Source: Defluviicoccus sp. (GTDB lineage Bacteria > Pseudomonadota > Alphaproteobacteria > Rhodospirillales > Defluviicoccaceae). Taken from it: a stretch of 64,000 nt of DNA. Positions 1-64,000 of the stretch are shown piece by piece. Position 1 is the first letter of the stretch; every line of letters starts with the position of its first letter. The stretch lies in contig JARSSM010000022.1 in NCBI GenBank assembly GCA_029624735.1, positions 1-64,000 of the forward strand, read 5' to 3'. The notes under the pieces were generated by a model. It was not told where the DNA came from. It was given only the letters and a program-made list of their open reading frames with translations, and ran no database searches. A program made the position numbers and the translations under genes.

Positions 1-68
1 GGCGCGAACGGCATCATACGATGCCGCACGAAGGGGGCATCCACCCCATCAGTTCTGCGGACCCGTGA

Positions 69-899
69 TCAGGCAGCGGCGATCGCCATCCCCCCCGCGC
101 GCAGACGCGGTAGCGTCGCCTCCAGCCAATGGGCGATCCGCTCGGCGACCATCTCCCAATGGTGATCGAGCATCATCGCGTGGCCGACATCGGGGAAGAT
201 GGTCGGCTCGGTGCGGTACGTCCACGCCGTCGCCATGACCGCGCCCGGATGGATGAAGGCGTCCCGTTCGGCGCCCACCACCAGCATCGGCATGTTGCCC
301 GGCGAGCGCGACGGCGGCAGGCCCAAGCCCCACATGTCAAGCACGACCAGCGGCGATTCCGGCACCATCCGCGGCACCATCCGGTACAGCACCTCGGCCG
401 GCGTATCATCGGAGAACAGCCAGCGGCGGATATTTTCGATATCGACCGGCGCGGTCGGCCCCAGCATCTGCACGGCGGTGAGTTCCGCCAACAGAAGGGG
501 CTGTGTCAGCACCATGTTGAGCCAGCAACCAAACAGGCCGTACGGCGGACCGGAAGCCATCAACACCACGCCCGGAACCGGGTTGGTGTGCATGTACTTC
601 TGCACGACGACACCGCCCATCGAATGGCCGATCAGCACCGGCGGCGTGCCGATCCGCGCCACCGCCGCTTCGACGTCGGCAACGTAGTGCTTGAGCCGCG
701 TCAGCAGCCGTTGCTCACCGCCTTCGCTCTCGCCGTGGCCACGCAGGCTCAACGCGTAGGCGGTGTACCCTTGCGCTGCGAAATACGGCAGGAAGTGCGG
801 CTCCCACACCCAGGCGCCGGCATAGGCACCGTGCACGAACAGCAGCGGCGGTCGTTGCGCCGGGCCCTCGGGCCGATGGCAGATCAATTCCAGATGCAT
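69..899 (-). CDS. alpha/beta hydrolase fold protein
   Basis: A 276-residue serine hydrolase of the alpha/beta fold. The N-terminal strand and oxyanion region read LLFVHGAYAGAWVW, the nucleophile elbow is GHSMGG, and the likely catalytic histidine is in DVGHAMMLDHHW near the C-terminus. A downstream aspartate in GAERDAF completes a plausible triad. The start was placed at the ATG at 899 because GGAGG lies about 7 bases upstream; a longer frame has no such site. It is the last gene of the leftward series, 54 bases after the crotonase gene, so the two may be co-transcribed. Its substrate cannot be read from the sequence. A thioesterase or lipase-like role beside an acyl-CoA enzyme is only a guess. 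Confidence 0.85.
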   Translation of the reverse strand: MHLELICHRPEGPAQRPPLLFVHGAYAGAWVWEPHFLPYFAAQGYTAYALSLRGHGESEGGEQRLLTRLKHYVADVEAAVARIGTPPVLIGHSMGGVVVQKYMHTNPVPGVVLMASGPPYGLFGCWLNMVLTQPLLLAELTAVQMLGPTAPVDIENIRRWLFSDDTPAEVLYRMVPRMVPESPLVVLDMWGLGLPPSRSPGNMPMLVVGAERDAFIHPGAVMATAWTYRTEPTIFPDVGHAMMLDHHWEMVAERIAHWLEATLPRLRAGGMAIAAA

Positions 900-953
900 C
901 GCACACCCTCCTGTCGCAGACCTCATCGCACGGGTCGGCAAGGTCCGCGCCGG

Positions 954-1733
954 TCATTCGCCCCGGAAAACTGGGCTCCTCCGCTCGCGAAAGGCGGTAA
1001 TGCCCTCGCGATAGTCGGCACTCGCCCACACCCGTCGCCTGAGCCGCTGCATCTCCTCAACCGTGCGCGGGCTCAAGGCCACGACATCGGCAAGGATCCG
1101 CAGCTCTTCCTTCATGGTCGCAATCGCGAGCGGCGCCAGGGCGGCAATCCTGACGGCGAGATCAATCGTGAAACGCTCGATTTCATCAGCGGCGACGATA
1201 TGGTTGATGATGCCGAGCGCGTGGGCCCGGTCAGCACTGACAGGCTGGGCGGTAAACGCCATCTCCTTGACGATCCCGATCGGCAAGCGCCGGGTCAAGG
1301 CGATCAGGCCGGAAACGTTGTAGACGAGGCCGAGCTTGGCCGGCGTGATGGTGAAACTGACGTTGGCGGTCGCAACGATGAGGTCCGAGACCATTGCGAG
1401 CTCGCACGCCGCGCCGAACACACCACCTTCGAGAAGCGCAATCACCGGCGCCGGAAACGCCTCGACGGCGCGGGCCAGGGTGCGGATCCCGTCGCTCGAA
1501 CCGAGCGCATCGACCTCGACATCGCCAAGCTCGGTGATATCGTAGCCCGCGGACCAGACCTTGGTTCCTCGTGCTGCCCGCAGGATGACGGCACGCGCGC
1601 CCTGAGCCTTGAAGTCGGCGAGCGCCGCCACGGCATCCGCGGTCAGGGCGCGGCTCAACGCGTTGCGCTTCGCCGGATCGTTCATCGTCAGCGTGCCGAC
1701 GCCGTCTTTGAACTCGGTAAGGATGAGCGACAT
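954..1733 (-). CDS. crotonase-family protein, methylmalonyl-CoA decarboxylase-like (ScpB/YgfG type)
   Basis: A 259-residue enoyl-CoA hydratase/isomerase-fold protein. By recalled sequence it resembles E. coli YgfG (ScpB), which decarboxylates methylmalonyl-CoA to propionyl-CoA. Shared stretches include VILRA-G-KV-SAG-DI-EL, ITPAKLGLVYN and LAPLAIATMKEELRIL. The tyrosine corresponding to YgfG Tyr140 is kept in LGLVYNVSG, but the residue corresponding to His66 is Tyr64 (SAGYDI). The ATG at 1733 has GGAGG 8 bases upstream. It follows hypE by 81 bases. A sodium-pumping methylmalonyl-CoA decarboxylase lies 23 kb away, so the same reaction may be covered twice. With the His change, another acyl-CoA substrate remains possible. 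Confidence 0.8.
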   Translation of the reverse strand: MSLILTEFKDGVGTLTMNDPAKRNALSRALTADAVAALADFKAQGARAVILRAARGTKVWSAGYDITELGDVEVDALGSSDGIRTLARAVEAFPAPVIALLEGGVFGAACELAMVSDLIVATANVSFTITPAKLGLVYNVSGLIALTRRLPIGIVKEMAFTAQPVSADRAHALGIINHIVAADEIERFTIDLAVRIAALAPLAIATMKEELRILADVVALSPRTVEEMQRLRRRVWASADYREGITAFRERRSPVFRGE

Positions 1734-1814
1734 GCCGCGGCCTCCGGACGTGAGCGGTGAGGAATGCTGCACCCGCGATATGTACGCCCATCTTATCGGT
1801 GAGCGCAAAGCCCT

Positions 1815-2864
1815 TCAGCAGATGCGCGGCAATTGATCGCCGGCCAGCCAATCGACGATGCGGTGGCCGCCGAAGCTGGTTTGCATCTGCACGAAGTGGC
1901 GGCTGTCCTCAACCACGGTGCCGATCCGCGCCGCGTCGCGGCCCAACGGGTGCGCCCGCATGACGGCGAGCAGGCGGTCGGCATCCTTGGCGGCACAGAA
2001 CGCGACCAGCTTGCCCTCGTTGGCAACATAGAGCGGATCGAGGCCCAGGAGTTCGCAAGCGCCGCGCACCGCGGGCGCAACCGGAATCGCATCCTCGTTC
2101 AAGGCGATGCCGACCTCCGATTGCTGCGCGATCTCGTTCAGGAGTGCCGCCAACCCGCCGCGGGTCGGATCGCGCATGGCGTGGATGCCCGGTACGGCCT
2201 CGACCATGCGGGCGACTAAGTCGTGCAGCGAGGCGCAATCGGAAAGGAGCTCGGTCTCGAAGGCAAGGCTCTCGCGCTTGGACAGCACCGCCACGCCGTG
2301 ATCGCCGATGGAACCGCTCAGCAGCACGGCATCGCCGGGGCGCGCCCGCTCCGCCGAAATTTCGACGCCCACCGGCACGACACCAACGCCGGTGGTGGTG
2401 ATGAAGATGCCATCGCCCTTGCCGCGCTCGACCACCTTGGTGTCGCCGGTGACGATCGCGACGCCAGCAGCCTTGGCCGCCGCCGCCATCGAGGCGACGA
2501 TCGCCTTCAGATCGGCGAGCGGAAAGCCCTCCTCGATGATCATCGCGACGGCCAGATAAAGGGGACGCGCGCCTGCCATGGCGATGTCGTTGATCGTTCC
2601 ATGCACAGCCAAGCAGCCGATGTCGCCGCCAGGGAAGAACAACGGCGCGATGACGAAGCCGTCCGTGGTCATGACGAGGCGGCCGGCGCCGACCTCGAAG
2701 CAGGCCTGATCGTTGCGGCGCGCGAGAAACGGATTGTCGAAGCTGGTCTCGAACAGTTCCTCGATCAACTGCGCCATGGCGCGACCGCCGGAGCCGTGCC
2801 AGAGCTCGATGCGCCCGTGCCGGTAGTCAAGCCCGCCTGCCATCCGCCTTCGCTCGTCGCTCAT
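1815..2864 (-). CDS. hypE: hydrogenase maturation protein HypE (thiocarboxamide-dehydrating)
   Basis: HypE takes a carbamoyl group from HypF onto its C-terminal cysteine and dehydrates it to thiocyanate, the source of the cyanide ligands of the [NiFe] active site. The protein has 349 residues and ends in the diagnostic PRIC. It has the AIR-synthase-like ATP fold, with GGDIGCLAVHGTINDIAM and RDPTRGGLA among the family motifs. The ATG at 2864 lies 4 bases after the hypD stop codon, the same spacing as hypB-hypF and hypF-hypC, so translation is probably coupled. It acts in the cytoplasm with HypF and the HypC-HypD complex. Confidence 0.97.
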   Translation of the reverse strand: MSDERRRMAGGLDYRHGRIELWHGSGGRAMAQLIEELFETSFDNPFLARRNDQACFEVGAGRLVMTTDGFVIAPLFFPGGDIGCLAVHGTINDIAMAGARPLYLAVAMIIEEGFPLADLKAIVASMAAAAKAAGVAIVTGDTKVVERGKGDGIFITTTGVGVVPVGVEISAERARPGDAVLLSGSIGDHGVAVLSKRESLAFETELLSDCASLHDLVARMVEAVPGIHAMRDPTRGGLAALLNEIAQQSEVGIALNEDAIPVAPAVRGACELLGLDPLYVANEGKLVAFCAAKDADRLLAVMRAHPLGRDAARIGTVVEDSRHFVQMQTSFGGHRIVDWLAGDQLPRIC

Positions 2865-2868
2865 CGCC

Positions 2869-4032
2869 CTAGCTCGCGTCGGCCAAGGCAGGGGCCATGG
2901 CGGGACGGGCACGGCCAAACGTATAGTAGGCCGCGCAAGCTCCTTCGGAGGAGACCATACACGAGCCGATCGGATTCTCCGGCGTGCAGACGGTCGCAAA
3001 TAGCTTGCACTCGACCGGTTCGCGGATCCCGCGCAACACAGCCCCACACTCGCACGCCTTGTTGTCGGCAATTGCGGCGGTCTTGAGGACGAAGCGCTTC
3101 TCGGCATCGAACGCGGCGTAAGGGGCGCGGATCTTGAGCGCGCTGCGATCGAGCCATCCCAGGCCCCGCCACTCGAAGCTGTCGCGCAGCTCGAACACGT
3201 CGGCCATCAACGCCTGCGCCTTGGTGTTGCCGTCGCGAGTGACGACGCGGGTGTACTCGTTCTCGACCTCGCAGCGGCCGTCATTGAGCTGGCGGACCAG
3301 CATCAAGATTGCCTGCATGACGTCCAACGGCTCGAAGCCGGCGATCACCACCGGACGGCGGTGGTTGCGCACGAAGGCCTCGAACGGCCGATAGCCGATC
3401 ACCGCGCTCACGTGCGCCGGGCCGACGAAGCCATCGAGCCGCGGCGCCTCCGCCGATGCCTGGTCGGAGGCACTTGCAAGGATGCTCGTGATGGCGGGTG
3501 GCGTGAGCACGTGATTACAGTGGACGCTGAAGTTGCTCAAGGCCTCTGCCTTCGCCTGCTTGAGCACGATCGCCGTCGGCGGCGTGGTCGTCTCGAAGCC
3601 GATCGCGAAGAACACCACCTCGCGGCCGGGATTGGCCCGCGCGCAGGCGAGTGCATCCATGGCAGAGTAAACCATGCGCACATCCGCGCCCTCCGCTTTG
3701 GCCTTCAGGAGCGTCATCCGCTCCGGACCAGGCACGCGCATCAGATCGCCGTAAGTCAGGAGGATGACGCCGTGCTCGCGCGCGAGCTGCAACGCGTGGT
3801 CGATGCGGCCCATCGGCAGGACACAGACCGGACAGCCCGGCCCGTGCACCATCTTCACATTGGCGGGCAAAAGGTCCTGAACACCGTAGCGAAAGATGGC
3901 GTGGGTGTGGCCGCCGCAGAACTCCATCAGTTGGTAGGTGCGCCCGGTATCGGCAGCGGCGGCAATGCCCTCGGCGAGGCGGGCAGCCAGCGTGCGGTCG
4001 CGGAACTCATCGATGAAGCGGACGGTGCTCAC
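2869..4032 (-). CDS. hypD: hydrogenase maturation protein HypD
   Basis: HypD (387 residues) is the [4Fe-4S] scaffold on which, with HypC, the Fe(CN)2CO unit is assembled. The family signatures are present: [21 protein letters not shown] and a cysteine-rich C-terminal part ([34 protein letters not shown]). The start is a GTG whose bases overlap the hypC TGA (GTGA at 4029-4032), so the two partners of the complex are translationally coupled. Length is normal for the family. Confidence 0.97.
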
Positions 4033-4277
4033 GGCACGGCTTCCTCCGCCTCAGCCGGATCGAGCATTCCGGCCTCCGCGAACAGGGCGAGCGTCGCTTG
4101 CGCCTCCTCTGGTTCCAGCCGCGAGAGCGCGAAGCCGACGTGGAGGATGACGTAATCGCCGACCTTGACGTCATCGACGAGGCAGAGGTTGACGACCTTG
4201 GTAATGCCGCCGACTTCCGCCCGCGCAAGGCCGTCATCCAGCAACGCCGTGATCCGTGCCGGTACCGCAAGACACAT
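4029..4277 (-). CDS. hypC: hydrogenase maturation chaperone HypC
   Basis: An 82-residue HypC/HybG/HupF chaperone. The N-terminus MCLAVPARI carries the essential Cys2 that binds the iron unit with HypD and contacts the hydrogenase large-subunit precursor. The ATG at 4277 is fixed by this Met-Cys start and has AGGA upstream. It begins 4 bases after the hypF stop and overlaps hypD by four bases. Confidence 0.96.
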
Positions 4278-4281
4278 ACCG

Positions 4282-5397
4282 CTATCCTTTCGCCATCGCC
4301 GCCACCCACGCCTGGCCGAGGCTGATCGCACCGTCGCCCGGCGACAGTTGAATAGGTCGCAGGGGTTCAATGTCCCGTTCGTGGAGCCCCGCAACCAGAC
4401 CTTGGGTCAGGAAGCGGTTGAAGAAGCAGCCGCCGGAAAGCACGACGCGACGAATGCCGGTCGCCGCGGCTGCCTCCGCCACCCACGCCGCCATGCCCGC
4501 CACCAGCGTACCGTGAAAGAGATCGGCGCCGTCCTCAGCCGGCAGATCGACCAGCCGCGCCAACAGCGGCTTGAAGTCGAGTACCCCGTCGGCCAGCCGC
4601 CACCCGGAAGGTTCCGCCCGGGGCCTGCGCACCAGCCGCTCAAGCGCCATCGGCGCCTCACCTTCGAACGCCGCGATCGGTTTGATGCCCAAGAGCCCGC
4701 AGGCGGCATCGAACAGCCGCCCGCAGCTCGACGTCGGTGGGCAATTGACGCTGCGTGCCAGCATCTGGGCGACGACGCCGGCGCCCGGCAAAGCCTCGTA
4801 GCGGGTGCTGATTTCCTCGCTCCGCCCCAGGGCGTGCAGGACTGCCGCCCCCATCCGCCAAGGTTCGCGCGCCGCCCTGTCGCCGCCCGGCTGCGGCAGC
4901 AGCGCAAGATGGCCTAGGCGCCGGCAGCCAGCGGCATCGACGCGCAACAACTCGCCACCCCAGGAATCGCGATCGGGGCCGAGGCCGAAGCCGTCGAGGC
5001 TCAAGCCCAGCACCGGCGTCTCGCAGCCGTGCTCCGCCATCACCGCCGCCACGTGGGCGTGGTGATGCTGAACGGCGGTGGCCTCGATGCCGAGCCGCCC
5101 GGCCAGGGCGACCGCGTAGCGGGTGGAATGGAAGTTCGGATGCAGGTCGTGGGCGACCTGTGCGACCTGCGCGCGGTTCCGTGCCAACAGCGCTTCGGCT
5201 GCGGCCTCGAACGCGAGCACCGCCGGCACGGTCGCCAGATCGCCGAAGTCGGCGGTCACGAGCGCTTGGGAGCCGTCCGCCAGGCACAGCGTGTTCTTGA
5301 GGAAGGCGCCGACCCCCAGGACCGGCGGCACGGGCCGCGGCAGGGCGATCACGGCCGCGATCGTGTCGGACAGCGGCGCTGCGCACGCCATCGCCAT
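4282..5397 (-). CDS. hypF: short HypF: Kae1-like carbamoyltransferase domain only
   Basis: HypF makes the carbamoyl group transferred to HypE. Full-length HypF has about 750 residues (acylphosphatase, zinc-finger, YrdC-like and Kae1-like parts). This protein has 371 residues and matches only the Kae1-like C-terminal part: the metal site [32 protein letters not shown] and [11 protein letters not shown]. It begins 4 bases after the hypB stop, with no room for the missing domains and no frame encoding them nearby. Ralstonia eutropha HypF1 is a known active short form of about this size, so this is probably a functional variant and not debris. How carbamoyl-AMP is formed without the YrdC-like domain here is unclear. 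Confidence 0.92.
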
Positions 5398-5401
5398 AGC
5401 G

Positions 5402-6376
5402 CTAGACACCGGGCAGGGTCGCCGGGATGGTGCGCAGCGCAAACCAGGCATGCCGCCGCTCAAGCCATTGGTACCACTCGGCTAAGCCGTCGCCGCGGGT
5501 CGCCGAGACGGCAATCGCGTCGATCCCGGGATTGACTTGGCGTGCGTAGGTGAGGCAGCGCTCGACGTCGAACGCCACATGCGCCAGCAGGTCGACCTTG
5601 GTCAGCAACAGGAGATCGGCGGAGTAGAACATGGCCGGATACTTGAGCGGCTTTTCTTCGCCCTCGGTGACCGACAGCAGCACCACCTTGTGCGCTTCAC
5701 CCAGATCAAAGCCGGCAGGGCAGACGAGATTGCCAACGTTCTCAATGAACAGCAGCGAATCCTCAGCCGGTGAAAGCCGCTGATAGGCATCGCCGATCAT
5801 GCGCGCGTCGAGGTGGCACATCGCGCCGGTGTTGATCTGCAGCGCGCGCACGCCGGTGGCGCGGATCCGCTCGGCATCCATGCTCGTCTGCTGGTCGCCT
5901 TCGATCACCGCCAGCGGCCGCTGCCCGCGCAGGTCCAAGATGGTCTTGACGAGCAGCGTCGTCTTGCCCGACCCCGGCGACGAAACGAGGTTGAGGGCAA
6001 AGATGTTGCGGCGCTTGAACGCTTGGCGGTTCGCGGCGGCGAGCCGGCTGTTTGCTTCCAGCAGGTCGCGCTCAAGCCGGATCAGGCGGCCGGCGCCGCC
6101 CTTCACTTCCGCCAGCCCAACCGGGGCTTGGGAATAGTCGAGCGTCTCGCCCGCTGCCGGATGATGGGGATGAACGTGGCCGTGCGCGTGCCCGTGCGGA
6201 TGGTGGTGGTCGTGCTCATGGTCATGCGCATGCGAGTGGGCATGGTCGTGCCCATGGCCGTGCGTATGCGGGTGGCGGTGGGCATCGGCCGTTGTGGTCG
6301 CCGGTTCCGCGGCCCCACCCGCCTCTGCTGACGCAGCCCGATCCGGTCCGATTCCGCATCCGCAGACCGTACACAT
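5402..6376 (-). CDS. hypB: hydrogenase nickel incorporation GTPase HypB, His-rich
   Basis: HypB (324 residues) is a SIMIBI-class GTPase that supplies nickel with HypA. The N-terminus MCTVCGCG is the high-affinity nickel motif. It is followed by a histidine-rich stretch (about residues 30-75, mostly HxHxH) that can store nickel. The G domain has SSPGSGKTTLL, the metal-binding pair in GAMCHLDARM, and TKVDLL as the guanine motif. The ATG at 6374-6376 overlaps the hypA TGA by one base; an in-frame GTG one codon earlier would overlap by four. Either start is coupled to hypA. Confidence 0.96.
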   Translation of the reverse strand: MCTVCGCGIGPDRAASAEAGGAAEPATTTADAHRHPHTHGHGHDHAHSHAHDHEHDHHHPHGHAHGHVHPHHPAAGETLDYSQAPVGLAEVKGGAGRLIRLERDLLEANSRLAAANRQAFKRRNIFALNLVSSPGSGKTTLLVKTILDLRGQRPLAVIEGDQQTSMDAERIRATGVRALQINTGAMCHLDARMIGDAYQRLSPAEDSLLFIENVGNLVCPAGFDLGEAHKVVLLSVTEGEEKPLKYPAMFYSADLLLLTKVDLLAHVAFDVERCLTYARQVNPGIDAIAVSATRGDGLAEWYQWLERRHAWFALRTIPATLPGV

Positions 6377-6717
6377 CACTCTACCTCGAGTTCCGTAACC
6401 CGCATCTCATCGCCGCCGCTGATCTGCAGCTCGTAGGTGCCGCACTGCGGGCAAGGCGCATAGCGCTCGGCGATGCAGACGGTTTCGCCACAGTTGAGGC
6501 ACCACGCCTGACCGGTGAGGCGCACGACATCGAGCCGGGCATTTTCCGCCAGCGTGCCGCGGGTGACGACGGTGAAGCAGAAATCAAGCGCGTCTGGCGC
6601 AACACACGAAAAGGCGCCGAGCTCAAGCCGCACGGCCTTGACGCGCCTGAAGTGACGCGCCTGCGCTTCACTCGAAAGGACGCCGAGCAGGCTCTCGCAA
6701 AGCGAGAGTTCGTGCAT
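6376..6717 (-). CDS. hypA: hydrogenase/urease nickel incorporation protein HypA
   Basis: A 113-residue HypA. It begins with MHELSLCESL, whose Met-His-Glu binds nickel. The zinc site is two CxxC pairs (CLNC and CPQC). The ATG at 6717 is preceded by GGGAGGAG. It is the first gene of the hyp operon, so the promoter should lie in the 170 bases before it, which also contain the end of the glgB-like gene's transcript. No FNR-type box was seen there. Confidence 0.95.
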   Translation of the reverse strand: MHELSLCESLLGVLSSEAQARHFRRVKAVRLELGAFSCVAPDALDFCFTVVTRGTLAENARLDVVRLTGQAWCLNCGETVCIAERYAPCPQCGTYELQISGGDEMRVTELEVE

Positions 6718-6887
6718 CCTACTCCTCCCAGCTTGACGGGCGCTCTCGTTCCGGCGCCAGCCCCAGGCCGGCGCCGCGCTCATTGGGCGGCCCGCTTGTT
6801 GCCGGCAGTTTAGCGCGTTTCGCCAGCCAAGGCTCTCTCTTTATGTGCAGCCGGTCGGCGCCGCCTTTGATTCGTCCCGTGCCAGCG

Positions 6888-9800
6888 CTACGGCCGTTCG
6901 CCGACGTGCTCGAGGATCACGGTCGCCAACGGCGGCAACGTCAGCGACAGCGCGTACGGGCGACCATGCATTGGCTCGTCGACCGTCGTCACGCCGCCCT
7001 CATTGCCGATGTTGGCACCACCGTACTTTTCGGAGTCGGTATTGACCCGTTCGGCGTAGAAGCCCGGCACCGGCACGCCGACGCGATAATTTCGCCGCGC
7101 CACCGGCGTGAAGTGGGCGACGACGACGACCGTACCACTTCCGTCGCGGGATTGGCGCACAAACGACACCACGCCTTGATCGGCATCGTTGCAATCGATC
7201 CAGGAGAACCCGTCCGCCTCGCAGTCGAGCTCATGGAGCGCCTTCGCCGACCGGTACAGGTTGTTGAGATCGCGCACCAGGTTCTGAATGCCACCATGCA
7301 GGGGCTCGCCGGCGACGTGCCAGTCGAGGCTGATGTCAGAATTCCATTCGCGTTCCTGAGCGAACTCGTCGCCCATGAACAAGAGCTTCTTGCCGGGATG
7401 GCCATAGAAAAAGCCGTAGTAGGCGCGGAGATTGGCGAACCGTTGCCAACGGTCGCCCGGCATCTTGTGCAGCATCGAGCCGCGGCCGTAGGCGACATCG
7501 GTGTAGGAAAGCGGGAGGATGGCGTTCTCGTCGAACACCTTGGCGGCGCCGTGGATCAGTTCGTCGTGGTAGTACTTCCGATGCACGGGGTTGCGCGACA
7601 TGTAGCGGAGCGTGTCGCGCTTCCAGTCCAGGTTCCACCGGAAGCCGAAGCCAAGGCCGCCCAGGAAAGTCGGGTGTGACAGCCGCTGCCAGCCCGAGTT
7701 GTCCTCGCCGATCGTAAAGATGCCCTTATAGCGTTCGTACGCCTTCTCGTTCAGCCGGCGCAGGAAATCGACCGCTTCCAGGTTTTCGTGACCGCCGAAC
7801 CGGTTGGCGGTCCACTCGCCGCGATGGCGGCCGTAGTCAAGATAAAGCATCGCCGGCAGCGACGACACGCACAGGCCGTCGATGTGATAATGCTCCATCC
7901 AGAACAGCGCATTGCTGATCAGGTAGTTGCTGACCTCCCGCCGGCCGTAATCGTAGTTGAGCGTGTTGGTCGCCGGATGCTTTCGCCGCTGCGGATCCGG
8001 GTGCTCGTAGAGGTGCGTGCCATCGAAGCTACGCAGGCCGTGTGGATCGTCCGAGAAGTGGTTCGGGACCCAATCGAGGATGACGCCGATGCCGACCTGG
8101 TGGCAGCGGTCGACAAAATACTGGAGGTCAGCCGGCGTGCCCCAACGGCTGGTCGGGGCATAGGGAACGAACGGCTGGAAGCCGAGCGAGGCATCGAAAT
8201 CGAACTCGTTGATGGGCAGCAGTTCGACATGGGTAAAGGCCATGTAGTCGAGGTAGCCCACCAGCTCGTCGGCCAGCTCACGATAGGTGAACGGCCGGTT
8301 GCCTTCCTCGGGTCTGCGCCGCCAGGAGCCGATATGCAGCTGGTACACGGAGATCGGGCGCCGGCGCGGATCCTCCGTGCTGCGCTTTTGCATCCACTCC
8401 CTGTCACGCCAGGCATGGCGGCTGAGATCGCAGGCAATCGCCGCCGATCCCGGTGACGGCTCGACGAAAAAGGCATACGGGTCGCACTTGTCGGGCAGGC
8501 GGACGCCGGTCGGGGTCTTGATCTCGTACTTGTAGAGCTCGCCCGCACCAACACCGGGGATGAAGATCTCCCAAACGCCGCAGTCATGCCGGAGCCGCAT
8601 GCCATGCCGGCGGCCGTCCCAATCGTTGAAGCTGGCGATCACGCTGACCCGCACCGCGTTCGGTGCCCAGACGGCGAAGGCGAGGCCGGCAACACCATCG
8701 AGCGTCAGGGGGTGAGCGCCGAGCAGGTCGTAGCTGCGGAAATGATCGCCCTCGGCCAGAAGCTGGACGTCCTCATCTGACAGAACCGGCGGGAAGCGGT
8801 AAGGATCGTCGATGTCGACGCGGCCGTTCGCGGTCTCAAGGCGCAGACGATAAGCAAAGGGGGTCGAACGGCGATCGATGGCGGCGGCGAACAGCCCTTC
8901 CTCGCGCACCCGCTCAAGCGTGGCCACCACCTCGCCGGTTGCCCGATCCACGACCGCAACGCTCTTTGCCTGCGGCAGAAAGGCGCGCAGCACAAGCCGG
9001 CCGCTGGGCTGCACGGTGTGCAGACCGAGGAAGGCGAACGGGTCCCGATGGTCGGCCGAAAGGATGGCCGCGGCGTCGCCGTCGGGCGCCAATTCAGCCG
9101 GCGACAAAGGCGGCAGTTTGGGCGCGGCTGGTGCAGCCGATGCCGGTACAGCTGATGGAGCCGGCGCTGGTGCAGCCTTCGCGGCAGGAGCCGGTACTGC
9201 GGTCGCAGCTGGAGCTGACGCTGTCTTCGCCGCCGGAGCGGACGGTGCGACCACCGAGGCTGATGGCGCAGGCGCTGCCTTCGCAGCAGGAGCTGACGCC
9301 GTGCTCGCAGCCGGGACCGGTGGCGCGGGCGGGGTCGGCGCTGGTGCTGCCTTCGCAGCAGGAGTTGGCGCTGCCTTCGCAGCAGGAGCTGACGCCGTCG
9401 TCGCAGCAGGAGCTGACGGCGCGACCACCGAGGCTGATGGCGCCACCGCCGGAGCCGGTGATGCGGCAGGAAGCGGTTTCTGCGCGGCCTGTGGCGCCGC
9501 CTTGGCCGGGCCGGCCGCTTCGACCCTCGGCGCCGGTGCAGGCGCCGCAGGCTTGGCTTCAGGCTTGGGCCCGGGTGCGGCTTCAGCCATGGGCGCAGGT
9601 TTCGATTCGGGCTTGGGGCTTGTCGAGGCGGGCGCAGCGGGAGCCTTCATCGCGGGCTCGTTCGACGACGGCGCAGCCACTTTCGGCGCGGCAGCCGCCG
9701 GTGTGGCCGGAACCGCTGACGCCGGAACTGTTGGCGCCGGGGCCACTGGCGCAAGCGCTGCTGGCGCCGGCGAGGACACCACGTTGCCCGCAGCTGCGGC

Positions 9801-9905
9801 CGGTCCGGCCGAGCTCTTGCTGGCGCTGCTCGTGCTCGCGTCGGCACCTGCCTTTGTGCCCGCCTTGTTGTCTGCCGCTTCGCCCGATCGTCCCTTAATC
9901 GCCAT
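6888..9905 (-). CDS. GlgB-like protein with lost catalytic residues and a long Ala/Pro-rich N-terminal tail
   Basis: The protein has 1005 residues. About residues 10-262 are Ala/Pro-rich low complexity. From about 275 onward it aligns along its whole length with GH13 glycogen branching enzymes (GlgB, about 730 residues): two N-terminal carbohydrate-binding-like domains, then the barrel with DWVPNHFSDD, FDGTHLYEH and FMGDEFAQEREWN. The catalytic motif usually reading GLRVDAV is GLCVSSL, so the arginine is Cys679 and the nucleophile Asp is Ser681. The usual LSHDEV is LSYTDV, so the transition-state His-Asp pair is Tyr801-Thr802. The acid/base Glu is kept (E734). The protein is therefore probably inactive and may bind or organise glycogen. 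The start at 9905 (AGGG upstream) is tentative; 9932 is possible. Confidence 0.9.
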   Translation of the reverse strand: MAIKGRSGEAADNKAGTKAGADASTSSASKSSAGPAAAAGNVVSSPAPAALAPVAPAPTVPASAVPATPAAAAPKVAAPSSNEPAMKAPAAPASTSPKPESKPAPMAEAAPGPKPEAKPAAPAPAPRVEAAGPAKAAPQAAQKPLPAASPAPAVAPSASVVAPSAPAATTASAPAAKAAPTPAAKAAPAPTPPAPPVPAASTASAPAAKAAPAPSASVVAPSAPAAKTASAPAATAVPAPAAKAAPAPAPSAVPASAAPAAPKLPPLSPAELAPDGDAAAILSADHRDPFAFLGLHTVQPSGRLVLRAFLPQAKSVAVVDRATGEVVATLERVREEGLFAAAIDRRSTPFAYRLRLETANGRVDIDDPYRFPPVLSDEDVQLLAEGDHFRSYDLLGAHPLTLDGVAGLAFAVWAPNAVRVSVIASFNDWDGRRHGMRLRHDCGVWEIFIPGVGAGELYKYEIKTPTGVRLPDKCDPYAFFVEPSPGSAAIACDLSRHAWRDREWMQKRSTEDPRRRPISVYQLHIGSWRRRPEEGNRPFTYRELADELVGYLDYMAFTHVELLPINEFDFDASLGFQPFVPYAPTSRWGTPADLQYFVDRCHQVGIGVILDWVPNHFSDDPHGLRSFDGTHLYEHPDPQRRKHPATNTLNYDYGRREVSNYLISNALFWMEHYHIDGLCVSSLPAMLYLDYGRHRGEWTANRFGGHENLEAVDFLRRLNEKAYERYKGIFTIGEDNSGWQRLSHPTFLGGLGFGFRWNLDWKRDTLRYMSRNPVHRKYYHDELIHGAAKVFDENAILPLSYTDVAYGRGSMLHKMPGDRWQRFANLRAYYGFFYGHPGKKLLFMGDEFAQEREWNSDISLDWHVAGEPLHGGIQNLVRDLNNLYRSAKALHELDCEADGFSWIDCNDADQGVVSFVRQSRDGSGTVVVVAHFTPVARRNYRVGVPVPGFYAERVNTDSEKYGGANIGNEGGVTTVDEPMHGRPYALSLTLPPLATVILEHVGERP

Positions 9906-10363
9906 CAATCGCACCCTAATCTCGGTTTTCATTCGACCGCGGTCGCCACCGGTCGGCGCCAGGACAGAACAAGGCGAGCCAAGCCGGCCGCACTGACAGC
10001 CGCACACCAAAAGGCGCCTCGACCCGCGGCGCCTAAGGCATCCCGCCGGCTATGGCCCGTATGGCAGTCGTCTGCTTTTAGCCCGGAAGCGCGCTGGTTG
10101 TGAAGACCGTTGGCCCGAAGTATGCGTGCCGAGCCACGCCATGGCCTATACGGCCGTTCCCGGCCGCATAAACCGACTCTTTGAGCCGATCCATGTTTGC
10201 GGCTATGGTGGACGGATTCCAAGGCGGCGCGTGGTCGCGGTCAACGGGCGCGCACGTGTGTTGCGCGCACCGCCTGAGGGCAGAGCTGCGTAATTCAGGC
10301 GAGCCCCGCGGGTGTTCGCTCAATAAACGTTTTCGAGGCTAAACCAAGACAGGGAGAGTTTCT
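9906..10363. promoter_or_regulatory. divergent intergenic region between glgB-like gene and glgP
   Basis: These 458 bases separate two divergent glycogen genes and must hold both promoters. No convincing coding frame, operator palindrome or repeat was seen. The glgP ribosome-binding site (GGGAGAG) lies at the right end. Exact promoter boxes could not be assigned. Confidence 0.4.
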
Positions 10364-12898
10364 ATGGCAAAAACGGAGGCAACGGCCAAGTCGGCGCCCG
10401 ATGCAAAGGACTCGGCAGTTCTGGTCGCCGACCAAATCGGGATGGACGTCGATGACTTGGTCAAGAGCTTCTATTTCCACCTCACGTGCACGCTTGCGAA
10501 GGACGAATACTCAGCTACCGATCAGGATCGTTACCAGGCGCTGGCGCTGGCAGTACGCGACCGTCTTGTTGGTCGGTGGATTCATACGCAGCAGGCTTAC
10601 CATCGCGAGAAGGTCAAGCGGATTTGCTATCTGTCGCTTGAGTTCTTGATTGGTCGTGCGATGGGCAACAACGTGATCAATCTGCTGCTAGAGGACAAAT
10701 GCCGCGAGGCGATGCGCCGCCTCGGCCTTGACTGGGATCAGTTGCGCGACGTCGAAGTCGATGCCGCGCTTGGCAACGGCGGCCTCGGACGACTCGCCGC
10801 CTGCTTTCTTGATTCAATGGCGACCTTGCGCCTGCCGGGCATCGGCTACGGCATCCGCTACGACTACGGCGTGTTCAAGCAGTACATCGAGAACGGCTAC
10901 CAGATCGAGGAGCCGGACAACTGGCTGCGCTTCGGCAACCCCTGGGAGGTGCCACACCCGGAGCTGTCCTTCATCGTCAACTTCGAGGGGCGCGCCGAGC
11001 CGCGCACGGTCAACGGCGTCACGCACTGGAACTGGGTCGGCGCGCGGCCGATCGTCGGCATGGCCTTTGACACGCCGATTGTCGGCTACGGCGCCTACAA
11101 CGTGAATAACCTCCGGTTATGGTCGGCGCGCGCCACGGACGAGTTCCATTTCACCGATTTCAGCCGCGGCTCCTATGTTGAAGCGGTCGAAGACAAGGTG
11201 ATGGCCGAGAACCTGACCAAGGTTTTGTACCCGAACGACTCCGTCTATGCGGGCCGCGAGTTGCGGCTGCGCCAGCAGTACTTCTTTGTCTCATGCTCGG
11301 TGCAGGACATCATCCGCCGCTTCAAGACCGACAACGACAACTGGCTCTCCTTCCCCGACAAGGTCTTCATTCACATGAATGACACGCATCCGGCGCTCGC
11401 GGTCGCGGAGCTGATGCGCTTGCTGATGGACAAGGAGGATCTCGACTGGGATATGGCGTGGGAGCTGACGCAGAACTCGACCGGATATACCAACCACACG
11501 TTGTTGCCGGAAGCGCTCGAGAAATGGCCGGTCAGCATGTTCGAGCGGCTGCTGCCGCGCCACCTGCAAATCATCTATGAGATCAACAGCCGCTTCATGC
11601 GCAAGGTGGCGACCAGCTACCCGACCGATCTCGATCGCCTGCGGCGGATGAGCCTGATCCAGGAGGAGCCGGAGAAGGCGGTGCGGATGGCGCATCTGGC
11701 GGTTGTCGGCAGCCGGTCGACCAACGGCGTTGCCGAGATCCACAGCCGCTTGTTGCGCGAAGGCCTGATGCGCGACTTCTCGGACCTCTATCCGGAGCGA
11801 TTCAACAACAAGACCAACGGCGTCACCCCGCGGCGCTGGCTGTTGAAAGCGAATCCCAAACTCTCATCGCTGATCCGCGAAAAGATCGGCGATGGCTGGA
11901 TCACCGACCTCGACCAGCTGCGCAAGCTCGAGGCATTTGCCGGCGATGCCGCGTTCTGCAAACAGATCCACACCATCAAGCAGGCAAATAAGGCGGCGCT
12001 GGCGGATTTCATCAAGCACGAGCTCGACATCGCGGTCGCGCCCGATTCGGTTTTCCAAGTTCAGGTCAAACGAATCCACGAGTACAAGCGTCAGCTGCTG
12101 CAGTGCCTCTACATCATTTCGCTTTACGAGCGCCTGAAGCGGGATCCGTCGCTCGACGTCGTGCCGCAGACGTTCATCTTCGGCGGCAAGGCGGCGCCTG
12201 CCTATCAGATGGCGAAGCTGATCATTAAGCTCATCCACCAGATCGCCGGCGTCATCAACTACGATCCCGCGATCAACGGCCGCATCAAGGTCGTCTTCAT
12301 CCCCGACTATCGGGTGTCGCTGGCGGAAAAGATCATGCCGGCAGCGGACGTCAGCGTGCAGATCTCGACCGCCGGGATGGAAGCGTCCGGCACCGGCAAC
12401 ATGAAGTTTGCCATGAACGGCGCGCTCACGATCGGGACGCTCGATGGCGCCAATATCGAGATCAAGGAAGAGGTTGGCGACGACAACATCTTCATCTTCG
12501 GCCTGACCGCCGAAGAGGTCGAGCGTTCGCGTCCGGGTTACAATGCCTATCGCATCTATGAGCAGGATGACGATATCCGCCGCGCGATCGACCTGATCCG
12601 CAACGACTTCTTCAGCCTGACCGAGCCCGGCGTGTTTCGCCCCATCGTCGCCAATCTCTTGGAGCACGGTGACTATTATATGAACCTCGCCGACCTGCGC
12701 AGCTTCATGACGGCGCAGGAACGCGTCGACCGGGCCTATCGTGACCAGCAAAATTGGAGCCGCATGGCGCTTCTCAACATCGCCCGCACCGGCCGCTTCA
12801 GCTCCGATCGAACGATTGCCGAATATGCACGCGACATCTGGAAGGTGCAGTCCGTCGACGTCGCGGCGGCGGCGGCGAAGCCCAACCGCAAGGCGTGA
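10364..12898 (+). CDS. glgP: glycogen/alpha-glucan phosphorylase
   Basis: An 844-residue GT35 phosphorylase that releases glucose-1-phosphate from glycogen with phosphate. The length is normal. Family motifs are continuous, including VDAALGNGGLGRLAACFLDS near residue 130, VKRIHEYKRQLL, and the pyridoxal-phosphate lysine region EASGTGNMKFAMNGALTIGT in the C-terminal third. GGGAGAG precedes the ATG. It is divergent from the glgB-like gene and followed by glycogen synthase on the same strand, so the degradative and synthetic enzymes may share a transcript, although 284 bases lie between them. Confidence 0.97.
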   Translation: MAKTEATAKSAPDAKDSAVLVADQIGMDVDDLVKSFYFHLTCTLAKDEYSATDQDRYQALALAVRDRLVGRWIHTQQAYHREKVKRICYLSLEFLIGRAMGNNVINLLLEDKCREAMRRLGLDWDQLRDVEVDAALGNGGLGRLAACFLDSMATLRLPGIGYGIRYDYGVFKQYIENGYQIEEPDNWLRFGNPWEVPHPELSFIVNFEGRAEPRTVNGVTHWNWVGARPIVGMAFDTPIVGYGAYNVNNLRLWSARATDEFHFTDFSRGSYVEAVEDKVMAENLTKVLYPNDSVYAGRELRLRQQYFFVSCSVQDIIRRFKTDNDNWLSFPDKVFIHMNDTHPALAVAELMRLLMDKEDLDWDMAWELTQNSTGYTNHTLLPEALEKWPVSMFERLLPRHLQIIYEINSRFMRKVATSYPTDLDRLRRMSLIQEEPEKAVRMAHLAVVGSRSTNGVAEIHSRLLREGLMRDFSDLYPERFNNKTNGVTPRRWLLKANPKLSSLIREKIGDGWITDLDQLRKLEAFAGDAAFCKQIHTIKQANKAALADFIKHELDIAVAPDSVFQVQVKRIHEYKRQLLQCLYIISLYERLKRDPSLDVVPQTFIFGGKAAPAYQMAKLIIKLIHQIAGVINYDPAINGRIKVVFIPDYRVSLAEKIMPAADVSVQISTAGMEASGTGNMKFAMNGALTIGTLDGANIEIKEEVGDDNIFIFGLTAEEVERSRPGYNAYRIYEQDDDIRRAIDLIRNDFFSLTEPGVFRPIVANLLEHGDYYMNLADLRSFMTAQERVDRAYRDQQNWSRMALLNIARTGRFSSDRTIAEYARDIWKVQSVDVAAAAAKPNRKA

Positions 12899-13182
12899 AG
12901 CGGGCGCGACGCTTGCGCGGCACGGGCGGGGCGCCTGCATTGCGCCTCGCCCCAACGTCCGCGTGTACGTTTCGCAACAGAGCTTTTCTCGCGTCGCCAA
13001 AAAGGTTATGAACGTCGATCGTCTGGGTGCACTGCAGCAACATCGGTGCAGGTTCAGGCGAGCGCCGTCGTAAACGGGCTTCGGCGGCGCGAGGACGGCT
13101 CTTGCAACGGTTGCCGGGGAACAGGGTTCCCCCTGCCCCTCGGCGGAAGTCATCGCCTAACCACGTCAAGACACGGTTTCTC

Positions 13183-14655
13183 ATGTTCATTGTCATGGTT
13201 TCCTCTGAGCTCGCGCCGGTCGCCAAGGTTGGCGGCCTCGCTGATGTGGTTTTCGGTCTTAGTCGCGAGCTTGAGATACGCGGGCACGCCGTCGAGATCG
13301 TTCTGCCCAAGTATGACTGCATGTGGTACGACGAGATCTGGGGTCTGCATAAGATCGCCGATAATCTCAGCGTTCCCTGGCACGGCTCGTCGGTCAACTG
13401 CTCAGTCTGGTTTGGCTTCGTCCACGGCCGTAAGTGCTTCTTCATCGAGCCGCATTCCCAGGACAACTTCTTCCAGCGTGGTTCCTTCTACGGTTTCCAT
13501 GACGATCCGATGCGCTTTGCGTTCTTTTGCAAAGCGACCATGGAGTTCATGCTCAAGTTCGACAAGCGCCCCGATATCATTCACTGCCATGACTGGCAGA
13601 CGGGCTTGGTGCCGGTGCTCCTGTACGAGATCTACGCGCGCCTCGGCATGGATCGGCAGCGCGTCGTCTACACGATTCACAACTTCAAACATCAAGGCGT
13701 GACCGGCGAGGCAGTGCTGTGGGGAACCGGCCTGTGCCGGCCAGAATACTTTTTCCATTACGACCGGCTCCTGGACAACTTCAATCACACCGCCATCAAC
13801 CTCATGAAGGGCGGCATCGTTTATTCGAACTACGTGGTCACCGTCTCCCCGCATCATTCCTGGGAGGCGCGCTTTACCGATCAGGGCTATGGGCTCGGCC
13901 AGACACTCGCGATTCATCACTACAAGTTCGGCGGCATTCTGAACGGCGTCGATTACGACCTCTGGAACCCGGAGACCGATCGCTTCATCCCGTCGCACTT
14001 CAACGTCTGGAACGTCGAAGGCAAGTACGCCAACAAGGATGCGCTGCGTGAGCGGCTGTGGCTCCGCAAGGAGTTCAAGCCGATCGTCGCCTACGTGGGT
14101 CGCCTCGATGCGCAGAAGGGTGTCCATCTGATCCAGCACGCGCTGTTCCATGCGCTGGAGAAAGGCGCGCAGTTTGTGTTGCTCGGCACCGGCGGCGATC
14201 GCGGCATCAACAATCACTTCTGGCACTTGAAGCACTATTTGAACGAGAACGCCGATTGCCATCTGGAGATCGGCTTCAACGAGCAACTGGCGCACCTGAT
14301 TTACGCCGGCTCCGACCTGATGATCGTGCCGAGCTTGTTCGAGCCATGCGGCTTAACGCAGATGCTGGCCATGCGTTACGGCAGCGTGCCGATCGTGCGC
14401 GCCGTTGGCGGCTTGGTTGACACCGTGTTCGACCGCGATCATTCGGACAAGCCGCCGGAACTCCGCTGCGGCTATGTGTTCCACGATGCCGACTTTCCCG
14501 CGATCGAGTCGGCGCTCAGCCGCTCCATCGGCCTGTGGTACAATTACCCGAAGGAGTTCCGCCGCCTCGTCACCAACGCGATGGCGATGGACTATTCCTG
14601 GGCGCAGTCAGGCACCCACTACCTCAATGTCTACGAACAGGTTCGCTGCAAGTAG
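13183..14655 (+). CDS. glgA: glycogen synthase (GT5)
   Basis: A 490-residue ADP-glucose-type glycogen synthase. The N-terminal KVGGLADVV nucleotide-sugar motif directly follows the start MFIVMVSSELAPVA, which fixes the ATG at 13183 despite a weak ribosome-binding site. The C-terminal catalytic stretch FEPCGLTQMLAMRYGSVPIV contains the conserved Glu. No glgC (ADP-glucose pyrophosphorylase) lies in the window. The last codons, spanning the TAG stop, are imperfectly duplicated 28 bases further on. The gene converges with the GH57 gene on the other strand. Confidence 0.95.
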   Translation: MFIVMVSSELAPVAKVGGLADVVFGLSRELEIRGHAVEIVLPKYDCMWYDEIWGLHKIADNLSVPWHGSSVNCSVWFGFVHGRKCFFIEPHSQDNFFQRGSFYGFHDDPMRFAFFCKATMEFMLKFDKRPDIIHCHDWQTGLVPVLLYEIYARLGMDRQRVVYTIHNFKHQGVTGEAVLWGTGLCRPEYFFHYDRLLDNFNHTAINLMKGGIVYSNYVVTVSPHHSWEARFTDQGYGLGQTLAIHHYKFGGILNGVDYDLWNPETDRFIPSHFNVWNVEGKYANKDALRERLWLRKEFKPIVAYVGRLDAQKGVHLIQHALFHALEKGAQFVLLGTGGDRGINNHFWHLKHYLNENADCHLEIGFNEQLAHLIYAGSDLMIVPSLFEPCGLTQMLAMRYGSVPIVRAVGGLVDTVFDRDHSDKPPELRCGYVFHDADFPAIESALSRSIGLWYNYPKEFRRLVTNAMAMDYSWAQSGTHYLNVYEQVRCK

Positions 14656-14702
14656 GCACGGCGGCCAAGTTCGCTGCAAGGAGGCGCAGCGGCGCGGTCT
14701 GA

Positions 14703-15989
14703 TCACGCCGAGGGCGGTTCCTTGGTTTCAGCACCGATGGTCGCGACCGGCGGCGGCGACGAGACGGTTGCCGCTTCGGCCGGCACAGGTGCCTGCACCA
14801 GCGCCTCTTTCAGGAACGGCCGCGCCTCGCCGAGATGCCAGGCGGCATCGTCCAGGTCCTTGTGCGTCTTGTACAGCCACGCATCGCCCCAGAAGAAATT
14901 GCAGCTCGTCTCGGCGCGCAGGAGGTGCCAGTGCGCGGTATCGAGCAGTCGGCGGACCTCAGGGTCGGTGTCCTTGAACCGTGCCGCCGCGGCCGCCAGG
15001 CGGTGGAAATCGGCGCTGACCGCGTGTACACGCGCCATCGTATCGCGCTGCGCCTCGCCGCCCTGCCATTGGGTGAAGTCCCAGCCGTGGTGGTCGCCGG
15101 TGTCCCAGGCACCGCGTTCGATCCGGACCCGGCCATGGGCGCCAAAACGGTCGAGGTATTCGGTGATGAAAATCGGCCGCAGGGATGAGTGGCCGGCGCG
15201 GATATCGTCGAGCGCGGCGGTGTAGAAATAGCTCCAGAAGTTGGCCTTCGGATTGACGTTGCGGAACCAGCCGCCGTTATCGCCATCGGTCGCGGTCGTG
15301 ACCAGCGGCGGGAAGTCGCAAAACTTCGTCCGCTCGTGCAATTCGTGGTAGAACCAGCCGTAGTCCATGCCCGAGAGCTGCGCCGCCGACAACTCGCGGT
15401 CGCGCACGACAACGACGATCTCTGCACCACCATACTCGCAGACGTGCGGCCGGTATCGCAGCTCCTGCCAACTCATTGACTCGATGGGGCGAACGTATTC
15501 GGAGTCGACGAAGACGTACCGATAGCCGGCCTTCTTCAAGTGCGGGATCATCCGCTCATCGAACGCCATCTCCGGCGGCCAGAAGCCTGCGAAATGTGAG
15601 CGCCAGAAGATGTGCCGGCCGATCGCCTGCCAACGGGCGATCTGTTCATCCCAATCGGCTTCGGGGGTCAGAGCGAACACGGGATGGTAGTAGCCGGTGC
15701 CGAGAATATCAAAAATGCGCTGGTTCTGCAGGAACCACAGCATGGTTCCGCAATCGACGATGCCGTACACCCGCTTCTGGAAGTCAGGATGCGAAAGGGT
15801 CTCAAGGAGGGTGCCGGACAGGGATAAGTGAACCCGCGCGACATCCTCGTACCCCCACAGCATCCGCGGCATGCGGTCGTAAGCGAACAGGATCTCCTTC
15901 GCTTCCCATGCGTTGGTCGCAAGCAGATCGTCCAGATTGCTGGGTGGCTGATGCATGTTGAGCACCAGTGCATGGAAGATGTCCCGCAT
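14703..15989 (-). CDS. glycoside hydrolase family 57 protein (first of three)
   Basis: A 428-residue GH57 (alpha-amylase/4-alpha-glucanotransferase superfamily) protein. The family start motif LVLNMHQPP lies near residue 10. The nucleophile region GFWPPEMAF carries the Glu, and the region expected to hold the acid/base Asp is TTATDGDNGGWF. The ATG at 15989 has GGGGAGG upstream. About the last 35 residues are Pro/Ala-rich. It is convergent with glgA. GH57 enzymes act on alpha-1,4/1,6-glucans; the reaction cannot be fixed by sequence reading alone. Confidence 0.85.
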   Translation of the reverse strand: MRDIFHALVLNMHQPPSNLDDLLATNAWEAKEILFAYDRMPRMLWGYEDVARVHLSLSGTLLETLSHPDFQKRVYGIVDCGTMLWFLQNQRIFDILGTGYYHPVFALTPEADWDEQIARWQAIGRHIFWRSHFAGFWPPEMAFDERMIPHLKKAGYRYVFVDSEYVRPIESMSWQELRYRPHVCEYGGAEIVVVVRDRELSAAQLSGMDYGWFYHELHERTKFCDFPPLVTTATDGDNGGWFRNVNPKANFWSYFYTAALDDIRAGHSSLRPIFITEYLDRFGAHGRVRIERGAWDTGDHHGWDFTQWQGGEAQRDTMARVHAVSADFHRLAAAAARFKDTDPEVRRLLDTAHWHLLRAETSCNFFWGDAWLYKTHKDLDDAAWHLGEARPFLKEALVQAPVPAEAATVSSPPPVATIGAETKEPPSA

Positions 15990-16218
15990 CGCTTGCCTCC
16001 CCTCGCCCTTGTTTGTCAGTTCGCAACCGCAACAGAACGCTAGCGCGCTTGAACCCTCGGGCGCAATGGTGAAAGCGCAGCCGGCGGCACTGTTTCGGGC
16101 GCCAGCCGATCCGCAATCGGGCGCCTTCAGGCGATGCAAACATCAGCCGCCTTGCGAGGTGTTATTTTACCTGCTATAGATGTAGAACTTCATGGTTCTG
16201 TAAATCAGGGACTCACGC

Positions 16219-16950
16219 ATGCGTCATTTCCTCCCCGTCGCGGTGCTGGTTACTGCGCTCAGCGTTGCCGGCTGCGCCGCTACGCATACCGCAATTGCGA
16301 AACGCGATCTCGACGTTCAGAACAAGATGACCGACACCATCTTCCTCGATCCCGTCGGGCCGGCCCAGCGAACCATTTACGTTCAAGTGCGCAACAGTTC
16401 CGATTACACTGAGCTCGACTTGGCCCCGGAGGTTCGTAACGCCATCGAGAGCAAAGGGTACCAGGTGATCGATGATCCTGAGCGCGCCAACTATTGGTTG
16501 CAAGTCAATGTGCTGCAGGTCGGCAAGATGGATCCGACCGCGGCCGAGGCCGCTTTCCACGGTGGCTACGGCAGCGTATGGGGTTCGTCGGCGGCGGGAG
16601 CGGCGATCGGCGGTGCGGCTTCGCAGAGTTGGACCGGTGGCCTCATTGGCGGCGTGGTCGGTGGTGCCGTAGCGACGGTGGCCGACGCCGTGGTCAAAGA
16701 TACGACCTACGCCATCATCACCGACGTCCAGGTTTCCGAACGCTCCAAGGTGGCCGTCCGCGAGCACACTCAGCAGCAGCTGACGCAGGGACGGAGCGGC
16801 ACGCGCAACGTCACCGCGGATGAGACCACTAACATGAAGCGCTACCAGACTAGGGTCATGAGTTCGGCCAACCAAGCCAACCTGGAGTTTGCCGACGCCC
16901 TGCCCTACTTGAAGACGGGCATGACGCGTACCGTGGCGGGAATCTTCTGA
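16219..16950 (+). CDS. TraT-family outer-membrane lipoprotein
   Basis: A 243-residue protein matching TraT, the surface-exclusion and complement-resistance lipoprotein of F-type plasmids. The signal peptide ends in the lipobox VAGC. Then come AIAKRDLDVQNKM-DTIFLDP and YVQVRNSSD, a glycine-rich hydrophobic middle (about residues 115-160, which in TraT spans or associates with the membrane), ITDVQVSERSK and YQTRVMSSANQANLEF. All align with TraT in order. No conjugation gene lies nearby, so here it is a chromosomal relative sitting between glycogen genes. Its role is unknown. Confidence 0.88.
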   Translation: MRHFLPVAVLVTALSVAGCAATHTAIAKRDLDVQNKMTDTIFLDPVGPAQRTIYVQVRNSSDYTELDLAPEVRNAIESKGYQVIDDPERANYWLQVNVLQVGKMDPTAAEAAFHGGYGSVWGSSAAGAAIGGAASQSWTGGLIGGVVGGAVATVADAVVKDTTYAIITDVQVSERSKVAVREHTQQQLTQGRSGTRNVTADETTNMKRYQTRVMSSANQANLEFADALPYLKTGMTRTVAGIF

Positions 16951-17129
16951 GGAGGGTGACCGCGGCAGCCAACCCGCGAGAAAGCCGTCGCCGGGGTACC
17001 ATTTTTCAGGGAACTCCCCCAGAGCGCGGGTTGGCCACGGCGGCCCTTTGCCTATAGACTGTGCCGACAACAAGCACGACGTGCGCGCCGGTGGCCCGGC
17101 CGCGCACGATCGGCAAGGGGACGGTCGGC

Positions 17130-18203
17130 GTGGACAGCACTGCCACAGGTGAGACGCGTCTATCAGGCGCCGGGAGCCCGGGCGCTGACGGGGGGGACGG
17201 CGATCGTCGAGAGCCCGGCGTGCCGCGCGCGGCGGAGGCGCCGCCTGCACCTGAATTCCTGCAGCAGGTCGCCGACGAGGTGCGGGCGTGGTTCCCGCGC
17301 CAGATCGAGGGCCCCGAGTTGGTCCTGATCGACGTTGATCCGCGCGTCCTGCACGCCTTTTGGAGCCTGCCGCTCGCCCTCGTTCAGGAGACCCGCGCCA
17401 CGCTTGGCACTGCCGGCGCCACGGCGCCGCTGGTACTGCGCCTTGAAGCCACCGACGTCGATACAGCACCCGTTGACCAGCTTGAGGCTGAGTGCCGCGC
17501 TTTTGACGTCGCAGTCTCCGGCCTGCAGAGCCGCAGCTACATCGACATCGAAGCCGCTGCACGGCGTTGGCGGGCCACCTTGGGAATCAAGCGCGGCGAC
17601 GGAACACTGATCGCGTTTGCGCGCTCGAATGTCGCCACACTGCCTCCGGTTGGTCCCTCGCCGCTGCAAGCCGCCGCCGTCACGGAGTCACCCGGACCGG
17701 CGGTTGCGGTTGCGGCTGCGGCTGCGGCTGCGGCTGCGCCACCAGAGACGACTCTCCCGGTATCGACGCCCGCGGCAACAACGTCGGCAGCAACCGCGCC
17801 CGCCGCTCAAGCGGAAACCGCTGAGCCGGGGCCGGTTTCAGCGCCGGAGCCGTATTCAGCGCCAGAGCCCGCCTTGGCGTCGGAGACAGCACCGGGCGCC
17901 ACCGAGACGGCAGCTGAGACGCCCGCTGAGGCTGCCGCCCAGCCGTTCGCGATCGAGGAAATTCTGCCGCTCTCGAGCTTCGTTCTCGGCCGGGGTGGCA
18001 ATGATGTCGAGCTCGAAGTGACAGCCGAGCTGTACATCCACGGCCGCGTCCAGCCAGGCCGCACGCTCCAGCTGTTCGGCAAGGACATCCGCGTGCGCCC
18101 CGACGGTTCCTTCGCCCTGCGCCGGATCCTGCCGAACGACCCAACGGTGCTGACGGTGCTGCTCGCAAGCGAAGAGGCTGGCGATCTGGAAGGGCACAGC
18201 TGA
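17130..18203 (+). CDS. DUF4912-domain protein linked to GH57
   Basis: A 357-residue protein with an N-terminal DUF4912-type part (about residues 40-170; VLIDVDPRVLHAFWSLP is its recognisable strand), a long Ala/Pro/Glu-rich linker (about 180-290, partly encoded by a repeated six-base unit at 17702-17740) and a C-terminal conserved segment LFGKDIRVRPDGSFALRRIL. The GTG at 17130 has AGGGGACGG upstream; a GTG at 17061 is an alternative. Its TGA overlaps the ATG of the GH57 branching enzyme (TGATG), so they are translated together. DUF4912 genes are often found next to GH57 genes. The role is unknown. Confidence 0.75.
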   Translation: MDSTATGETRLSGAGSPGADGGDGDRREPGVPRAAEAPPAPEFLQQVADEVRAWFPRQIEGPELVLIDVDPRVLHAFWSLPLALVQETRATLGTAGATAPLVLRLEATDVDTAPVDQLEAECRAFDVAVSGLQSRSYIDIEAAARRWRATLGIKRGDGTLIAFARSNVATLPPVGPSPLQAAAVTESPGPAVAVAAAAAAAAAPPETTLPVSTPAATTSAATAPAAQAETAEPGPVSAPEPYSAPEPALASETAPGATETAAETPAEAAAQPFAIEEILPLSSFVLGRGGNDVELEVTAELYIHGRVQPGRTLQLFGKDIRVRPDGSFALRRILPNDPTVLTVLLASEEAGDLEGHS

Positions 18204-19789
18204 TGGCAAAGGGGTCCATCGCACTCGTCCTGCACGCACACCTGCCTTTCGTCCGCCATCCGGAATACCCTTCCTTCTTCGAGGAATCCTGGCTGTTCGA
18301 GGCGATTACGGACACCTACATCCCGTTGCTACGGGTGTTCGAAGGGCTGGTCGCCGACGGCGTCAAGTTCCGGGTGACGGTCTCGCTGTCGCCGCCACTG
18401 CTCGCCATGCTGGCCGATCCCTTCCTGCAGGAGCGCTATCTCGCCCACCTCGGCAAGCTGTCGCGCCTGGGCGACAAGGAGATCCTCCGCAACCACGGCA
18501 CCCCGAAGCTGACCGAGGTCGCGCGCTTTTACCGGCGCCTGCTTTACGAAACCGAAGACTGGTACGTCGGCCGCTACGGCCGCAATCTGATCGCGGCATT
18601 CGCCCGGTTGCAGGACTTAGGTGTCCTGGAGCTCATCACCGCCAACGCCACGCATGGCTTCCTGCCGATCCTGAAGACGCAGCCAAACGCGGTCCGCGCC
18701 CAGCTCAAGGTCGGCGCTGAAGCCTACGCCAGCGCCTTCGGCCGGCCGCCGCCGGGCTTCTGGCTGGCCGAATGCGGCTACTATCCGGGGGTCGAGGAGG
18801 CGGTAGCGGAAGCCGGCGGTCGGTACTTTTTCAGCGATACGCATGCGATCCTCAACGCCAGCGTCCGGCCGCGGCATGGTTATCTGGCGCCGATCGACTG
18901 CGGCAACGGCGTGTGTGCGTTCGGCCGCGATCCCGCTTCCTCGCGCCAGGTGTGGAGCGCTGAAGCAGGCTACCCGGGCGATCCGTGGTACCGAGATTTC
19001 TTTCGCGATATAGGCTTCGACCTCGATTTCGAGTACATCCGCCCGTTCATCCTCGACGGCCAGACCCGCGTCTTCACCGGCTTCAAGTACCACCGCATCA
19101 CCGGGACGACCGATCAGAAGGAGATCTACGAACCAGCGCAAGCCGATGCCCGCGCCGACGCGCACGCGGCTGATTTCCTGCGCCGGCAGATCGAGACGGC
19201 AGAGCGATTCCGCCCAGGCATGGACCGCCCGCCGCTGGTGGTCGCGCTCTATGATGCCGAGTTGTTCGGCCACTGGTGGTTCGAGGGGCCGCGCTTCCTC
19301 GATCTGTTCATCCGCAAGCTCGTCTATGACCAGACTGTCGTCGACCTCGTCACGCCGTCCGACTATCTGGCCCGCCATCCCGACCCGCAGCGGGCGACGC
19401 CTTCGGCTTCCAGTTGGGGCGACCGCGGCTACAGCACCTTCTGGCTCAACCGCGGCAACGACTGGATCTACCGCCACCTGAACGACGCCGCCGCCCGCAT
19501 GCAGGCGCTGGCCGGCCGCGCGGACGCGCCCGCGCCCGGCTCGCCTGCGCACCGGGCGCTCAACCAAGCGGCGCGTGCGCTTCTGTTGGCGCAGTCGTCC
19601 GACTGGCCTTTCATCATGAGGACCGGCACCGCCGTCGACTACGCCTACGGCCGCATCCGCGACCATCTCGCCCGTTTCCACTGGCTCGCCGACGGCATCG
19701 AGGCCGGCAGCATCGATCCGGCCAAGCTCGCGGCCTTGGAGGCAATGGACACAATCTTCCCCGATATCGACTATCGCGTGTTCGCTTGA
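18203..19789 (+). CDS. GH57 1,4-alpha-glucan branching enzyme (AmyC/TTHA1902 type)
   Basis: A 528-residue GH57 protein of the branching-enzyme class. The motifs are in family order: ALVLHAHLPFVRHPE at the N-terminus, HGFLP, FWLAECGYYPG with the nucleophile Glu, and ALYDAELFGHWWFEGP with the acid/base Asp. A helical C-terminal domain includes SSDWPFIMRTGTAVDYA. All catalytic residues expected for GH57 branching enzymes are present, unlike the GH13 GlgB homologue at 6888-9905. This enzyme is therefore the probable source of alpha-1,6 branches. It is coupled to the upstream DUF4912 gene by a one-base overlap. Confidence 0.9.
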   Translation: MAKGSIALVLHAHLPFVRHPEYPSFFEESWLFEAITDTYIPLLRVFEGLVADGVKFRVTVSLSPPLLAMLADPFLQERYLAHLGKLSRLGDKEILRNHGTPKLTEVARFYRRLLYETEDWYVGRYGRNLIAAFARLQDLGVLELITANATHGFLPILKTQPNAVRAQLKVGAEAYASAFGRPPPGFWLAECGYYPGVEEAVAEAGGRYFFSDTHAILNASVRPRHGYLAPIDCGNGVCAFGRDPASSRQVWSAEAGYPGDPWYRDFFRDIGFDLDFEYIRPFILDGQTRVFTGFKYHRITGTTDQKEIYEPAQADARADAHAADFLRRQIETAERFRPGMDRPPLVVALYDAELFGHWWFEGPRFLDLFIRKLVYDQTVVDLVTPSDYLARHPDPQRATPSASSWGDRGYSTFWLNRGNDWIYRHLNDAAARMQALAGRADAPAPGSPAHRALNQAARALLLAQSSDWPFIMRTGTAVDYAYGRIRDHLARFHWLADGIEAGSIDPAKLAALEAMDTIFPDIDYRVFA

Positions 19790-19960
19790 GGTCGGGCTCC
19801 CGCATCAGAGCCTTTCAGGCTCGGGTAGAACAACCCTCGGATTTATCGCCTTGAAGCGCGGGAACAGCCTTGCTTCAATCCGCGCGGCCGGCAGCCGCCG
19901 CCGATGGTTATTGGCCACCACGCACGTTTGTTTCACAAAGTTCAAGGAGCCCAAGACGTC

Positions 19961-21427
19961 ATGAACGCCTTGCCCGAATACATCGACGGCATCCCCAACA
20001 TCGCCGGCCGGGAAAAAGACATCGAAGCCGCGGTCAAGGCGGCCGCCAAGAAGGAACTCTATCGGCCGGCGAGCAACATCGACTTTGGCTCGATCCATTC
20101 GGCGTTCGCGATCGCCCTGCACATGCACCAGCCGCTGATTCCGGCCGGCGGCGGCGATCTGCACACGGCGGAGGTGATCAGCAACCTCAAGCACATGATG
20201 GACAACCAGCACATCGGCGACAATCACAACGCGCCGGTGTTCGCCTGGTGCTACAAGCGCATCGGCGAATTCGTGCCGCAACTGCTGAGTGAGGGCAAGC
20301 AACCGCGGGCGATGCTCGAATACTCCGGCACGCTCCTGCACGGCCTGCGCCAGATGGGCTGCCATGACGTCATCGATTCGCTGAAACGGGTCACCTGCGA
20401 TCCGGCGATCTGGCACTGTGTCGAGTGGCTCGGCTGCCCGTGGGGGCACGCGGTTGCACCGTCGACGCCGGTGCAGGACTTTGCCTGGCACGTCAAGGCG
20501 TGGCAGCACCACTTCGCGGCGATCTTCGGCTTGGATGCCGTCGGCCGCGTGCAGGGCTTCTCACCCTCGGAGATGGCCCTGCCCAATCACCCGGACGTCG
20601 CCTATGCCTTCGTCAAGACGCTGAAAGACTGCGGCTTCCGCTGGGTGCTGGTGCAGGAGCACACAGTCGAGCAGCCGGCCAACGGCCACGGCCCGGAGAA
20701 GAAGCATTTGCCGCACCGGCTCGTCTGCACCAGCTCGACCGGCGAGACGGCGGAAATCATCGCAATCATCAAGACGCAAGGCTCCGACACCAAGCTGGTG
20801 GCGCAGATGCAGCCCTACTATGAGGCAAAGAGCCTCGAGCGCTGGGAGCTTGCCGGCAAGTCGGTACCGCCGCTGGTCACCCAGATCGCCGACGGCGAGA
20901 ACGGCGGCGTGATGATGAACGAATTTCCCGGCAAGTATTGTGATGCCGTCCGCGAATCCTCCCATTCGGCGACGCCGATGATGAACGTCACCGAGTACCT
21001 GGAGCACCTCACCGCTGCCGGTATCAAGGTCAAGGATTTCCCGGCCCTGCAGCCGATCTTCCAGAACCGTCTGTGGCAGAAGATGAAGCCGGGCGACGGC
21101 CCGGAAGCGCTGGAGAAGGCGATCGCTCAGTGCAAGCAGGAGGACGGCCGCTTCCACATGGAAGGCGGCAGCTGGACCAACAACCTCTCGTGGGTGCACG
21201 GCTACGAAAACATCCTGGGCCCGATGGAGAAGCTGTCCTCCCGCTTCAACGAACTCGTCCTGAAACAGAAGAAGCTCAAGACCGACGAGACTCGCTTCCG
21301 CAAGGCGCTGTTCCACCTGATGACCGCGGAGACCAGCTGCTACCGCTACTGGGGCCAGGGCATCTGGACCGACTACGGCCGCGAGCTGATCCGCCGCGCC
21401 GATGAGATCCTGGCCCACGACTACTGA
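19961..21427 (+). CDS. glycoside hydrolase family 57 protein (third of three)
   Basis: A 488-residue GH57 protein. It carries AIALHMHQPLIPAGG near residue 50, FSPSEMALP as the nucleophile-region motif and TQIADGENGGVMMNEF as the region with the expected acid/base Asp. The C-terminal helices contain LMTAETSCYRYWGQG, which resembles AETSCNFFWGD in the GH57 protein at 14703-15989. The ATG at 19961 has AAGGAG upstream. It is probably an alpha-glucan-active enzyme (amylase or glucanotransferase). It follows the GH57 branching enzyme after 171 bases. Confidence 0.85.
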   Translation: MNALPEYIDGIPNIAGREKDIEAAVKAAAKKELYRPASNIDFGSIHSAFAIALHMHQPLIPAGGGDLHTAEVISNLKHMMDNQHIGDNHNAPVFAWCYKRIGEFVPQLLSEGKQPRAMLEYSGTLLHGLRQMGCHDVIDSLKRVTCDPAIWHCVEWLGCPWGHAVAPSTPVQDFAWHVKAWQHHFAAIFGLDAVGRVQGFSPSEMALPNHPDVAYAFVKTLKDCGFRWVLVQEHTVEQPANGHGPEKKHLPHRLVCTSSTGETAEIIAIIKTQGSDTKLVAQMQPYYEAKSLERWELAGKSVPPLVTQIADGENGGVMMNEFPGKYCDAVRESSHSATPMMNVTEYLEHLTAAGIKVKDFPALQPIFQNRLWQKMKPGDGPEALEKAIAQCKQEDGRFHMEGGSWTNNLSWVHGYENILGPMEKLSSRFNELVLKQKKLKTDETRFRKALFHLMTAETSCYRYWGQGIWTDYGRELIRRADEILAHDY

Positions 21428-21455
21428 GCGTCCCTCAAGGATCGAGGCCCCCAAG

Positions 21456-22106
21456 GTGAAGAGCGCCATCGTCATTACCGGCACCGATACCGACATCGGC
21501 AAGACGGTGTTTGCGGCGGCGCTCTGCGAAGCGCTCGGCGGCAGTTACTGGAAGCCGGTTCAGGCGGGCACTCAAGGCGGTACCGACCGCGAGACGGTGC
21601 GCCGCCTGACCGGGCTTGGCGAGGAGCGGCTGCCGGCCGAACGCTACGTGCTGGGCCAGCCGCTCTCACCGCACCGCGCCGCCGAGCTCGACGGGATCAC
21701 GATCGACTTCGAGACACTAACGCCGCTCCCCGCCTCGCGCGGGCCGGGGCCGCTGATCATCGAAGGCGCAGGCGGGCTGATGGTGCCGCTGACGCGGGAA
21801 CACCTCGTGATCGATCTCATCGGCCGTTGGCAGGCGCCAGTCGTCCTCTGTGCGCGCACGGCGCTCGGCACCATCAACCATTCACTGTTGAGCATCGAAG
21901 CGCTGAAGCGGCGCGCGATCCCGATCCTCGGCATCGCCTTTATTGGCGAGGCGATGGCGGATACGGAGCGCACCATCATCGACTTCGCCGGCGTTAAGCG
22001 GCTCGGGCGCCTGCCGCGGCTGCCATCCCTTGATCCGGCGAGCCTCAGGGCCGCCTTTGCCGCCAACTTCGTGGCTGCCGATTTCCTGGCTTCCGCCGAT
22101 GCCTGA
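21456..22106 (+). CDS. bioD: dethiobiotin synthetase
   Basis: A 216-residue ATP-dependent enzyme that closes the ureido ring of dethiobiotin. The P-loop-like GTDTDIGKTVF lies at the N-terminus, KPVQAGTQ follows, and IIEGAGGLMVPL carries the conserved Glu-Gly-Ala-Gly-Gly. The start is a GTG at 21456, one residue before the family-typical KSAIVITGTDT. Its last eight bases overlap the bioA start. bioB, bioF and the pimelate-forming genes are not in the window. Confidence 0.93.
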   Translation: MKSAIVITGTDTDIGKTVFAAALCEALGGSYWKPVQAGTQGGTDRETVRRLTGLGEERLPAERYVLGQPLSPHRAAELDGITIDFETLTPLPASRGPGPLIIEGAGGLMVPLTREHLVIDLIGRWQAPVVLCARTALGTINHSLLSIEALKRRAIPILGIAFIGEAMADTERTIIDFAGVKRLGRLPRLPSLDPASLRAAFAANFVAADFLASADA

Positions 22107-23370
22107 CCCCCAGAGCCCGATCTGGCATCCGTTTACCCAGCATGCGGTGGCACCGCCCCCGACCCTAATCGCGCGCGGCGAGGGCGCGCGGCTGGTCACG
22201 CCCGACGGCCGCCGCATCATCGATGCGATCGCATCCTGGTGGGTCACCTTGCACGGCCACGGCCACCCGCGCATCGCCGCTGCCATCGCGCAGCAGGCGG
22301 CCACGCTGGAGCAGGTGATCTTTGCGGGCTTCACGCATGCACCCGCCGAGACCTTGGCGCGCCGCCTGCTGGCCCGCGCGCCAACGGGACTCGCGGTCGC
22401 CTTCTTCTCCGACTCCGGATCAACCGCGGTCGAGGTCGCGGTCAAGATGGCGGTCGGCTTCTGGCATCACCGCGGCGAACGGCGCACCCGTATCGTCGCG
22501 CTGGAGGACGGCTACCACGGCGATACCTTCGGCGCCATGGCCTGCGGCGAGCGCGGCCTGTTCACCGAGCCCTACTGGCCAATGCTGTTCGAGGTCGAGC
22601 GGCTGCCGTTTCCGCGCGCCGGCGCCGAACAGGTAACGATCGACGCCTTTGCAGAGCTCCTGCGCCAGTCCGGCAGCACCGTTGCTGCCCTGATCCTCGA
22701 GCCGCTCGTGCTCGGCGCCGGCGGCATGCGCATGTATCCGCCCTGGGTGCTAAAGGCGCTCGCCGATCTCTGCCGCCAGCAGGGCGTGCTGCTGATCGCC
22801 GATGAGGTGATGACCGGCTTCGGCCGCACCGGCACCTTCTTTGCCTGCGAGCAGGCGGACGTCGCACCGGATTTGATGTGCCTTTCGAAGGGCCTGACCG
22901 GCGGCTTCCTGCCGATGGGTGTGACGCTGGCCACCAAGGCCATTTACGATGCCTTCTATACGGTCGACCGGGCGAGAATGTTCTTCCATTCGAGCTCGTA
23001 CACCGGCAACCCGATCGCGTGCGCCGCCGCGCTCGCGAGCCTCGACATCTGGGAGGACGAGCCGGTGTTCGCCCACATCGAGGCGATCGCGGCTCAGCAT
23101 CGGCAGCGGCTCGAAGGTTTGCACGCCCGGCCGGAGGTGGTCGAAACCCGCCAGACCGGGACGATCGCAGCCATCGAACTGTGCGTCCCTGCGGCTGGCT
23201 ATTTCGCCGAGCTCGGTCCCCGGCTCTACCGCTTCTTCCTTGAGCGCGACGTCCTGTTGCGCCCGCTTGGCAACGTTGTATACGTACTGCCCCCCTATTG
23301 CATAACGCGGGACGAACTCAATGCCGTCTACGATGCCATCAGCGAAGCGCTCACCCTCGTCACCGTTTGA
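22099..23370 (+). CDS. bioA: adenosylmethionine-8-amino-7-oxononanoate aminotransferase
   Basis: A 423-residue class III aminotransferase that makes 7,8-diaminononanoate (DAPA). The N-terminus IWHPFTQH and RRIIDAIASWWVTLHGH are BioA-specific, LIADEVMTGFGRTG holds the cofactor-binding Asp, and LMCLSKGLTGG holds the PLP lysine. The ATG at 22099 lies inside the end of bioD. The C-terminal coding end overlaps the next gene by about 50 bases, so all three are likely translated from one mRNA. Confidence 0.95.
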   Translation: MPDPQSPIWHPFTQHAVAPPPTLIARGEGARLVTPDGRRIIDAIASWWVTLHGHGHPRIAAAIAQQAATLEQVIFAGFTHAPAETLARRLLARAPTGLAVAFFSDSGSTAVEVAVKMAVGFWHHRGERRTRIVALEDGYHGDTFGAMACGERGLFTEPYWPMLFEVERLPFPRAGAEQVTIDAFAELLRQSGSTVAALILEPLVLGAGGMRMYPPWVLKALADLCRQQGVLLIADEVMTGFGRTGTFFACEQADVAPDLMCLSKGLTGGFLPMGVTLATKAIYDAFYTVDRARMFFHSSSYTGNPIACAAALASLDIWEDEPVFAHIEAIAAQHRQRLEGLHARPEVVETRQTGTIAAIELCVPAAGYFAELGPRLYRFFLERDVLLRPLGNVVYVLPPYCITRDELNAVYDAISEALTLVTV

Positions 23371-24019
23371 AGACCCCTGGTCACTCTCAGAGATTGAGCA
23401 GCGCAGCGCCGATCTCGTCGCGCCGGTGCGGAACGTGCTCACCGCGTTATGCCGGCAGCCGGCCCAGCACGCCCGATTCCTCAACACGCTCTCGATGATG
23501 GAGCACATCGGCAGCCGCAAGATCATGACCAGCCAGACCAAGGGGCCGTTGGGGTGCGAAGTACTGAAACACCTGTGCGAGGAGGCGCGGCACGCGTTTT
23601 TCTTCAAGCGCCAGGCGGAGAAGATTGCCGGCAGGCCGCTTGACTACTCTGCCGAGACGACGATTGCCGCCGGCCCGGCGCAGATGTACTTCGGCCGCCT
23701 TGACGCCGCGATTGGCCGTTCGCTCGCAGGCAGCCAGCACAGCGACGCCCCATACCTGTTCGTCTCGCTGATCATCGAGCTCCGCGCAATCTGGGCCTAC
23801 GAAATCTATCACCAGGTCTTGAATGCGGAGGCACCGGCGGTGTCGCTCAAGAGCCTCCTAGCCGAGGAGGAGCATCACCTGCCACAGATGGTGGAGCGCT
23901 TGACGCACCTGGGCGAGGACTTGAAAGGCCGCGTGCCCGCGTTTGCAGCGACCGAGGACCGCCTCTTCCGCGGCTTGTGGCGTGCGGTCGAGGCTTCAAT
24001 CCCCGCTACCATTCACTGA
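23321..24019 (+). CDS. di-iron ferritin-like protein coupled to bioA (unknown function)
   Basis: A 232-residue helical protein with the four-helix di-iron ligand pattern: Glu-His in SMMEHIGSRK, ExxH in CEEARHAFF, Glu in IIELRAIWAYEIYHQ, and ExxH in AEEEHHLPQM. This is the E...ExxH...E...ExxH layout of carboxylate-bridged di-iron oxygenases and ferritin-like proteins. The gene begins inside bioA (ATG at 23321, or 23333 in the same frame) and its end overlaps the convergent small gene at 23996. No close named family was recognised. An oxidative step in biotin precursor formation is a possible role from context only. Confidence 0.7.
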   Translation: MPSTMPSAKRSPSSPFEDPWSLSEIEQRSADLVAPVRNVLTALCRQPAQHARFLNTLSMMEHIGSRKIMTSQTKGPLGCEVLKHLCEEARHAFFFKRQAEKIAGRPLDYSAETTIAAGPAQMYFGRLDAAIGRSLAGSQHSDAPYLFVSLIIELRAIWAYEIYHQVLNAEAPAVSLKSLLAEEEHHLPQMVERLTHLGEDLKGRVPAFAATEDRLFRGLWRAVEASIPATIH

Positions 24020-24241
24020 AGACGGTGGATCGTCTTCCAGGTGGGAGCGCGTGCCGAGGGAGAGCACGCCGAGGCCAACCAGAATCATAGCGGCACCGGC
24101 TAGCCAGATTGGCACCCGCATTGCCGTCGGTGCAGCATCCGCGATAAAGCGAGCGGCGAGTGCGCCGGTGAGCGCAATCGCCGCCCCGATAGCCCAGTAG
24201 ATCGCGCGCGGCCAGCGCTGGCGACGCCGCCTTGCTGTCAC
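23996..24241 (-). CDS. small membrane protein downstream of the methylmalonyl-CoA decarboxylase beta gene
   Basis: An 81-residue protein with a basic N-terminus (ARRRRQRWPR) and two hydrophobic segments (about residues 13-35 and 42-62), ending in an acidic, polar tail. It starts 7 bases after the beta-subunit stop, on the same strand, and its end overlaps the convergent di-iron gene by 24 bases. It is probably the last gene of the sodium-pump operon. Veillonella mmd operons contain an extra small subunit (MmdE), but no sequence likeness could be shown. Confidence 0.55.
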   Translation of the reverse strand: MTARRRRQRWPRAIYWAIGAAIALTGALAARFIADAAPTAMRVPIWLAGAAMILVGLGVLSLGTRSHLEDDPPSSVNGSGD

Positions 24242-24248
24242 CGCAGGC

Positions 24249-25469
24249 TCAGTAGCCGCCGCCAGCCTTGACCACTGTCACCAGAACGGCGGCAAAGATC
24301 GCTGATGTAATCACTCCACAGATGTTGGCGCCCAGAGCCTGCGGCAGGATGATCGCATCTGGGTTGATGTAGGAGGCTTCCTTCTGTGCGACCTTGGCCG
24401 TTGTCGGTACGCAGGACACGGCGGCAATGCCGATAACAGGGTTAAATTTGCGGCCGGTCAGGAAGTAGAGGATATACCCTCCAAGTAGTCCGCCAAGTGC
24501 CGAGAACAGCAGCGCGAGGATGCCGATAATCAAGAGTATCAGCACCTTTGGGTTCAAAATGGTGTTCGCCTCGCACAATACACCGAGAACAAGCCCGAGG
24601 AAGAACGTCGCTCCATACAAGATCTGCGTGCTGAACAGCTCATAGAAGTAGGTAAGGCCTGATTCGCGTACGATAACCCCGATGAAGACCGAAAGGAACA
24701 AAGGTGCGGCGACCGGGAACAGGAGAGAGAGGGTGACGCAAGCAACAATCGCGAACACCATCTTTTCACCGGAACTGATCTTTCGGACCTTCTCGGCCGG
24801 CATCTGCAGGCCGCGGATCTTTGGTGGTACCAGCAGCTTGATCAGGTAGGGATAGCCACCGTAGGTGAGGCCGAGATAAAGGTAGCCGACCACGGTGATC
24901 GGGACGAAGATCTCCCGCGCCAAGACCAGAGAAGTGAACAGCACCATCGGACCATCGGCACCGCCAATGGTCGAAGTGGCTGCGGCTTCGTTGATCGGCA
25001 GGCCAAGCATAACACCAAGTGGGAAGGTGATTAGGGTGCCGGCCTCAGCACAAATGGCGAGGAACATGCTGGTAAACGGCCGCGCCATAACGAAACCGAC
25101 GTCCAGCAGCGTGCCAATCCCAAGAAACACCAGGCAGGCGATCAGACCGTTGGAGAACATCAGCGTGTAGATCGGCTGCAACCAGTCGATCTGCAAAATA
25201 TTCACGACATCATCGGTCGTTGTCGCCAGCGGTTCGAGAAAGAGAGTTCCCATCCGGTTGGCTTCGAAGAAAAGAACGCCCGCATTCACGGTCGACATGC
25301 CGAGCCCCATCGGCACCATTAACAGCGCTTCAAGGACTCCCTTGTGGCCGAGATAGATGAGAAGAAACCCGAGAAAGATCAAAAAGATACGACCGTAGAA
25401 GATCTTCGGCTCGGACGCCACCAGGGTGGCGATACCTTGAAAAAGGTGCAACGGATCGATATCGATCAT
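24249..25469 (-). CDS. mmdB: Na+-translocating decarboxylase beta subunit (MmdB/OadB/GcdB family)
   Basis: A 406-residue polytopic membrane protein that removes the carboxyl group from carboxybiotin and pumps Na+ out. It has the family hallmark GGADGPMVLF, with the sodium-site Asp, and GANICGVITSAI near the C-terminus, plus about nine or more hydrophobic helices. The length fits OadB/MmdB. A moderate ribosome site (AAAGG) precedes the ATG. It is the fourth gene of the leftward operon alpha-delta-biotin carrier-beta, an order close to Veillonella mmdADECB. Confidence 0.93.
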   Translation of the reverse strand: MIDIDPLHLFQGIATLVASEPKIFYGRIFLIFLGFLLIYLGHKGVLEALLMVPMGLGMSTVNAGVLFFEANRMGTLFLEPLATTTDDVVNILQIDWLQPIYTLMFSNGLIACLVFLGIGTLLDVGFVMARPFTSMFLAICAEAGTLITFPLGVMLGLPINEAAATSTIGGADGPMVLFTSLVLAREIFVPITVVGYLYLGLTYGGYPYLIKLLVPPKIRGLQMPAEKVRKISSGEKMVFAIVACVTLSLLFPVAAPLFLSVFIGVIVRESGLTYFYELFSTQILYGATFFLGLVLGVLCEANTILNPKVLILLIIGILALLFSALGGLLGGYILYFLTGRKFNPVIGIAAVSCVPTTAKVAQKEASYINPDAIILPQALGANICGVITSAIFAAVLVTVVKAGGGY

Positions 25470-25512
25470 CGTTGTGGGCCTTTCGGCTTTTAGGACACGG
25501 GCGCCCGCGGGC

Positions 25513-25917
25513 TCAGGCGATGGTCACAAGGACCTGGCCGGACTCGACCGCATCGCCGACTTTGACGGCGACGTTCGATACCGTTCCATCCTTGTGCGCG
25601 GTGACGACGGTCTTCATCTTCATCGCTTCGATGACGATCACCTTGTCACCGGCCTTGACCGCATCGCCGGCTTTGACCGCAACCTCGAGGACGGTGCCAC
25701 CGAGCGGCGCCAGTTTGTCATTGGCACTGGCTGGGCCAGTTGCCCCCGCAGAAGGCGCCGCTACAGGCGCCGGCGCGGAGACGGGCGCGGCAGCGCGGGC
25801 GGCTTGCGCCATGGTCCCCGGCGCAGGATAGAGGCTGCCGCCTGCATCCTCGCTCACGTCCTCAACGACGACATCATACGGCTTACCGTCAACGGTGATG
25901 CGCAGGTGTCTAAGCAT
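25513..25917 (-). CDS. mmdC: biotin carboxyl carrier subunit of the methylmalonyl-CoA decarboxylase
   Basis: A 134-residue protein with an N-terminal LRITVDGKPYDVVVEDV strand region, an Ala/Pro-rich flexible linker (about residues 37-65) and a C-terminal biotinyl domain. The biotinylated lysine is in VIEAMKMKTVV. It carries CO2 as carboxybiotin from the carboxyltransferase to the membrane beta subunit. The biotin genes bioD and bioA lie next to this operon. Confidence 0.92.
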   Translation of the reverse strand: MLRHLRITVDGKPYDVVVEDVSEDAGGSLYPAPGTMAQAARAAAPVSAPAPVAAPSAGATGPASANDKLAPLGGTVLEVAVKAGDAVKAGDKVIVIEAMKMKTVVTAHKDGTVSNVAVKVGDAVESGQVLVTIA

Positions 25918-25954
25918 GGTACAACCTCTTGAGAAAACGACTCTTCAAGCCTGA

Positions 25955-26299
25955 TCAGCGCTGTCCGCGCGGTGTGTGTGAGGTATGCAGCCGGGTTCGG
26001 ATCTCCGTGGTCCAGCCAGCTCCTCGTTGCGCCTCGCCGATGTGGACGAGGCGGTGTGCGCCGATCACCGCGTACACGGCGGCGGCGATCGCCGCGGCGA
26101 TGGCTGCCCCTTCGTCGCGCGCTGGCGTTACCGAGACGATCACCGGTGTTGCTGCTGCCGGCGCGGCCTTCTTCTTTGAGGCAGCCAAGATGAAAACAAT
26201 GCCGCGGATCATGACGGCCGTTAATGCCGCAATAACCGCCATCAGCAAATAGGAGAATATTGCCTCGTTGAGAGCAATATCGAACGCCGTCTTTTCCAT
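25955..26299 (-). CDS. mmdD: OadG/MmdD-type small membrane subunit of the decarboxylase
   Basis: A 114-residue protein with one N-terminal membrane helix (about residues 12-36, YLLMAVIAALTAVMIRGIVF), an Ala/Pro linker and a C-terminal soluble part. This is the layout of OadG/MmdD subunits, which hold the complex together. The ATG at 26299 was preferred over an upstream TTG. Its position between the alpha and biotin-carrier genes matches mmdD in Veillonella. Confidence 0.75.
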   Translation of the reverse strand: MEKTAFDIALNEAIFSYLLMAVIAALTAVMIRGIVFILAASKKKAAPAAATPVIVSVTPARDEGAAIAAAIAAAVYAVIGAHRLVHIGEAQRGAGWTTEIRTRLHTSHTPRGQR

Positions 26300-26352
26300 C
26301 GTCCGTCGTCTCTTTGCTTCAGTCTCCGCCAAACACTCGATCAGTTTCGGGT

Positions 26353-27915
26353 CTATAGCGGGATCAGGCCATGTTTCTTTGGTGGCCGCAACTCGCGCTT
26401 TGCAAGGAGCTTGCGCAGCGCGAGCGAGATCACAGAGCGCGTCATTTCCGGCTCGATGATGTCGGTGATGTAGCCCTTGGAGGCAGCGAGATAGGGCGAC
26501 GCGAATTCAGCCCGATACTCATCCACGAACTGTTGGCGCTTGGTCCGCTTTTCAGCCGGATCGCTCAGGTCCTTCAGCTCTTTGGAGTAGAGGATATTCA
26601 CTGCCCCATCAGCGCCCATCACCGCGATTTCCGCGGTCGGCCAAGCGAATACCATGTCGGCACCCAGTTCCTGGCTGCACATGGCGAGGTAGGAGCCACC
26701 GTAGGCTTTGCGGCAGACGATGGTCACCTTCGGCACCGTAGCACTCGAGTAGGCGAACAGCATCTTTGCGCCGTGGCGGATGATACCGCCGCGCTCCTGC
26801 TCGATTCCGGGCAGGAACCCCGGCACGTCGACAAACGTGACCAGGGGGATGTTGAAAGCGTTGCAGAAGCGTATGAAGCGCGCGCCCTTGTCCGAGGAGT
26901 CGATGTCCAGGCAACCTGCCTTCTGCATGGAGTTGTTGGCGAGCACGCCCACAACGATGCCTTGGATGCGGGCGAAGCCAACGATCATGTTGGTCGCGAA
27001 CGTCGCGTGCACCTCCAGGAGATCGCCGCCGTCGACGACGTGACGGACGATCTTGTGCATGTCCATCGGCTCCGAGGGATCCGATTGCACCAGAGCGTCC
27101 ATCCCCGAGTCGGGACCAAGCTCCAAATCCGCGATGGGATCATGCGGCGGGTCCTCGGTGTTATTGCTGGGCAGGAAGCTCAAGAGCTTGCGAACGATAG
27201 CAATCGCGGCCTCATCATCCTCGGCGACGAAGTGGACGTTGCCGCTCACGCTCGCGTGCATCTCGGCGCCGCCGACATCGGCCATGCCGACCTCGCGGCC
27301 AGAGACCGCCTTGATCACCTGCGGGCCGGTAATGAACATGTGGGCGTTGTGCCGGGTCATGATGATGAAGTCCATCAGCGCCGGCGAGTAAGACGCGCCG
27401 CCCGCACAGGGACCGCAAATGACCGCCACCTGCGGCACGACACCGGAGAGCTGGACATTGCGATAGAAGACGTCGCCGTAGCCCGACAGCGCATCGACCG
27501 CTTCCTGGATTCGGGCACCGCCAGAGTCCTGGAAGCCCACCAGCGGCGTGCCATGCTTGAGCGCAAAGTCCTGCGCCCAGCAGATCTTCCGCGCGTGCAT
27601 CTTGCCGAGCGTGCCGCCAACAACCGTGAAATCCTGGCTGAAGCCGGCGACGTGCCGCCCCTCGACGTAACCGGTGCCGCAAATCACACCGTCTGCCTGG
27701 ATTTCCTTGTCGGCCATGCCGAAATGCTGGCAGGTGTGACGGATGTGGGCGCCATACTCTTGAAACGTGTCTGGCTGGAAAAGCGTCCCAAGGCGTTCGC
27801 GGGCGCTCAGCAGCCCCTTCTCATGGCGCTCAGCGATTTTCTGCTTGCCGCCTCCGGCCTCAATCTTGGACTTTTTCTCCAAGAGTCGGTCGCGCAACTT
27901 GGCATCGAGCGACAT
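26353..27915 (-). CDS. mmdA: methylmalonyl-CoA decarboxylase alpha subunit (carboxyltransferase, PccB-like)
   Basis: A 520-residue biotin-dependent carboxyltransferase. The two crotonase-like halves carry QDSGGARIQEAV and CAGGASYSPALMDF, then KAYGGSYLAMCSQ and WPTAEIAVMGADGAVNILY, the latter typical of propionyl/methylmalonyl-CoA enzymes. It moves the carboxyl group of methylmalonyl-CoA to biotin, leaving propionyl-CoA. The ATG at 27915 has GAGGGA close upstream; an ATG 21 bases earlier has none. With the following three genes it forms a Na+ pump. No biotin carboxylase subunit is nearby, which argues against a propionyl-CoA carboxylase. Confidence 0.92.
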   Translation of the reverse strand: MSLDAKLRDRLLEKKSKIEAGGGKQKIAERHEKGLLSARERLGTLFQPDTFQEYGAHIRHTCQHFGMADKEIQADGVICGTGYVEGRHVAGFSQDFTVVGGTLGKMHARKICWAQDFALKHGTPLVGFQDSGGARIQEAVDALSGYGDVFYRNVQLSGVVPQVAVICGPCAGGASYSPALMDFIIMTRHNAHMFITGPQVIKAVSGREVGMADVGGAEMHASVSGNVHFVAEDDEAAIAIVRKLLSFLPSNNTEDPPHDPIADLELGPDSGMDALVQSDPSEPMDMHKIVRHVVDGGDLLEVHATFATNMIVGFARIQGIVVGVLANNSMQKAGCLDIDSSDKGARFIRFCNAFNIPLVTFVDVPGFLPGIEQERGGIIRHGAKMLFAYSSATVPKVTIVCRKAYGGSYLAMCSQELGADMVFAWPTAEIAVMGADGAVNILYSKELKDLSDPAEKRTKRQQFVDEYRAEFASPYLAASKGYITDIIEPEMTRSVISLALRKLLAKRELRPPKKHGLIPL

Positions 27916-28329
27916 ATCTTCCCTCGCATCAATCATGATACGCCGTAGCGCGGCGTCGAATCTGCTTCTGGACCGAGTTGATAGTGGAAAACCGCCCGAC
28001 GCTGCCGGCGTTCAGCCGGTTCTGCAGGCGCGCGGCGCGATATTGTTTTCTCGGGGTCCTCACGTCTCCCAGTTATTGCTCTCGACTGTGGACGTTGCCT
28101 TCTCACAGCCGCCTCCGCGAGCCCTGTTTTCCCGCGCGAGGCAACGGACCATAGGGCTCTTGCGAATGGCTGTCAAAAAAAAAGGCGGACGGAGAATGGT
28201 CCTCCCAAGCGTGCCTGTTCGATGGGCGTTTTTCGTTTGACCAGACGTTTCTCGCTTGAGAAGGTCGCGCCCAGAAATGGCGCGGCCGACGGTTTGGCTC
28301 AAGCCCAATAACTGGGAACGGGGGTTGAT
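27916..28329. promoter_or_regulatory. divergent region between mmdA and the cold-shock gene
   Basis: These 414 bases hold the promoters for mmdA (leftward) and the cold-shock gene (rightward). A run of nine A lies near 28175 and a short inverted repeat (TTTCTC-GCTT-GAGAAG) near 28245-28260. Both could belong to a long 5' leader, which cold-shock genes often have. No coding frame is supported here. Confidence 0.4.
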
Positions 28330-28539
28330 ATGGCGACGGGAACGGTAAAGTGGTTCAACGCGACCAAGGGGTATGGCTTCATCCGCCTCGATGAAGCCGA
28401 GAAAGATGCCTTCGTGCATGTCTCGGAGGTCGAGCGATCGGGAATGGGCCGCCTGACCGAGGGGCAACGGATCGCATTCCAGATCAAGGAGGATGCGCGC
28501 GGCCTGCGCGCCATCAAGCTGGAAGCGGCCGAGGCCTGA
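28330..28539 (+). CDS. cold-shock domain protein (CspA family)
   Basis: A 69-residue single cold-shock domain that binds single-stranded nucleic acid as an RNA chaperone. RNP1 is KGYGFIRL and RNP2 is DAFVHVSEV; the protein begins MATGTVKWFNATKGYG, as is typical. GGGAACGGGGG lies upstream of the ATG. It converges with the PatZ-like gene 18 bases downstream. Confidence 0.95.
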   Translation: MATGTVKWFNATKGYGFIRLDEAEKDAFVHVSEVERSGMGRLTEGQRIAFQIKEDARGLRAIKLEAAEA

Positions 28540-28557
28540 GCGAGCTGGCCGGCACCG

Positions 28558-31236
28558 CTACAGAACGAGGCGTACCTCGACGACCCCGAGGTCGCCGGGT
28601 TTCGGTGTGCGCTTGAAGTTGAACAACTCGCAGACCTTCAGCATCGGCTTGTTCTCGCGCAGCACGTCGCCGCAGATCTCACGAATGCCGCGCTGGCGGG
28701 CATAGTCGATGATTCGTCGCATCAAGAGCGGGCCTAAGCCCAGGCCGCACATGTCGCTGCGGATCAGGATTGCGTATTCCGCCCGCTCGCCGTCCGGATC
28801 TGCAGATATGTTGACGACGCCGAAGATTTCGGCGCGGCCCGCAAGGCCCGGCTGCGCCAGCACCAGGGCCATTTCGCGGTCATAATCAATCTGCGTCATC
28901 CGCGCCGCCGACTCGTGCGTCAGCGACCGCTTGGGTGCAAAGAAGCGCATGCGGATATCTTCCTGCGTCAGCTTCGCGAACAAGCCGACGAACGCCGGCT
29001 CATCCTCCGGCAGAACCGGGCGCAACAGGAACACGCGCCCGTCCGGCAGCGAGACGGTTTCCTCGAGCTCTTTCGGATAGGGGCGGATGGCCAGCCGGCG
29101 GGCCGGCGGGGCATCGTTCCGCCGCACGCGGATGCGCGCATCGAGCGCGAGGACGCCAAACTCATCAGCGAGCAGCGGGTTGATGTCGACCTCGATGATA
29201 TCGGCCGAATCGATCGCCATCTGTGCAACTTTGATCAGGGTCAGCGCGACGTCGTCGAGCGCCGCCGCCGTTCGGCCGCGGAAGCCCTTGAGCAGCTTGA
29301 AGACGCGGGTGCGCGCCATCACAGCACGGGCGAGATGCATGTTGAGCGGCGGCAGCGCGATCGCCCGGTCGGCGATGACTTCGGCCGCCGTGCCGCCGTG
29401 GCCGAACAAGACCACGGGGCCAAAGTCCGGGTCCTCGGTGAGGCCGACCAGGAGTTCGAAGGCATCCGGCCGCTCGACCATCGGCTGGACAGTGAAGCCG
29501 TCGATGCGCGCTTGGGGAAGCGCGTGGCCGACCCGCTCCAGCATCGCTTCCGCCGCCTCGCGCACGGCCGTGGGCGCGCGCAGATCGAGCACGACGCCGC
29601 CGACATCGGACTTGTGCGTGATGTCGGGCGACAAGATCTTCAACACCACCGGCCCGGCCAGCGCTGCCGCCGCTGCCGCCGCCGCTTGCGGGGTCGCGGC
29701 AATCCTCGGCGCAACAACGGGAACACCGTAGGCGGTCAGCACGGCCTTCGCCTCCGGCTCGCTCAGCCACTCCCGTCCCGCGTCGAGCGCGGCCTTGATG
29801 GTGGCGAAGGCGGTCGCGACGTCCGGTTCGAAATCCTCAGGCACCGAGGGCGGCGTCTGGGTCAAGGCCTCCTGGTTGCGCCTGTAATCGACCAGGTCCA
29901 TGAACGCATGCACGGCGCGCTCGGGCGTGTAATAGGTCGGGATGCGCGCCGCACCGAACATCTCGCGCGGCTTGCGGGCGTCCTCCTCGCCTAGCCAGCA
30001 GGTAAACACGCGGGCGCGCCGCTCCTTCAGCTCAGCGATCACCGCTGCTGCGACATTGTCGCCGGCCGAGACTGCGGTCGGGCACTTCAGGACCAAAATG
30101 GCGTCCGCGTTCGGGTCTTCCAGCAGGACAGCAAGCGCCTTCCGGTAGCGCTCGGCCGACGCATCACCGATGATGTCAACGGGATTGCCGCGTGACCAGG
30201 TCGGCGGCAGGACCGCATCGAGCCGGGCGACGGTTTTCGGCGACAGTTGGGCGAGCGAGCCGCCGTGCGCGAACAGGGCATCGAGCGCCATGATGCCGAG
30301 GCCGCCGCCGTTGGTGAGAATGGTGAGCCGGTCGCCCTTGCCGGGCGGGCCCATGCCGAGGGTCTCAACGGCGCCGAACAGGCCGCCGATGTCATCGACA
30401 CGCAGCATGCCGGCGCGGCGGAACGCTGCGTCATAAACCGCATCCTGGCCGGCCAGCGCTCCCGTGTGCGACGCAACCGCCTTGGCGGTCGCCGGATAGC
30501 GGCCTGCCTTGACGACGATGACCGGCTTGAGCCGCGCTGCCGCGCGCGCCGCCGACATGAACTTGCGCGCGTTGGTAATCGCCTCGATATAGAGGAGGAT
30601 GCCGCGGACATCGCCCTCCCCTGCCAAGTAGTCCAGCATGTCGCCGAAATCGACATCGGACATGTCGCCCAGCGAAACGAAATGAGTGAAGCCGATGCCG
30701 CGGGCGCTCGCCCAGTCGAGCACGGAGGTGACGATGGCGCCCGATTGGGCAACGAAGGCGAGCCGGCCCGGCCGCGCGCGGGTGTGGGCGAAGCCGGCAT
30801 TGAGGCCGACCGCCGGCACCATGACACCCAAGCAGTTGGGGCCGCAGATGCGCAGCGTGTGCGGCCGGGCCGCGTCCAGCATCGCTTGGCGAAGTGCCAA
30901 GCCATCCGCATCACCCCGTTCACCAAAGCCCGCCGAGATGACCACCGCCGCCCGCGTCCCGCGCTCGGCCAGCGCGCCGATCAGGTTCGGCACGCTCGCG
31001 GGCGGAGTCGCGATCACTGCCAAGTCCGGCACCAGCGGCAGCGCAGCCGCATCCGGATAGGCGAGCACGCCCTCGATCGCGGCATGCCGCGGATTGACCG
31101 GCATCACCGGCCCCTCGAAGCCGGAGTTGAGCAGGTTGCGCGAAAGCACGGCCCCGATCGTCCCCTTCTCCTTGCTGGCGCCGAACAAAGCCACCGCTCG
31201 GGGCTTGAAGAGACAGTCAAGATTGCGGATGCTCAT
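28558..31236 (-). CDS. ADP-forming acyl-CoA synthetase fused to GNAT acetyltransferase (PatZ/Pka-like)
   Basis: An 892-residue protein with the domain order of E. coli PatZ (YfiQ): CoA-binding domain (about 1-130), succinyl-CoA-ligase-like domains (130-460), ATP-grasp (about 480-700) and a C-terminal GNAT domain (about 735-890; VLVRSD-type acetyl-CoA loop read here as ILIRSDMCGLGLG). PatZ enzymes have lost the phosphorylatable histidine, but here it is kept (H257 in SHTGALAG). The protein may therefore still have acyl-CoA synthetase activity as well as lysine acetyltransferase activity. It is divergent from an AMP-forming acyl-CoA synthetase, the usual target of such acetyltransferases. GGAG precedes the ATG. 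Confidence 0.9.
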   Translation of the reverse strand: MSIRNLDCLFKPRAVALFGASKEKGTIGAVLSRNLLNSGFEGPVMPVNPRHAAIEGVLAYPDAAALPLVPDLAVIATPPASVPNLIGALAERGTRAAVVISAGFGERGDADGLALRQAMLDAARPHTLRICGPNCLGVMVPAVGLNAGFAHTRARPGRLAFVAQSGAIVTSVLDWASARGIGFTHFVSLGDMSDVDFGDMLDYLAGEGDVRGILLYIEAITNARKFMSAARAAARLKPVIVVKAGRYPATAKAVASHTGALAGQDAVYDAAFRRAGMLRVDDIGGLFGAVETLGMGPPGKGDRLTILTNGGGLGIMALDALFAHGGSLAQLSPKTVARLDAVLPPTWSRGNPVDIIGDASAERYRKALAVLLEDPNADAILVLKCPTAVSAGDNVAAAVIAELKERRARVFTCWLGEEDARKPREMFGAARIPTYYTPERAVHAFMDLVDYRRNQEALTQTPPSVPEDFEPDVATAFATIKAALDAGREWLSEPEAKAVLTAYGVPVVAPRIAATPQAAAAAAAALAGPVVLKILSPDITHKSDVGGVVLDLRAPTAVREAAEAMLERVGHALPQARIDGFTVQPMVERPDAFELLVGLTEDPDFGPVVLFGHGGTAAEVIADRAIALPPLNMHLARAVMARTRVFKLLKGFRGRTAAALDDVALTLIKVAQMAIDSADIIEVDINPLLADEFGVLALDARIRVRRNDAPPARRLAIRPYPKELEETVSLPDGRVFLLRPVLPEDEPAFVGLFAKLTQEDIRMRFFAPKRSLTHESAARMTQIDYDREMALVLAQPGLAGRAEIFGVVNISADPDGERAEYAILIRSDMCGLGLGPLLMRRIIDYARQRGIREICGDVLRENKPMLKVCELFNFKRTPKPGDLGVVEVRLVL

Positions 31237-31361
31237 CAGTTGATGCTCCGGTTGGCCGGCGCCTGACGATCGGATGCTCCCCTCAAGCGCCGCCGGAAGG
31301 GTGGGCGCCATTCGGATCGGGCGTCAGATGACCGTGCTGGGACAAGTTTAGACGGGATACG

Positions 31362-33098
31362 ATGGAGCCGAAAACCGACTTCTGGCGGACCGCGGCGCAG
31401 GACCTGGACGGACTGCCCGGCGACCTTGGCCTCAACATTGCCCATGAGGCGGTCGACCGCCACGTCGCCCGCGGCGCCGGCGAGCGCGATGCCTTGCGCT
31501 TCATTGACCGTCGGGGGGTCGCGCGCACCTACACGTACGCCGAACTGGGCAGGCAATCGAGCGCGTTTGCCAATGTCCTGGTCGGCCTTGGCGTGCGGCC
31601 GGGGGACCGGGTGTTCGCGCTGGCGCCGCGAACGCCCGAGCTCTACATCGCCGCGCTCGGCGCGCTCAAGGCGCGCGCGGTGTTTTCGGTGCTGTTCACC
31701 AGCTTCGGGCCGGAGCCTATTCGCGTGCGGCTGTTGAAGGCCGGGGTCAAGGTGCTGGTCGCCGAGGACACGCTCTATCAGCGCAAGGTGGCGCAGAACC
31801 GGCACGCCATCCCGTCGCTGCGCCATGTCTTGTCGCTGGGCGCGCTGGTCCCCGGCAGCCTCTCGTTCGCCCGCCTGTTGGGAGCGGCGCGTGACGGCTA
31901 TGCGATCGCGCCGACCCATCCGGACGAGCCGGCGCTGATCCATTTTACCAGCGGCACCACCGGTGCACCGAAGGCGGCCGTGCACGTTCACCGGGCCGTG
32001 ATCGGCCACTATGCGACCGCCCGGCTGGCACTCGCCCTCGCCCCGGGCGATGTCTACTGGTGCACCGCCGATCCCGGCTGGGTGACCGGTGTTTCCTACG
32101 GCTTGGTCGCGCCACTGGTGTGCGGCGTGACCAGCATCGTCGATCAGGGCGAGTTCGATGCCGAGCGCTGGTACCGCATCATCGAGCAGGAGCAGGTGAG
32201 CGTGCTGTACACCTCTCCAACGGCGATCCGCATGCTGATGCGCGCCGGCCCAGAGCTCGCGGCGCGCTTCAATCTGCGCTCGCTGCGCGTTGTTGCCAGC
32301 GTCGGCGAACCGCTGCACGCGGACGCGGTGCAATGGGCGCGCGCAACCCTGGGCGTGCCGATCCACGACACCTGGTGGCAAACCGAGACTGGCGCCATCA
32401 TGATCGCCAACCTGCCCGGCCGCGACGTCATCCCCGGCGCGATGGGCCGGCCGCTGCCGGGCGTCGAGGCGCATGTTGTCCGCCGGCGCGAAGAGGGCGA
32501 CACACTGCACCTGGACCGCATCGAGGGAGCCGACGTCAGCGGCGAGCTGGCGTTGATTCCGAGCTGGCCCTCGATGTTCCGCGACTACCACGACGAACCG
32601 GAACGTTACGCTCAAGCCTTCTGCGACGGCCTCTACCTCACCGGTGACCTCGTCCGCAGGGACGCGGGCGGCGCCTTCCGCTTTCTCGGTCGTGCCGACG
32701 AGGTAATCAAGTCGGCCGGCCACCTGATCGGTCCGTTCGAGGTTGAGAGCGCGCTGCTGGCCCATCCTGCCGTTGCCGAGGCTGGCGTCATCGGCAAGCC
32801 GCACGCGGTCAGCGGCGAGGTGACGAAGGCGTTCGTGACTTTGAAACCCGGTTTCGAGGCCAGCGATTCGCTGCGCCGCCAGCTCATCGGTCACGCCCGC
32901 AAGCGGCTGGGACCGGCGCTGGCACCGCGCGAGCTGGCCTTTGCTGACAGCCTGCCGCACACCAAGAGCGGCAAGATCATGCGGCGGGTGCTGCGCGCAC
33001 GCGAGCTTGGCCTGCCTTTGGGCGATCTTTCGGCAAGCGAGGCGGCAGACGGCGCCGAGTCCGATGCGCCCGAACCGCCCTCCGTGCAATCCACTTGA
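31362..33098 (+). CDS. AMP-forming acyl-CoA (acetyl/propionyl-CoA) synthetase
   Basis: A 578-residue ANL-superfamily ligase of AcsA type. The adenylate motif is FTSGTTGAPKAAVH, followed by WWQTETGAIM, LTGDLVRRD and the C-terminal catalytic lysine in PHTKSGKIMRRVL, the site acetylated by Pat-type enzymes in other Acs proteins. The PatZ-like gene is divergently placed 125 bases away, which suggests control of this ligase by acetylation. Acetate or propionate is the likely substrate by family likeness. An acyl carrier protein gene follows 34 bases downstream. Confidence 0.9.
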   Translation: MEPKTDFWRTAAQDLDGLPGDLGLNIAHEAVDRHVARGAGERDALRFIDRRGVARTYTYAELGRQSSAFANVLVGLGVRPGDRVFALAPRTPELYIAALGALKARAVFSVLFTSFGPEPIRVRLLKAGVKVLVAEDTLYQRKVAQNRHAIPSLRHVLSLGALVPGSLSFARLLGAARDGYAIAPTHPDEPALIHFTSGTTGAPKAAVHVHRAVIGHYATARLALALAPGDVYWCTADPGWVTGVSYGLVAPLVCGVTSIVDQGEFDAERWYRIIEQEQVSVLYTSPTAIRMLMRAGPELAARFNLRSLRVVASVGEPLHADAVQWARATLGVPIHDTWWQTETGAIMIANLPGRDVIPGAMGRPLPGVEAHVVRRREEGDTLHLDRIEGADVSGELALIPSWPSMFRDYHDEPERYAQAFCDGLYLTGDLVRRDAGGAFRFLGRADEVIKSAGHLIGPFEVESALLAHPAVAEAGVIGKPHAVSGEVTKAFVTLKPGFEASDSLRRQLIGHARKRLGPALAPRELAFADSLPHTKSGKIMRRVLRARELGLPLGDLSASEAADGAESDAPEPPSVQST

Positions 33099-33132
33099 CA
33101 ATTGCAACCGGCTGCGAAAACTGGGGACCGCG

Positions 33133-33405
33133 ATGAATGAGGACCTCCTGCGGCAGATCGTGTGCGCAGCGCTATTGGAAATTGCGCCCGAGGCGGAGAT
33201 CGAGAAGCTCGACCCAGCGGTCAGCTTTCACGATCAGATCGACTTCGATTCGGTCGACTACCTCAACCTGATGCTGCACCTGGAGAAGGTCCTCGGCATC
33301 CGCATTCCGGACAGTGCGTATACACGGCTGTCGAGCCTGGAGGGGTGCCTCGCCTATTTGGAACCACTGCTGGCCGACCATCCACAGCCGCCGGAAGAGA
33401 CTTGA
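33133..33405 (+). CDS. acyl carrier protein
   Basis: A 90-residue ACP-fold protein. The phosphopantetheine serine is in DQIDFDSVDYLNLMLHLEK, close to the usual DSL motif but with Val. Helices before and after fit the fold. It lies between an acyl-CoA synthetase and an L,D-transpeptidase gene with no other fatty-acid genes near, so it is not the housekeeping AcpP. It may accept acyl groups from the upstream ligase, but that is inference. Confidence 0.85.
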   Translation: MNEDLLRQIVCAALLEIAPEAEIEKLDPAVSFHDQIDFDSVDYLNLMLHLEKVLGIRIPDSAYTRLSSLEGCLAYLEPLLADHPQPPEET

Positions 33406-33443
33406 CCGGAACAGACTTGACCAAGACAGGGGCTTCGAGAGAC

Positions 33444-33962
33444 GTGAAGAACAAGCGTTGGTTGAGTGTTGCCTTGCTCGCTGGCTTGCTCGCGGCAGGC
33501 AGCATCGGATCCTCGCCGCGCTGGGCGGCGGCGGAAGCGTATTGGAAGGCCGACCGGATTCTCGTCAAGAAAGGAGAACGGCGGCTTTACTTGCTGCGCG
33601 ACGATGCGGTGATCGCGAGCTACAAGGTTGCGCTCGGCCGCAATCCCGTGGGTCCTAAGTACTTCCAGGGTGACAGCCGGACGCCCGAGGGTTCCTATAC
33701 CATCGACGGCCGCAATGCCGGCAGTCGCTTCTACCGCGCGCTCAGCATCTCCTATCCGAGCTACGACGATCGTGCCCGGGCGCGGCAGTACGGGGCGCCG
33801 GCGGGCGGCCTGGTGATGATCCACGGCCAGCCGAACCAGCGCCGCCGCGACCATGACGCAGCCAGCGACTGGACCGACGGTTGTATCGCTGTCAGCAACC
33901 GCGAAATGGACGAGATCTGGGCCGCCGTCGACGTCGGTACGCCGATCGAGATCGAGCCTTAA
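33444..33962 (+). CDS. L,D-transpeptidase (YkuD domain), exported
   Basis: A 172-residue protein with a signal peptide (basic start KNKRW, hydrophobic core to about residue 28, cleavage near WAAAEA). The YkuD catalytic part has MIHG and SDWTDGCIAVSN, with the nucleophile Cys and the preceding His/Ser. Such enzymes cross-link peptidoglycan or attach Braun lipoprotein to it. The GTG at 33444 was chosen because it directly precedes the signal peptide. The next gene encodes an Lpp-like lipoprotein, a natural substrate. Confidence 0.9.
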   Translation: MKNKRWLSVALLAGLLAAGSIGSSPRWAAAEAYWKADRILVKKGERRLYLLRDDAVIASYKVALGRNPVGPKYFQGDSRTPEGSYTIDGRNAGSRFYRALSISYPSYDDRARARQYGAPAGGLVMIHGQPNQRRRDHDAASDWTDGCIAVSNREMDEIWAAVDVGTPIEIEP

Positions 33963-34111
33963 ATCCGGTTTGGGGGCAAGTCGGATCGCGGGCGGCGCCA
34001 ACCCTCTTGATTTCGATCGCTACAGTTGGCTAAACACATGGGTAGCCGCGGCTCGCAGCCGTGCTTCCTCATCATTTGATCCACGTCATCCTCGTGGAGG
34101 GATCCAAACCG

Positions 34112-34399
34112 ATGACCATGGTTTCTCGCAAGATGCTTCCGGCCGTGATGGTGGCCGCTACCCTCGCCGTTGCCGGCTGTGCCAGCTCGAGCGATGTTGA
34201 CAAGCTTCAGTCCGACGTCCGCACCCTGCAGTCGGACGTTGCCTCGCTGAAGGAAGAGTCGCGCGCGACCCGCGCCGAGTCGGCCAGGGCAGCGCAGGCG
34301 GCGAATGCGGCCGCAGCGAAGGCCGAGCAGGCAGCGAATGCGGCGAACGCCGCTGCCGAGCGTTCGCAGCGGATGTTCGATAAGTCGCTGCGCAAGTAA
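34112..34399 (+). CDS. Braun-lipoprotein-like alanine-zipper lipoprotein ending in Lys
   Basis: A 95-residue lipoprotein. The signal peptide ends in the lipobox VAGC, giving a mature protein of about 72 residues, near the 58 of E. coli Lpp. The mature part is a heptad coiled coil (DKLQSDVRTLQSDVASLKEE) followed by an Ala-rich zipper, and it ends MFDKSLRK, much like the ...KYRK end whose last lysine is joined to peptidoglycan in E. coli. GGAGG lies before the ATG at 34112. An L,D-transpeptidase gene is immediately upstream and a strong terminator follows. Confidence 0.82.
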   Translation: MTMVSRKMLPAVMVAATLAVAGCASSSDVDKLQSDVRTLQSDVASLKEESRATRAESARAAQAANAAAAKAEQAANAANAAAERSQRMFDKSLRK

Positions 34400-34464
34400 T
34401 TCGGTCCCGATCGGCAGCCGCCGGCTTGGCCGGCTGCCGGCCCGAAAAGGGGGCCTCACATCAA

Positions 34465-34516
34465 CCGCGGCGTCTGGCCCGAGCAATCGGCCCGGACGTC
34501 GCGGTTTTGTTTTTTG
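34465..34516 (+). terminator. rho-independent terminator after the lipoprotein gene
   Basis: A GC-rich stem (CCGCGGCGTCTGGCC pairing with GGCCCGGACGTCGCGG, few mismatches, loop of about 9 bases) is followed at once by TTTTGTTTTTT. A second GC hairpin without a T run lies at about 34413-34437. Confidence 0.85.
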
Positions 34517-34588
34517 AGGGAGAGCTTCAGTCGAAAGCGCCGGCACGGACCGCCCATCAACCGAACCTTCGCGATACGAGATCGGTCC

Positions 34589-34795
34589 TCACTTTCGGCT
34601 CCCCGATTTGTTCGTACAGCGCCGCGACCTTAGCCGGGCGAGGCAATTGAAGGTGCAGGCGCGATTGGCGAGCGCCCGTTTCGCCGTAGCTCGGTCGATG
34701 CCGATGTGGTTCTTGTAGCCGAACATCGGCGCCACGGCCTCGGCCGTCGCCGCGCGCCGGATCTGCGCGATCGCGCAGGCAAGGGCCTCTGCCAC
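34589..34795 (-). pseudogene. decayed IS5-family transposase fragment
   Basis: On the minus strand an open stretch reads AEAVAPMFGYKNHIGIDRA and then KRALANRACTFNCLARL. The first part resembles the FGYKNH-IDR motif of IS5-type transposases and the second their C-terminal LANLAYNF-RL motif, but the roughly 100 residues that normally separate them are missing. Neither a start nor inverted repeats could be found. It looks like an internally deleted relic just before the cobalamin riboswitch. The match is by memory of family motifs. Confidence 0.45.
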
Positions 34796-34824
34796 GGTTG
34801 AACAGGCGCTTGACCCTTGAGCGG

Positions 34825-35026
34825 TTGCCGGTGCACCATGCCGGCGGTGATGGTTCCCCGCAGAGGGGAGCAAGAGGGAACACGGTGCGGCGTACCCATC
34901 AGGGACCAAGTCCGTGGCTGCCCCCGCAACTGTAGGCGCAGAGCCTGAGGCCCGACCGCATGCCACTGGGAAACCGGGAAGGCGGGGCCACTTAGGCAGT
35001 GACGCGCAAGCCAGGAGACCTGCCAT
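34825..35026 (+). ncRNA. cobalamin riboswitch
   Basis: The leader of the btu genes holds the conserved parts of the B12 aptamer in order: GGGAACACGGTGC, CCCGCAACTGTAGGCG, GCCACTG followed by CGGGAAGG, CAGTGACGCG and the box AAGCCAGGAGACCTGCC at 35008-35024. Binding of adenosylcobalamin should lower expression of the downstream B12 receptor. The left end is approximate. Confidence 0.93.
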
Positions 35027-35274
35027 CGCCATCGTCACCCTGTTCGTGACCGGGGTGTGTCGCGAGCGCGGATCTCCGAAGCGGTGACGTCGTTTGAGTG
35101 AACGGCTTGCTGTGGGCGAGGACGCGTTGCGGGTGAACATTCCAAACTGATCAGGGCGTTGTCAGCCCGGCGGGCGCGGGCCTAGTCGCGTCCGTTGATC
35201 ATCATCCCCCCCTCAGCAAACCGGAACCCTGCGTGGTGCGGAGCAATTCGCGTCGCGTGGTGCAAGAGAGACAT

Positions 35275-35313
35275 GGGAGGGCCCGGCATCTTGGCGGATC
35301 CCCGGGCCCTCCC
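35275..35313 (+). other. perfect 12-bp GC hairpin in btuB leader
   Basis: GGGAGGGCCCGG at 35275-35286 pairs perfectly with CCGGGCCCTCCC at 35302-35313 around a 15-base loop. It lies 39 bases before the btuB start. Confidence 0.7.
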
Positions 35314-35335
35314 GTGAACGGCTGGAACCATTCAC

Positions 35336-35350
35336 ACAGACGGAGTCTGT
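35336..35350 (+). promoter_or_regulatory. btuB ribosome-binding site inside a small hairpin
   Basis: ACAGAC and GTCTGT form a perfect 6-bp stem with the loop GGA. The Shine-Dalgarno bases GGAG therefore sit in and beside the loop, one base before the ATG context of btuB. It may help the riboswitch hide or expose the site. Confidence 0.55.
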
Positions 35351-35351
35351 A

Positions 35352-37352
35352 ATGAGAAAACATGAGCAAAGAGCGGAGCGAGTCAATCGTTGCCTGCACC
35401 ATTTCCTCATCGCGGCGGCAGCGATGATGGCGTCGGTCCCTGCACGCGCGGAGGATAAGACACTGCCGGCTGCGGATGAAGCCGCGCCCACGGTCGTCGT
35501 TACCGCCACGCGTTATCCGGTTGATGCAGAGACTGTCGGCAGTGCCGTCACGATCATCACCGAACAGGAGTTACAGCAGCAGCAGACAAGCTTCGTTTCT
35601 GACATCCTGCGTGACGTGCCGGGCGTTGCCGTCAACCGTTCGGGGACCTTCGGAACGTTGACGCAGGTGCGCATTCGCGGCGCTGAGAGCAACCATACGC
35701 TCGTCATCATCGACGGTGTTGAAGTCAACGACCCCGGCGGCGGGAACGAATTCGACTTTGGCGATCTGCTCGCCAGCGACATCGAGCGGATCGAGATCCT
35801 GCGTGGGCCGCAGGCCATTCTTTACGGCAGCAACACCATCGGCGGCGTCATCAACATCATCACGAAGCGCGGCAAGGGTGCGCCAACGGTGACTGCTCGC
35901 GCCGAAGGCGGTTCGTTCCACACCTTCGACGGCGCCTCCAGCATCAGCGGTGGTGATGAGACGGTTAATGGTTACCTGGGCTTGAGCGGCTTTCGCACCG
36001 CCGGCATTAACATCTCGGAAAGCGGTGGCGAGAACGACGGGTACAAGAACATGACGCTGAACAGTAGCGTCAATGTGAAGCCGGCCGAAATCCTCGCGCT
36101 TTCGGGAACGCTGCGCTACGTCGATGCTGAGCTGCAGTCCGATGATTTTGGAACCGTCTCGGATTCCGACGGATTCATCATCCCAAATGATGCCGATGAG
36201 GTGGATGAGGGGACGTCTCTGTCAGGCCGAGCACAGGCGAAGCTGACACTGTTCGACGGGGCGTTCGAAAACACACTCGGCTATTCTGGACTGCGCACTA
36301 CCAGCAAGACTAAGTCCAACGGTGACGAGAGTTTTAACTTTAACGCGCACACTAATACTGTAGACTACCAGGGAAATGTCTTCTTTGACACGCCCGCATT
36401 CGCCAATGCTTCGCACACGCTGACCTTCGTCTACGAGCGGCAACAGCAGACCGGCGATAACTTCTCGGTGTTTTCCGGATACAGCAATTTTGACTCCATC
36501 ATCAACAATGGTTACGCGGCAGAGTATCGAATTGGGTTTTGGACTCGTCTGTTCCTGACGGGCGGAGCGCGTTACGACCAGAACAACAAGTTCGAGGACT
36601 TCACTTCACCGCGCTTTACCGGCGCATTCCTGATCCCGGAAACCGACAGCAGGCTTCACGCCAGCTGGGGCAAGGGGGTACAGAACCCGACGTTGACCGA
36701 ACTGTACGGCTTCTTCTCCAACTATGTCGGCAATCCCGACCTGAAGCCGGAAAACTCCACCGGCTGGGATATCGGTGTCGAGCAGTCATTCCTGGTCAAG
36801 CGGGTTGTTGTCGACGTCACCTATTTCAATAACCGCATCAAGGACGTGATTTCATCTGAGTTCGACGCGGCGCTCGGTGCTTCGCGCCCGATCAATCTCG
36901 ACGGCACCTCGAAGATCCAGGGTGTCGAAGTCGCGGCCACGGCCAAGATTTACGACGGTCTGACGTTGAAAGCCGCTTACACCTACACAGATGGCGAGGA
37001 CCCGGACGGCGATGAACTCGTCCGCCGCCCGCCGCATCTGGCCAGCACCAGCCTCAACTACGCTTTCCTCAAAGACGACGAGGGGCACAGGCGGGCCAAT
37101 ATCAACCTGAACGTGGACTACAACGGATCGCAGAAGGACTTCGTGTACCGTTCTCCAACGTTTGAGCGCTCAGCTCGCACTCTCGATGACTACTGGCTGG
37201 TTAATCTCGCAGCGAGCTACGAGTTCCTGCCGGGTTTGGCCGTGGTCGGACGCATCGAGAACCTGCTCGATCAGGACTACGAGGAGGTCTACGGCTACCG
37301 GTCTCCCGGCATCGGCGCTTTTGCCGGGCTGCGCGGCCAGATCAGCTTCTGA
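35352..37352 (+). CDS. btuB: TonB-dependent outer-membrane vitamin B12 receptor
   Basis: A 666-residue receptor. A signal peptide ends near VPARA, a TonB box PTVVVTATR follows, then a plug domain (about residues 45-160; VRIRGAESNHTLVIIDGVEV, RIEILRGPQAILYGSNTIGG) and a beta barrel ending in the aromatic residue Phe (RGQISF). The riboswitch ahead and the btuFCD-tonB genes after it identify cobalamin as the substrate. Confidence 0.94.
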   Translation: MRKHEQRAERVNRCLHHFLIAAAAMMASVPARAEDKTLPAADEAAPTVVVTATRYPVDAETVGSAVTIITEQELQQQQTSFVSDILRDVPGVAVNRSGTFGTLTQVRIRGAESNHTLVIIDGVEVNDPGGGNEFDFGDLLASDIERIEILRGPQAILYGSNTIGGVINIITKRGKGAPTVTARAEGGSFHTFDGASSISGGDETVNGYLGLSGFRTAGINISESGGENDGYKNMTLNSSVNVKPAEILALSGTLRYVDAELQSDDFGTVSDSDGFIIPNDADEVDEGTSLSGRAQAKLTLFDGAFENTLGYSGLRTTSKTKSNGDESFNFNAHTNTVDYQGNVFFDTPAFANASHTLTFVYERQQQTGDNFSVFSGYSNFDSIINNGYAAEYRIGFWTRLFLTGGARYDQNNKFEDFTSPRFTGAFLIPETDSRLHASWGKGVQNPTLTELYGFFSNYVGNPDLKPENSTGWDIGVEQSFLVKRVVVDVTYFNNRIKDVISSEFDAALGASRPINLDGTSKIQGVEVAATAKIYDGLTLKAAYTYTDGEDPDGDELVRRPPHLASTSLNYAFLKDDEGHRRANINLNVDYNGSQKDFVYRSPTFERSARTLDDYWLVNLAASYEFLPGLAVVGRIENLLDQDYEEVYGYRSPGIGAFAGLRGQISF

Positions 37353-37367
37353 CAGGGGGACGGCGCG

Positions 37368-38291
37368 GTGGCGGCACAGACGGTCTCCCGCCGACAGGCC
37401 CTCGGCTGGCGGCGGGCCGGACTTGGCGCCACCGCGTCTTCACTGCCCGCAACTCGGGCGGCATTGCTGCTCATCGCCGTTCTCTCGGCGGCGATCGCGC
37501 CGGCGCATGCCCGGCCCGATCGGATCGTCTCTTTGAACCTGTGTACGGACCAGATGGCGCTGATGCTGGTGCCACGGAAGACTATCCGCTCGCTCAGCTA
37601 TCTGGCGGTGCGGCCGGACATTTCCGCCGCCAGCGATCGTGCCGGCGGCATTCTGCTCAATCATGGACGGTCCGAAGAGATCCTGCCGCTGCACCCCGAT
37701 ATCATCCTGGCCGGCCGCTACACCGCGCGGCCGACGGTGTTCCTGCTAAAGCGCTTGGGCTACGACGTGCTTGATCAGGACATCTCGCGTTCGATCGCCG
37801 ATGTTCGCGAGCGGGTGCGCGAGGCCGGCCGTGCCCTCGGCAGGGCCGATGAAGCCGAGGCACAGGTGGCGGCGATGGATGCGCGCCTCGCCGCCGTGGC
37901 ACCCCGCCCCGGTGAGCGCCGTCCGACCGCGCTCTACTACCAGCCCAACGGCTTCGCGGCCGGGGCTGATACGCTCGTCGGCGACGTCATCGCTCACGCC
38001 GGCCTCGACAATCTCGGAGCCAACGCCGGTGTCCGCGGACACGGCCGGATGCCGTTGGAAACGCTCCTCGAATTGCAGCCGGAGATCCTGATCGTCGATG
38101 ACCGCAAGCCGGAGGCACCGGCACTCGCCTACGAGGTGCTGCGCCATCCCGCGTTGAAGGCGATGATCGACCGCACCGTTCAGGTCGTTGTACCGACGCG
38201 GCTGTGGATCTGCGGCATCCCCGCTGTCGTCGATGCAGTCGAGATCCTCGCCGCGGCCCGCAGCAAAGTGATTGCAAGGAGCGGGTCGTGA
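37368..38291 (+). CDS. btuF: ABC transporter periplasmic B12-binding protein
   Basis: A 307-residue binding protein with a helical, two-lobed BtuF/FecB-type fold. The export signal is in about residues 30-50, then RIVSLNLCTDQMALML starts the first lobe, LHPDIILAGRYT marks its end, and LQPEILIVDD lies in the second lobe. The start is a GTG at 37368 with AGGGGGA upstream. It follows btuB by 15 bases and overlaps btuC by four. Confidence 0.88.
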   Translation: MAAQTVSRRQALGWRRAGLGATASSLPATRAALLLIAVLSAAIAPAHARPDRIVSLNLCTDQMALMLVPRKTIRSLSYLAVRPDISAASDRAGGILLNHGRSEEILPLHPDIILAGRYTARPTVFLLKRLGYDVLDQDISRSIADVRERVREAGRALGRADEAEAQVAAMDARLAAVAPRPGERRPTALYYQPNGFAAGADTLVGDVIAHAGLDNLGANAGVRGHGRMPLETLLELQPEILIVDDRKPEAPALAYEVLRHPALKAMIDRTVQVVVPTRLWICGIPAVVDAVEILAAARSKVIARSGS

Positions 38292-39319
38292 GGGCGACCG
38301 CAGGCACCGGGAGCCGCCTATGGCCGGCGGCTCGCGCTTGGCGCCTGCCCATTGTGCTGGCGGCGCTTCTCGCGGGTGCCGGCATGGGCTCGCTGTTTGC
38401 GGGTTCAGTGGCGATGTCACCCGGTGAGATCGCCCGCGCGCTAATCGGCGGGGAGCGCGATGTCTTCGAAATCATTGTCTGGCAGCTGCGGGTGCCGCGA
38501 ACGCTGCTCGCCATGCTGATCGGAGCCAGCCTGGGCCTGTCGGGGGCGGTGCTGCAGGGGCTCGTGCGCAATCCTCTGGCCGAACCGGGCCTCCTCGGAA
38601 TCTCCGGGGCGGCGGCGTTCGGCGCCGTGGTCGCCTTCTATTCAGGCTTCGCGGCACTGTTCCTCCTCGCCCTGCCGCTTGGCGGCATGGCGGGAGCCGC
38701 CGGCGCGGTCGTCTTGCTTCTCGTGCTGAGCGGACCTTCCGCCAGCACGCTCACTTTGATCCTCGCCGGTGTCGCCGTCAGCAGCCTCGCCGGTGCCCTC
38801 ACCGCGCTCGCCCTCAATCTGTCGCCCGATCCCTATGCCGCGACGGAGATCATCTTCTGGATGATGGGTTCGCTCGCCGACCGTAGCTTCGAACACGTCC
38901 AGATGGCGGCGGCCTGCATGCTCCCCGGCTGGCTTCTCTTGTTCAGCGTCCGGCGAGCCCTTGATGCCCTCAGCCTCGGCGAGGACGCGGCGACAAGCCT
39001 TGGCTTCGATCTTCGTAGCGTGCGCTTCCGTGCCGTGTTCGGAACCGCATTTGCTGTCGGTGCGGCGGTTTCGGTAAGCGGCACCATCGGCTTCATTGGT
39101 CTCGTCGTCCCGCACCTCTTGCGCCCTCTGGTCGGTCAGGAGCCAGGCCGGCTGCTCGCCGCCAGCGCACTCGGCGGCGCCTTGCTGCTGACGCTGACCG
39201 ATATCGTGGTGCGGCTCCTCGCGCCTGGACCTGAGATCAAGATCGGCGTTCTCACAGCGCTGTTCGGCGCACCGTTCTTCCTCGTCCTGCTGTTGCGCCT
39301 GCGTCGAGAGGCGTCATGA
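38288..39319 (+). CDS. btuC: ABC transporter permease for cobalamin (FecCD family)
   Basis: A 343-residue permease with about ten membrane helices. Family motifs include LRVPRTLLAMLIGASLGLSG, GLVRNPLAEPGLLGISGAA and FIGLVVPHLLRPLVG. The GTG at 38288 overlaps the btuF TGA (GTGA) and has AAGGAG upstream. Its end overlaps btuD by four bases. Confidence 0.93.
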   Translation: MRATAGTGSRLWPAARAWRLPIVLAALLAGAGMGSLFAGSVAMSPGEIARALIGGERDVFEIIVWQLRVPRTLLAMLIGASLGLSGAVLQGLVRNPLAEPGLLGISGAAAFGAVVAFYSGFAALFLLALPLGGMAGAAGAVVLLLVLSGPSASTLTLILAGVAVSSLAGALTALALNLSPDPYAATEIIFWMMGSLADRSFEHVQMAAACMLPGWLLLFSVRRALDALSLGEDAATSLGFDLRSVRFRAVFGTAFAVGAAVSVSGTIGFIGLVVPHLLRPLVGQEPGRLLAASALGGALLLTLTDIVVRLLAPGPEIKIGVLTALFGAPFFLVLLLRLRREAS

Positions 39320-40137
39320 CTCTTTCGGCACGCGGTCTAACCGTGACACTGGGCGGCAGACCTATCCTCGATGGAATTGACCTCAGCGTTCCGGCAGGTG
39401 CGGTAACGGGCCTGATCGGGCCGAACGGCGCCGGCAAGACGACGCTGTTACGAGCACTGGCCAGTGTTCTATCGATTGCAGCGGGAGTGATCACACTCGA
39501 CGAGCGGCCGCTTGCCGATTGGCCGCGGCGTGATCGCGCGCGCATCATCGCTTACCTCCCGCAGGGTGCTCCCTGTTTCTGGCCGGTGGATGTTCGCCGC
39601 ATCGTCGCGTTGGGGCGGCTGCCCCATCTTGCGCCCTGGCGCCCTCCTGCCGCGGCCGATGAAGCGGCGATCGAGGACGCCCTCGTGGCAACCGACGTGC
39701 TTCACCTCGCCCTGCGGAACGTGTTGACCTTGTCGGGCGGCGAGCGGGCCCGCGTGATGCTGGCGCGCGCGCTCGCGGTCCGCCCCCGTGTCCTGCTCGC
39801 CGACGAACCGGTCGCCGGCCTCGACCCGGAGCATCAGCTGCTGGTGATGGCGCTTCTTCGGGAGCAAGCGGCCGAAGGCGTTGCCGTGGTCGTAACGCTG
39901 CACGACCTGACCTTGGCCGCCCGCTTTTGCGACCGCCTCGTGGCTCTCGACCACGGGCGGATCGCCGCTGAGGGACCGCCGGAGGCGGTGCTGACGTCGC
40001 CCATTCTCGCCTCCGTCTTTGCCGTGCGCGCCGAACACGGCCATCGCGGTGGGCAGTCGTTTGTCATCCCGTGGGACGTTGTGCCCCGTCTGAATGTCGT
40101 CGAGAAAGGCGGCATCGGCCGTGATCGTCGGGATTAG
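39316..40137 (+). CDS. btuD: ABC transporter ATP-binding protein for cobalamin
   Basis: A 273-residue ATPase with Walker A GPNGAGKTT, signature LSGGERARV, Walker B VLLADEPVAGLD and the switch His in VTLHDLTLA. It energises BtuC. The ATG overlaps the btuC TGA. The tonB frame starts within its last 44 bases. Confidence 0.95.
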   Translation: MTLSARGLTVTLGGRPILDGIDLSVPAGAVTGLIGPNGAGKTTLLRALASVLSIAAGVITLDERPLADWPRRDRARIIAYLPQGAPCFWPVDVRRIVALGRLPHLAPWRPPAAADEAAIEDALVATDVLHLALRNVLTLSGGERARVMLARALAVRPRVLLADEPVAGLDPEHQLLVMALLREQAAEGVAVVVTLHDLTLAARFCDRLVALDHGRIAAEGPPEAVLTSPILASVFAVRAEHGHRGGQSFVIPWDVVPRLNVVEKGGIGRDRRD

Positions 40138-41041
40138 CAGGGGGCCAGCGCCCGAGCGGAATGGTGCGCGCACGGGCGTTCATCTTGTCTCTCTCGCTGC
40201 CTCGACGGTCCTCCATGCCAGCATCGTCGCCGCGGTCATTTGCAGCGTTCTCGGCGCCGCCGTGAGCCTGCCAGAACCGCTCGTCGTCGAACTCGTGTCC
40301 GGTGTCCGAACCGGCCCACCGGGCGAAAGTGCCGCCGGTGGGCAACAGGACTCCGCAGCAGATGCGGGCGAAGCCCAGCAAGACTCGGCCGAGAGCGCTC
40401 CGGTCGAAGCCGAACCTGCGGTTCAGCACTCGCCGAAGATGCGCACCGTTGAGCCAGAGCCGCCGGTGTCACGTCCGCGCGCAGTGGTGCAGGAGCCACG
40501 CTCGGTCGCAAAGAAGATTCCACAGGTGCCGCAGCAGCCAAGGCTCGCAGCGCCGGCTGCTGCGACATCGCCGCCTCCCGTTGCCGAACCAACGATGCTA
40601 ACCGGGGATGCCGAGACGCCATCCGACAATAGACCGCACCAGGGCGATCCACTTGTCGCGTCGCTGGGGGCGAACGGGCCGCCATGGGCGGCCAGCGGTG
40701 GCAGTGGGCGTCCCAACGAGCGACCCGGTTCGGGGCCAAGAGATAACGGCTCCACCCGCGGCCCGGGGTTCTCTCTTGGCAGTGCCGCCAACCCGATACC
40801 GGGCTATCCGCCGGCAGCACGGCGCCGCGGCATCGAAGGCAAGGTGGTGCTCGACGTTCTCGTCTCCGCCGAAGGTCAGGCGCTTTCGGTCGAGATCGCG
40901 CGCTCCAGCGGATCGTCGCTGTTGGACGAGGCGGCCTACGACACGATCAGTCGATGGCGCTTCCGACCGGCGATGCGCGAGAAGGTGGCGGTCGAGGCCC
41001 GTGCAACCGTCCCAGTCCAGTTCAGCCTCATCGCGCCTTGA
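40094..41041 (+). CDS. tonB: TonB energy transducer
   Basis: A 315-residue protein with one N-terminal membrane helix (about residues 32-55), a Pro/Ala/Glu-rich periplasmic spacer and a TonB C-terminal domain: PGYPPAARRRGIEGKVVL, then SSLLDEAAYDTISRWRFRPA. It links the proton-motive force to BtuB. The ATG at 40094 overlaps btuD; a GTG at 40121 with AGAAAGG upstream is an alternative start. Confidence 0.9.
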   Translation: MSSRKAASAVIVGISRGPAPERNGARTGVHLVSLAASTVLHASIVAAVICSVLGAAVSLPEPLVVELVSGVRTGPPGESAAGGQQDSAADAGEAQQDSAESAPVEAEPAVQHSPKMRTVEPEPPVSRPRAVVQEPRSVAKKIPQVPQQPRLAAPAAATSPPPVAEPTMLTGDAETPSDNRPHQGDPLVASLGANGPPWAASGGSGRPNERPGSGPRDNGSTRGPGFSLGSAANPIPGYPPAARRRGIEGKVVLDVLVSAEGQALSVEIARSSGSSLLDEAAYDTISRWRFRPAMREKVAVEARATVPVQFSLIAP

Positions 41042-41405
41042 AGGCGGCGGCTCATCGCTGCCGGTATGATGGCGACCACAACCGGCGCGACGAGGAGTTC
41101 TCGGTGCCAACACGGCTGATGGACGCGGACGAGCCTGCGGCCGAAACGGGGATGGCCGTGCTGATCGTACGACCGGCAACGTCGACGACTTCATCCACGC
41201 CGACGTACCGGTGTTCAATCCGTGGAGGGAACAGTTGATCGAGGCCGGTGGGAGATCCGCGCCGGCAGCTGAAGCAACGCGGTGGGGTACATCGTAAGTC
41301 GTTGACAAATGATAGAAGGAGGTGTTCGTCCTGCTGTTGATGGCAGCAGCAATGCCATCGAGGGAGCCATTCCCCCTCGTCTGCCGTCGGTGCATCGGTC
41401 CCCGA
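41042..41405. other. intergenic stretch between tonB and vapC, possible decayed frame
   Basis: No intact gene is supported in these 364 bases. Two adjoining plus-strand frames look mildly protein-like: one reads MDADEPAAETGMAVLIVRP, the other, one frame over, NVDDFIHADVPVFNPWREQL and stops at about 41298. They could be one gene broken by a frameshift near 41175. A strong Shine-Dalgarno-like AAGGAGGTG at about 41314 precedes no convincing frame. Confidence 0.3.
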
Positions 41406-41795
41406 TCAGACGAGCGTGAGCGCAAGATGCTCCGCCATCGGCGCGAAGTCGCGATCCGCCGTCAGCAGCCGGTGGCCGCCTTCGATGCAGAACGTGCCGA
41501 TGATCAGGTCGATGGTCTTACGCACGGTGATTCCCAGTGCGCGCAAATGCCGATAGTGGGTCGCCGCGATCACGGCGAGATCGGGGTCGAGCATCCGCAC
41601 CACGTCGAAGCGACGGAACGCCGCCTCGACGCGTCTGGCATCGGTTTCCGATCGCACGCCCTGCAGCACCTCGAGCAGGATCACGTCACCGATCAGGAGC
41701 GGCTCGGTTCCCAGCAGCGCCGACAGGCGCTCGACCTCTGCCGTTCGATGCCCATTCAGGAAATCGATCCAGACCGAGCTGTCGACGACGATCAT
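41406..41795 (-). CDS. vapC: VapC toxin, PIN-domain ribonuclease
   Basis: A 129-residue PIN-domain protein. The acidic metal-binding residues are in place: MIVVDSSVWIDF (Asp5), VILLEVLQG (Glu), RKTIDLIIGTFC (Asp) and LLTADRDF (Asp). It likely cleaves RNA and is held inactive by VapB. The ATG overlaps the vapB stop (ATGA, 41792-41795), the usual arrangement. Confidence 0.93.
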   Translation of the reverse strand: MIVVDSSVWIDFLNGHRTAEVERLSALLGTEPLLIGDVILLEVLQGVRSETDARRVEAAFRRFDVVRMLDPDLAVIAATHYRHLRALGITVRKTIDLIIGTFCIEGGHRLLTADRDFAPMAEHLALTLV

Positions 41796-41998
41796 TCCGG
41801 CAGCGCGCGGCCGGCGCGGCTCTCGTCGAGGTCGCCTTCCCAGCGAACCTGTCCGAACAGTGACCGGACATCGGCTTGGCGCTTGAGCCGGATCAACAGC
41901 CGCAGACCTTCCTCGACGGTGGCCCGCTTTGTCTTCAGACCGCTGACTTGCATGGCGACATGAATCAGCTCGTCGTCAATTTCGATATTGGTGCGCAT
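41792..41998 (-). CDS. vapB: VapB antitoxin
   Basis: A 68-residue antitoxin of the type that begins MRTNIEIDDELI, with an N-terminal DNA-binding arm and helix (TKRATVEEGLRLLIRLKRQ) and a C-terminal toxin-binding tail (VRWEGDLDESR). It is directly preceded by a palindromic operator that contains the -10 box, consistent with self-repression. Confidence 0.92.
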   Translation of the reverse strand: MRTNIEIDDELIHVAMQVSGLKTKRATVEEGLRLLIRLKRQADVRSLFGQVRWEGDLDESRAGRALPE

Positions 41999-42009
41999 GG
42001 CATCATCTC

Positions 42010-42039
42010 ATGTGTATCTAAGGCTGGCATTATACACAT
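42010..42039 (-). promoter_or_regulatory. vapBC promoter with palindromic operator
   Basis: ATGTGTAT (42010-42017) and ATACACAT (42032-42039) form a perfect 8-bp inverted repeat. On the minus strand TATAAT at 42029-42034 is a perfect -10 box partly inside the right arm, with a start expected near 42022. The -35 is weak (TTCTGA-like). VapBC binding here would block RNA polymerase. Confidence 0.75.
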
Positions 42040-42454
42040 TTCCGTTCCGAATCAGAAGGCGGCGCGGATTGTCAGAGGTGCCTCTTCTACCTCATTGATA
42101 ATGCACGCGAACACAGCGAAAGTTAGATTCCCGTTCCTTTGGTTCCGACAGCGGCTGGCGTCCCGCATCGACTCGATGAGCACCGCCGGGTTGGACACCC
42201 GCGGCTTGGTCGGATCGGGCGGAAGCGGCACCTCGTGGCGCAGGTCCGCCGTGGCATCCCGGAGCCGCTGGCCTTGATCCGCGGTCATTATCAAGACTCG
42301 CCTGAAATCGTCAGGTTCATGGCGCTTCATGAGCCCGATGTGCCACGCGCATGCAGGCATGCGGAATAAGGGGATATGCGCCTATTCACGCTGTGCTAGA
42401 ATGATGCGATTGCGAGATGCGATGCTGCGCTCGCGCATGGCGGGATGCGAAGTG
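42040..42454. other. region upstream of the first hemerythrin gene, no confident gene
   Basis: A minus-strand open frame (42052-42360, 102 codons) ends here but shows no recognisable motif, no ribosome site and no homologous neighbour. A possible plus-strand -10 (TAGAAT) near 42398-42403 may belong to the hemerythrin gene. Nothing else was seen. Confidence 0.35.
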
Positions 42455-42994
42455 ATGACACGGACGAGTGAACTCGGCCGGCTCATGCATGAGGAGCATT
42501 TTCGTACACTCGTGCTTGTTTGTGGCCTCGAAAACCGCGTCACCCACAAGGCAGCGCTACGGCCATACGATGCCGCGGACGCAGATGATCGTAAGCTCTT
42601 GGAACAGGTTTTGTCCGGCCTGGGCGAGATCGGAGGCCACAATGCTTTCGAGGAGAACGTTCTCTTTCCGTTGATCAAGGATCAGGATTCCGGCCAGCTG
42701 ACTTCGTTGCTGGCGTCCGAGCATGCGCAGATGACACCAATGGTGCACCGCCTGCGCAGCGTGGCACGAGAACTTCTGGACGGCGGATCTTCGCCGTCTC
42801 GGTGGCAAGAGTTCTGCGCTGCCGCCCGCGATTTGATCTCGGAAATGATGTTCCACCTGGAAAAAGAGGAAATGGTCATCGTCCAGCGATTGGGCGAGTA
42901 CCTCGAACCCGGTGTCGACCACGCTCTGGCCCTCCGTTACGAGACGGAGGCGCATCGGCAGCCGGTCGGCCTGTGTGCTAATCAGGCTGCCTGA
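42455..42994 (+). CDS. hemerythrin-domain (HHE) protein 1
   Basis: A 179-residue protein of the hemerythrin HHE cation-binding fold. Likely iron ligands are in LMHEEHFRTL, GGHNAFEENVLFPLI, ASEHAQM and MMFHLEKEEMVIVQ. It is a paralogue of the protein at 48452-48973; both begin MT-x5-LMHEEH or MT-x5-LLHAEH, which sets the ATG at 42455. It probably binds O2, NO or iron in the cytoplasm. Confidence 0.82.
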   Translation: MTRTSELGRLMHEEHFRTLVLVCGLENRVTHKAALRPYDAADADDRKLLEQVLSGLGEIGGHNAFEENVLFPLIKDQDSGQLTSLLASEHAQMTPMVHRLRSVARELLDGGSSPSRWQEFCAAARDLISEMMFHLEKEEMVIVQRLGEYLEPGVDHALALRYETEAHRQPVGLCANQAA

Positions 42995-43070
42995 GGGCTG
43001 CTTCGCCGACAGGTGAGCGCACCGCCGTCGGCATTTACTCTCGCTTTATTTCCAATACCCACGCTGAGCC

Positions 43071-43084
43071 TTGATCATCATCAA
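43071..43084. promoter_or_regulatory. FNR/Nnr-type box before hemerythrin 2
   Basis: TTGATCATCATCAA is a perfect palindromic FNR consensus (TTGAT-N4-ATCAA). Its centre lies about 41 bases before a possible start near 43119, with TGATAC-like bases in the -10 position. Confidence 0.8.
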
Positions 43085-43124
43085 GGACAGCGCATGAGAG
43101 GCGCGCTCGGCTGATACCGTCGCG

Positions 43125-43190
43125 AGCGTCCGGCGCGCGCGTCCGGCGCGCGCGGGCGGTCGGCGCGGGCGGTCGGCGCGGGCGACGGAG
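43125..43190. repeat. GC-only tandem repeats in a leader
   Basis: Two units near GCGTCCGGCGCGC follow each other, then two units near GGCGGTCGGCGCG. They lie between the FNR box and the start of hemerythrin 2 and would be in its 5' leader. Confidence 0.7.
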
Positions 43191-43243
43191 CGTGCCGGCA
43201 ACGCATGATCAACGAGCACAAAGTTCCGCGCAGGAGGAAAGAG

Positions 43244-43675
43244 ATGAGCAACGTCTACCGTCTGAAGCGACAACACGCCGAAATCAGCAAGGCGATAGAC
43301 GCCGTGCTAGAGGCGATCGAGGCTGGCGAAATCGCTGGCTGCGCGCCCATGCTCGCAGCGCAATTGCACGAAATCGCTGCGCTGGTGACCTCGCACTTGC
43401 GGATTGAGGACAAGGAGGTCTACCCCACCCTCATGGTGCGTCCGGAGACGGCGGTCAGCGGGATAGCAACGGCCTTCCGTGAGCACATCGGGAACCTGGC
43501 GCATGAATTCGCGGCATTTTCCCAGCGATACGCGACAGCGGCTGTGATCGCGGACGACGAACCTGAGTTTTGCCAAGCGACGCGGGAGATCTTCAAGAAG
43601 CTGCGTTTGCGCATGCAGCGAGAAGAGCGCGAACTCTATCCGCTGATGGTGCGTGTCTCACGCGTCGCGGTTTGA
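43244..43675 (+). CDS. hemerythrin-domain protein 2
   Basis: A 143-residue helical protein with hemerythrin-like His/Glu pairs: RLKRQHAEIS, TSHLRIEDKEVYPTL, FREHIGNLAHEF and MQREERELYPLM. CAGGAGGAAAGAG sits before the ATG at 43244. A perfect FNR-type box and GC-rich tandem repeats precede it. It is probably induced under low oxygen or NO. Confidence 0.8.
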   Translation: MSNVYRLKRQHAEISKAIDAVLEAIEAGEIAGCAPMLAAQLHEIAALVTSHLRIEDKEVYPTLMVRPETAVSGIATAFREHIGNLAHEFAAFSQRYATAAVIADDEPEFCQATREIFKKLRLRMQREERELYPLMVRVSRVAV

Positions 43676-43738
43676 GGCCCATTCGCGAGCCGATCGTCGA
43701 CCGGCGCCCTCCTCAGACCGCTGCCGCCGCACTGCGCA

Positions 43739-44854
43739 TCAGCCGGGGCGGCCGTCGATCCGCGGACGGGTCAGGATCGGCCAGTAGTCGAAAGCAAACA
43801 GCGCATACCCCAGCGACCACAACAGGCCGGCGAGGACAATACCAGCGCCGAAGGGGAACAGCACCCGCACCAGCCCGCCGGCGATGACGAAGCCATAGGC
43901 GGCAACGGTGAGCTTCGAAACGACGAGCGGCCGGCCTGAGTGACCGAGCGCCGCGCGCGAGGCGACCGCCAAAATCATGATCCCGATCGCATTGGCGCTC
44001 AGCGCGTGCAGTGCGGTGGAGGATGCGATGCCAGCGCCGAGATCGGCAAACCCGACCAGCGCGAGGCCCAGCGGCAGCCAGACATAGCCCACGTGCAAGA
44101 TCCATACGATCGGCAGAGCACGGGTGCGCCAGCTTTGCCAGCCGCGCATGCCATAGAACAGAATGCCAGCCGCAGCGAGCGCGGTGATGCCGCGGGCGGG
44201 AGATGACTGGCATACCAGGTCCGCCACCAGCACCAGCATCACCGACGGCACCGCCAGCCGCTGGGCGTGACCGGGAGTGAAACAGGTGATCTGCGGCCAA
44301 CCATTCGCCCGCAATGCATTCTGGGTGAACAGCGGCACGATCCTCCCGCCGATCAGCGCGATCAACGATGCCAGCACCAGCGCCGCCGCCCACAGGGCAC
44401 GGCTGGGTTCGCCCAGATGGTACCAAGCGTTGAGCGCCGCCAGGCCGAACACCATTCCCGGCACCGGATAGTTGCGGGCGTTGCGCGCGCCGACGACGGC
44501 GATGGCGACGACAATAGCCAAGAGCGGCAGGAACAACAGATCGAGCCAGACGAACACGCCGCTTATCATCGCCACCCTACCCGCGAGCCACACAAGGCCC
44601 AAGCCCGCGAGCGGCAGCCCACGAACCGGTGGCCGTCCGGTCCAGTTCGGAACCGCCGTCAAAAGGAAGCCGGCTAGCGCCGCGCCGGCGAAACCGAACA
44701 GCATTTCGTGGCCATGCCAGGCGCTGGTCAGCGGCAACCAACCTTCGATCGCGATCAGCCACAAAGGCATCGCCGCGCTCGCCCACAGCGCGGCGGCAAG
44801 GAAGAACAGACGGTGCCCTGAGGCGAGCAGGATCGGCGAGCGGCGCGCTTGCAT
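43739..44854 (-). CDS. nnrS: NnrS family membrane protein
   Basis: A 371-residue protein with about twelve hydrophobic helices. The family motif HGHEMLFGFAGAALAGFLLT with its histidines and NWTGRPP are present, as is LNAWYHLG. NnrS is a haem- and copper-containing membrane protein linked to denitrification and NO tolerance. The ATG at 44854 fits the family N-terminus; a TTG at 44887 has a better ribosome site (GGGAG). An FNR-type box lies between it and the divergent Crp/Fnr gene. Confidence 0.92.
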   Translation of the reverse strand: MQARRSPILLASGHRLFFLAAALWASAAMPLWLIAIEGWLPLTSAWHGHEMLFGFAGAALAGFLLTAVPNWTGRPPVRGLPLAGLGLVWLAGRVAMISGVFVWLDLLFLPLLAIVVAIAVVGARNARNYPVPGMVFGLAALNAWYHLGEPSRALWAAALVLASLIALIGGRIVPLFTQNALRANGWPQITCFTPGHAQRLAVPSVMLVLVADLVCQSSPARGITALAAAGILFYGMRGWQSWRTRALPIVWILHVGYVWLPLGLALVGFADLGAGIASSTALHALSANAIGIMILAVASRAALGHSGRPLVVSKLTVAAYGFVIAGGLVRVLFPFGAGIVLAGLLWSLGYALFAFDYWPILTRPRIDGRPG

Positions 44855-44945
44855 CGCGGCACCCTGGGCGACAGGGGTTGGGGTCAATGGGAATCTCCCG
44901 TGTTTTGGCGGCAGGAAGACTATTCCTTACCGCATCGCTGCGCTA

Positions 44946-44959
44946 TTGATGATGGTCAA
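44946..44959. promoter_or_regulatory. FNR/Nnr-type box between nnrS and the Crp/Fnr gene
   Basis: TTGATGATGGTCAA fits TTGAT-N4-GTCAA. It lies in the divergent region. The spacing fits a start for nnrS near 44911, and it could also act on the regulator gene at 45032. Confidence 0.7.
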
Positions 44960-45031
44960 GCCGCTGCCGGCTGCATGCTGCGATGCGGCCGGTGACGGGG
45001 AAGCGCCTTGTTCCGGTAGTGAGCCGGGAAG

Positions 45032-45766
45032 ATGGACGCACACAACCGCGAGATCATGGATGCGTTGCGATTGACGCCGTTCCTCGGGCAGGTGCCGACC
45101 GAGGATCTGGTGCAATTGGCGGCGCATGCCACCCGCGTTAAGGTGCGCGCCGGCGAGATCCTGTTTCGCCAAGGCGAGAAAAGCGGCAGTTTTTTCATCG
45201 TCTTGTCCGGGCATATCGTCTTGTTCCTCGACGGCGAGGGCGATCCCTCAAAGATCGCGCGCATCGCCGGCCGCGGTGAGAGCTTTGGCGAGGCGTGTAT
45301 GTGCTGCCATGCGGCCCGCCTGGTCACCGCGCAGGCGTTCAGCCGCGCCGAACTGATCGCCATCCCCGGAGCGGCACTCCAGTCGCTGTTCTGTGCCAGC
45401 CCGGGGTTGGCCCTTGGCCTGATCAGCGAGGTCTCCATGCGCCTGCGCGGCCTGGTTCGCCAAGTCATGGATTTGAAGATGAAATCGGCGGCGCAACGCC
45501 TGGGCGGTTACCTTCTCGAACAGGCGGCGGCCGACGCCGGACCGGCGACGATACGCCTGCCGTTCGAGAAAAAGCTGCTCGCGAGCCAGCTCGGCATGCA
45601 GCCGGAAACGCTCTCGCGCGCCCTGTTCCGGCTGCAAGGCTTGGGCGTGCGCTACAATCGCGCCCGCGATGCCTTCTCCGTTCAGGATCTTCAGACCCTG
45701 CGTACGTTTTGCCAGGACAGTGGGCACGGGCACGGCCTGTTGGCGGACCATGCTGCCCACTCCTGA
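45032..45766 (+). CDS. Crp/Fnr-family regulator 1 (Dnr/Nnr-like)
   Basis: A 244-residue regulator with an N-terminal cyclic-nucleotide-binding fold (VRAGEILFRQGEKSGSFFIV, then GRGESFGE) and a C-terminal winged helix (LASQLGMQPETLSRALFRLQ). It lacks the N-terminal cysteine cluster of FNR, so it does not look like an Fe-S oxygen sensor. The NO-responsive Dnr/NnrR type is likely from its setting between NnrS and other denitrification genes. The recognition helix ETLSRALF contains the E-x2-SR typical of proteins that bind TTGAC/TTGAT boxes. Confidence 0.88.
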   Translation: MDAHNREIMDALRLTPFLGQVPTEDLVQLAAHATRVKVRAGEILFRQGEKSGSFFIVLSGHIVLFLDGEGDPSKIARIAGRGESFGEACMCCHAARLVTAQAFSRAELIAIPGAALQSLFCASPGLALGLISEVSMRLRGLVRQVMDLKMKSAAQRLGGYLLEQAAADAGPATIRLPFEKKLLASQLGMQPETLSRALFRLQGLGVRYNRARDAFSVQDLQTLRTFCQDSGHGHGLLADHAAHS

Positions 45767-46430
45767 CGATGTCACGATCATCCGGCGCACGCCCTTGTTT
45801 TCGGCCCTGGACGAAGCGCAGGCGATGGCGCTCTTGCGCGGGGCGAGGGTGCGCGACTACGCGGACGAGTCCCTCCTTTTCTCCGCCGGCGACCGGGCCG
45901 ATCACTTCTATGTTGTCCTACGCGGCTCGGTGCGGCTGTTCGCGCTCAGCGAAGAAGGCGACGAGACGATCATCGAGGTCATCGGCGCCGGCAACTCTTT
46001 CGCCGAGGGCGCCATCTTCGGTGCCGGCCGCTATCCGGTCCATGCCGAAGTCTTCTCCGGCGCGCGCCTCGTCAGCATCAACGCTGCCCCCCTCCTCGAA
46101 GCGCTGCGCAGCGACAGCGGCATGGCGATGGCGGTGCTCGCTTCGCTGTGCCGGTGGCAGCTCAACCTGATGGCCGAGATCCGCCGGCTGAAAGCGCAAG
46201 CACCGGCGCAGCGGCTCGCGTGGTTTCTCGTCTCGCTCGCCGGCGATGTCAGCGGCGAGGCGGTTTTTCGCCTGCCCTTCCGCAAGACGATCGTCGCCGG
46301 CCGGATCGGCATTACGCCCGAGAGCCTGTCGCGCGCGCTGGCCCGGCTCGCCGAACTGGGAGTCGAGACCAAGGGCGATATCGTCACCGTGCACGACGTC
46401 GAGGCGTTGCGGGCGTTTTGTCGCGGGTGA
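45750..46430 (+). CDS. Crp/Fnr-family regulator 2
   Basis: A 226-residue regulator with the same two-domain plan (LLFSAGDRADHFYVVLRGSV; GAGNSFAEGAIF; VAGRIGITPESLSRALARL). Its ATG lies inside the end of the first regulator gene, so the two are coupled. The recognition helix ESLSRALA again has E-x2-SR. The two proteins differ clearly in their sensory halves (an acidic EEGDETI loop here), so they probably sense different signals and bind similar boxes. Confidence 0.87.
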   Translation: MLPTPDDVTIIRRTPLFSALDEAQAMALLRGARVRDYADESLLFSAGDRADHFYVVLRGSVRLFALSEEGDETIIEVIGAGNSFAEGAIFGAGRYPVHAEVFSGARLVSINAAPLLEALRSDSGMAMAVLASLCRWQLNLMAEIRRLKAQAPAQRLAWFLVSLAGDVSGEAVFRLPFRKTIVAGRIGITPESLSRALARLAELGVETKGDIVTVHDVEALRAFCRG

Positions 46431-46444
46431 TGGCGCGATCCCGG

Positions 46445-46458
46445 TTGACATCCGTCAA
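46445..46458. promoter_or_regulatory. FNR/Nnr-type box before the DUF2249 gene
   Basis: TTGACATCCGTCAA is a perfect palindrome of the TTGAC-N4-GTCAA type. Its centre is about 94 bases before the GTG start at 46546, which leaves room for a -41.5 activator position and a short leader. Confidence 0.8.
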
Positions 46459-46545
46459 GGACAGCCTCTCGTTGGCGACGACACACTTCGGCGTCCCTTG
46501 CACACAGGCGCCGATCGCAGACCAACCGACAGTACGGAGGGACAC

Positions 46546-47163
46546 GTGACTAGCGATGCAAGAGAGGGTGACGTTTGTCCGCGAACCGGCGCCGCGGGGG
46601 CAGTGAGGACGCCCGCGAATCCGCCACATTGGCTGCAGTCCTTTGACGCTGCAGGTGCGGCCCGGATCGATGTCCGCCCCCACCTGGCCGCGGGCCGCGA
46701 ACCGTTAGACGACATCATAGCGCTCGCGTGTCCCGTGCGCGTGGGTGGCACTTTGATCATCGACGCGCCGTTCGATCCGGTCCCGTTGCACGCGGTTCTC
46801 GCCGAGCATGGTTTTGAGACCTTTGCCGAACGGATCGAAGCCGGGCACTGGCGGGTCTGGTGCTTGCGCCAGCGAACCCCGAAGGTCTCTCCGCCTGCGC
46901 GCGATCCGGCCCCCAGTGCAGCCACAGTGTGGCGCGGGGATGACGGCGTCCACATTGACGTGCGCGGCCTGTCGGCGCCCGCACCGCTGGTCGAAATCGT
47001 GCGCCTGATCGAAAGCGGGAACCACACCGGTGCAGTCGTTGCCCACCTCGATCGCGATCCCGTCCACCTCTATCCCGAGCTCGCCGAGCGCAACTGGTCC
47101 GCCACCCGCCTGCCCGGCGACGCCAATGAGGTCAGGCTGCGGCTGACCAGGGCGCCAGCCTGA
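46546..47163 (+). CDS. tandem DUF2249-domain protein
   Basis: A 205-residue protein with two TusA-like DUF2249 domains: RIDVRPHLAAGREPLDDIIAL (about residues 40-110) and HIDVRGLSAPAPLVEIVRLI (about 140-205), each ending in a DRDPVHLYPEL-like strand or its variant. The start is a GTG with ACGGAGGG upstream. DUF2249 genes are common in denitrification clusters, but no reaction is established. It overlaps the next gene by one base. Confidence 0.8.
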   Translation: MTSDAREGDVCPRTGAAGAVRTPANPPHWLQSFDAAGAARIDVRPHLAAGREPLDDIIALACPVRVGGTLIIDAPFDPVPLHAVLAEHGFETFAERIEAGHWRVWCLRQRTPKVSPPARDPAPSAATVWRGDDGVHIDVRGLSAPAPLVEIVRLIESGNHTGAVVAHLDRDPVHLYPELAERNWSATRLPGDANEVRLRLTRAPA

Positions 47164-48455
47164 TGCTGAGCCCCGTAAGTCTCGGCGGCGCGAAACATCG
47201 TCTGCTGCCCGAGCGCATTCCAGCCCTGTTCTTTGGCACCGCCGTCATCGCCCACGTTATCGCCTGGGCAGCGCTGGCGTTCGTTGCTGCCGAACTGCCC
47301 TACTTCGCTGGCGGGCCCGGTCCGGTGCTCGCGGCATTGCACACGCTGACGCTGGGCGTGCTCTTGTGCACGGCGTTCGGGGCATCGCTGCAGATGCTCC
47401 CTGTTGCACTCGGCCAATCGGCGCCGACGGAAGCGGTCTGCCTCGTAATCTTTGCCACTCTGGTGACGGGCGCGGCACTGTTGATCGCCGGCTTTGCCGT
47501 GGCTGGCGTCACTCTGATGGCAGGTGCGGCATTGCCCCTCGTCGTTGCCGTTGCACTCTATGTCCACGAGATCGCGCGGCTGCTGCGCGGCAGTGCGGGT
47601 CCGCTGCACTGGTTCGTCCGGACGGCGATCATCGCGCTCGGCGTCGCGGTGCTGCTGGCAGCGGCGCTGGCCGCCAACTACAGCCTCGGCTTCCTTCCCG
47701 ATCACGGACTCTTCGCTGCGCTGCATGCCACCCTTGCCGGCTTCGGCTTCATGGGCTTGATGGTGCTGGGGTTGAGCCAAATTCTGATCCCAATGTTTGC
47801 GATCGCTGAGCCGCCAGAGGAGCCGCCCTTGTGGCGCGCCTACGCACTCGCCATTGCAGCACTGGCGCTCGCACTCACGGGCCAGGGTGCCGACCTCGCA
47901 CCGCTGACGGCCGCAGGTGCCACGCTCGGCTTCCTGGCGGCGGTCCAGCATGTCCAGACCATGCGGGCTGTCGTTGCGAAGCGGCTCAGGCGACGGATGG
48001 GGCCGGAATTCATCCTCCTCGGTGCGTCGTGGGTGGCACTGCTGCTGGCACTCCTCGCCGCCACCGCCGCCGCGCTCGGGCTGCTGCCCGCCACCAGCGC
48101 TGCGCTCGTGATCATCCTTGTCCTTTATGGCTGGCTGCTCTCGATCCTGACCGGAGTCCTGCAGCGGATCCTTCCCTTTCTCGCCTCCATGCAGGCCGCA
48201 CGGGCACAGGTGCGCCCGCTGGCACCGACGAAATTGGTCGACGAACGCGCGCTGCAGGTTCACCTGTATGGACATCTCGCCGGTCTTGGCGCCGTTGCCG
48301 CCGGTACCGCTGTTGCCGTGCCGGAACTGATCATCGCGGGGGCTGTTGCCGGCACCGTTGGCGCCCTCGGTTTCGCCTGGTTCGCCCTGACGGTGTTGCA
48401 GCGGACCCGCCGCCATCTGAAAACGCATGCATTGGAGAGGTTATCGCCGTCATGA
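47163..48455 (+). CDS. polytopic membrane protein of the NO/denitrification cluster (unknown function)
   Basis: A 430-residue protein with about twelve hydrophobic helices and several membrane-embedded histidines (AALHTLTLGVLL, AALHATLAGFGFMGLMVLG, HLYGHLAGLG). It has the look of a haem-binding or NnrS-related protein, though no standard family was identified. It is joined to the DUF2249 gene in front (one-base overlap) and to hemerythrin 3 behind (ATGA overlap). Similar gene strings occur near nor and nir genes in other denitrifiers, from general knowledge. Confidence 0.75.
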   Translation: MLSPVSLGGAKHRLLPERIPALFFGTAVIAHVIAWAALAFVAAELPYFAGGPGPVLAALHTLTLGVLLCTAFGASLQMLPVALGQSAPTEAVCLVIFATLVTGAALLIAGFAVAGVTLMAGAALPLVVAVALYVHEIARLLRGSAGPLHWFVRTAIIALGVAVLLAAALAANYSLGFLPDHGLFAALHATLAGFGFMGLMVLGLSQILIPMFAIAEPPEEPPLWRAYALAIAALALALTGQGADLAPLTAAGATLGFLAAVQHVQTMRAVVAKRLRRRMGPEFILLGASWVALLLALLAATAAALGLLPATSAALVIILVLYGWLLSILTGVLQRILPFLASMQAARAQVRPLAPTKLVDERALQVHLYGHLAGLGAVAAGTAVAVPELIIAGAVAGTVGALGFAWFALTVLQRTRRHLKTHALERLSPS

Positions 48456-48973
48456 CGACCGAAGACATCGGCGTGCTCTTGCACGCAGAACACCTTGAGA
48501 CGCTCGCCATCGCCAACGCCCTCGAGGTCCGCATCATGGGCGCCGAAAAGAACCGCCCGCTTGGACCGACCGCGTCCGCCGACCGGACGTTCTTGGGTCA
48601 GCTGGTGGCCGCCATCGACGGCGCCATCTGCCGCCACTACCGGTTCGAAGAGGAGACGCTGTTTCCCCTGCTGCAGACAGCGGGCCTGCAGGATGTAACC
48701 GCCATGCTGACCGGCGAGCACGAGACGATCCTGACAATGGCGGATGAGTTGCGCGCGCTGGCAAAGAGTGCTGCCGGAGCGCCCTTGGACGGACGGCAAT
48801 GGACCCGCTTCCGCGAGACGGCGATGGATTTCATTCATGCCGTCATGTTCCACATCCAGAAGGAAGAAATGGGCGTCGTCCGCAGCCTGTCGCTGATGCT
48901 GGGCACTGCAGCCAGTGCCGAGCTGGCCGCGCGCTATCGGGCGCTTCAGCAAGGCTGCGATGCTGCCCCTTGA
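48452..48973 (+). CDS. hemerythrin-domain (HHE) protein 3
   Basis: A 173-residue paralogue of the protein at 42455-42994. Ligand-bearing stretches are LLHAEHLETL, CRHYRFEEETLFPLL, TGEHETIL and VMFHIQKEEMGVV. The ATG overlaps the stop of the membrane-protein gene. An FNR-type box for the next gene starts within its last bases. Confidence 0.83.
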   Translation: MTTEDIGVLLHAEHLETLAIANALEVRIMGAEKNRPLGPTASADRTFLGQLVAAIDGAICRHYRFEEETLFPLLQTAGLQDVTAMLTGEHETILTMADELRALAKSAAGAPLDGRQWTRFRETAMDFIHAVMFHIQKEEMGVVRSLSLMLGTAASAELAARYRALQQGCDAAP

Positions 48974-48983
48974 TCAGAGTCAA
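48970..48983. promoter_or_regulatory. FNR/Nnr-type box before hemA
   Basis: TTGATCAGAGTCAA (TTGAT-N4-GTCAA) has its centre about 41 bases before a likely start at 49018, and 101 bases before the hemA GTG. It overlaps the end of hemerythrin 3. Confidence 0.75.
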
Positions 48984-49077
48984 GGCGATGCCCGCGTGAA
49001 ATCCTGAGCATGGCGCTTTGCCTTTCCAGCACCTCCCGCAAGGAAGGGTGCGCCGACAGCTCCGCGGGGACCGAAAA

Positions 49078-50289
49078 GTGGATTATGAGTCGTTTTTTGC
49101 CCAGCAGTTGAAGCAGCTGCGTTCGGAAGGCCGCTACCGCGTGTTCGCCGATCTGGAACGCGAGGCCGGACAGTTTCCGGTTGCGCGGCTGCATGCGAAG
49201 GGCGGTGAACGGCGGATCGCCGTCTGGTGCTCGAACGACTATCTCGGCATGGGGCAGAACGCCGACGTTCTGGCAGCCATGCACCGGGCACTTGACCGCT
49301 GCGGCGCCGGTGCCGGCGGCACCCGCAACATCTCCGGCACCAATCACTATCACGTGCTGTTGGAACGAGAACTCGCCGACCTGCACCACAAGGAGGCCGC
49401 GCTCTTGTTCCAGTCGGGCTGGATCGCCAACATGACGACGCTCAGCACGATCGGCCGGATGCTGCCAGGCTGTGTCATCTTTTCCGATGCTGAGAATCAC
49501 AACTCGATGATCGAGGGGATCGTCCACTCGCGCGCCGAAAAGCGGATCTTCCGTCACAATGATCCGCATGACCTCGAACGGCAGCTGCGCACGATCGAGC
49601 CCGGCCGGGCGGCGCTGATAGCCTTTGAATCGGTCTATTCGATGGATGGCGACATCGCGCCGATCGCGGAAATATGCGATGTTGCAGAGCGTTACGGTGC
49701 GATGACCTTCCTCGATGAGGTGCACGCGGTCGGCATGTACGGCGCGCGCGGTGGTGGCGTCGCCGAGCGAGACGGCCAGATGCAGCGGCTGACACTGATC
49801 CAGGGCACGCTGGCGAAGGCGTTCGGCGTCGTCGGCGGCTACATCGCCGGCTCTGCCGCGCTGTGTGATTTCGTCCGCTCGTTCGGCACCGGGTTCATTT
49901 TTTCCAGCGCCATGCCGCCCGCCGTCGCCGCCGGCGCGCTCGCCAGTGTCCGCCACTTGAAGAGCCGCCAGGACCTCCGCCAGCAGCATCAGGAGCGGGC
50001 AGAAACCCTGAAGCGCCGGCTGACCGAGGCTGGAATCCCGGTTATGGCGTCGGCGAGCCACATCGTGCCGGTCCTGGTCGGCGATCCAGTCTTGTGCAAG
50101 CAGGCGAGTGATACGCTGCTCTTCGACTACGGCATCTACGTGCAGCCCATCAACTATCCGACGGTGGCGCGCGGCACCGAGCGGTTGCGGCTGACGCCGA
50201 CACCGCTGCACACGGATGCGCTGATGGACGCGTTGGTGATGGCAATGCGCGCGGTCTGGCGGCAGCTTGGTTTGCGCCGTGCGGCGTGA
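49078..50289 (+). CDS. hemA: 5-aminolevulinate synthase
   Basis: A 403-residue PLP enzyme that joins glycine and succinyl-CoA, the first step of the C4 haem pathway of alphaproteobacteria. The N-terminus [19 protein letters not shown] is family-typical and sets the GTG start at 49078 (GGGGA upstream). The glycine-rich [17 protein letters not shown] and the PLP lysine region [16 protein letters not shown] are present. Its place in the denitrification island behind an FNR-type box suggests a second, anaerobic copy that supplies haem and haem d1. Confidence 0.95.
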
Positions 50290-50333
50290 GCGAGGCCGGC
50301 GCGGCCAATCGCGGCAGGGCGGGCAAGAAAGCG

Positions 50334-50759
50334 ATGAGCGAGCCGTTCCTTGAATGGAAGACCGTGTACCGGTTGGGCGTCGAAATGCTCGACTACGAGC
50401 ATCAGGACCTGTTCGCACGCTTGAACGAGCTCAACGAAGAACTGCTCCGCCACGATGAGCGCGAGAAGATCGAAGCAGGGCTCGGCGAGGTCTACGCCCG
50501 CCTGCAGGCGCATTTCGCGCTGGAGGAGCGGTTCATGCGCGAGCACAAGTTTCCCGGTTACGCCGAGCACAAGGCCGAGCACGACCAGCTGCTGGATGAT
50601 TTCATGGAGTTCATGCTGCGGTTTGAGCGTGACGCCACGCTCAGCTACGGGGAGCCGGAACAGGCAACCCTCAAGCACTGGGTGGTCGACCACGTTCTGA
50701 CCAGCGACTTGGAAATGGGCCGATTTGTCGCCAGCCACCCAATCAGCGGCAAACCGTGA
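50334..50759 (+). CDS. bacteriohemerythrin 4
   Basis: A 141-residue single-domain hemerythrin with the canonical di-iron ligand order: MLDYEHQDLF, HFALEERFM, HKAEHDQLL and WVVDHVLTSD. The ATG at 50334 lies 12 residues before the first ligand region; a GTG at 50286 overlapping the hemA stop would add 16 residues. It is probably co-transcribed with hemA. The family binds O2 and can bind NO. Confidence 0.92.
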   Translation: MSEPFLEWKTVYRLGVEMLDYEHQDLFARLNELNEELLRHDEREKIEAGLGEVYARLQAHFALEERFMREHKFPGYAEHKAEHDQLLDDFMEFMLRFERDATLSYGEPEQATLKHWVVDHVLTSDLEMGRFVASHPISGKP

Positions 50760-50933
50760 CCGGTTGAGGCTTTGACCAGTGCAGCGATCCATTCGGGCGG
50801 TTCACGCCCGAGCAAGGTTGTCGCTGCACAGCATATCGAATCGCGTGCACTTTCGGCACAAACAGGACGTACGCTCTGTTCTTGCCAGTGCACTTGCCGC
50901 CGGCGAAGGGCGGGCGGGGAGAAGGTGAGTCTT

Positions 50934-51329
50934 GTGGCGCTGTTCATTTGGAAGAACTCGTTCAGTGTTGGTGTCGACTGTCTCGATACAGACCACATCA
51001 TCATCACCAGCCTGATCAATCACATCGATGATGCCAAGCTCAGCGGCACCGACGAGGCCGCCGTCGGCATGATCCTCAGCGCCTTGATGTCCTATGCGAT
51101 CGGCCATTTTCGTCGCGAGGAGCAGCTTCTCGCAGAAAAAGGCGATTCCAACCTGCCTGCCCACATCGAGCAGCATCACTTGGTCGAACGGCAGCTGGCG
51201 GATCTTTACGCAGACTACCAGAGTTGCCCCGATCCAGAGACCAGCAGAGAGATCATGGAGCTGCTGAACTATTGGATCACTGAGCACATCTTGCGCGTCG
51301 ACATGAGGTACAAGGTCTTGTTCTCATGA
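50934..51329 (+). CDS. bacteriohemerythrin 5 (divergent ligands)
   Basis: A 131-residue hemerythrin-fold protein: WKNSFSVGVDCLDTDHIII, GHFRREEQLL, HIEQHHLVERQL and WITEHILRVDMRY hold the likely iron ligands. In the first motif the common His-x3-Glu is altered, with Ile/Thr after DTDH, so one bridging ligand may be missing. The GTG at 50934 has GGAGAAGG 8 bases before it; a GTG at 50925 is also possible. Confidence 0.82.
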   Translation: MALFIWKNSFSVGVDCLDTDHIIITSLINHIDDAKLSGTDEAAVGMILSALMSYAIGHFRREEQLLAEKGDSNLPAHIEQHHLVERQLADLYADYQSCPDPETSREIMELLNYWITEHILRVDMRYKVLFS

Positions 51330-51333
51330 TACC

Positions 51334-51576
51334 ATGGCCACAAGGTTTGCTAACAAGAAACACGAGATCATGATTCATGAAGATATTCTTTTGATGCAGA
51401 TCGCATCCTTTCTAGTCGTCTCAATCGTTCTCTACTGGATTTCAAACAAGATAATAGACCTCGCCGAGCAAGCACGCGGCGGGCGGTTTGAGCACCGCAC
51501 CATCTATTTCTTTTTCCTTCTTCTTTCTCTTTCGCTCGCCACCTTCTGGGTCATCCGCCGTCTCGGCGGGAGCTAG
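51334..51576 (+). CDS. small two-helix membrane protein in the NO cluster
   Basis: An 80-residue protein with two hydrophobic helices (about residues 21-38 and 57-75) separated by a basic loop EQARGGRFEHR. It starts 4 bases after hemerythrin 5, so it is likely in the same transcript; an ATG at 51370 is a possible alternative start. The gene is less GC-rich than its neighbours. No family was recognised. Confidence 0.55.
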   Translation: MATRFANKKHEIMIHEDILLMQIASFLVVSIVLYWISNKIIDLAEQARGGRFEHRTIYFFFLLLSLSLATFWVIRRLGGS

Positions 51577-51585
51577 TTCCTTCGC

Positions 51586-51599
51586 TTGACGAAAGTCAA
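51586..51599. promoter_or_regulatory. FNR/Nnr-type box before the NO-reductase-like operon
   Basis: TTGACGAAAGTCAA is a perfect palindrome of the TTGAC-N4-GTCAA type. Its centre lies about 41 bases before a likely start near 51634 and 112 bases before the first gene of the operon. Confidence 0.82.
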
Positions 51600-51704
51600 T
51601 GCCAGGCCCGGCGTTCGGACGGCACCATCCCGTTAAACCGTTAGTGCGGGCACACGCCTGCTCGATCGCGCGGGTTTGAGACCTCCAGTATTGGGAAGGA
51701 AGCC

Positions 51705-51890
51705 ATGGCGCATAAGAAAATCATGGGCGACGGTGAGAGCTTGGCGCCCGCTGAGGAGGAGAGGATTCCGGTAATGCAGAATGTACTGGACAACCCGTTT
51801 CTTCTTCTTTTCATAGGCGTCGCCGTGCCGACGGTATTCTACCTTATATGGGGGATTATGGATATTATTTCCATCCCAATCGCAAAGTGA
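51705..51890 (+). CDS. small single-helix subunit before the heme-copper enzyme genes
   Basis: A 61-residue protein with a polar N-terminus and one C-terminal membrane helix (about residues 31-57). GGAAGGAAG precedes the ATG. It lies 15 bases before subunit II. Small one-helix subunits (IIa type) accompany B-type heme-copper oxidases, so it is probably a structural subunit; sequence likeness could not be tested. Confidence 0.65.
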   Translation: MAHKKIMGDGESLAPAEEERIPVMQNVLDNPFLLLFIGVAVPTVFYLIWGIMDIISIPIAK

Positions 51891-51905
51891 TTCTTGGAGG
51901 ATTCC

Positions 51906-52445
51906 ATGGCTCTTACGTCTCCGGAAAACCGCCTTTGGTGGAAAGAGCACCTCCATGGGGTGGAAATTGTTTGGATCTCCATCGCCTTCCTTTGGGGATT
52001 GGTGATGTTCTTTACCATGATCTATTGGCACATCGCCGGCGAACAGAACCTCTCAAACGAGGCCTACCGCGTCGCCCCGGAAGAATACGGCAAGAGAGTC
52101 GAAGCGTTCGCCGAGAAGTACAAAGTCCGCGAGGAAGGGACGACGTCGATCCCTGTCGTTCGGCCGCCTGCCGGTGGCGATGCCTACATGTTTGGTCGCT
52201 TGTGGGAATGGTGGCCGATCCTGGAACTGCAGAAGGGTCAGTCGTACCGGCTGCACCTGTCCTCGATGGACTGGCTGCACGGCTGGTCGCTGCAACCAGC
52301 CAATATCAATATTGAGATCCACCCGAACTACGAGATGATTATTACCATAAAGCCGGATCAGACCGGCGTATTCGGCGTGATCTGTAACGAATACTGCGGC
52401 GTCGGCCATTCGCAAATGGTTGGCCGGATCTACGTCGTCGATTGA
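51906..52445 (+). CDS. heme-copper enzyme subunit II with CuA site
   Basis: A 179-residue subunit with one N-terminal membrane helix (about residues 22-44) and a periplasmic cupredoxin domain. The complete CuA ligand set is visible: His125 in DWLHGWSLQ, then Cys160, Cys164, His168 and Met171 in CNEYCGVGHSQM. GGAGG lies just before the ATG at 51906. It passes electrons from a soluble donor to subunit I. Classical cNOR and qNOR have no CuA, so this enzyme is of another type. Confidence 0.93.
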   Translation: MALTSPENRLWWKEHLHGVEIVWISIAFLWGLVMFFTMIYWHIAGEQNLSNEAYRVAPEEYGKRVEAFAEKYKVREEGTTSIPVVRPPAGGDAYMFGRLWEWWPILELQKGQSYRLHLSSMDWLHGWSLQPANINIEIHPNYEMIITIKPDQTGVFGVICNEYCGVGHSQMVGRIYVVD

Positions 52446-52462
52446 GGGAACGGAGGGAAGAC

Positions 52463-54160
52463 ATGTCCATGCCTGCGATCTTCCGCACATGTCCGGAGAC
52501 CGGGCTCAAGATCCATGGCTCCGCCGAAACGCTGATCAAGATCAATGCCGTCGTTGCGGTCGTTTTTCTGGCTCTTGGTGGCTTCTTGGGCTTGCTGGTC
52601 GCCATGACACGCTGGCCCGCCGTGCACCTGCTGCCGGCCGAGTGGTTCTACCTGGTGTTGACCGGGCACGGCATCAATGTGCTGATCTTCTGGATCATTT
52701 TTTTTGAAGTTGCCGTTCTTTATTTCGCCTCGGCTGTCCTGCTCAACTGCCGCCTCGCGACCCCCATCATCGCCTGGGCCGCCTTCGTGCTCATGGTCGT
52801 CGGTGCGGTGATGAACAACGTCGCCGTGTTCCAGGGCGAGTCGAGCGTGATGTTCACCTCCTACGTGCCGATGCCGGCGGCGCCTCATTTCTACCTCGGC
52901 CTGATCCTGTTCGCCGTCGGCGCGCTTGTTGCCGTCTTCGTCTTTTTCGGCACTCTGGTCGTTGCCCGTCAGGAGAGAACCTACGAGGGCTCGGTCCCGC
53001 TCGTGACCTTTGGCGCCATCACGGCAGCAATCATCGCCGTGTTCTCGATCACCTCCGGTGCGCTGGCTCTGATTCCGGCGTTCCTGTGGTCGGTCGGGCT
53101 GGTTAGCCACGTTGATTCTCTGATGTATCGGGTGATCTGGTGGGGCCTCGGCCATTCCTCGCAGCAGATCAACGTCGCGGCCCACGTCGCTGTCTGGTAC
53201 GCCATCGCCGCCCTCGTGCTCGGTGCAAAACCGCTCTCTGAGAAGGTGAGCCGGACCGCATTCCTGCTCTACATCGCCTTCCTGCAGATCGCATCAGCGC
53301 ATCACATCCTTGCTGACCCTGGGATCACGTCGGAATGGAAGGTGTTCAACACCAGCTACGCGATGTACCTCGCGGTGCTGGGAAGCATGATCCACGGCAT
53401 GAGCATCCCCGGCGCGATCGAAGCCGCGCAACGCCGCAATGGCTTCACGCACGGCATGTTCGAGTGGCTGCGCAGAGGGCCATGGGGCAATCCGGCCTTC
53501 GCCGCGCTGGTACTCTCGGTGGTGATGTTCGGCATCGCGGGCGGCATTACGGGCGTCGTCCTGGGCGCAGAGCAGCTCAACCTCCTGATGCACAACACGC
53601 TCTACGTGCCTGGGCACTTCCACGCGACGGTCGTTGCCGGCACCACGCTTGCCTTCATGGGCATCACCTATCCGCTGGTGCCGCTGATCTTCCGCCGCGA
53701 GCTGGTGATGAAGAAGGTGGCGCAGTGGCAGCCGTACCTGTTCGGCATCGGCGCCCTCGGCATTTCCTTGTTCATGATGGGCGCCGGCACGCTGGGCGTC
53801 TCCCGCCGGCACTGGGACATCGCGTTCACTGAGGCTCCTGTCCCCTATGACTACCCGCCGACGGCGTACCTGATGCTGGGCTTGAACGGTCTGTTCGCGA
53901 TCATGGCGACGATCGGCGGCATCATGTTTGTGGTCGTCATCGTCTCCTCGATCCTGTTTGGAGCCAAGCGCGGCGAGGCCGAGATCAAGCGTAACCCGGT
54001 TGTATTCCAGGGTGGGGCGGTGGCGGTCTCCGGCTATGGCAGCGAGGGGACGCTGCGGCTGCCGGGAACCGTCGTTCTTGTCAGCTTGTTCTTCGTCTCG
54101 TTCGTTCTGTACTACTTCATTAACTGGAAGTACTTGTCGGAGGTTTGGCCGCTGCATTAG
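52463..54160 (+). CDS. heme-copper enzyme subunit I lacking the active-site tyrosine: candidate CuA-type nitric oxide reductase
   Basis: A 565-residue, about 13-helix subunit of the heme-copper superfamily, closest in feel to the B (ba3) family (HHILADPGI, VPGHFHATV). The six metal-binding histidines are kept: His69 and His387 for low-spin haem, His385 for high-spin haem, His231, His280 and His281 for the active-site metal. The motif that in oxygen reductases is HPEVY or similar reads HSSQQ (231-235), so the cross-linked Tyr is Gln235. Loss of this Tyr is a mark of NO reductases. Its place between NO-related genes behind an FNR-type box supports that. Recently described CuA-containing NO reductases (eNOR/sNOR groups) are the likely relatives; the subgroup is not settled. 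Confidence 0.85.
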   Translation: MSMPAIFRTCPETGLKIHGSAETLIKINAVVAVVFLALGGFLGLLVAMTRWPAVHLLPAEWFYLVLTGHGINVLIFWIIFFEVAVLYFASAVLLNCRLATPIIAWAAFVLMVVGAVMNNVAVFQGESSVMFTSYVPMPAAPHFYLGLILFAVGALVAVFVFFGTLVVARQERTYEGSVPLVTFGAITAAIIAVFSITSGALALIPAFLWSVGLVSHVDSLMYRVIWWGLGHSSQQINVAAHVAVWYAIAALVLGAKPLSEKVSRTAFLLYIAFLQIASAHHILADPGITSEWKVFNTSYAMYLAVLGSMIHGMSIPGAIEAAQRRNGFTHGMFEWLRRGPWGNPAFAALVLSVVMFGIAGGITGVVLGAEQLNLLMHNTLYVPGHFHATVVAGTTLAFMGITYPLVPLIFRRELVMKKVAQWQPYLFGIGALGISLFMMGAGTLGVSRRHWDIAFTEAPVPYDYPPTAYLMLGLNGLFAIMATIGGIMFVVVIVSSILFGAKRGEAEIKRNPVVFQGGAVAVSGYGSEGTLRLPGTVVLVSLFFVSFVLYYFINWKYLSEVWPLH

Positions 54161-54335
54161 CGGCACGCTGCCCCGGGTCGCGGAACTCTTTCTCGTTTCG
54201 CGCACCCGGCCGGCGCCCGCTCTGCTTGGCCGCGCCGCAATTCGGAGATGAGAGCGATGCTGCGATTTCACCCGCGCCGTCTCGATGTGGCGGGTGAACC
54301 GGCGGCAAGCCGGTGATGACGCGGAGGCGGACGAC

Positions 54336-55205
54336 GTGGCTAGGGACGAGGCAAGTGGGTGGCTGCGGACGCTGATCGGGATCGGCCTCGTCGCATCGTT
54401 TGCAGTTGGTCATGCCGCTGCGGCGGCGGCGGCGCTCGATGCGGACACGGCGCTCGAAGCCAGCAAGGCCGCCATCGGGCGCCCGGTCAGCGACTATGCG
54501 TTTGTCAATCCGCTTAACCGCACCGTGCATTTGAGCGACTTCCGCGGCCGGCCGCTGGTGGTAAACATGGTCTATACCGCCTGCTCAGACATCTGTCCGA
54601 CAGTCTCGCAGTCGCTTGCCGATGCCGTTGCGATCGCGCGCGATGCGCTCGGCCGCGACAGCTTTGCCGTTATTACCGTGGGGTTCGACGCCCGTCGAGA
54701 TACGCCGGAGCGGATGCGCGCGTACGCCCGCAGCCATGGCCTCAGCGTCGAGGGCTGGGAGTTCTTGAGCGGCCCTGCCGATAGTGTCGATGGCCTCGCC
54801 AACGCGATCGGCTTCCAATACATCCCCGGCCCGCAAGGGTTCGATCATGTCGCCCAGACGACGGTCATCGATGCCGGGGGACGGGTCTACCGGCAGATCT
54901 ACGGCGCGGCCTTTGAGCCGCCGGTACTGGTCGAGCCGCTCAAGGAACTGCTCTGGGGAACGCCCACCAGTACCAATGCTGCCTCCACTTTATTCGATCG
55001 CATCCGCTTGATCTGCACCGTCTACGATCCCGCAAGCGGGCGCTACCGGTTCAGCTACGCAATCTTCATCAGTATCGGCTTGAGCGGCCTGACCCTGATC
55101 GTGGTCGGCTGGATTATCGTTCGCGCATGGTGGCGGGCGCGGCGGAACGGAACGGCATGGACAAAGCTCAAAAAACTGACACCGCGGACCCCTTCGCATT
55201 CCTGA
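54336..55205 (+). CDS. SCO1/SenC-type copper chaperone with C-terminal membrane helix
   Basis: A 289-residue protein with an N-terminal signal or anchor (about residues 10-30), a thioredoxin-like SCO domain with the copper motif ACSDICPTV and the distal His in GFDHVAQTTV, and a C-terminal membrane helix (about 250-275). SCO proteins deliver copper to CuA, which fits the CuA subunit just upstream. The GTG at 54336 with GGAGG was preferred to an ATG at 54285. Its end overlaps the next gene by about 49 bases. The C-terminal helix is an addition to the usual SCO plan. Confidence 0.88.
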   Translation: MARDEASGWLRTLIGIGLVASFAVGHAAAAAAALDADTALEASKAAIGRPVSDYAFVNPLNRTVHLSDFRGRPLVVNMVYTACSDICPTVSQSLADAVAIARDALGRDSFAVITVGFDARRDTPERMRAYARSHGLSVEGWEFLSGPADSVDGLANAIGFQYIPGPQGFDHVAQTTVIDAGGRVYRQIYGAAFEPPVLVEPLKELLWGTPTSTNAASTLFDRIRLICTVYDPASGRYRFSYAIFISIGLSGLTLIVVGWIIVRAWWRARRNGTAWTKLKKLTPRTPSHS

Positions 55206-56764
55206 AGCGGCCCTTGCGCGCCGCTTACATGCGCTGCGACCGGTTCCTCGATTACACCTTCGGCAGCCGCGACAATCCATTCTACAGCCTGGGCGGACTG
55301 GGCTTCTTCCTTTACTGGATTATTGCCGTCAGCGGCATTTATGTCTTTGCCTTCTTTGATACCGGACTGACCGAAGCCTACGAGTCGGTCGAGGCGATGA
55401 CGCATATCCAGTGGTGGCTGGGCGGCGTCATGCGCAGCCTGCATCGCTATGCGTCGGACGGCCTGATCCTCGTGATCGGGCTGCACATCATGCGCGAGTT
55501 TGCCTTCGATCGCTATCGCGGGACCCGCTGGTACTCGTGGGTGTTGGGTGTTCCGACGGTGGCGCTCGCGTTTGCCGCCGGCATCACCGGCTACTGGCTG
55601 GTATGGGACCGGCTGGCCCAGTACGTCGCCGAAACGACCGCCGAGATCCTCGACCGGCTGCCGATCTTCGGCTCGCCGATCGCGCGCAACTTCCTGGCAC
55701 CCAGCTATGTCGATGACCGCTTCTTCACGCTGATGCTGTTCATCCACATCGCGCTGCCGCTGGTGATGCTGTTCATCATGTGGTTTCACGTCAACCGGGT
55801 GAACCGGCCGCGCATCAACCCGCCGCGAAACCTGGCGATCGCAAGCCTGGTTCTGTTGATTGCGTTGAGCCTGGTCTATCCCGCTTTGAGCCAAGGGCCG
55901 GCCGAGCTGTCGCGCGTCCCCTCCCCCGTCAGCCTCGACTGGTATTACCTCTGGTCGTATCCGCTGGTCGACCTCTGGGGTCCTGGCGGGGTGTGGCTCG
56001 TCTACTTTCTCGGCAGCTTCGCGCTGATGATCATGCCCTGGCTGCCGCCCTTGAAGCGAAGCGCGCCCGCCGTCGTCGACCTCGACAACTGCAACGGATG
56101 CACGCGCTGTGCGGTCGACTGCCCCTATGGTGCCATCCGCATGGCGGTGCGCACCGACGGCAAGCCGTTCGAGCGGGAGGCGGTGGTAAACCCGGCCCAA
56201 TGCGTCAGCTGCGGCATCTGCACGGGCGCCTGTCCGACGGCGACACCGTTCCGGCGCGCCGCCGCCCTGGTTCCAGGCATCGACTTGGGCGGCCTGCCGC
56301 TGGTGATGGTGCGCGAACGAACCCACAAGGCAGCGGCCGGGCTTGCCGGCGCCGCACGGGTGGTGGTTTTCGGTTGTGACCACGGCGGTGCGATCGCCGC
56401 GCTCAACAGTACATCGGTTGGCGGCGTCAGCCTGCCGTGCACCGGGATGCTGCCGCCCTCGATGATCGACTATGTGTTGAGCCGCAGGCTTGCGGAGGGG
56501 GTGGTCATCACCGGCTGCCGCGATGGCGAATGCCGGTTCCGGCTCGGCCCGCAGTGGACCGAAGAGCGAATAGAGGGCAAGCGCGACCCGCAGTTGCGCG
56601 CCCGCGTGCCGCGCGAACGCATTTTGCGGGTCTGGGCAGGGCCGGCGGAGATGGCGCGCTTGGCTCGTGAGATCGCCTCGTTCCAGCAGCGGCTGGCGAC
56701 GGCCGGCAACGCCGCCGCAGCGCCCGCTCCCGCCGAAGCGGGCCAGACGGTGGTGGCCGAATGA
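55157..56764 (+). CDS. fusion: cytochrome b + bis-[4Fe-4S] ferredoxin + MvhD-like domain
   Basis: A 535-residue three-part protein. Residues about 1-295 are a membrane cytochrome b with two His pairs each separated by 13 residues (LHRYASDGLILVIGLH and IHIALPLVMLFIMWFH), ligands for two b haems. About 312-375 is a ferredoxin with CNGCTRCAVDCP and CVSCGICTGACP. About 395-505 resembles the delta subunit of methyl-viologen-reducing hydrogenase: VVFGCDHGG, LPCTGMLPPSMIDY and GCRDGECRFRLG supply the cysteines of a [2Fe-2S] site. It may carry electrons between the cytoplasm or quinone pool and the NO-reductase-like enzyme. It overlaps the next gene by four bases. Confidence 0.88.
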   Translation: MDKAQKTDTADPFAFLKRPLRAAYMRCDRFLDYTFGSRDNPFYSLGGLGFFLYWIIAVSGIYVFAFFDTGLTEAYESVEAMTHIQWWLGGVMRSLHRYASDGLILVIGLHIMREFAFDRYRGTRWYSWVLGVPTVALAFAAGITGYWLVWDRLAQYVAETTAEILDRLPIFGSPIARNFLAPSYVDDRFFTLMLFIHIALPLVMLFIMWFHVNRVNRPRINPPRNLAIASLVLLIALSLVYPALSQGPAELSRVPSPVSLDWYYLWSYPLVDLWGPGGVWLVYFLGSFALMIMPWLPPLKRSAPAVVDLDNCNGCTRCAVDCPYGAIRMAVRTDGKPFEREAVVNPAQCVSCGICTGACPTATPFRRAAALVPGIDLGGLPLVMVRERTHKAAAGLAGAARVVVFGCDHGGAIAALNSTSVGGVSLPCTGMLPPSMIDYVLSRRLAEGVVITGCRDGECRFRLGPQWTEERIEGKRDPQLRARVPRERILRVWAGPAEMARLAREIASFQQRLATAGNAAAAPAPAEAGQTVVAE

Positions 56765-57255
56765 AACCGCTTCGCCACGCAGCCCAAGCCGCATTCGTGC
56801 TCATCACCCTCGGGCTGATCGGCTATTTCTCAGCATCACCGCCCTATGCCCGCGTGCCGCCGGAAAGCGCCCTCATCAAGCTGAGTTTTGCCCATGCGGC
56901 CGCCAAGAAGGGCGGGTGCCGCGAGCTGTCGGCAGAGGAACTCGAACGATTGGCCCCCAACATGCGGCGCAAGACAATCTGCTCCCGCGAACGACTGCCG
57001 GTCGACATCGAGGTCCTACTTGATGGCGCGCCGCTCTACGCCGAGCGTCTGCCGCCGACCGGCCTTTCCGGCGACGGCCCCTCGCGCGTCTATGAACGTT
57101 TCGTCGTGCCGGCAGGATCGCACTCGCTCGTGCTCCGGTTGCGCGACTCCGAGCGCGCGGCAGGTTTCGATTACGAGACGACCCACGCGGTGACGCTGGC
57201 GGCCGGCGAGAGCCTCGCCATCGACTTCTTTCAAGGAGGATTCAGGTTTGAGTGA
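56761..57255 (+). CDS. membrane-anchored protein of the NO-reductase cluster (unknown function)
   Basis: A 164-residue protein with one N-terminal membrane helix (about residues 8-26) and an exported domain. Two cysteines (GGCRELSAEELERLAP and KTICSRERLPVD) could pair. The C-terminal half has a beta-sandwich look (VPAGSHSLVLRLRDS). Its ATG overlaps the stop of the cytochrome b fusion, and its end overlaps hemerythrin 6, so it belongs to the operon. An accessory or assembly role is likely but unproven. Confidence 0.65.
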   Translation: MKPLRHAAQAAFVLITLGLIGYFSASPPYARVPPESALIKLSFAHAAAKKGGCRELSAEELERLAPNMRRKTICSRERLPVDIEVLLDGAPLYAERLPPTGLSGDGPSRVYERFVVPAGSHSLVLRLRDSERAAGFDYETTHAVTLAAGESLAIDFFQGGFRFE

Positions 57256-57655
57256 GGCTCCGGCACGTGTCGTCTGGCGCAACGAGTTCTCCCTCGGGAT
57301 CCCTGCGGTCGACCATGAGCACCGGGAGATGGTGGCGTTGATCAACGAGATCTTCGTTCGCATCGAGGCAGACGACACCGAAACGATCGCAGACGATCTC
57401 GGCGAGATCCACGCCCGTATCAGTGCCCATTTTGCCCTCGAAGAACAAATCATGCGCCGCGAGGGTTACGACCAGTTCGACGACCACAAGGCGGACCACG
57501 AACACCTGCTCGACGACATCCGCGAAATCATGGATGCGTACGCAGACGGCAGCTACGGCGACCGCAAGGATGCCTTCGCCGGCCGCCTGCAGCGCTGGTT
57601 CGTCGATCACTTCAAGACCAAGGACGCCCGCCTGCACAGGCGCTTGAGGACGTGA
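57248..57655 (+). CDS. bacteriohemerythrin 6
   Basis: A 135-residue hemerythrin with the full ligand pattern: VDHEHREMV, HFALEEQIM, HKADHEHLL and WFVDHFKTKD. The start is a TTG at 57248, favoured because GGAGG lies 7-8 bases upstream and it overlaps the previous stop. It closes the operon that begins with the small subunit at 51705 and converges with nirX. Confidence 0.92.
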   Translation: MSEAPARVVWRNEFSLGIPAVDHEHREMVALINEIFVRIEADDTETIADDLGEIHARISAHFALEEQIMRREGYDQFDDHKADHEHLLDDIREIMDAYADGSYGDRKDAFAGRLQRWFVDHFKTKDARLHRRLRT

Positions 57656-57679
57656 GACCACCCCAAGAGGCAGCCGGGC

Positions 57680-58687
57680 TCACGCTGCGGGAATACGCAG
57701 ACGCTGTCCCGAGTGCAGGGTGAGAAGAGCAAGCACCCCTGGATATCTCCCGACAATCGCTGGAATGCGCGAAGGCGGCGCAACGTAGAGCGCCGTTGAC
57801 AGGGCATCCGCCAGCGTCGCTCGCGGCGCCACGACCGTGACGGCGGCAAACGCGTCGGCACTGCGGCCGGTATCAGGCACGAACAGGTGGTGGAAGCGCG
57901 CCGCAGGATCGAAGGCGGTCGCGGCGCCGGCCGAGCTCGCAATGGCGCCATCGCGCAGCGGCAACGAAAGCGGTTCGGCCGCGGCGCTTGGCGGGGCTGC
58001 AAGGGCAATCGACCACGGCGGCTCCGCTGGCGCCGGCCCCAGGGCACGGATCTCGCCCATTTCGACGAGCACGTTCGTGTATCCGCGGGCACGCAACAGG
58101 TCCGCGACCCGGTCGGTAATGTAGCCTTGGGCGATGCCGTTAAAGGTCAGGGCCATCCCTGGCGCAAGCGCGATCCGTTCGCTGCGGACGCTCAAGCGCC
58201 GGCAGCCGACCCGGCTGCACGCTTCCGCGATCGCTGCCGGCGGCGGACCGGAGCAAGCGTCCGGATGGGCGGTGAAGTGATCCGCATACGCCTGCCACAG
58301 CGGCTGCACAGTTACATCGAAGGCACCGCCGGTCTGTTCGCCGACGGTGGCGCTCAGACGCAGCAGGCGGAAAAGATCGAGCGATGGGCGGTCAAGAACC
58401 CCGTTCGCGTTCAAGCGCGACAGCGCCGAGTCAGGGCGATAGAGACTGAACTCCCGTTCCAGCCGCTCAACCTCATCGAGGCAGGCACGGACGGCTGCCT
58501 TGCTGGCGTGCTCGGCCGCTCCCACAAGGATCAGCCGCGCCGGCGCGCCCAGCGCCGTTCCCTCCCAGACGTGGAAGGCTGGCGCTGCCGGCGCCACGCG
58601 GCCGGTCATCAGCGCAGCAGCGGTGCCGGCGACGATCGTGAGCGCGCGGCGGCGGCTCAGGATCAGTGGAGGAGAGCAAGTCCGCAT
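57680..58687 (-). CDS. nirX: ApbE-type FAD:protein FMN transferase (NirX/NosX-like)
   Basis: A 335-residue exported flavin transferase. A twin-arginine-like signal (SRRRALTIV) leads to the ApbE fold: FSLYRPDSALSRLN, GGAFDVTVQPLW, LTFNGIAQGYITDRVAD and the metal-binding region LADALSTALYV. ApbE proteins attach FMN to a Thr or Ser of partner proteins. The partner is probably the NirI-like protein directly upstream, whose stop codon abuts this ATG. Paracoccus has the same pair, nirI-nirX, beside nirS. Confidence 0.9.
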   Translation of the reverse strand: MRTCSPPLILSRRRALTIVAGTAAALMTGRVAPAAPAFHVWEGTALGAPARLILVGAAEHASKAAVRACLDEVERLEREFSLYRPDSALSRLNANGVLDRPSLDLFRLLRLSATVGEQTGGAFDVTVQPLWQAYADHFTAHPDACSGPPPAAIAEACSRVGCRRLSVRSERIALAPGMALTFNGIAQGYITDRVADLLRARGYTNVLVEMGEIRALGPAPAEPPWSIALAAPPSAAAEPLSLPLRDGAIASSAGAATAFDPAARFHHLFVPDTGRSADAFAAVTVVAPRATLADALSTALYVAPPSRIPAIVGRYPGVLALLTLHSGQRLRIPAA

Positions 58688-60799
58688 TCAAACTTCCCCC
58701 CTCTTCACGCCGGCGCCGGTCGCAAGCGCCTCGCGCCGCTCGCGCCGTTTGCGCCGTGCGGCAAGCGGCGGGCACAGCGCGTCGTCAGCGTAGACGCGCT
58801 GGCAATTGAGGCAGTGGATGCATTCATTGGGATTGATCTGTCCCTCCGGGTGGATCGCCTGCACCGGACAGCGCTGGAAGCAGATGCCGCACTCGCGGCC
58901 GCATTGCGGGCGCCGCTTCAGCCACTCGAACATGCGCATGCGGGCCGGGATCGCCAGCGCAGCGCCAAGCGGACACAGGTAGCGGCAGAAGAAGCGCTCG
59001 ATGAACAGCCCCGCAAGCAGCAGAGCGATGGCGTAGACAACGAAAGGCCACTCGCGGAGGAACGTCATCGACATGACGGTCTTGAACGGCTCGATCTCGG
59101 CGCCCACAAACGCAAGCCGCGTCGAACCGAGGGACACTGCGAAAAGACCCAAGAAGATGATGTACTTGAGTGGCCACAGCCGCTCGTGCAGCGCAAACGG
59201 CACGACGAGTTGCGGCAGCCGCACCAGGCGCGCGGCTTCTGCCAGCAACTCTTGCAGCGCGCCGAACGGACACAGCCAGCCGCAATAAACCCCGCGGCCC
59301 AAGAACAGAAGTGCTGCAGCGACATAGCCCCAGAGAATGAAGATGACGGGATCCAGCAGGAAGAACTCCCACTGAAAGCCGGTCATCAGCGAGTGGACGA
59401 AGGTGAGCACGTTGACGACAGAAAGCTGGCCACCCGCCCACCAGCCGAGCCAGAGGAGCGTCACCGCGAGGTAGGCGAGCCGCAAACGGCGATAGAAGAC
59501 CGGCCGCCGGACGACGGCTTCCTGAAACACCAACACCACGCTGAGCACAATCAGCATCACCGACACGGCTGCGATCGCGGACCAGCGGCTGCGCCAGGTT
59601 TCCTGCCACAGGGGTGGGGCATCGGCGAACGATGGCTGCTCCGCGACCGGCGCATCCGCCGGCTGCGGAGACAGGACGTAGCGCGCCGGCAGTGCGTAGT
59701 CGATGGAGAGGATCGCCTCTGCACTGGCTCCACCGTCCGGCACCAGAACATCAAGCCGCCACGGCGCGCCCGCATCGAAGCCAGCATCAGCGGGGATCAC
59801 AAACACGCCGATCTCGCGAAACTCAGGGCCTCCGGCGGTGCGCAACGCCTCGACATTGACATAGCCCGCCGTCGTCAGGCCGAAGGTGCGCGCGCCTTGA
59901 ACCAGTTGCAGCCGCTCGAAATGGCCAGAGCGGACAAATGCCGTCCCCTTGACGGAGACAAGGCCAGCAGCGGCAATCATGATCGCCTGATCAGCCGCGC
60001 CGAGCATAGCAGCGAGTCGGTTGTAGGCGAGCTTGCCCAACAGGTTCTCGCCGATGCGGGCTGGCGTCGCCAGTCCCACGCAGAGTTCGAGGAGCAGCTT
60101 GGTGCCTTCGGCCTGGGTGAAGCGGCGGCAGCCAATCGAACCATCCGCCGTTAGTTCGGCCCACGTCGCCGGCACGAAGCCCGCAATGTCAACGCGCGCA
60201 GCCGCCGACGCCCGGCCGAGCACGCCTCGCGATCCCGCCACCGCCGTGACAGCGCGGATAACGGCGTCGCGGATCACCGCGCTGCTGACCGAGGCCCCGG
60301 AAATTACGGCTGGGTAGGCCTGATCCGGCGCGGCACCGGTGGCGAGTGTCCCGCGCAGCGTAACGTTGATGCCGGCAAAGCCGGCGACGTAGCGGCGCAG
60401 GTCATCCTCGGTAATGCCGATGACGAGGATCGGCTCGGTCTGGCGGACCAGCAGCGCACCCGTGATCACGCCCGCACCATCGACGCCGACGAGAACATCG
60501 AGCGGCTTGCCCGAGTAACCGGTCGAGCCGAGGGTATCGAAGGTCGACACCACATAGCCGGTGAGCCGCCCATCGGCACCACGCACCGCGGCAGCCGGTG
60601 GTTGCCCTTCGAACGGCCCGGCCGCAGCGGCGCCGGGGAATACGGCATCCAATTCGGCTGCCGACAACGTGCGCCGGCCGCCTTCCGCAGCGAGCGCGAA
60701 ACCCGTTGGCACGGCCAGCATCAGCACCAGCAAACCGACGGCAAGCGCAACGCACGCACACCGCCGCCGCAACAGGTCCGCCCCGCTCGTGCTGGCCAT
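58688..60799 (-). CDS. nirI: NirI/NosR-family membrane flavoprotein-ferredoxin
   Basis: A 703-residue protein with a signal segment, a periplasmic FMN-binding domain (about residues 60-185), a second periplasmic domain, about six membrane helices (about 400-620) with the polyferredoxin-like GVYCGWLCPFGALQE and FFCRYLCPLGAALA, and a C-terminal ferredoxin (CGRECGICFQRCP, CIHCLNCQRVY). The flavinylation motif reads SGASVSS, with Ser172 where Thr is usual. It is divergent from nirS, as nirI is in Paracoccus, where it is needed for nir expression; NosR is the alternative name for the family. Confidence 0.9.
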   Translation of the reverse strand: MASTSGADLLRRRCACVALAVGLLVLMLAVPTGFALAAEGGRRTLSAAELDAVFPGAAAAGPFEGQPPAAAVRGADGRLTGYVVSTFDTLGSTGYSGKPLDVLVGVDGAGVITGALLVRQTEPILVIGITEDDLRRYVAGFAGINVTLRGTLATGAAPDQAYPAVISGASVSSAVIRDAVIRAVTAVAGSRGVLGRASAAARVDIAGFVPATWAELTADGSIGCRRFTQAEGTKLLLELCVGLATPARIGENLLGKLAYNRLAAMLGAADQAIMIAAAGLVSVKGTAFVRSGHFERLQLVQGARTFGLTTAGYVNVEALRTAGGPEFREIGVFVIPADAGFDAGAPWRLDVLVPDGGASAEAILSIDYALPARYVLSPQPADAPVAEQPSFADAPPLWQETWRSRWSAIAAVSVMLIVLSVVLVFQEAVVRRPVFYRRLRLAYLAVTLLWLGWWAGGQLSVVNVLTFVHSLMTGFQWEFFLLDPVIFILWGYVAAALLFLGRGVYCGWLCPFGALQELLAEAARLVRLPQLVVPFALHERLWPLKYIIFLGLFAVSLGSTRLAFVGAEIEPFKTVMSMTFLREWPFVVYAIALLLAGLFIERFFCRYLCPLGAALAIPARMRMFEWLKRRPQCGRECGICFQRCPVQAIHPEGQINPNECIHCLNCQRVYADDALCPPLAARRKRRERREALATGAGVKRGEV

Positions 60800-60921
60800 T
60801 GCCTCGATCACCCTCGCGCCGCCGGCCATCGCCGAAGACAGCCACGAAGTCTAGTGGCGCCGATGACGCGAGCCTTGACGCTGGTTAAGTGCCGATAAGC
60901 CCTTATGCGCTTTGGGGGAAC

Positions 60922-60935
60922 TTGACCAAAGTTAA
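60922..60935 (+). promoter_or_regulatory. FNR/Nnr-type box and promoter of nirS
   Basis: TTGACCAAAGTTAA (one mismatch to TTGAC-N4-GTCAA) is centred 41-42 bases before a likely start near 60970. A -10 like TAGAGT lies at 60959-60964, so the layout fits a class II FNR-type activated promoter for nirS. Confidence 0.8.
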
Positions 60936-60979
60936 GGCGCGGTCCGAGAGGCCCCCCCTAGAGTGTCTATCCGGCGTGA

Positions 60980-62725
<1,746 letters not shown>

Positions 62726-62753
62726 GCGCTCGACCACAGACAGGGATGGCTGG

Positions 62754-62780
62754 GCCGGCGGGCGGAAATCTGCCGGCCGG
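62754..62780 (+). other. stem-loop between nirS and nirE
   Basis: CCGGCGGGCGGA and TCTGCCGGCCGG form an imperfect stem (10 of 12 pairs) with a short loop and no T run. It could protect the nirS mRNA end or reduce read-through into nirE. Confidence 0.4.
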
Positions 62781-62801
62781 CGGACAACGGCGGGCCAAAA
62801 C

Positions 62802-63590
62802 ATGGTGCAGAAGGAGGGGATCGTCTATCTCGTCGGAGCCGGCCCTGGCGATCCCGACCTCCTGACGATGCGGGCGTACCGGCTGCTGCGCGAGGCCGAT
62901 GTCGTTGTCTACGACCGGCTTGTCTCCGAAGCAATCCTGGCCCTGATCCCACCGGGAACGGCGCGGATCAGCGTCGGCAAGCAACCGCGCAGCCATCCGG
63001 TGCCGCAGCACGAAATCAACAATCTCCTGGTGCGGTTGGCCGCAGGCGGCCGGGCGGTGGTTCGCTTGAAGGGCGGCGATCCGTTCCTGTTCGGCCGCGG
63101 CAGCGAGGAGGCCTCGCACCTCGTCCACCACGGCCTGCGCTACGAGGTCGTCCCCGGCGTCACCTCGGCTTCTGGCTGTGCCGCTGCGCTCGGCCTGCCG
63201 CTCACCCACCGCGGTCGGGCATCGGGCGTGCGCTTCATCACCGGGCATTGCCGCGAGGACAAGGCCTTGGACCTCGACTGGCGCGGTCTCGCCGATCCAG
63301 ACACCACGCTTGTTATCTACATGGGGATGGCCACCATCGCTGAGATCGCGGTGCGGCTGATCTCGAACGGCCTATCGGAACTGACGCCGGTCGCCGCCGT
63401 CTGCAACGGCACCCGCCCCGAGCAGTGCTGCGTCATCTCCACACTCGGCGAGATCTCGGCGGCCGTCGCTGCGCTCGACGGCCCGACGCTGTTCTTCATC
63501 GGCCGGGTCGTCGATCTTGTGCCCACGCTCGCCCCCGGCCGCTCGGTGGCGTCTGGATCCTGGCTGCCGTCCCATGCGCGCCGCGCTTAG
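62802..63590 (+). CDS. nirE: uroporphyrinogen-III C-methyltransferase (NirE)
   Basis: A 262-residue SAM-dependent enzyme that makes precorrin-2, the branch point to haem d1. Motifs are VYLVGAGPGDPDLLTMRA at the N-terminus, VVYDRLVS, VRLKGGDPFLFGRGSEE and VVPGVTSASGCAAALGLPLTHR. Its place after nirS marks it as NirE; a CobA role in B12 synthesis is less likely here. The ATG at 62802 directly precedes the family N-terminus. It overlaps nirC by 17 bases. Confidence 0.94.
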   Translation: MVQKEGIVYLVGAGPGDPDLLTMRAYRLLREADVVVYDRLVSEAILALIPPGTARISVGKQPRSHPVPQHEINNLLVRLAAGGRAVVRLKGGDPFLFGRGSEEASHLVHHGLRYEVVPGVTSASGCAAALGLPLTHRGRASGVRFITGHCREDKALDLDWRGLADPDTTLVIYMGMATIAEIAVRLISNGLSELTPVAAVCNGTRPEQCCVISTLGEISAAVAALDGPTLFFIGRVVDLVPTLAPGRSVASGSWLPSHARRA

Positions 63591-63897
63591 CTTCGGGCTC
63601 GCGGTCGCAGCGTTCGCAGCCGCCCTCCCGGCACACGGCGAGGGGATTGACGTGGCTCGCCAGAGCTACCTGGCCAACCTGCTGACGCAGGATTGCGGGT
63701 CCTGCCACGGTTTGACGATGAAGGGTGGCCTTGGTCCGGCGCTCCTGCCCGCGGCGCTGGCAGAACGGGACGACGCGGTGCTGGTCGAGACCATTCTCGA
63801 CGGCCGGCCGGGCACGCCGATGCCGCCGTGGCGGTTCGAGCTGTCTCAGCAGGAGGCCGCTTGGCTGGTCGCACGTCTGCGCGAAGGTGTCCGATGA
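63574..63897 (+). CDS. nirC: small c-type cytochrome (NirC)
   Basis: A 107-residue periplasmic monohaem cytochrome c. A signal peptide (to about ALPAHG) is followed by CGSCHG and a likely axial methionine in GTPMPPW. NirC donates electrons to NirS or helps its maturation. It begins inside nirE and its stop overlaps the start of the next gene (ATGA). Confidence 0.9.
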   Translation: MRAALSFGLAVAAFAAALPAHGEGIDVARQSYLANLLTQDCGSCHGLTMKGGLGPALLPAALAERDDAVLVETILDGRPGTPMPPWRFELSQQEAAWLVARLREGVR

Positions 63898-64000
63898 CCA
63901 GCCGCGCCCGACGCGCTGCCCGGCTTGGCATGAAAAGCCTGTTGGTGCTGTTCTTGTTCTTGGCCGTCGCGGCCAGCGCGATGGCCGGAACGGTCCGCGG
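63894..64000 (+). CDS. nirF: start of a nir gene, probably nirF (cut by the window edge)
   Basis: Only the first 35 codons are present. They encode a basic N-terminus and a hydrophobic signal (SLLVLFLFLAVAASAMAG), as expected for NirF, the exported haem d1 biosynthesis protein that usually follows nirC. The ATG overlaps the nirC TGA. The assignment rests on gene order. Confidence 0.6.
   Translation, partial: MTSRARRAARLGMKSLLVLFLFLAVAASAMAGTVR

Follow-up and report, generated by a model that had tools for sequence, protein, structure and literature searches.

A cytochrome b-ferredoxin-MvhD fusion co-occurring with the eNOR-type NO reductase in Pseudomonadota, and its NAD(P)-linked counterpart in one order

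NO reductases are thought to draw electrons from quinol or cytochrome c. One haem-copper type, eNOR, was earlier called 'ba3-a1' (PMC8756737, PMC8879329, PMC6431628). According to PMC8756737 its defining trait is a Gln in place of the cross-linked active-site Tyr of subunit I, and a passage of PMC6431628 mentions an eNOR operon with SCO in Magnetospirilli. We analysed a stretch of 64,000 nucleotides from Defluviicoccus sp. (contig JARSSM010000022.1; the window), in which one operon shares with eNOR operons a subunit I of the Gln type, a subunit II with CuA, and SCO (Table 1). Its subunit I reads G-L-G-H-S-S-Q-Q, with H-S-S-Q-Q replacing the H-P-E-V-Y of oxidases, and its subunit II is of the CuA cupredoxin type rather than a haem c type (C-x3-C-x3-H-x2-M). 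By these motifs the operon is that of an eNOR with predicted NO reductase activity, in keeping with a preliminary description that had placed the gene studied here in an NO-reductase-like operon next to SCO. That gene encodes a cytochrome b fused to a ferredoxin and an MvhD domain; the annotation of such genes at present goes no further than 'cytochrome b N-terminal domain-containing protein'.

Several described systems resemble parts of this fusion. It matches bc1 and b6f complexes in its bis-His b haems and in a variant of the PEWY-type ef loop, whereas no Rieske protein or cytochrome c1/f was found to accompany it. The anammox Rieske/cytochrome b complexes (Kustd1480-1485 and Kuste4569-4574; PMC12954380), for which quinol bifurcation has been proposed, likewise pair a low-potential redox module on the cytosolic side with a b6-like cytochrome b, also in the context of nitrogen oxides. 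They are multi-subunit assemblies with a Rieske protein and multihaem cytochromes c, whereas the fusion is one chain without Rieske, has an Fe-S/MvhD module that replaces, or alternates with, an NAD(P) module, and would have a haem-copper NO reductase as its partner. The C-terminus of HdrA2 and the MvhD (FlpD) of methanogens (5odc, 9sw2) show the same succession of ferredoxin and MvhD with the MvhD Cys kept, but the HdrA flavin domain is absent in the fusion and a cytochrome b is attached instead; the HdrA2 profile matches only over positions 571-773 of 777 (69.5 bits against a cut-off of 1100), leaving its FAD-binding core without a match. The best NCBIfam matches are two b-type cytochromes of a selenite/tellurite reduction operon, ExtP for the cytochrome b (NF040969, 108.6 bits) and ExtQ for helices E-F (33 bits). 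Both fall well short of their curated cut-offs (290 bits, an equivalog score, and 150 bits), and ExtP and ExtQ, unlike the fusion, are separate proteins without ferredoxin-MvhD. The fusion architecture was not found described in the literature searched, a search not covering Murali et al. (PNAS 2024) or Ducluzeau et al. (2014), and to that extent the preliminary remark that no such complex had been described stands. Neither the cytochrome b-ferredoxin-MvhD protein nor its NAD(P)-linked twin was found discussed in the available parts of PMC8756737, PMC8879329 and PMC6431628. Since Murali et al. is the main eNOR paper, any novelty is provisional.

Table 1. Features of the eNOR operon and of the fusion protein (positions in the window).
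Feature	Position	Strand	Basis or remark
Small membrane protein, 61 aa, candidate small subunit	51705..51890	+	5' of subunit II; sequence
eNOR subunit II, complete CuA motif C-N-E-Y-C-G-V-G-H-S-Q-M	51906..52445	+	Pfam PF00116; sequence
eNOR subunit I, haem-copper, H-S-S-Q-Q active-site motif	52463..54160	+	Pfam PF00115; motif
SCO copper-insertion protein	54285..55205	+	Pfam PF02630; 49 bp overlap with the fusion gene
Cytochrome b - 2x[4Fe-4S] ferredoxin - MvhD/FlpD fusion (predicted clusters)	55157..56764	+	535 aa, single chain
Cytochrome b N-terminal four-helix domain, residues 40-212	55274..55792	+	Pfam PF00033; alignment to 6rqf (cytochrome b6)
Helices E and F, residues 226-296	55832..56044	+	Hydropathy, positive-inside pattern; weak ExtQ match 229-304
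ef loop D261-W262-Y263-Y264, predicted periplasmic	55937-55948	+	PEWY position of Qo site
Bacterial-type ferredoxin, residues 305-362, predicted cytoplasmic	56069..56242	+	Pfam Fer4_7; Cys conservation; topology
MvhD/FlpD domain, residues 406-515	56372..56701	+	Pfam PF02662; NCBIfam NF040770 at 304-518; PDB 9sw2_D, 5odc_D
Companion, one helix then beta-sandwich, predicted periplasmic, two conserved Cys	56761..57255	+	4 bp overlap with the fusion
Hemerythrin-like protein	57248..57655	+	Operon end in most loci

The reading frame of the fusion is uninterrupted from its ATG, with no frameshift that would make its parts separate proteins; with a start at an alternative in-frame ATG (55127) the product would have 545 aa. 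Three Pfam domains score above their gathering cut-offs, Cytochrome_B (residues 40-212, E 3.9e-19), Fer4_7 (residues 311-362, E 4.3e-9) and FlpD (residues 420-515, E 3.2e-11), so the three modules seen at first reading do lie in one chain. Full-length homologues with identical domain order (identity ∼41-60%) come from separate assemblies and also from a closed chromosome and a complete plasmid; the fusion is therefore genuine and no accident of assembly. Nine relatives carry one in-frame TGA that was considered as a selenocysteine codon, and in all nine (9/9) it is the ordinary terminator at the protein end. An AF2 model of the fusion built from six sequences was of low quality (pLDDT 54) and served neither for fold searches nor for cofactor distances.

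By its sequence the cytochrome b part is of the six-helix, di-haem, bc/b6 kind. Helices B and D carry the His pairs H96/H110 and H197/H211 (codons at 55442, 55484, 55745 and 55787) as predicted ligands of two b haems, and these four His are found in 52 of 52 aligned homologous sequences, which bears out the di-haem cytochrome b originally proposed. In an alignment with the bc1 cytochrome b of the same organism, D261 of the ef loop falls on the E of PEWY, and the D and W of the variant D-W-[FY]-Y are found in 52/52 sequences. The positive-inside pattern predicts that the D-W-Y-Y loop faces the periplasm and the Fe-S end the cytoplasm. At position 44, equivalent to Cys35 of cytochrome b6 (the haem c(i) ligand), the fusion has no Cys but S, and most relatives have H, N, Q or Y there, Cys being outside the five commonest residues.

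Three Fe-S clusters are predicted in the fusion. The eight ferredoxin Cys (312, 315, 318, 322, 349, 352, 355 and 359) fit the two [4Fe-4S] clusters of the preliminary description, which is now extended by helices E and F and by a third cluster: Cys 407, 428, 454 and 459 of the MvhD domain are conserved among relatives and by analogy may bind a [2Fe-2S] cluster. Each of the 12 Cys is found in 50-52 of the 52 aligned sequences, the deviants being an isolated C454 change and L100 copy 1, whose row is actually the [2Fe-2S]-FAD-NAD fusion treated below. The MvhD assignment itself holds (PF02662, 43.7 bits against a cut-off of 22.3), but HdrA, which besides hydrogenase or formate dehydrogenase is the usual partner of such a domain, was not found: neither an HdrA2-type HdrA nor a second FlpD protein was found in the genome or in the operon, and no conserved soluble partner gene was found in the operon.

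Among ∼780 Pseudomonadota genomes sampled (385 of the class and 398 of the phylum), a search for the same domain order returned full-length fusions in 24/385 genomes of the class sample and 34/398 of the phylum sample. The fusion is present in 23 of 23 eNOR genomes in the class sample and 29 of 30 in the phylum sample. The single exception, G451, was rejected as an eNOR genome without the fusion, its contig ending directly 3' of SCO. At 33 of 44 distinct loci the fusion adjoins eNOR in an operon, with 3 more loci cut by a contig end and 2 on short contigs. Six loci, most of them from a single family that includes Magnetococcales, have the gene apart from eNOR, but these genomes still encode eNOR elsewhere; the consistent separation from such operons that the preliminary description had named as evidence against its reading is thus not seen. 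Fusion and eNOR co-occur almost without exception in the sampled Pseudomonadota, unlinked cases included, so that eNOR is here near-invariably paired with a cytochrome b reaching toward the cytosolic ferredoxin/NAD(P)H pool. On plasmid records of Thermus, Thermomicrobium and Haloarcula no fusion gene was found near eNOR, and eNOR catalysis is therefore independent of it.

From the near-constant co-occurrence we conclude that the fusion probably wires eNOR to the low-potential electron pool of the cell. At a probability of roughly 0.55, we read it as a dedicated membrane electron-transfer subunit of eNOR that links cytosolic carriers with quinone and/or CuA. The lack of a nearby fusion in eNOR operons of other phyla also suits a reductase for assembly or maintenance of eNOR, similar in role to CcoG or to ferric/cupric reductases, that would pass cytosolic electrons to the periplasm while CuA/CuB are assembled, there to reduce Cu(II), haem or the thiols of SCO. 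The fusion gene overlaps SCO by 49 bp and usually adjoins it across loci, and the combination of two b haems in the membrane with a cytosolic module for NAD(P)H or ferredoxin is reminiscent of transmembrane metalloreductases. In distance-matrix comparisons, where longer proteins give less noisy matrices, eNOR subunit I correlates more strongly with the fusion (r = 0.89, 39 genomes) than with SCO (0.73), the value for subunits I and II being 0.82 and that for the fusion and nirS only 0.23. Moreover, one family has loci where fusion and companion are separated from SCO and eNOR within the same genome, a quinol-type ef loop would be superfluous in such a reductase, and other CuA enzymes manage without the fusion. 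An assembly role thus seems rather unlikely to us. Correlated divergence and co-occurrence are by themselves also compatible with an assembly factor.

In one order, 19 of 200 genomes encode the same kind of cytochrome b fused to Fer2, FAD_binding_6 and NAD_binding_1. This [2Fe-2S]-FAD-NAD(P) version lies in or beside the eNOR operon at 14 of the 19 loci (with its subunits, SCO, or the HCO2/fusion/companion set), the remaining loci being short contigs or nirS loci, and the closed genome G770 has no other version. Its cytochrome b has haem ligands and a D-W loop identical to those of the ferredoxin-MvhD type. Within one order, this cytochrome b thus occupies a single operon slot with either of two unrelated cytosolic redox modules, an arrangement that is provisionally new; the exchange implies that the cytosolic end works as a replaceable connector towards soluble carriers of low potential, and it independently supports the earlier suggestion of a part for electrons from ferredoxin- or NAD(P)H-linked enzymes. 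The [2Fe-2S]-FAD-NAD(P) type has a single origin (tree support 100). FastTree hinted at its nesting inside the ferredoxin-MvhD type, a reading that we dropped because the AU test, with a very long outgroup, permits a sister relation (p 0.75); only the single origin is claimed.

The exchange also bears on the idea that the cytochrome b is a plain quinol dehydrogenase passing quinol electrons to eNOR, with the cytosolic module as a redox or NO sensor only. The Qo-like loop, the co-occurrence with eNOR and the nearby hemerythrin-like and NO-related genes would fit, but all 12 cluster ligands are conserved and one lineage has instead a full [2Fe-2S]-FAD-NAD(P) chain, an electron-transfer unit, which makes a sensor very improbable. 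A fusion of cytochrome b/b6 to an NAD(P)/flavin domain, where the window protein has a ferredoxin-MvhD module, was reportedly noted in Accumulibacter in 2006. We take it to be probably of the same kind as the [2Fe-2S]-FAD-NAD(P) fusions of eNOR operons; to our knowledge that report does not make the link to eNOR.

If the fusion is an electron-transfer subunit of eNOR, its di-haem cytochrome b would cross the membrane and retain a Qo-like loop on the periplasmic side, the same side as the CuA of eNOR. On the cytoplasmic side a three-cluster Fe-S relay would take the place of the last helices of a normal bc complex and end in MvhD, where soluble dehydrogenases dock on HdrA-type enzymes and exchange electrons with them. 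This relay may exchange electrons between reduced ferredoxin, or NAD(P)H via a soluble flavoprotein, and haems bH and bL, which in turn would exchange them with quinone and/or CuA. NO reduction would thereby be coupled to the cytosolic pool without a Rieske protein or cytochrome c. Cluster types, complex formation with eNOR and quinone use are what we infer. Both alternative modules are electron-input modules in known relatives, and the direction from cytosolic donor through cytochrome b to the periplasmic side is for that reason slightly favoured. Should the link prove real, low-potential metabolism would drive, or be fed by, some of the N2O production of these bacteria along a route missing from current denitrification models, and eNOR would become a test case for the rewiring of cytochrome b complexes. 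A vaguely annotated cytochrome b gene also gains a clear, testable partner.

Electrons could also part at the Qo-like site, where quinol oxidation would send one electron to CuA and NO and the other through bL, bH and the Fe-S relay to ferredoxin or NAD(P)+. The invariant D-W-[FY] loop and two haems spaced across the membrane suit periplasmic quinol oxidation better than a plain NAD(P)H:quinone reductase, and with an NO/N2O potential of about +1.18 V the energetics are ample. No Rieske protein was found in 60 loci by a pattern search that recovered its positive control, and the only one in the genome belongs to bc1; no CxxCH, as expected of cytochrome c1/f, occurs in any frame of the operon strand between 51301 and 57300. 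CuA itself would consequently have to accept single electrons at high potential from the Qo site, and we know of no precedent for this. Bifurcation on the same principle is put forward in PMC12954380 for the anammox Rieske/cytochrome b complexes that include NAD(P) oxidoreductase subunits. Bifurcation is invisible at the sequence level, and we hold it to be possible if doubtful; its stricter form, in which a single-chain cytochrome b lacking Rieske splits quinol electrons between a haem-copper NO reductase and, through an exchangeable module, cytosolic ferredoxin/NAD(P)+, is a shade more tentative. Were bifurcation true, NO reduction would directly pay for low-potential reducing power.

Further genes accompany the fusion. 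The companion adjoins it in almost all loci, eNOR-unlinked ones included, and has a good AF2 model (pLDDT 88.5) whose fold matches a generic beta-sandwich only, which gives no ground for assigning it a redox role. Hemerythrin-like and NO-related genes surround the fusion, and the hemerythrin-like gene of Defluviimonas is annotated as hemerythrin family. The genome also encodes a qNOR and an ordinary bc1 complex, which, like the lack of a conserved soluble partner gene in the operon, counts against reading the fusion as an electron-transfer subunit of eNOR. The small membrane protein precedes subunit II in several eNOR operons; stretches resembling it are seen in L074 and L093, where the query is partly out of frame, and it is clear in L100.

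The gene at 55157-56764 on the plus strand of the window encodes a transmembrane di-haem cytochrome b that is evolutionarily tied to eNOR, the Gln-type haem-copper NO reductase, and that has a loop of the quinol type on its outer side and an exchangeable redox module of low potential on its inner side. The preliminary description had read it as three modules in one chain within an NO-reductase-like operon adjoining SCO, and both readings hold: a single open frame of 535 residues contains all three modules, and subunit II, subunit I and SCO precede it. Among solved structures, the first part is closest in sequence to cytochrome b6 and the last to methanogen MvhD, and residues 304-518 match the C-terminal end of HdrA2 (NCBIfam) in the order ferredoxin to MvhD. 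H96/H110 and H197/H211 ligate the haems, with the fourteen-residue spacing of bc1. Helices 226-244 and 278-296 flank the loop D261-W262-Y263-Y264, in which D261 takes the place of the PEWY glutamate when aligned to the bc1 cytochrome b of the organism itself. The charge pattern predicts a cytoplasmic location for the Fe-S end, the N-terminus and loops b-c and d-e, and a periplasmic one for the D-W-Y-Y loop. Among 52 aligned sequences the four haem histidines, D261 and W262 are invariant, no counterpart of the b6 haem c(i) cysteine was found, and the twelve Fe-S cysteines are kept in 50-52; the deviants are locus L068 (C454) and copy 1 at locus L100, which proved to belong to another kind of fusion. 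Built from six sequences, the AlphaFold2 model of the protein was of low quality (pLDDT 54) and was therefore unused for cofactor distances.

Features of the eNOR operon, the fusion protein and the divergent haem-copper-like protein
Feature	Position	Remark
Small membrane protein	51705	upstream of fusion
eNOR subunit II	51906	upstream of fusion; complete CuA motif
eNOR subunit I	52463	upstream of fusion
SCO	54285	upstream of fusion; 49 bp overlap with fusion gene
Companion gene	56761	downstream of fusion; 4 bp overlap with fusion gene
Hemerythrin-like gene		downstream of fusion, along with companion
Cytochrome b	fusion residues 40-212	Pfam, above gathering cut-off
Two-cluster ferredoxin	fusion residues about 305-362	Pfam, above gathering cut-off
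FlpD/MvhD	fusion residues 420-515	Pfam, above gathering cut-off
Divergent haem-copper-like protein	L100:7124-8512	
Divergent haem-copper-like protein	L005:5108-6472	
Divergent haem-copper-like protein	L098:466-1839	

Subunit I has the motif H-S-S-Q-Q versus H-P-E-V-Y of the oxidases, and PMC8756737 gives the Gln as the defining residue of eNOR. Beyond the operon lie ApbE and NosR (57680-62725, minus strand, adjoining nirS), the cytochrome cd1 nitrite reductase gene nirS and a nirE-like methyltransferase; the NosR match, at 656.7 bits, falls short of its NCBIfam cut-off (1000). The companion is predicted, in a good model (pLDDT 88.5), to form one helix and a beta-sandwich, and structure searches with it returned generic matches only. 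By eye, four hemerythrin-like proteins lie within 10 kb around the operon (48434-48973, 50286-50759, 50931-51329 and 57248-57655). An 80-aa membrane protein (51334-51576) recurs at many loci, on either strand, close to genes of eNOR or of the fusion, and its relatives also adjoin some unlinked Magnetococcales fusion copies. The organism further encodes aa3, cbb3, qNOR and an ordinary bc1 complex.

Full-length fusion homologues occur in 24/385 genomes of the class sample and 34/398 of the phylum sample. Subunit I lies just upstream in the same operon at 33 of 44 distinct loci; three others end at a contig edge before subunit I, two sit on very short contigs, and at six the genes are truly apart. 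The preliminary description named consistent separation of the gene from such operons in relatives, or a frameshift, as refuting; the frame is intact, and the genomes with separated genes have eNOR elsewhere. When these genomes were screened for subunit I, the fusion was found in every eNOR genome of the class sample (23/23) and in 29/30 of the phylum sample, the exception (G451) having a contig that stops directly 3' of SCO. A fusion lacking an eNOR match was seen in one class genome (G286, contig beginning at SCO) and in five phylum genomes, four of them 69-82% complete. The fusion and subunit I have distance matrices that correlate at 0.89 (39 genomes), as compared to 0.82 for subunit I with subunit II, 0.73 for subunit I with SCO and 0.23 for the fusion with nirS, a ranking that is only suggestive, since matrices are noisier for shorter proteins and the genomes share ancestry. 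Tandem pairs of cytochrome b-ferredoxin-MvhD genes occur within one cluster at L006:10013-13812, L098 and L099.

No fusion gene was found near eNOR on Thermus, Thermomicrobium and Haloarcula plasmids, so the enzyme does not require the fusion, an addition that was observed here in Pseudomonadota. The subunit I relatives on these plasmids neighbour Rrf2/DUF542 genes (Thermus, L103), haem o synthase (Thermomicrobium, L102) and a halocyanin-domain protein (Haloarcula, L104).

In genome G723 the gene after SCO encodes the same kind of cytochrome b followed, on the cytosolic side, by a plant-type [2Fe-2S] domain and then FAD- and NAD-binding domains. This second fusion is present at full length in 19/200 genomes of that order; at 14 of these loci it lies within or adjacent to the eNOR operon, usually alongside a ferredoxin-MvhD version; the other loci are on short contigs or near nirS. 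By profile search it is the sole version in two of the 19 genomes, G770 (closed) and G839 (87% complete), where it occupies the same operon slot and the order is subunit II, subunit I, haem o synthase, SCO, cytochrome b-[2Fe-2S]-FAD-NAD and companion. The second type has a single origin (support 100) and retains the haem ligands and D-W loop; it may have arisen from within the ferredoxin-MvhD type, and an AU test was also compatible with a sister relation (p 0.75). In 2006 an Accumulibacter protein was reportedly described in which cytochrome b/b6 is joined to an NAD(P)/flavin domain; this is probably the second fusion type, and that report is not known to have made the link to eNOR.

That ferredoxin-MvhD and [2Fe-2S]-FAD-NAD(P) can replace each other is an argument for contact between the inner end and soluble low-potential carriers. 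Electrons would pass between these carriers and the periplasmic side, where the partner may be quinone or the CuA of eNOR. In familiar relatives each of the two inner modules serves for electron input, which favours a flow from NAD(P)H or ferredoxin to the membrane side. The opposite direction, in which quinol is oxidised outside and one electron is sent inward, is favoured by conservation of the Qo-like loop and by the pair of haems spanning the membrane, and a similar scheme is proposed in PMC12954380 for anammox Rieske/cytochrome b complexes that bear NAD(P) oxidoreductases; the absence of an accompanying Rieske protein speaks against it. The main non-catalytic rival, an assembly reductase for copper sites, draws on SCO as a neighbour.

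The fusion does not fit a heterodisulphide reductase system of known kind, since an HdrA2-type HdrA and a further FlpD domain are both missing from the genome, nor a standard bc/b6f complex, the operon having neither a Rieske protein nor a c-type haem motif. It is not ExtP either, as its score of 108.6 bits lies well under that model's cut-off (290).

Operons of eNOR/ba3-a1 with SCO are already described in PMC6431628, PMC8879329 and PMC8756737. The eNOR literature searched, which excluded the PNAS 2024 eNOR paper and Ducluzeau et al. 2014, yielded no passage on a cytochrome b-ferredoxin-MvhD fusion, and we provisionally regard the fusion as new to that literature.

Many eNOR operons contain, after the cytochrome b fusions, a divergent haem-copper-like protein of 450-460 aa with the motif G-G-G-H-[VI]-L-Q-F and no HPEVY, possibly a further NO-reductase-like family. 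Its relative in the window's own genome (L154, G000:C11:230393-231556) lies near the aa3 oxidase.
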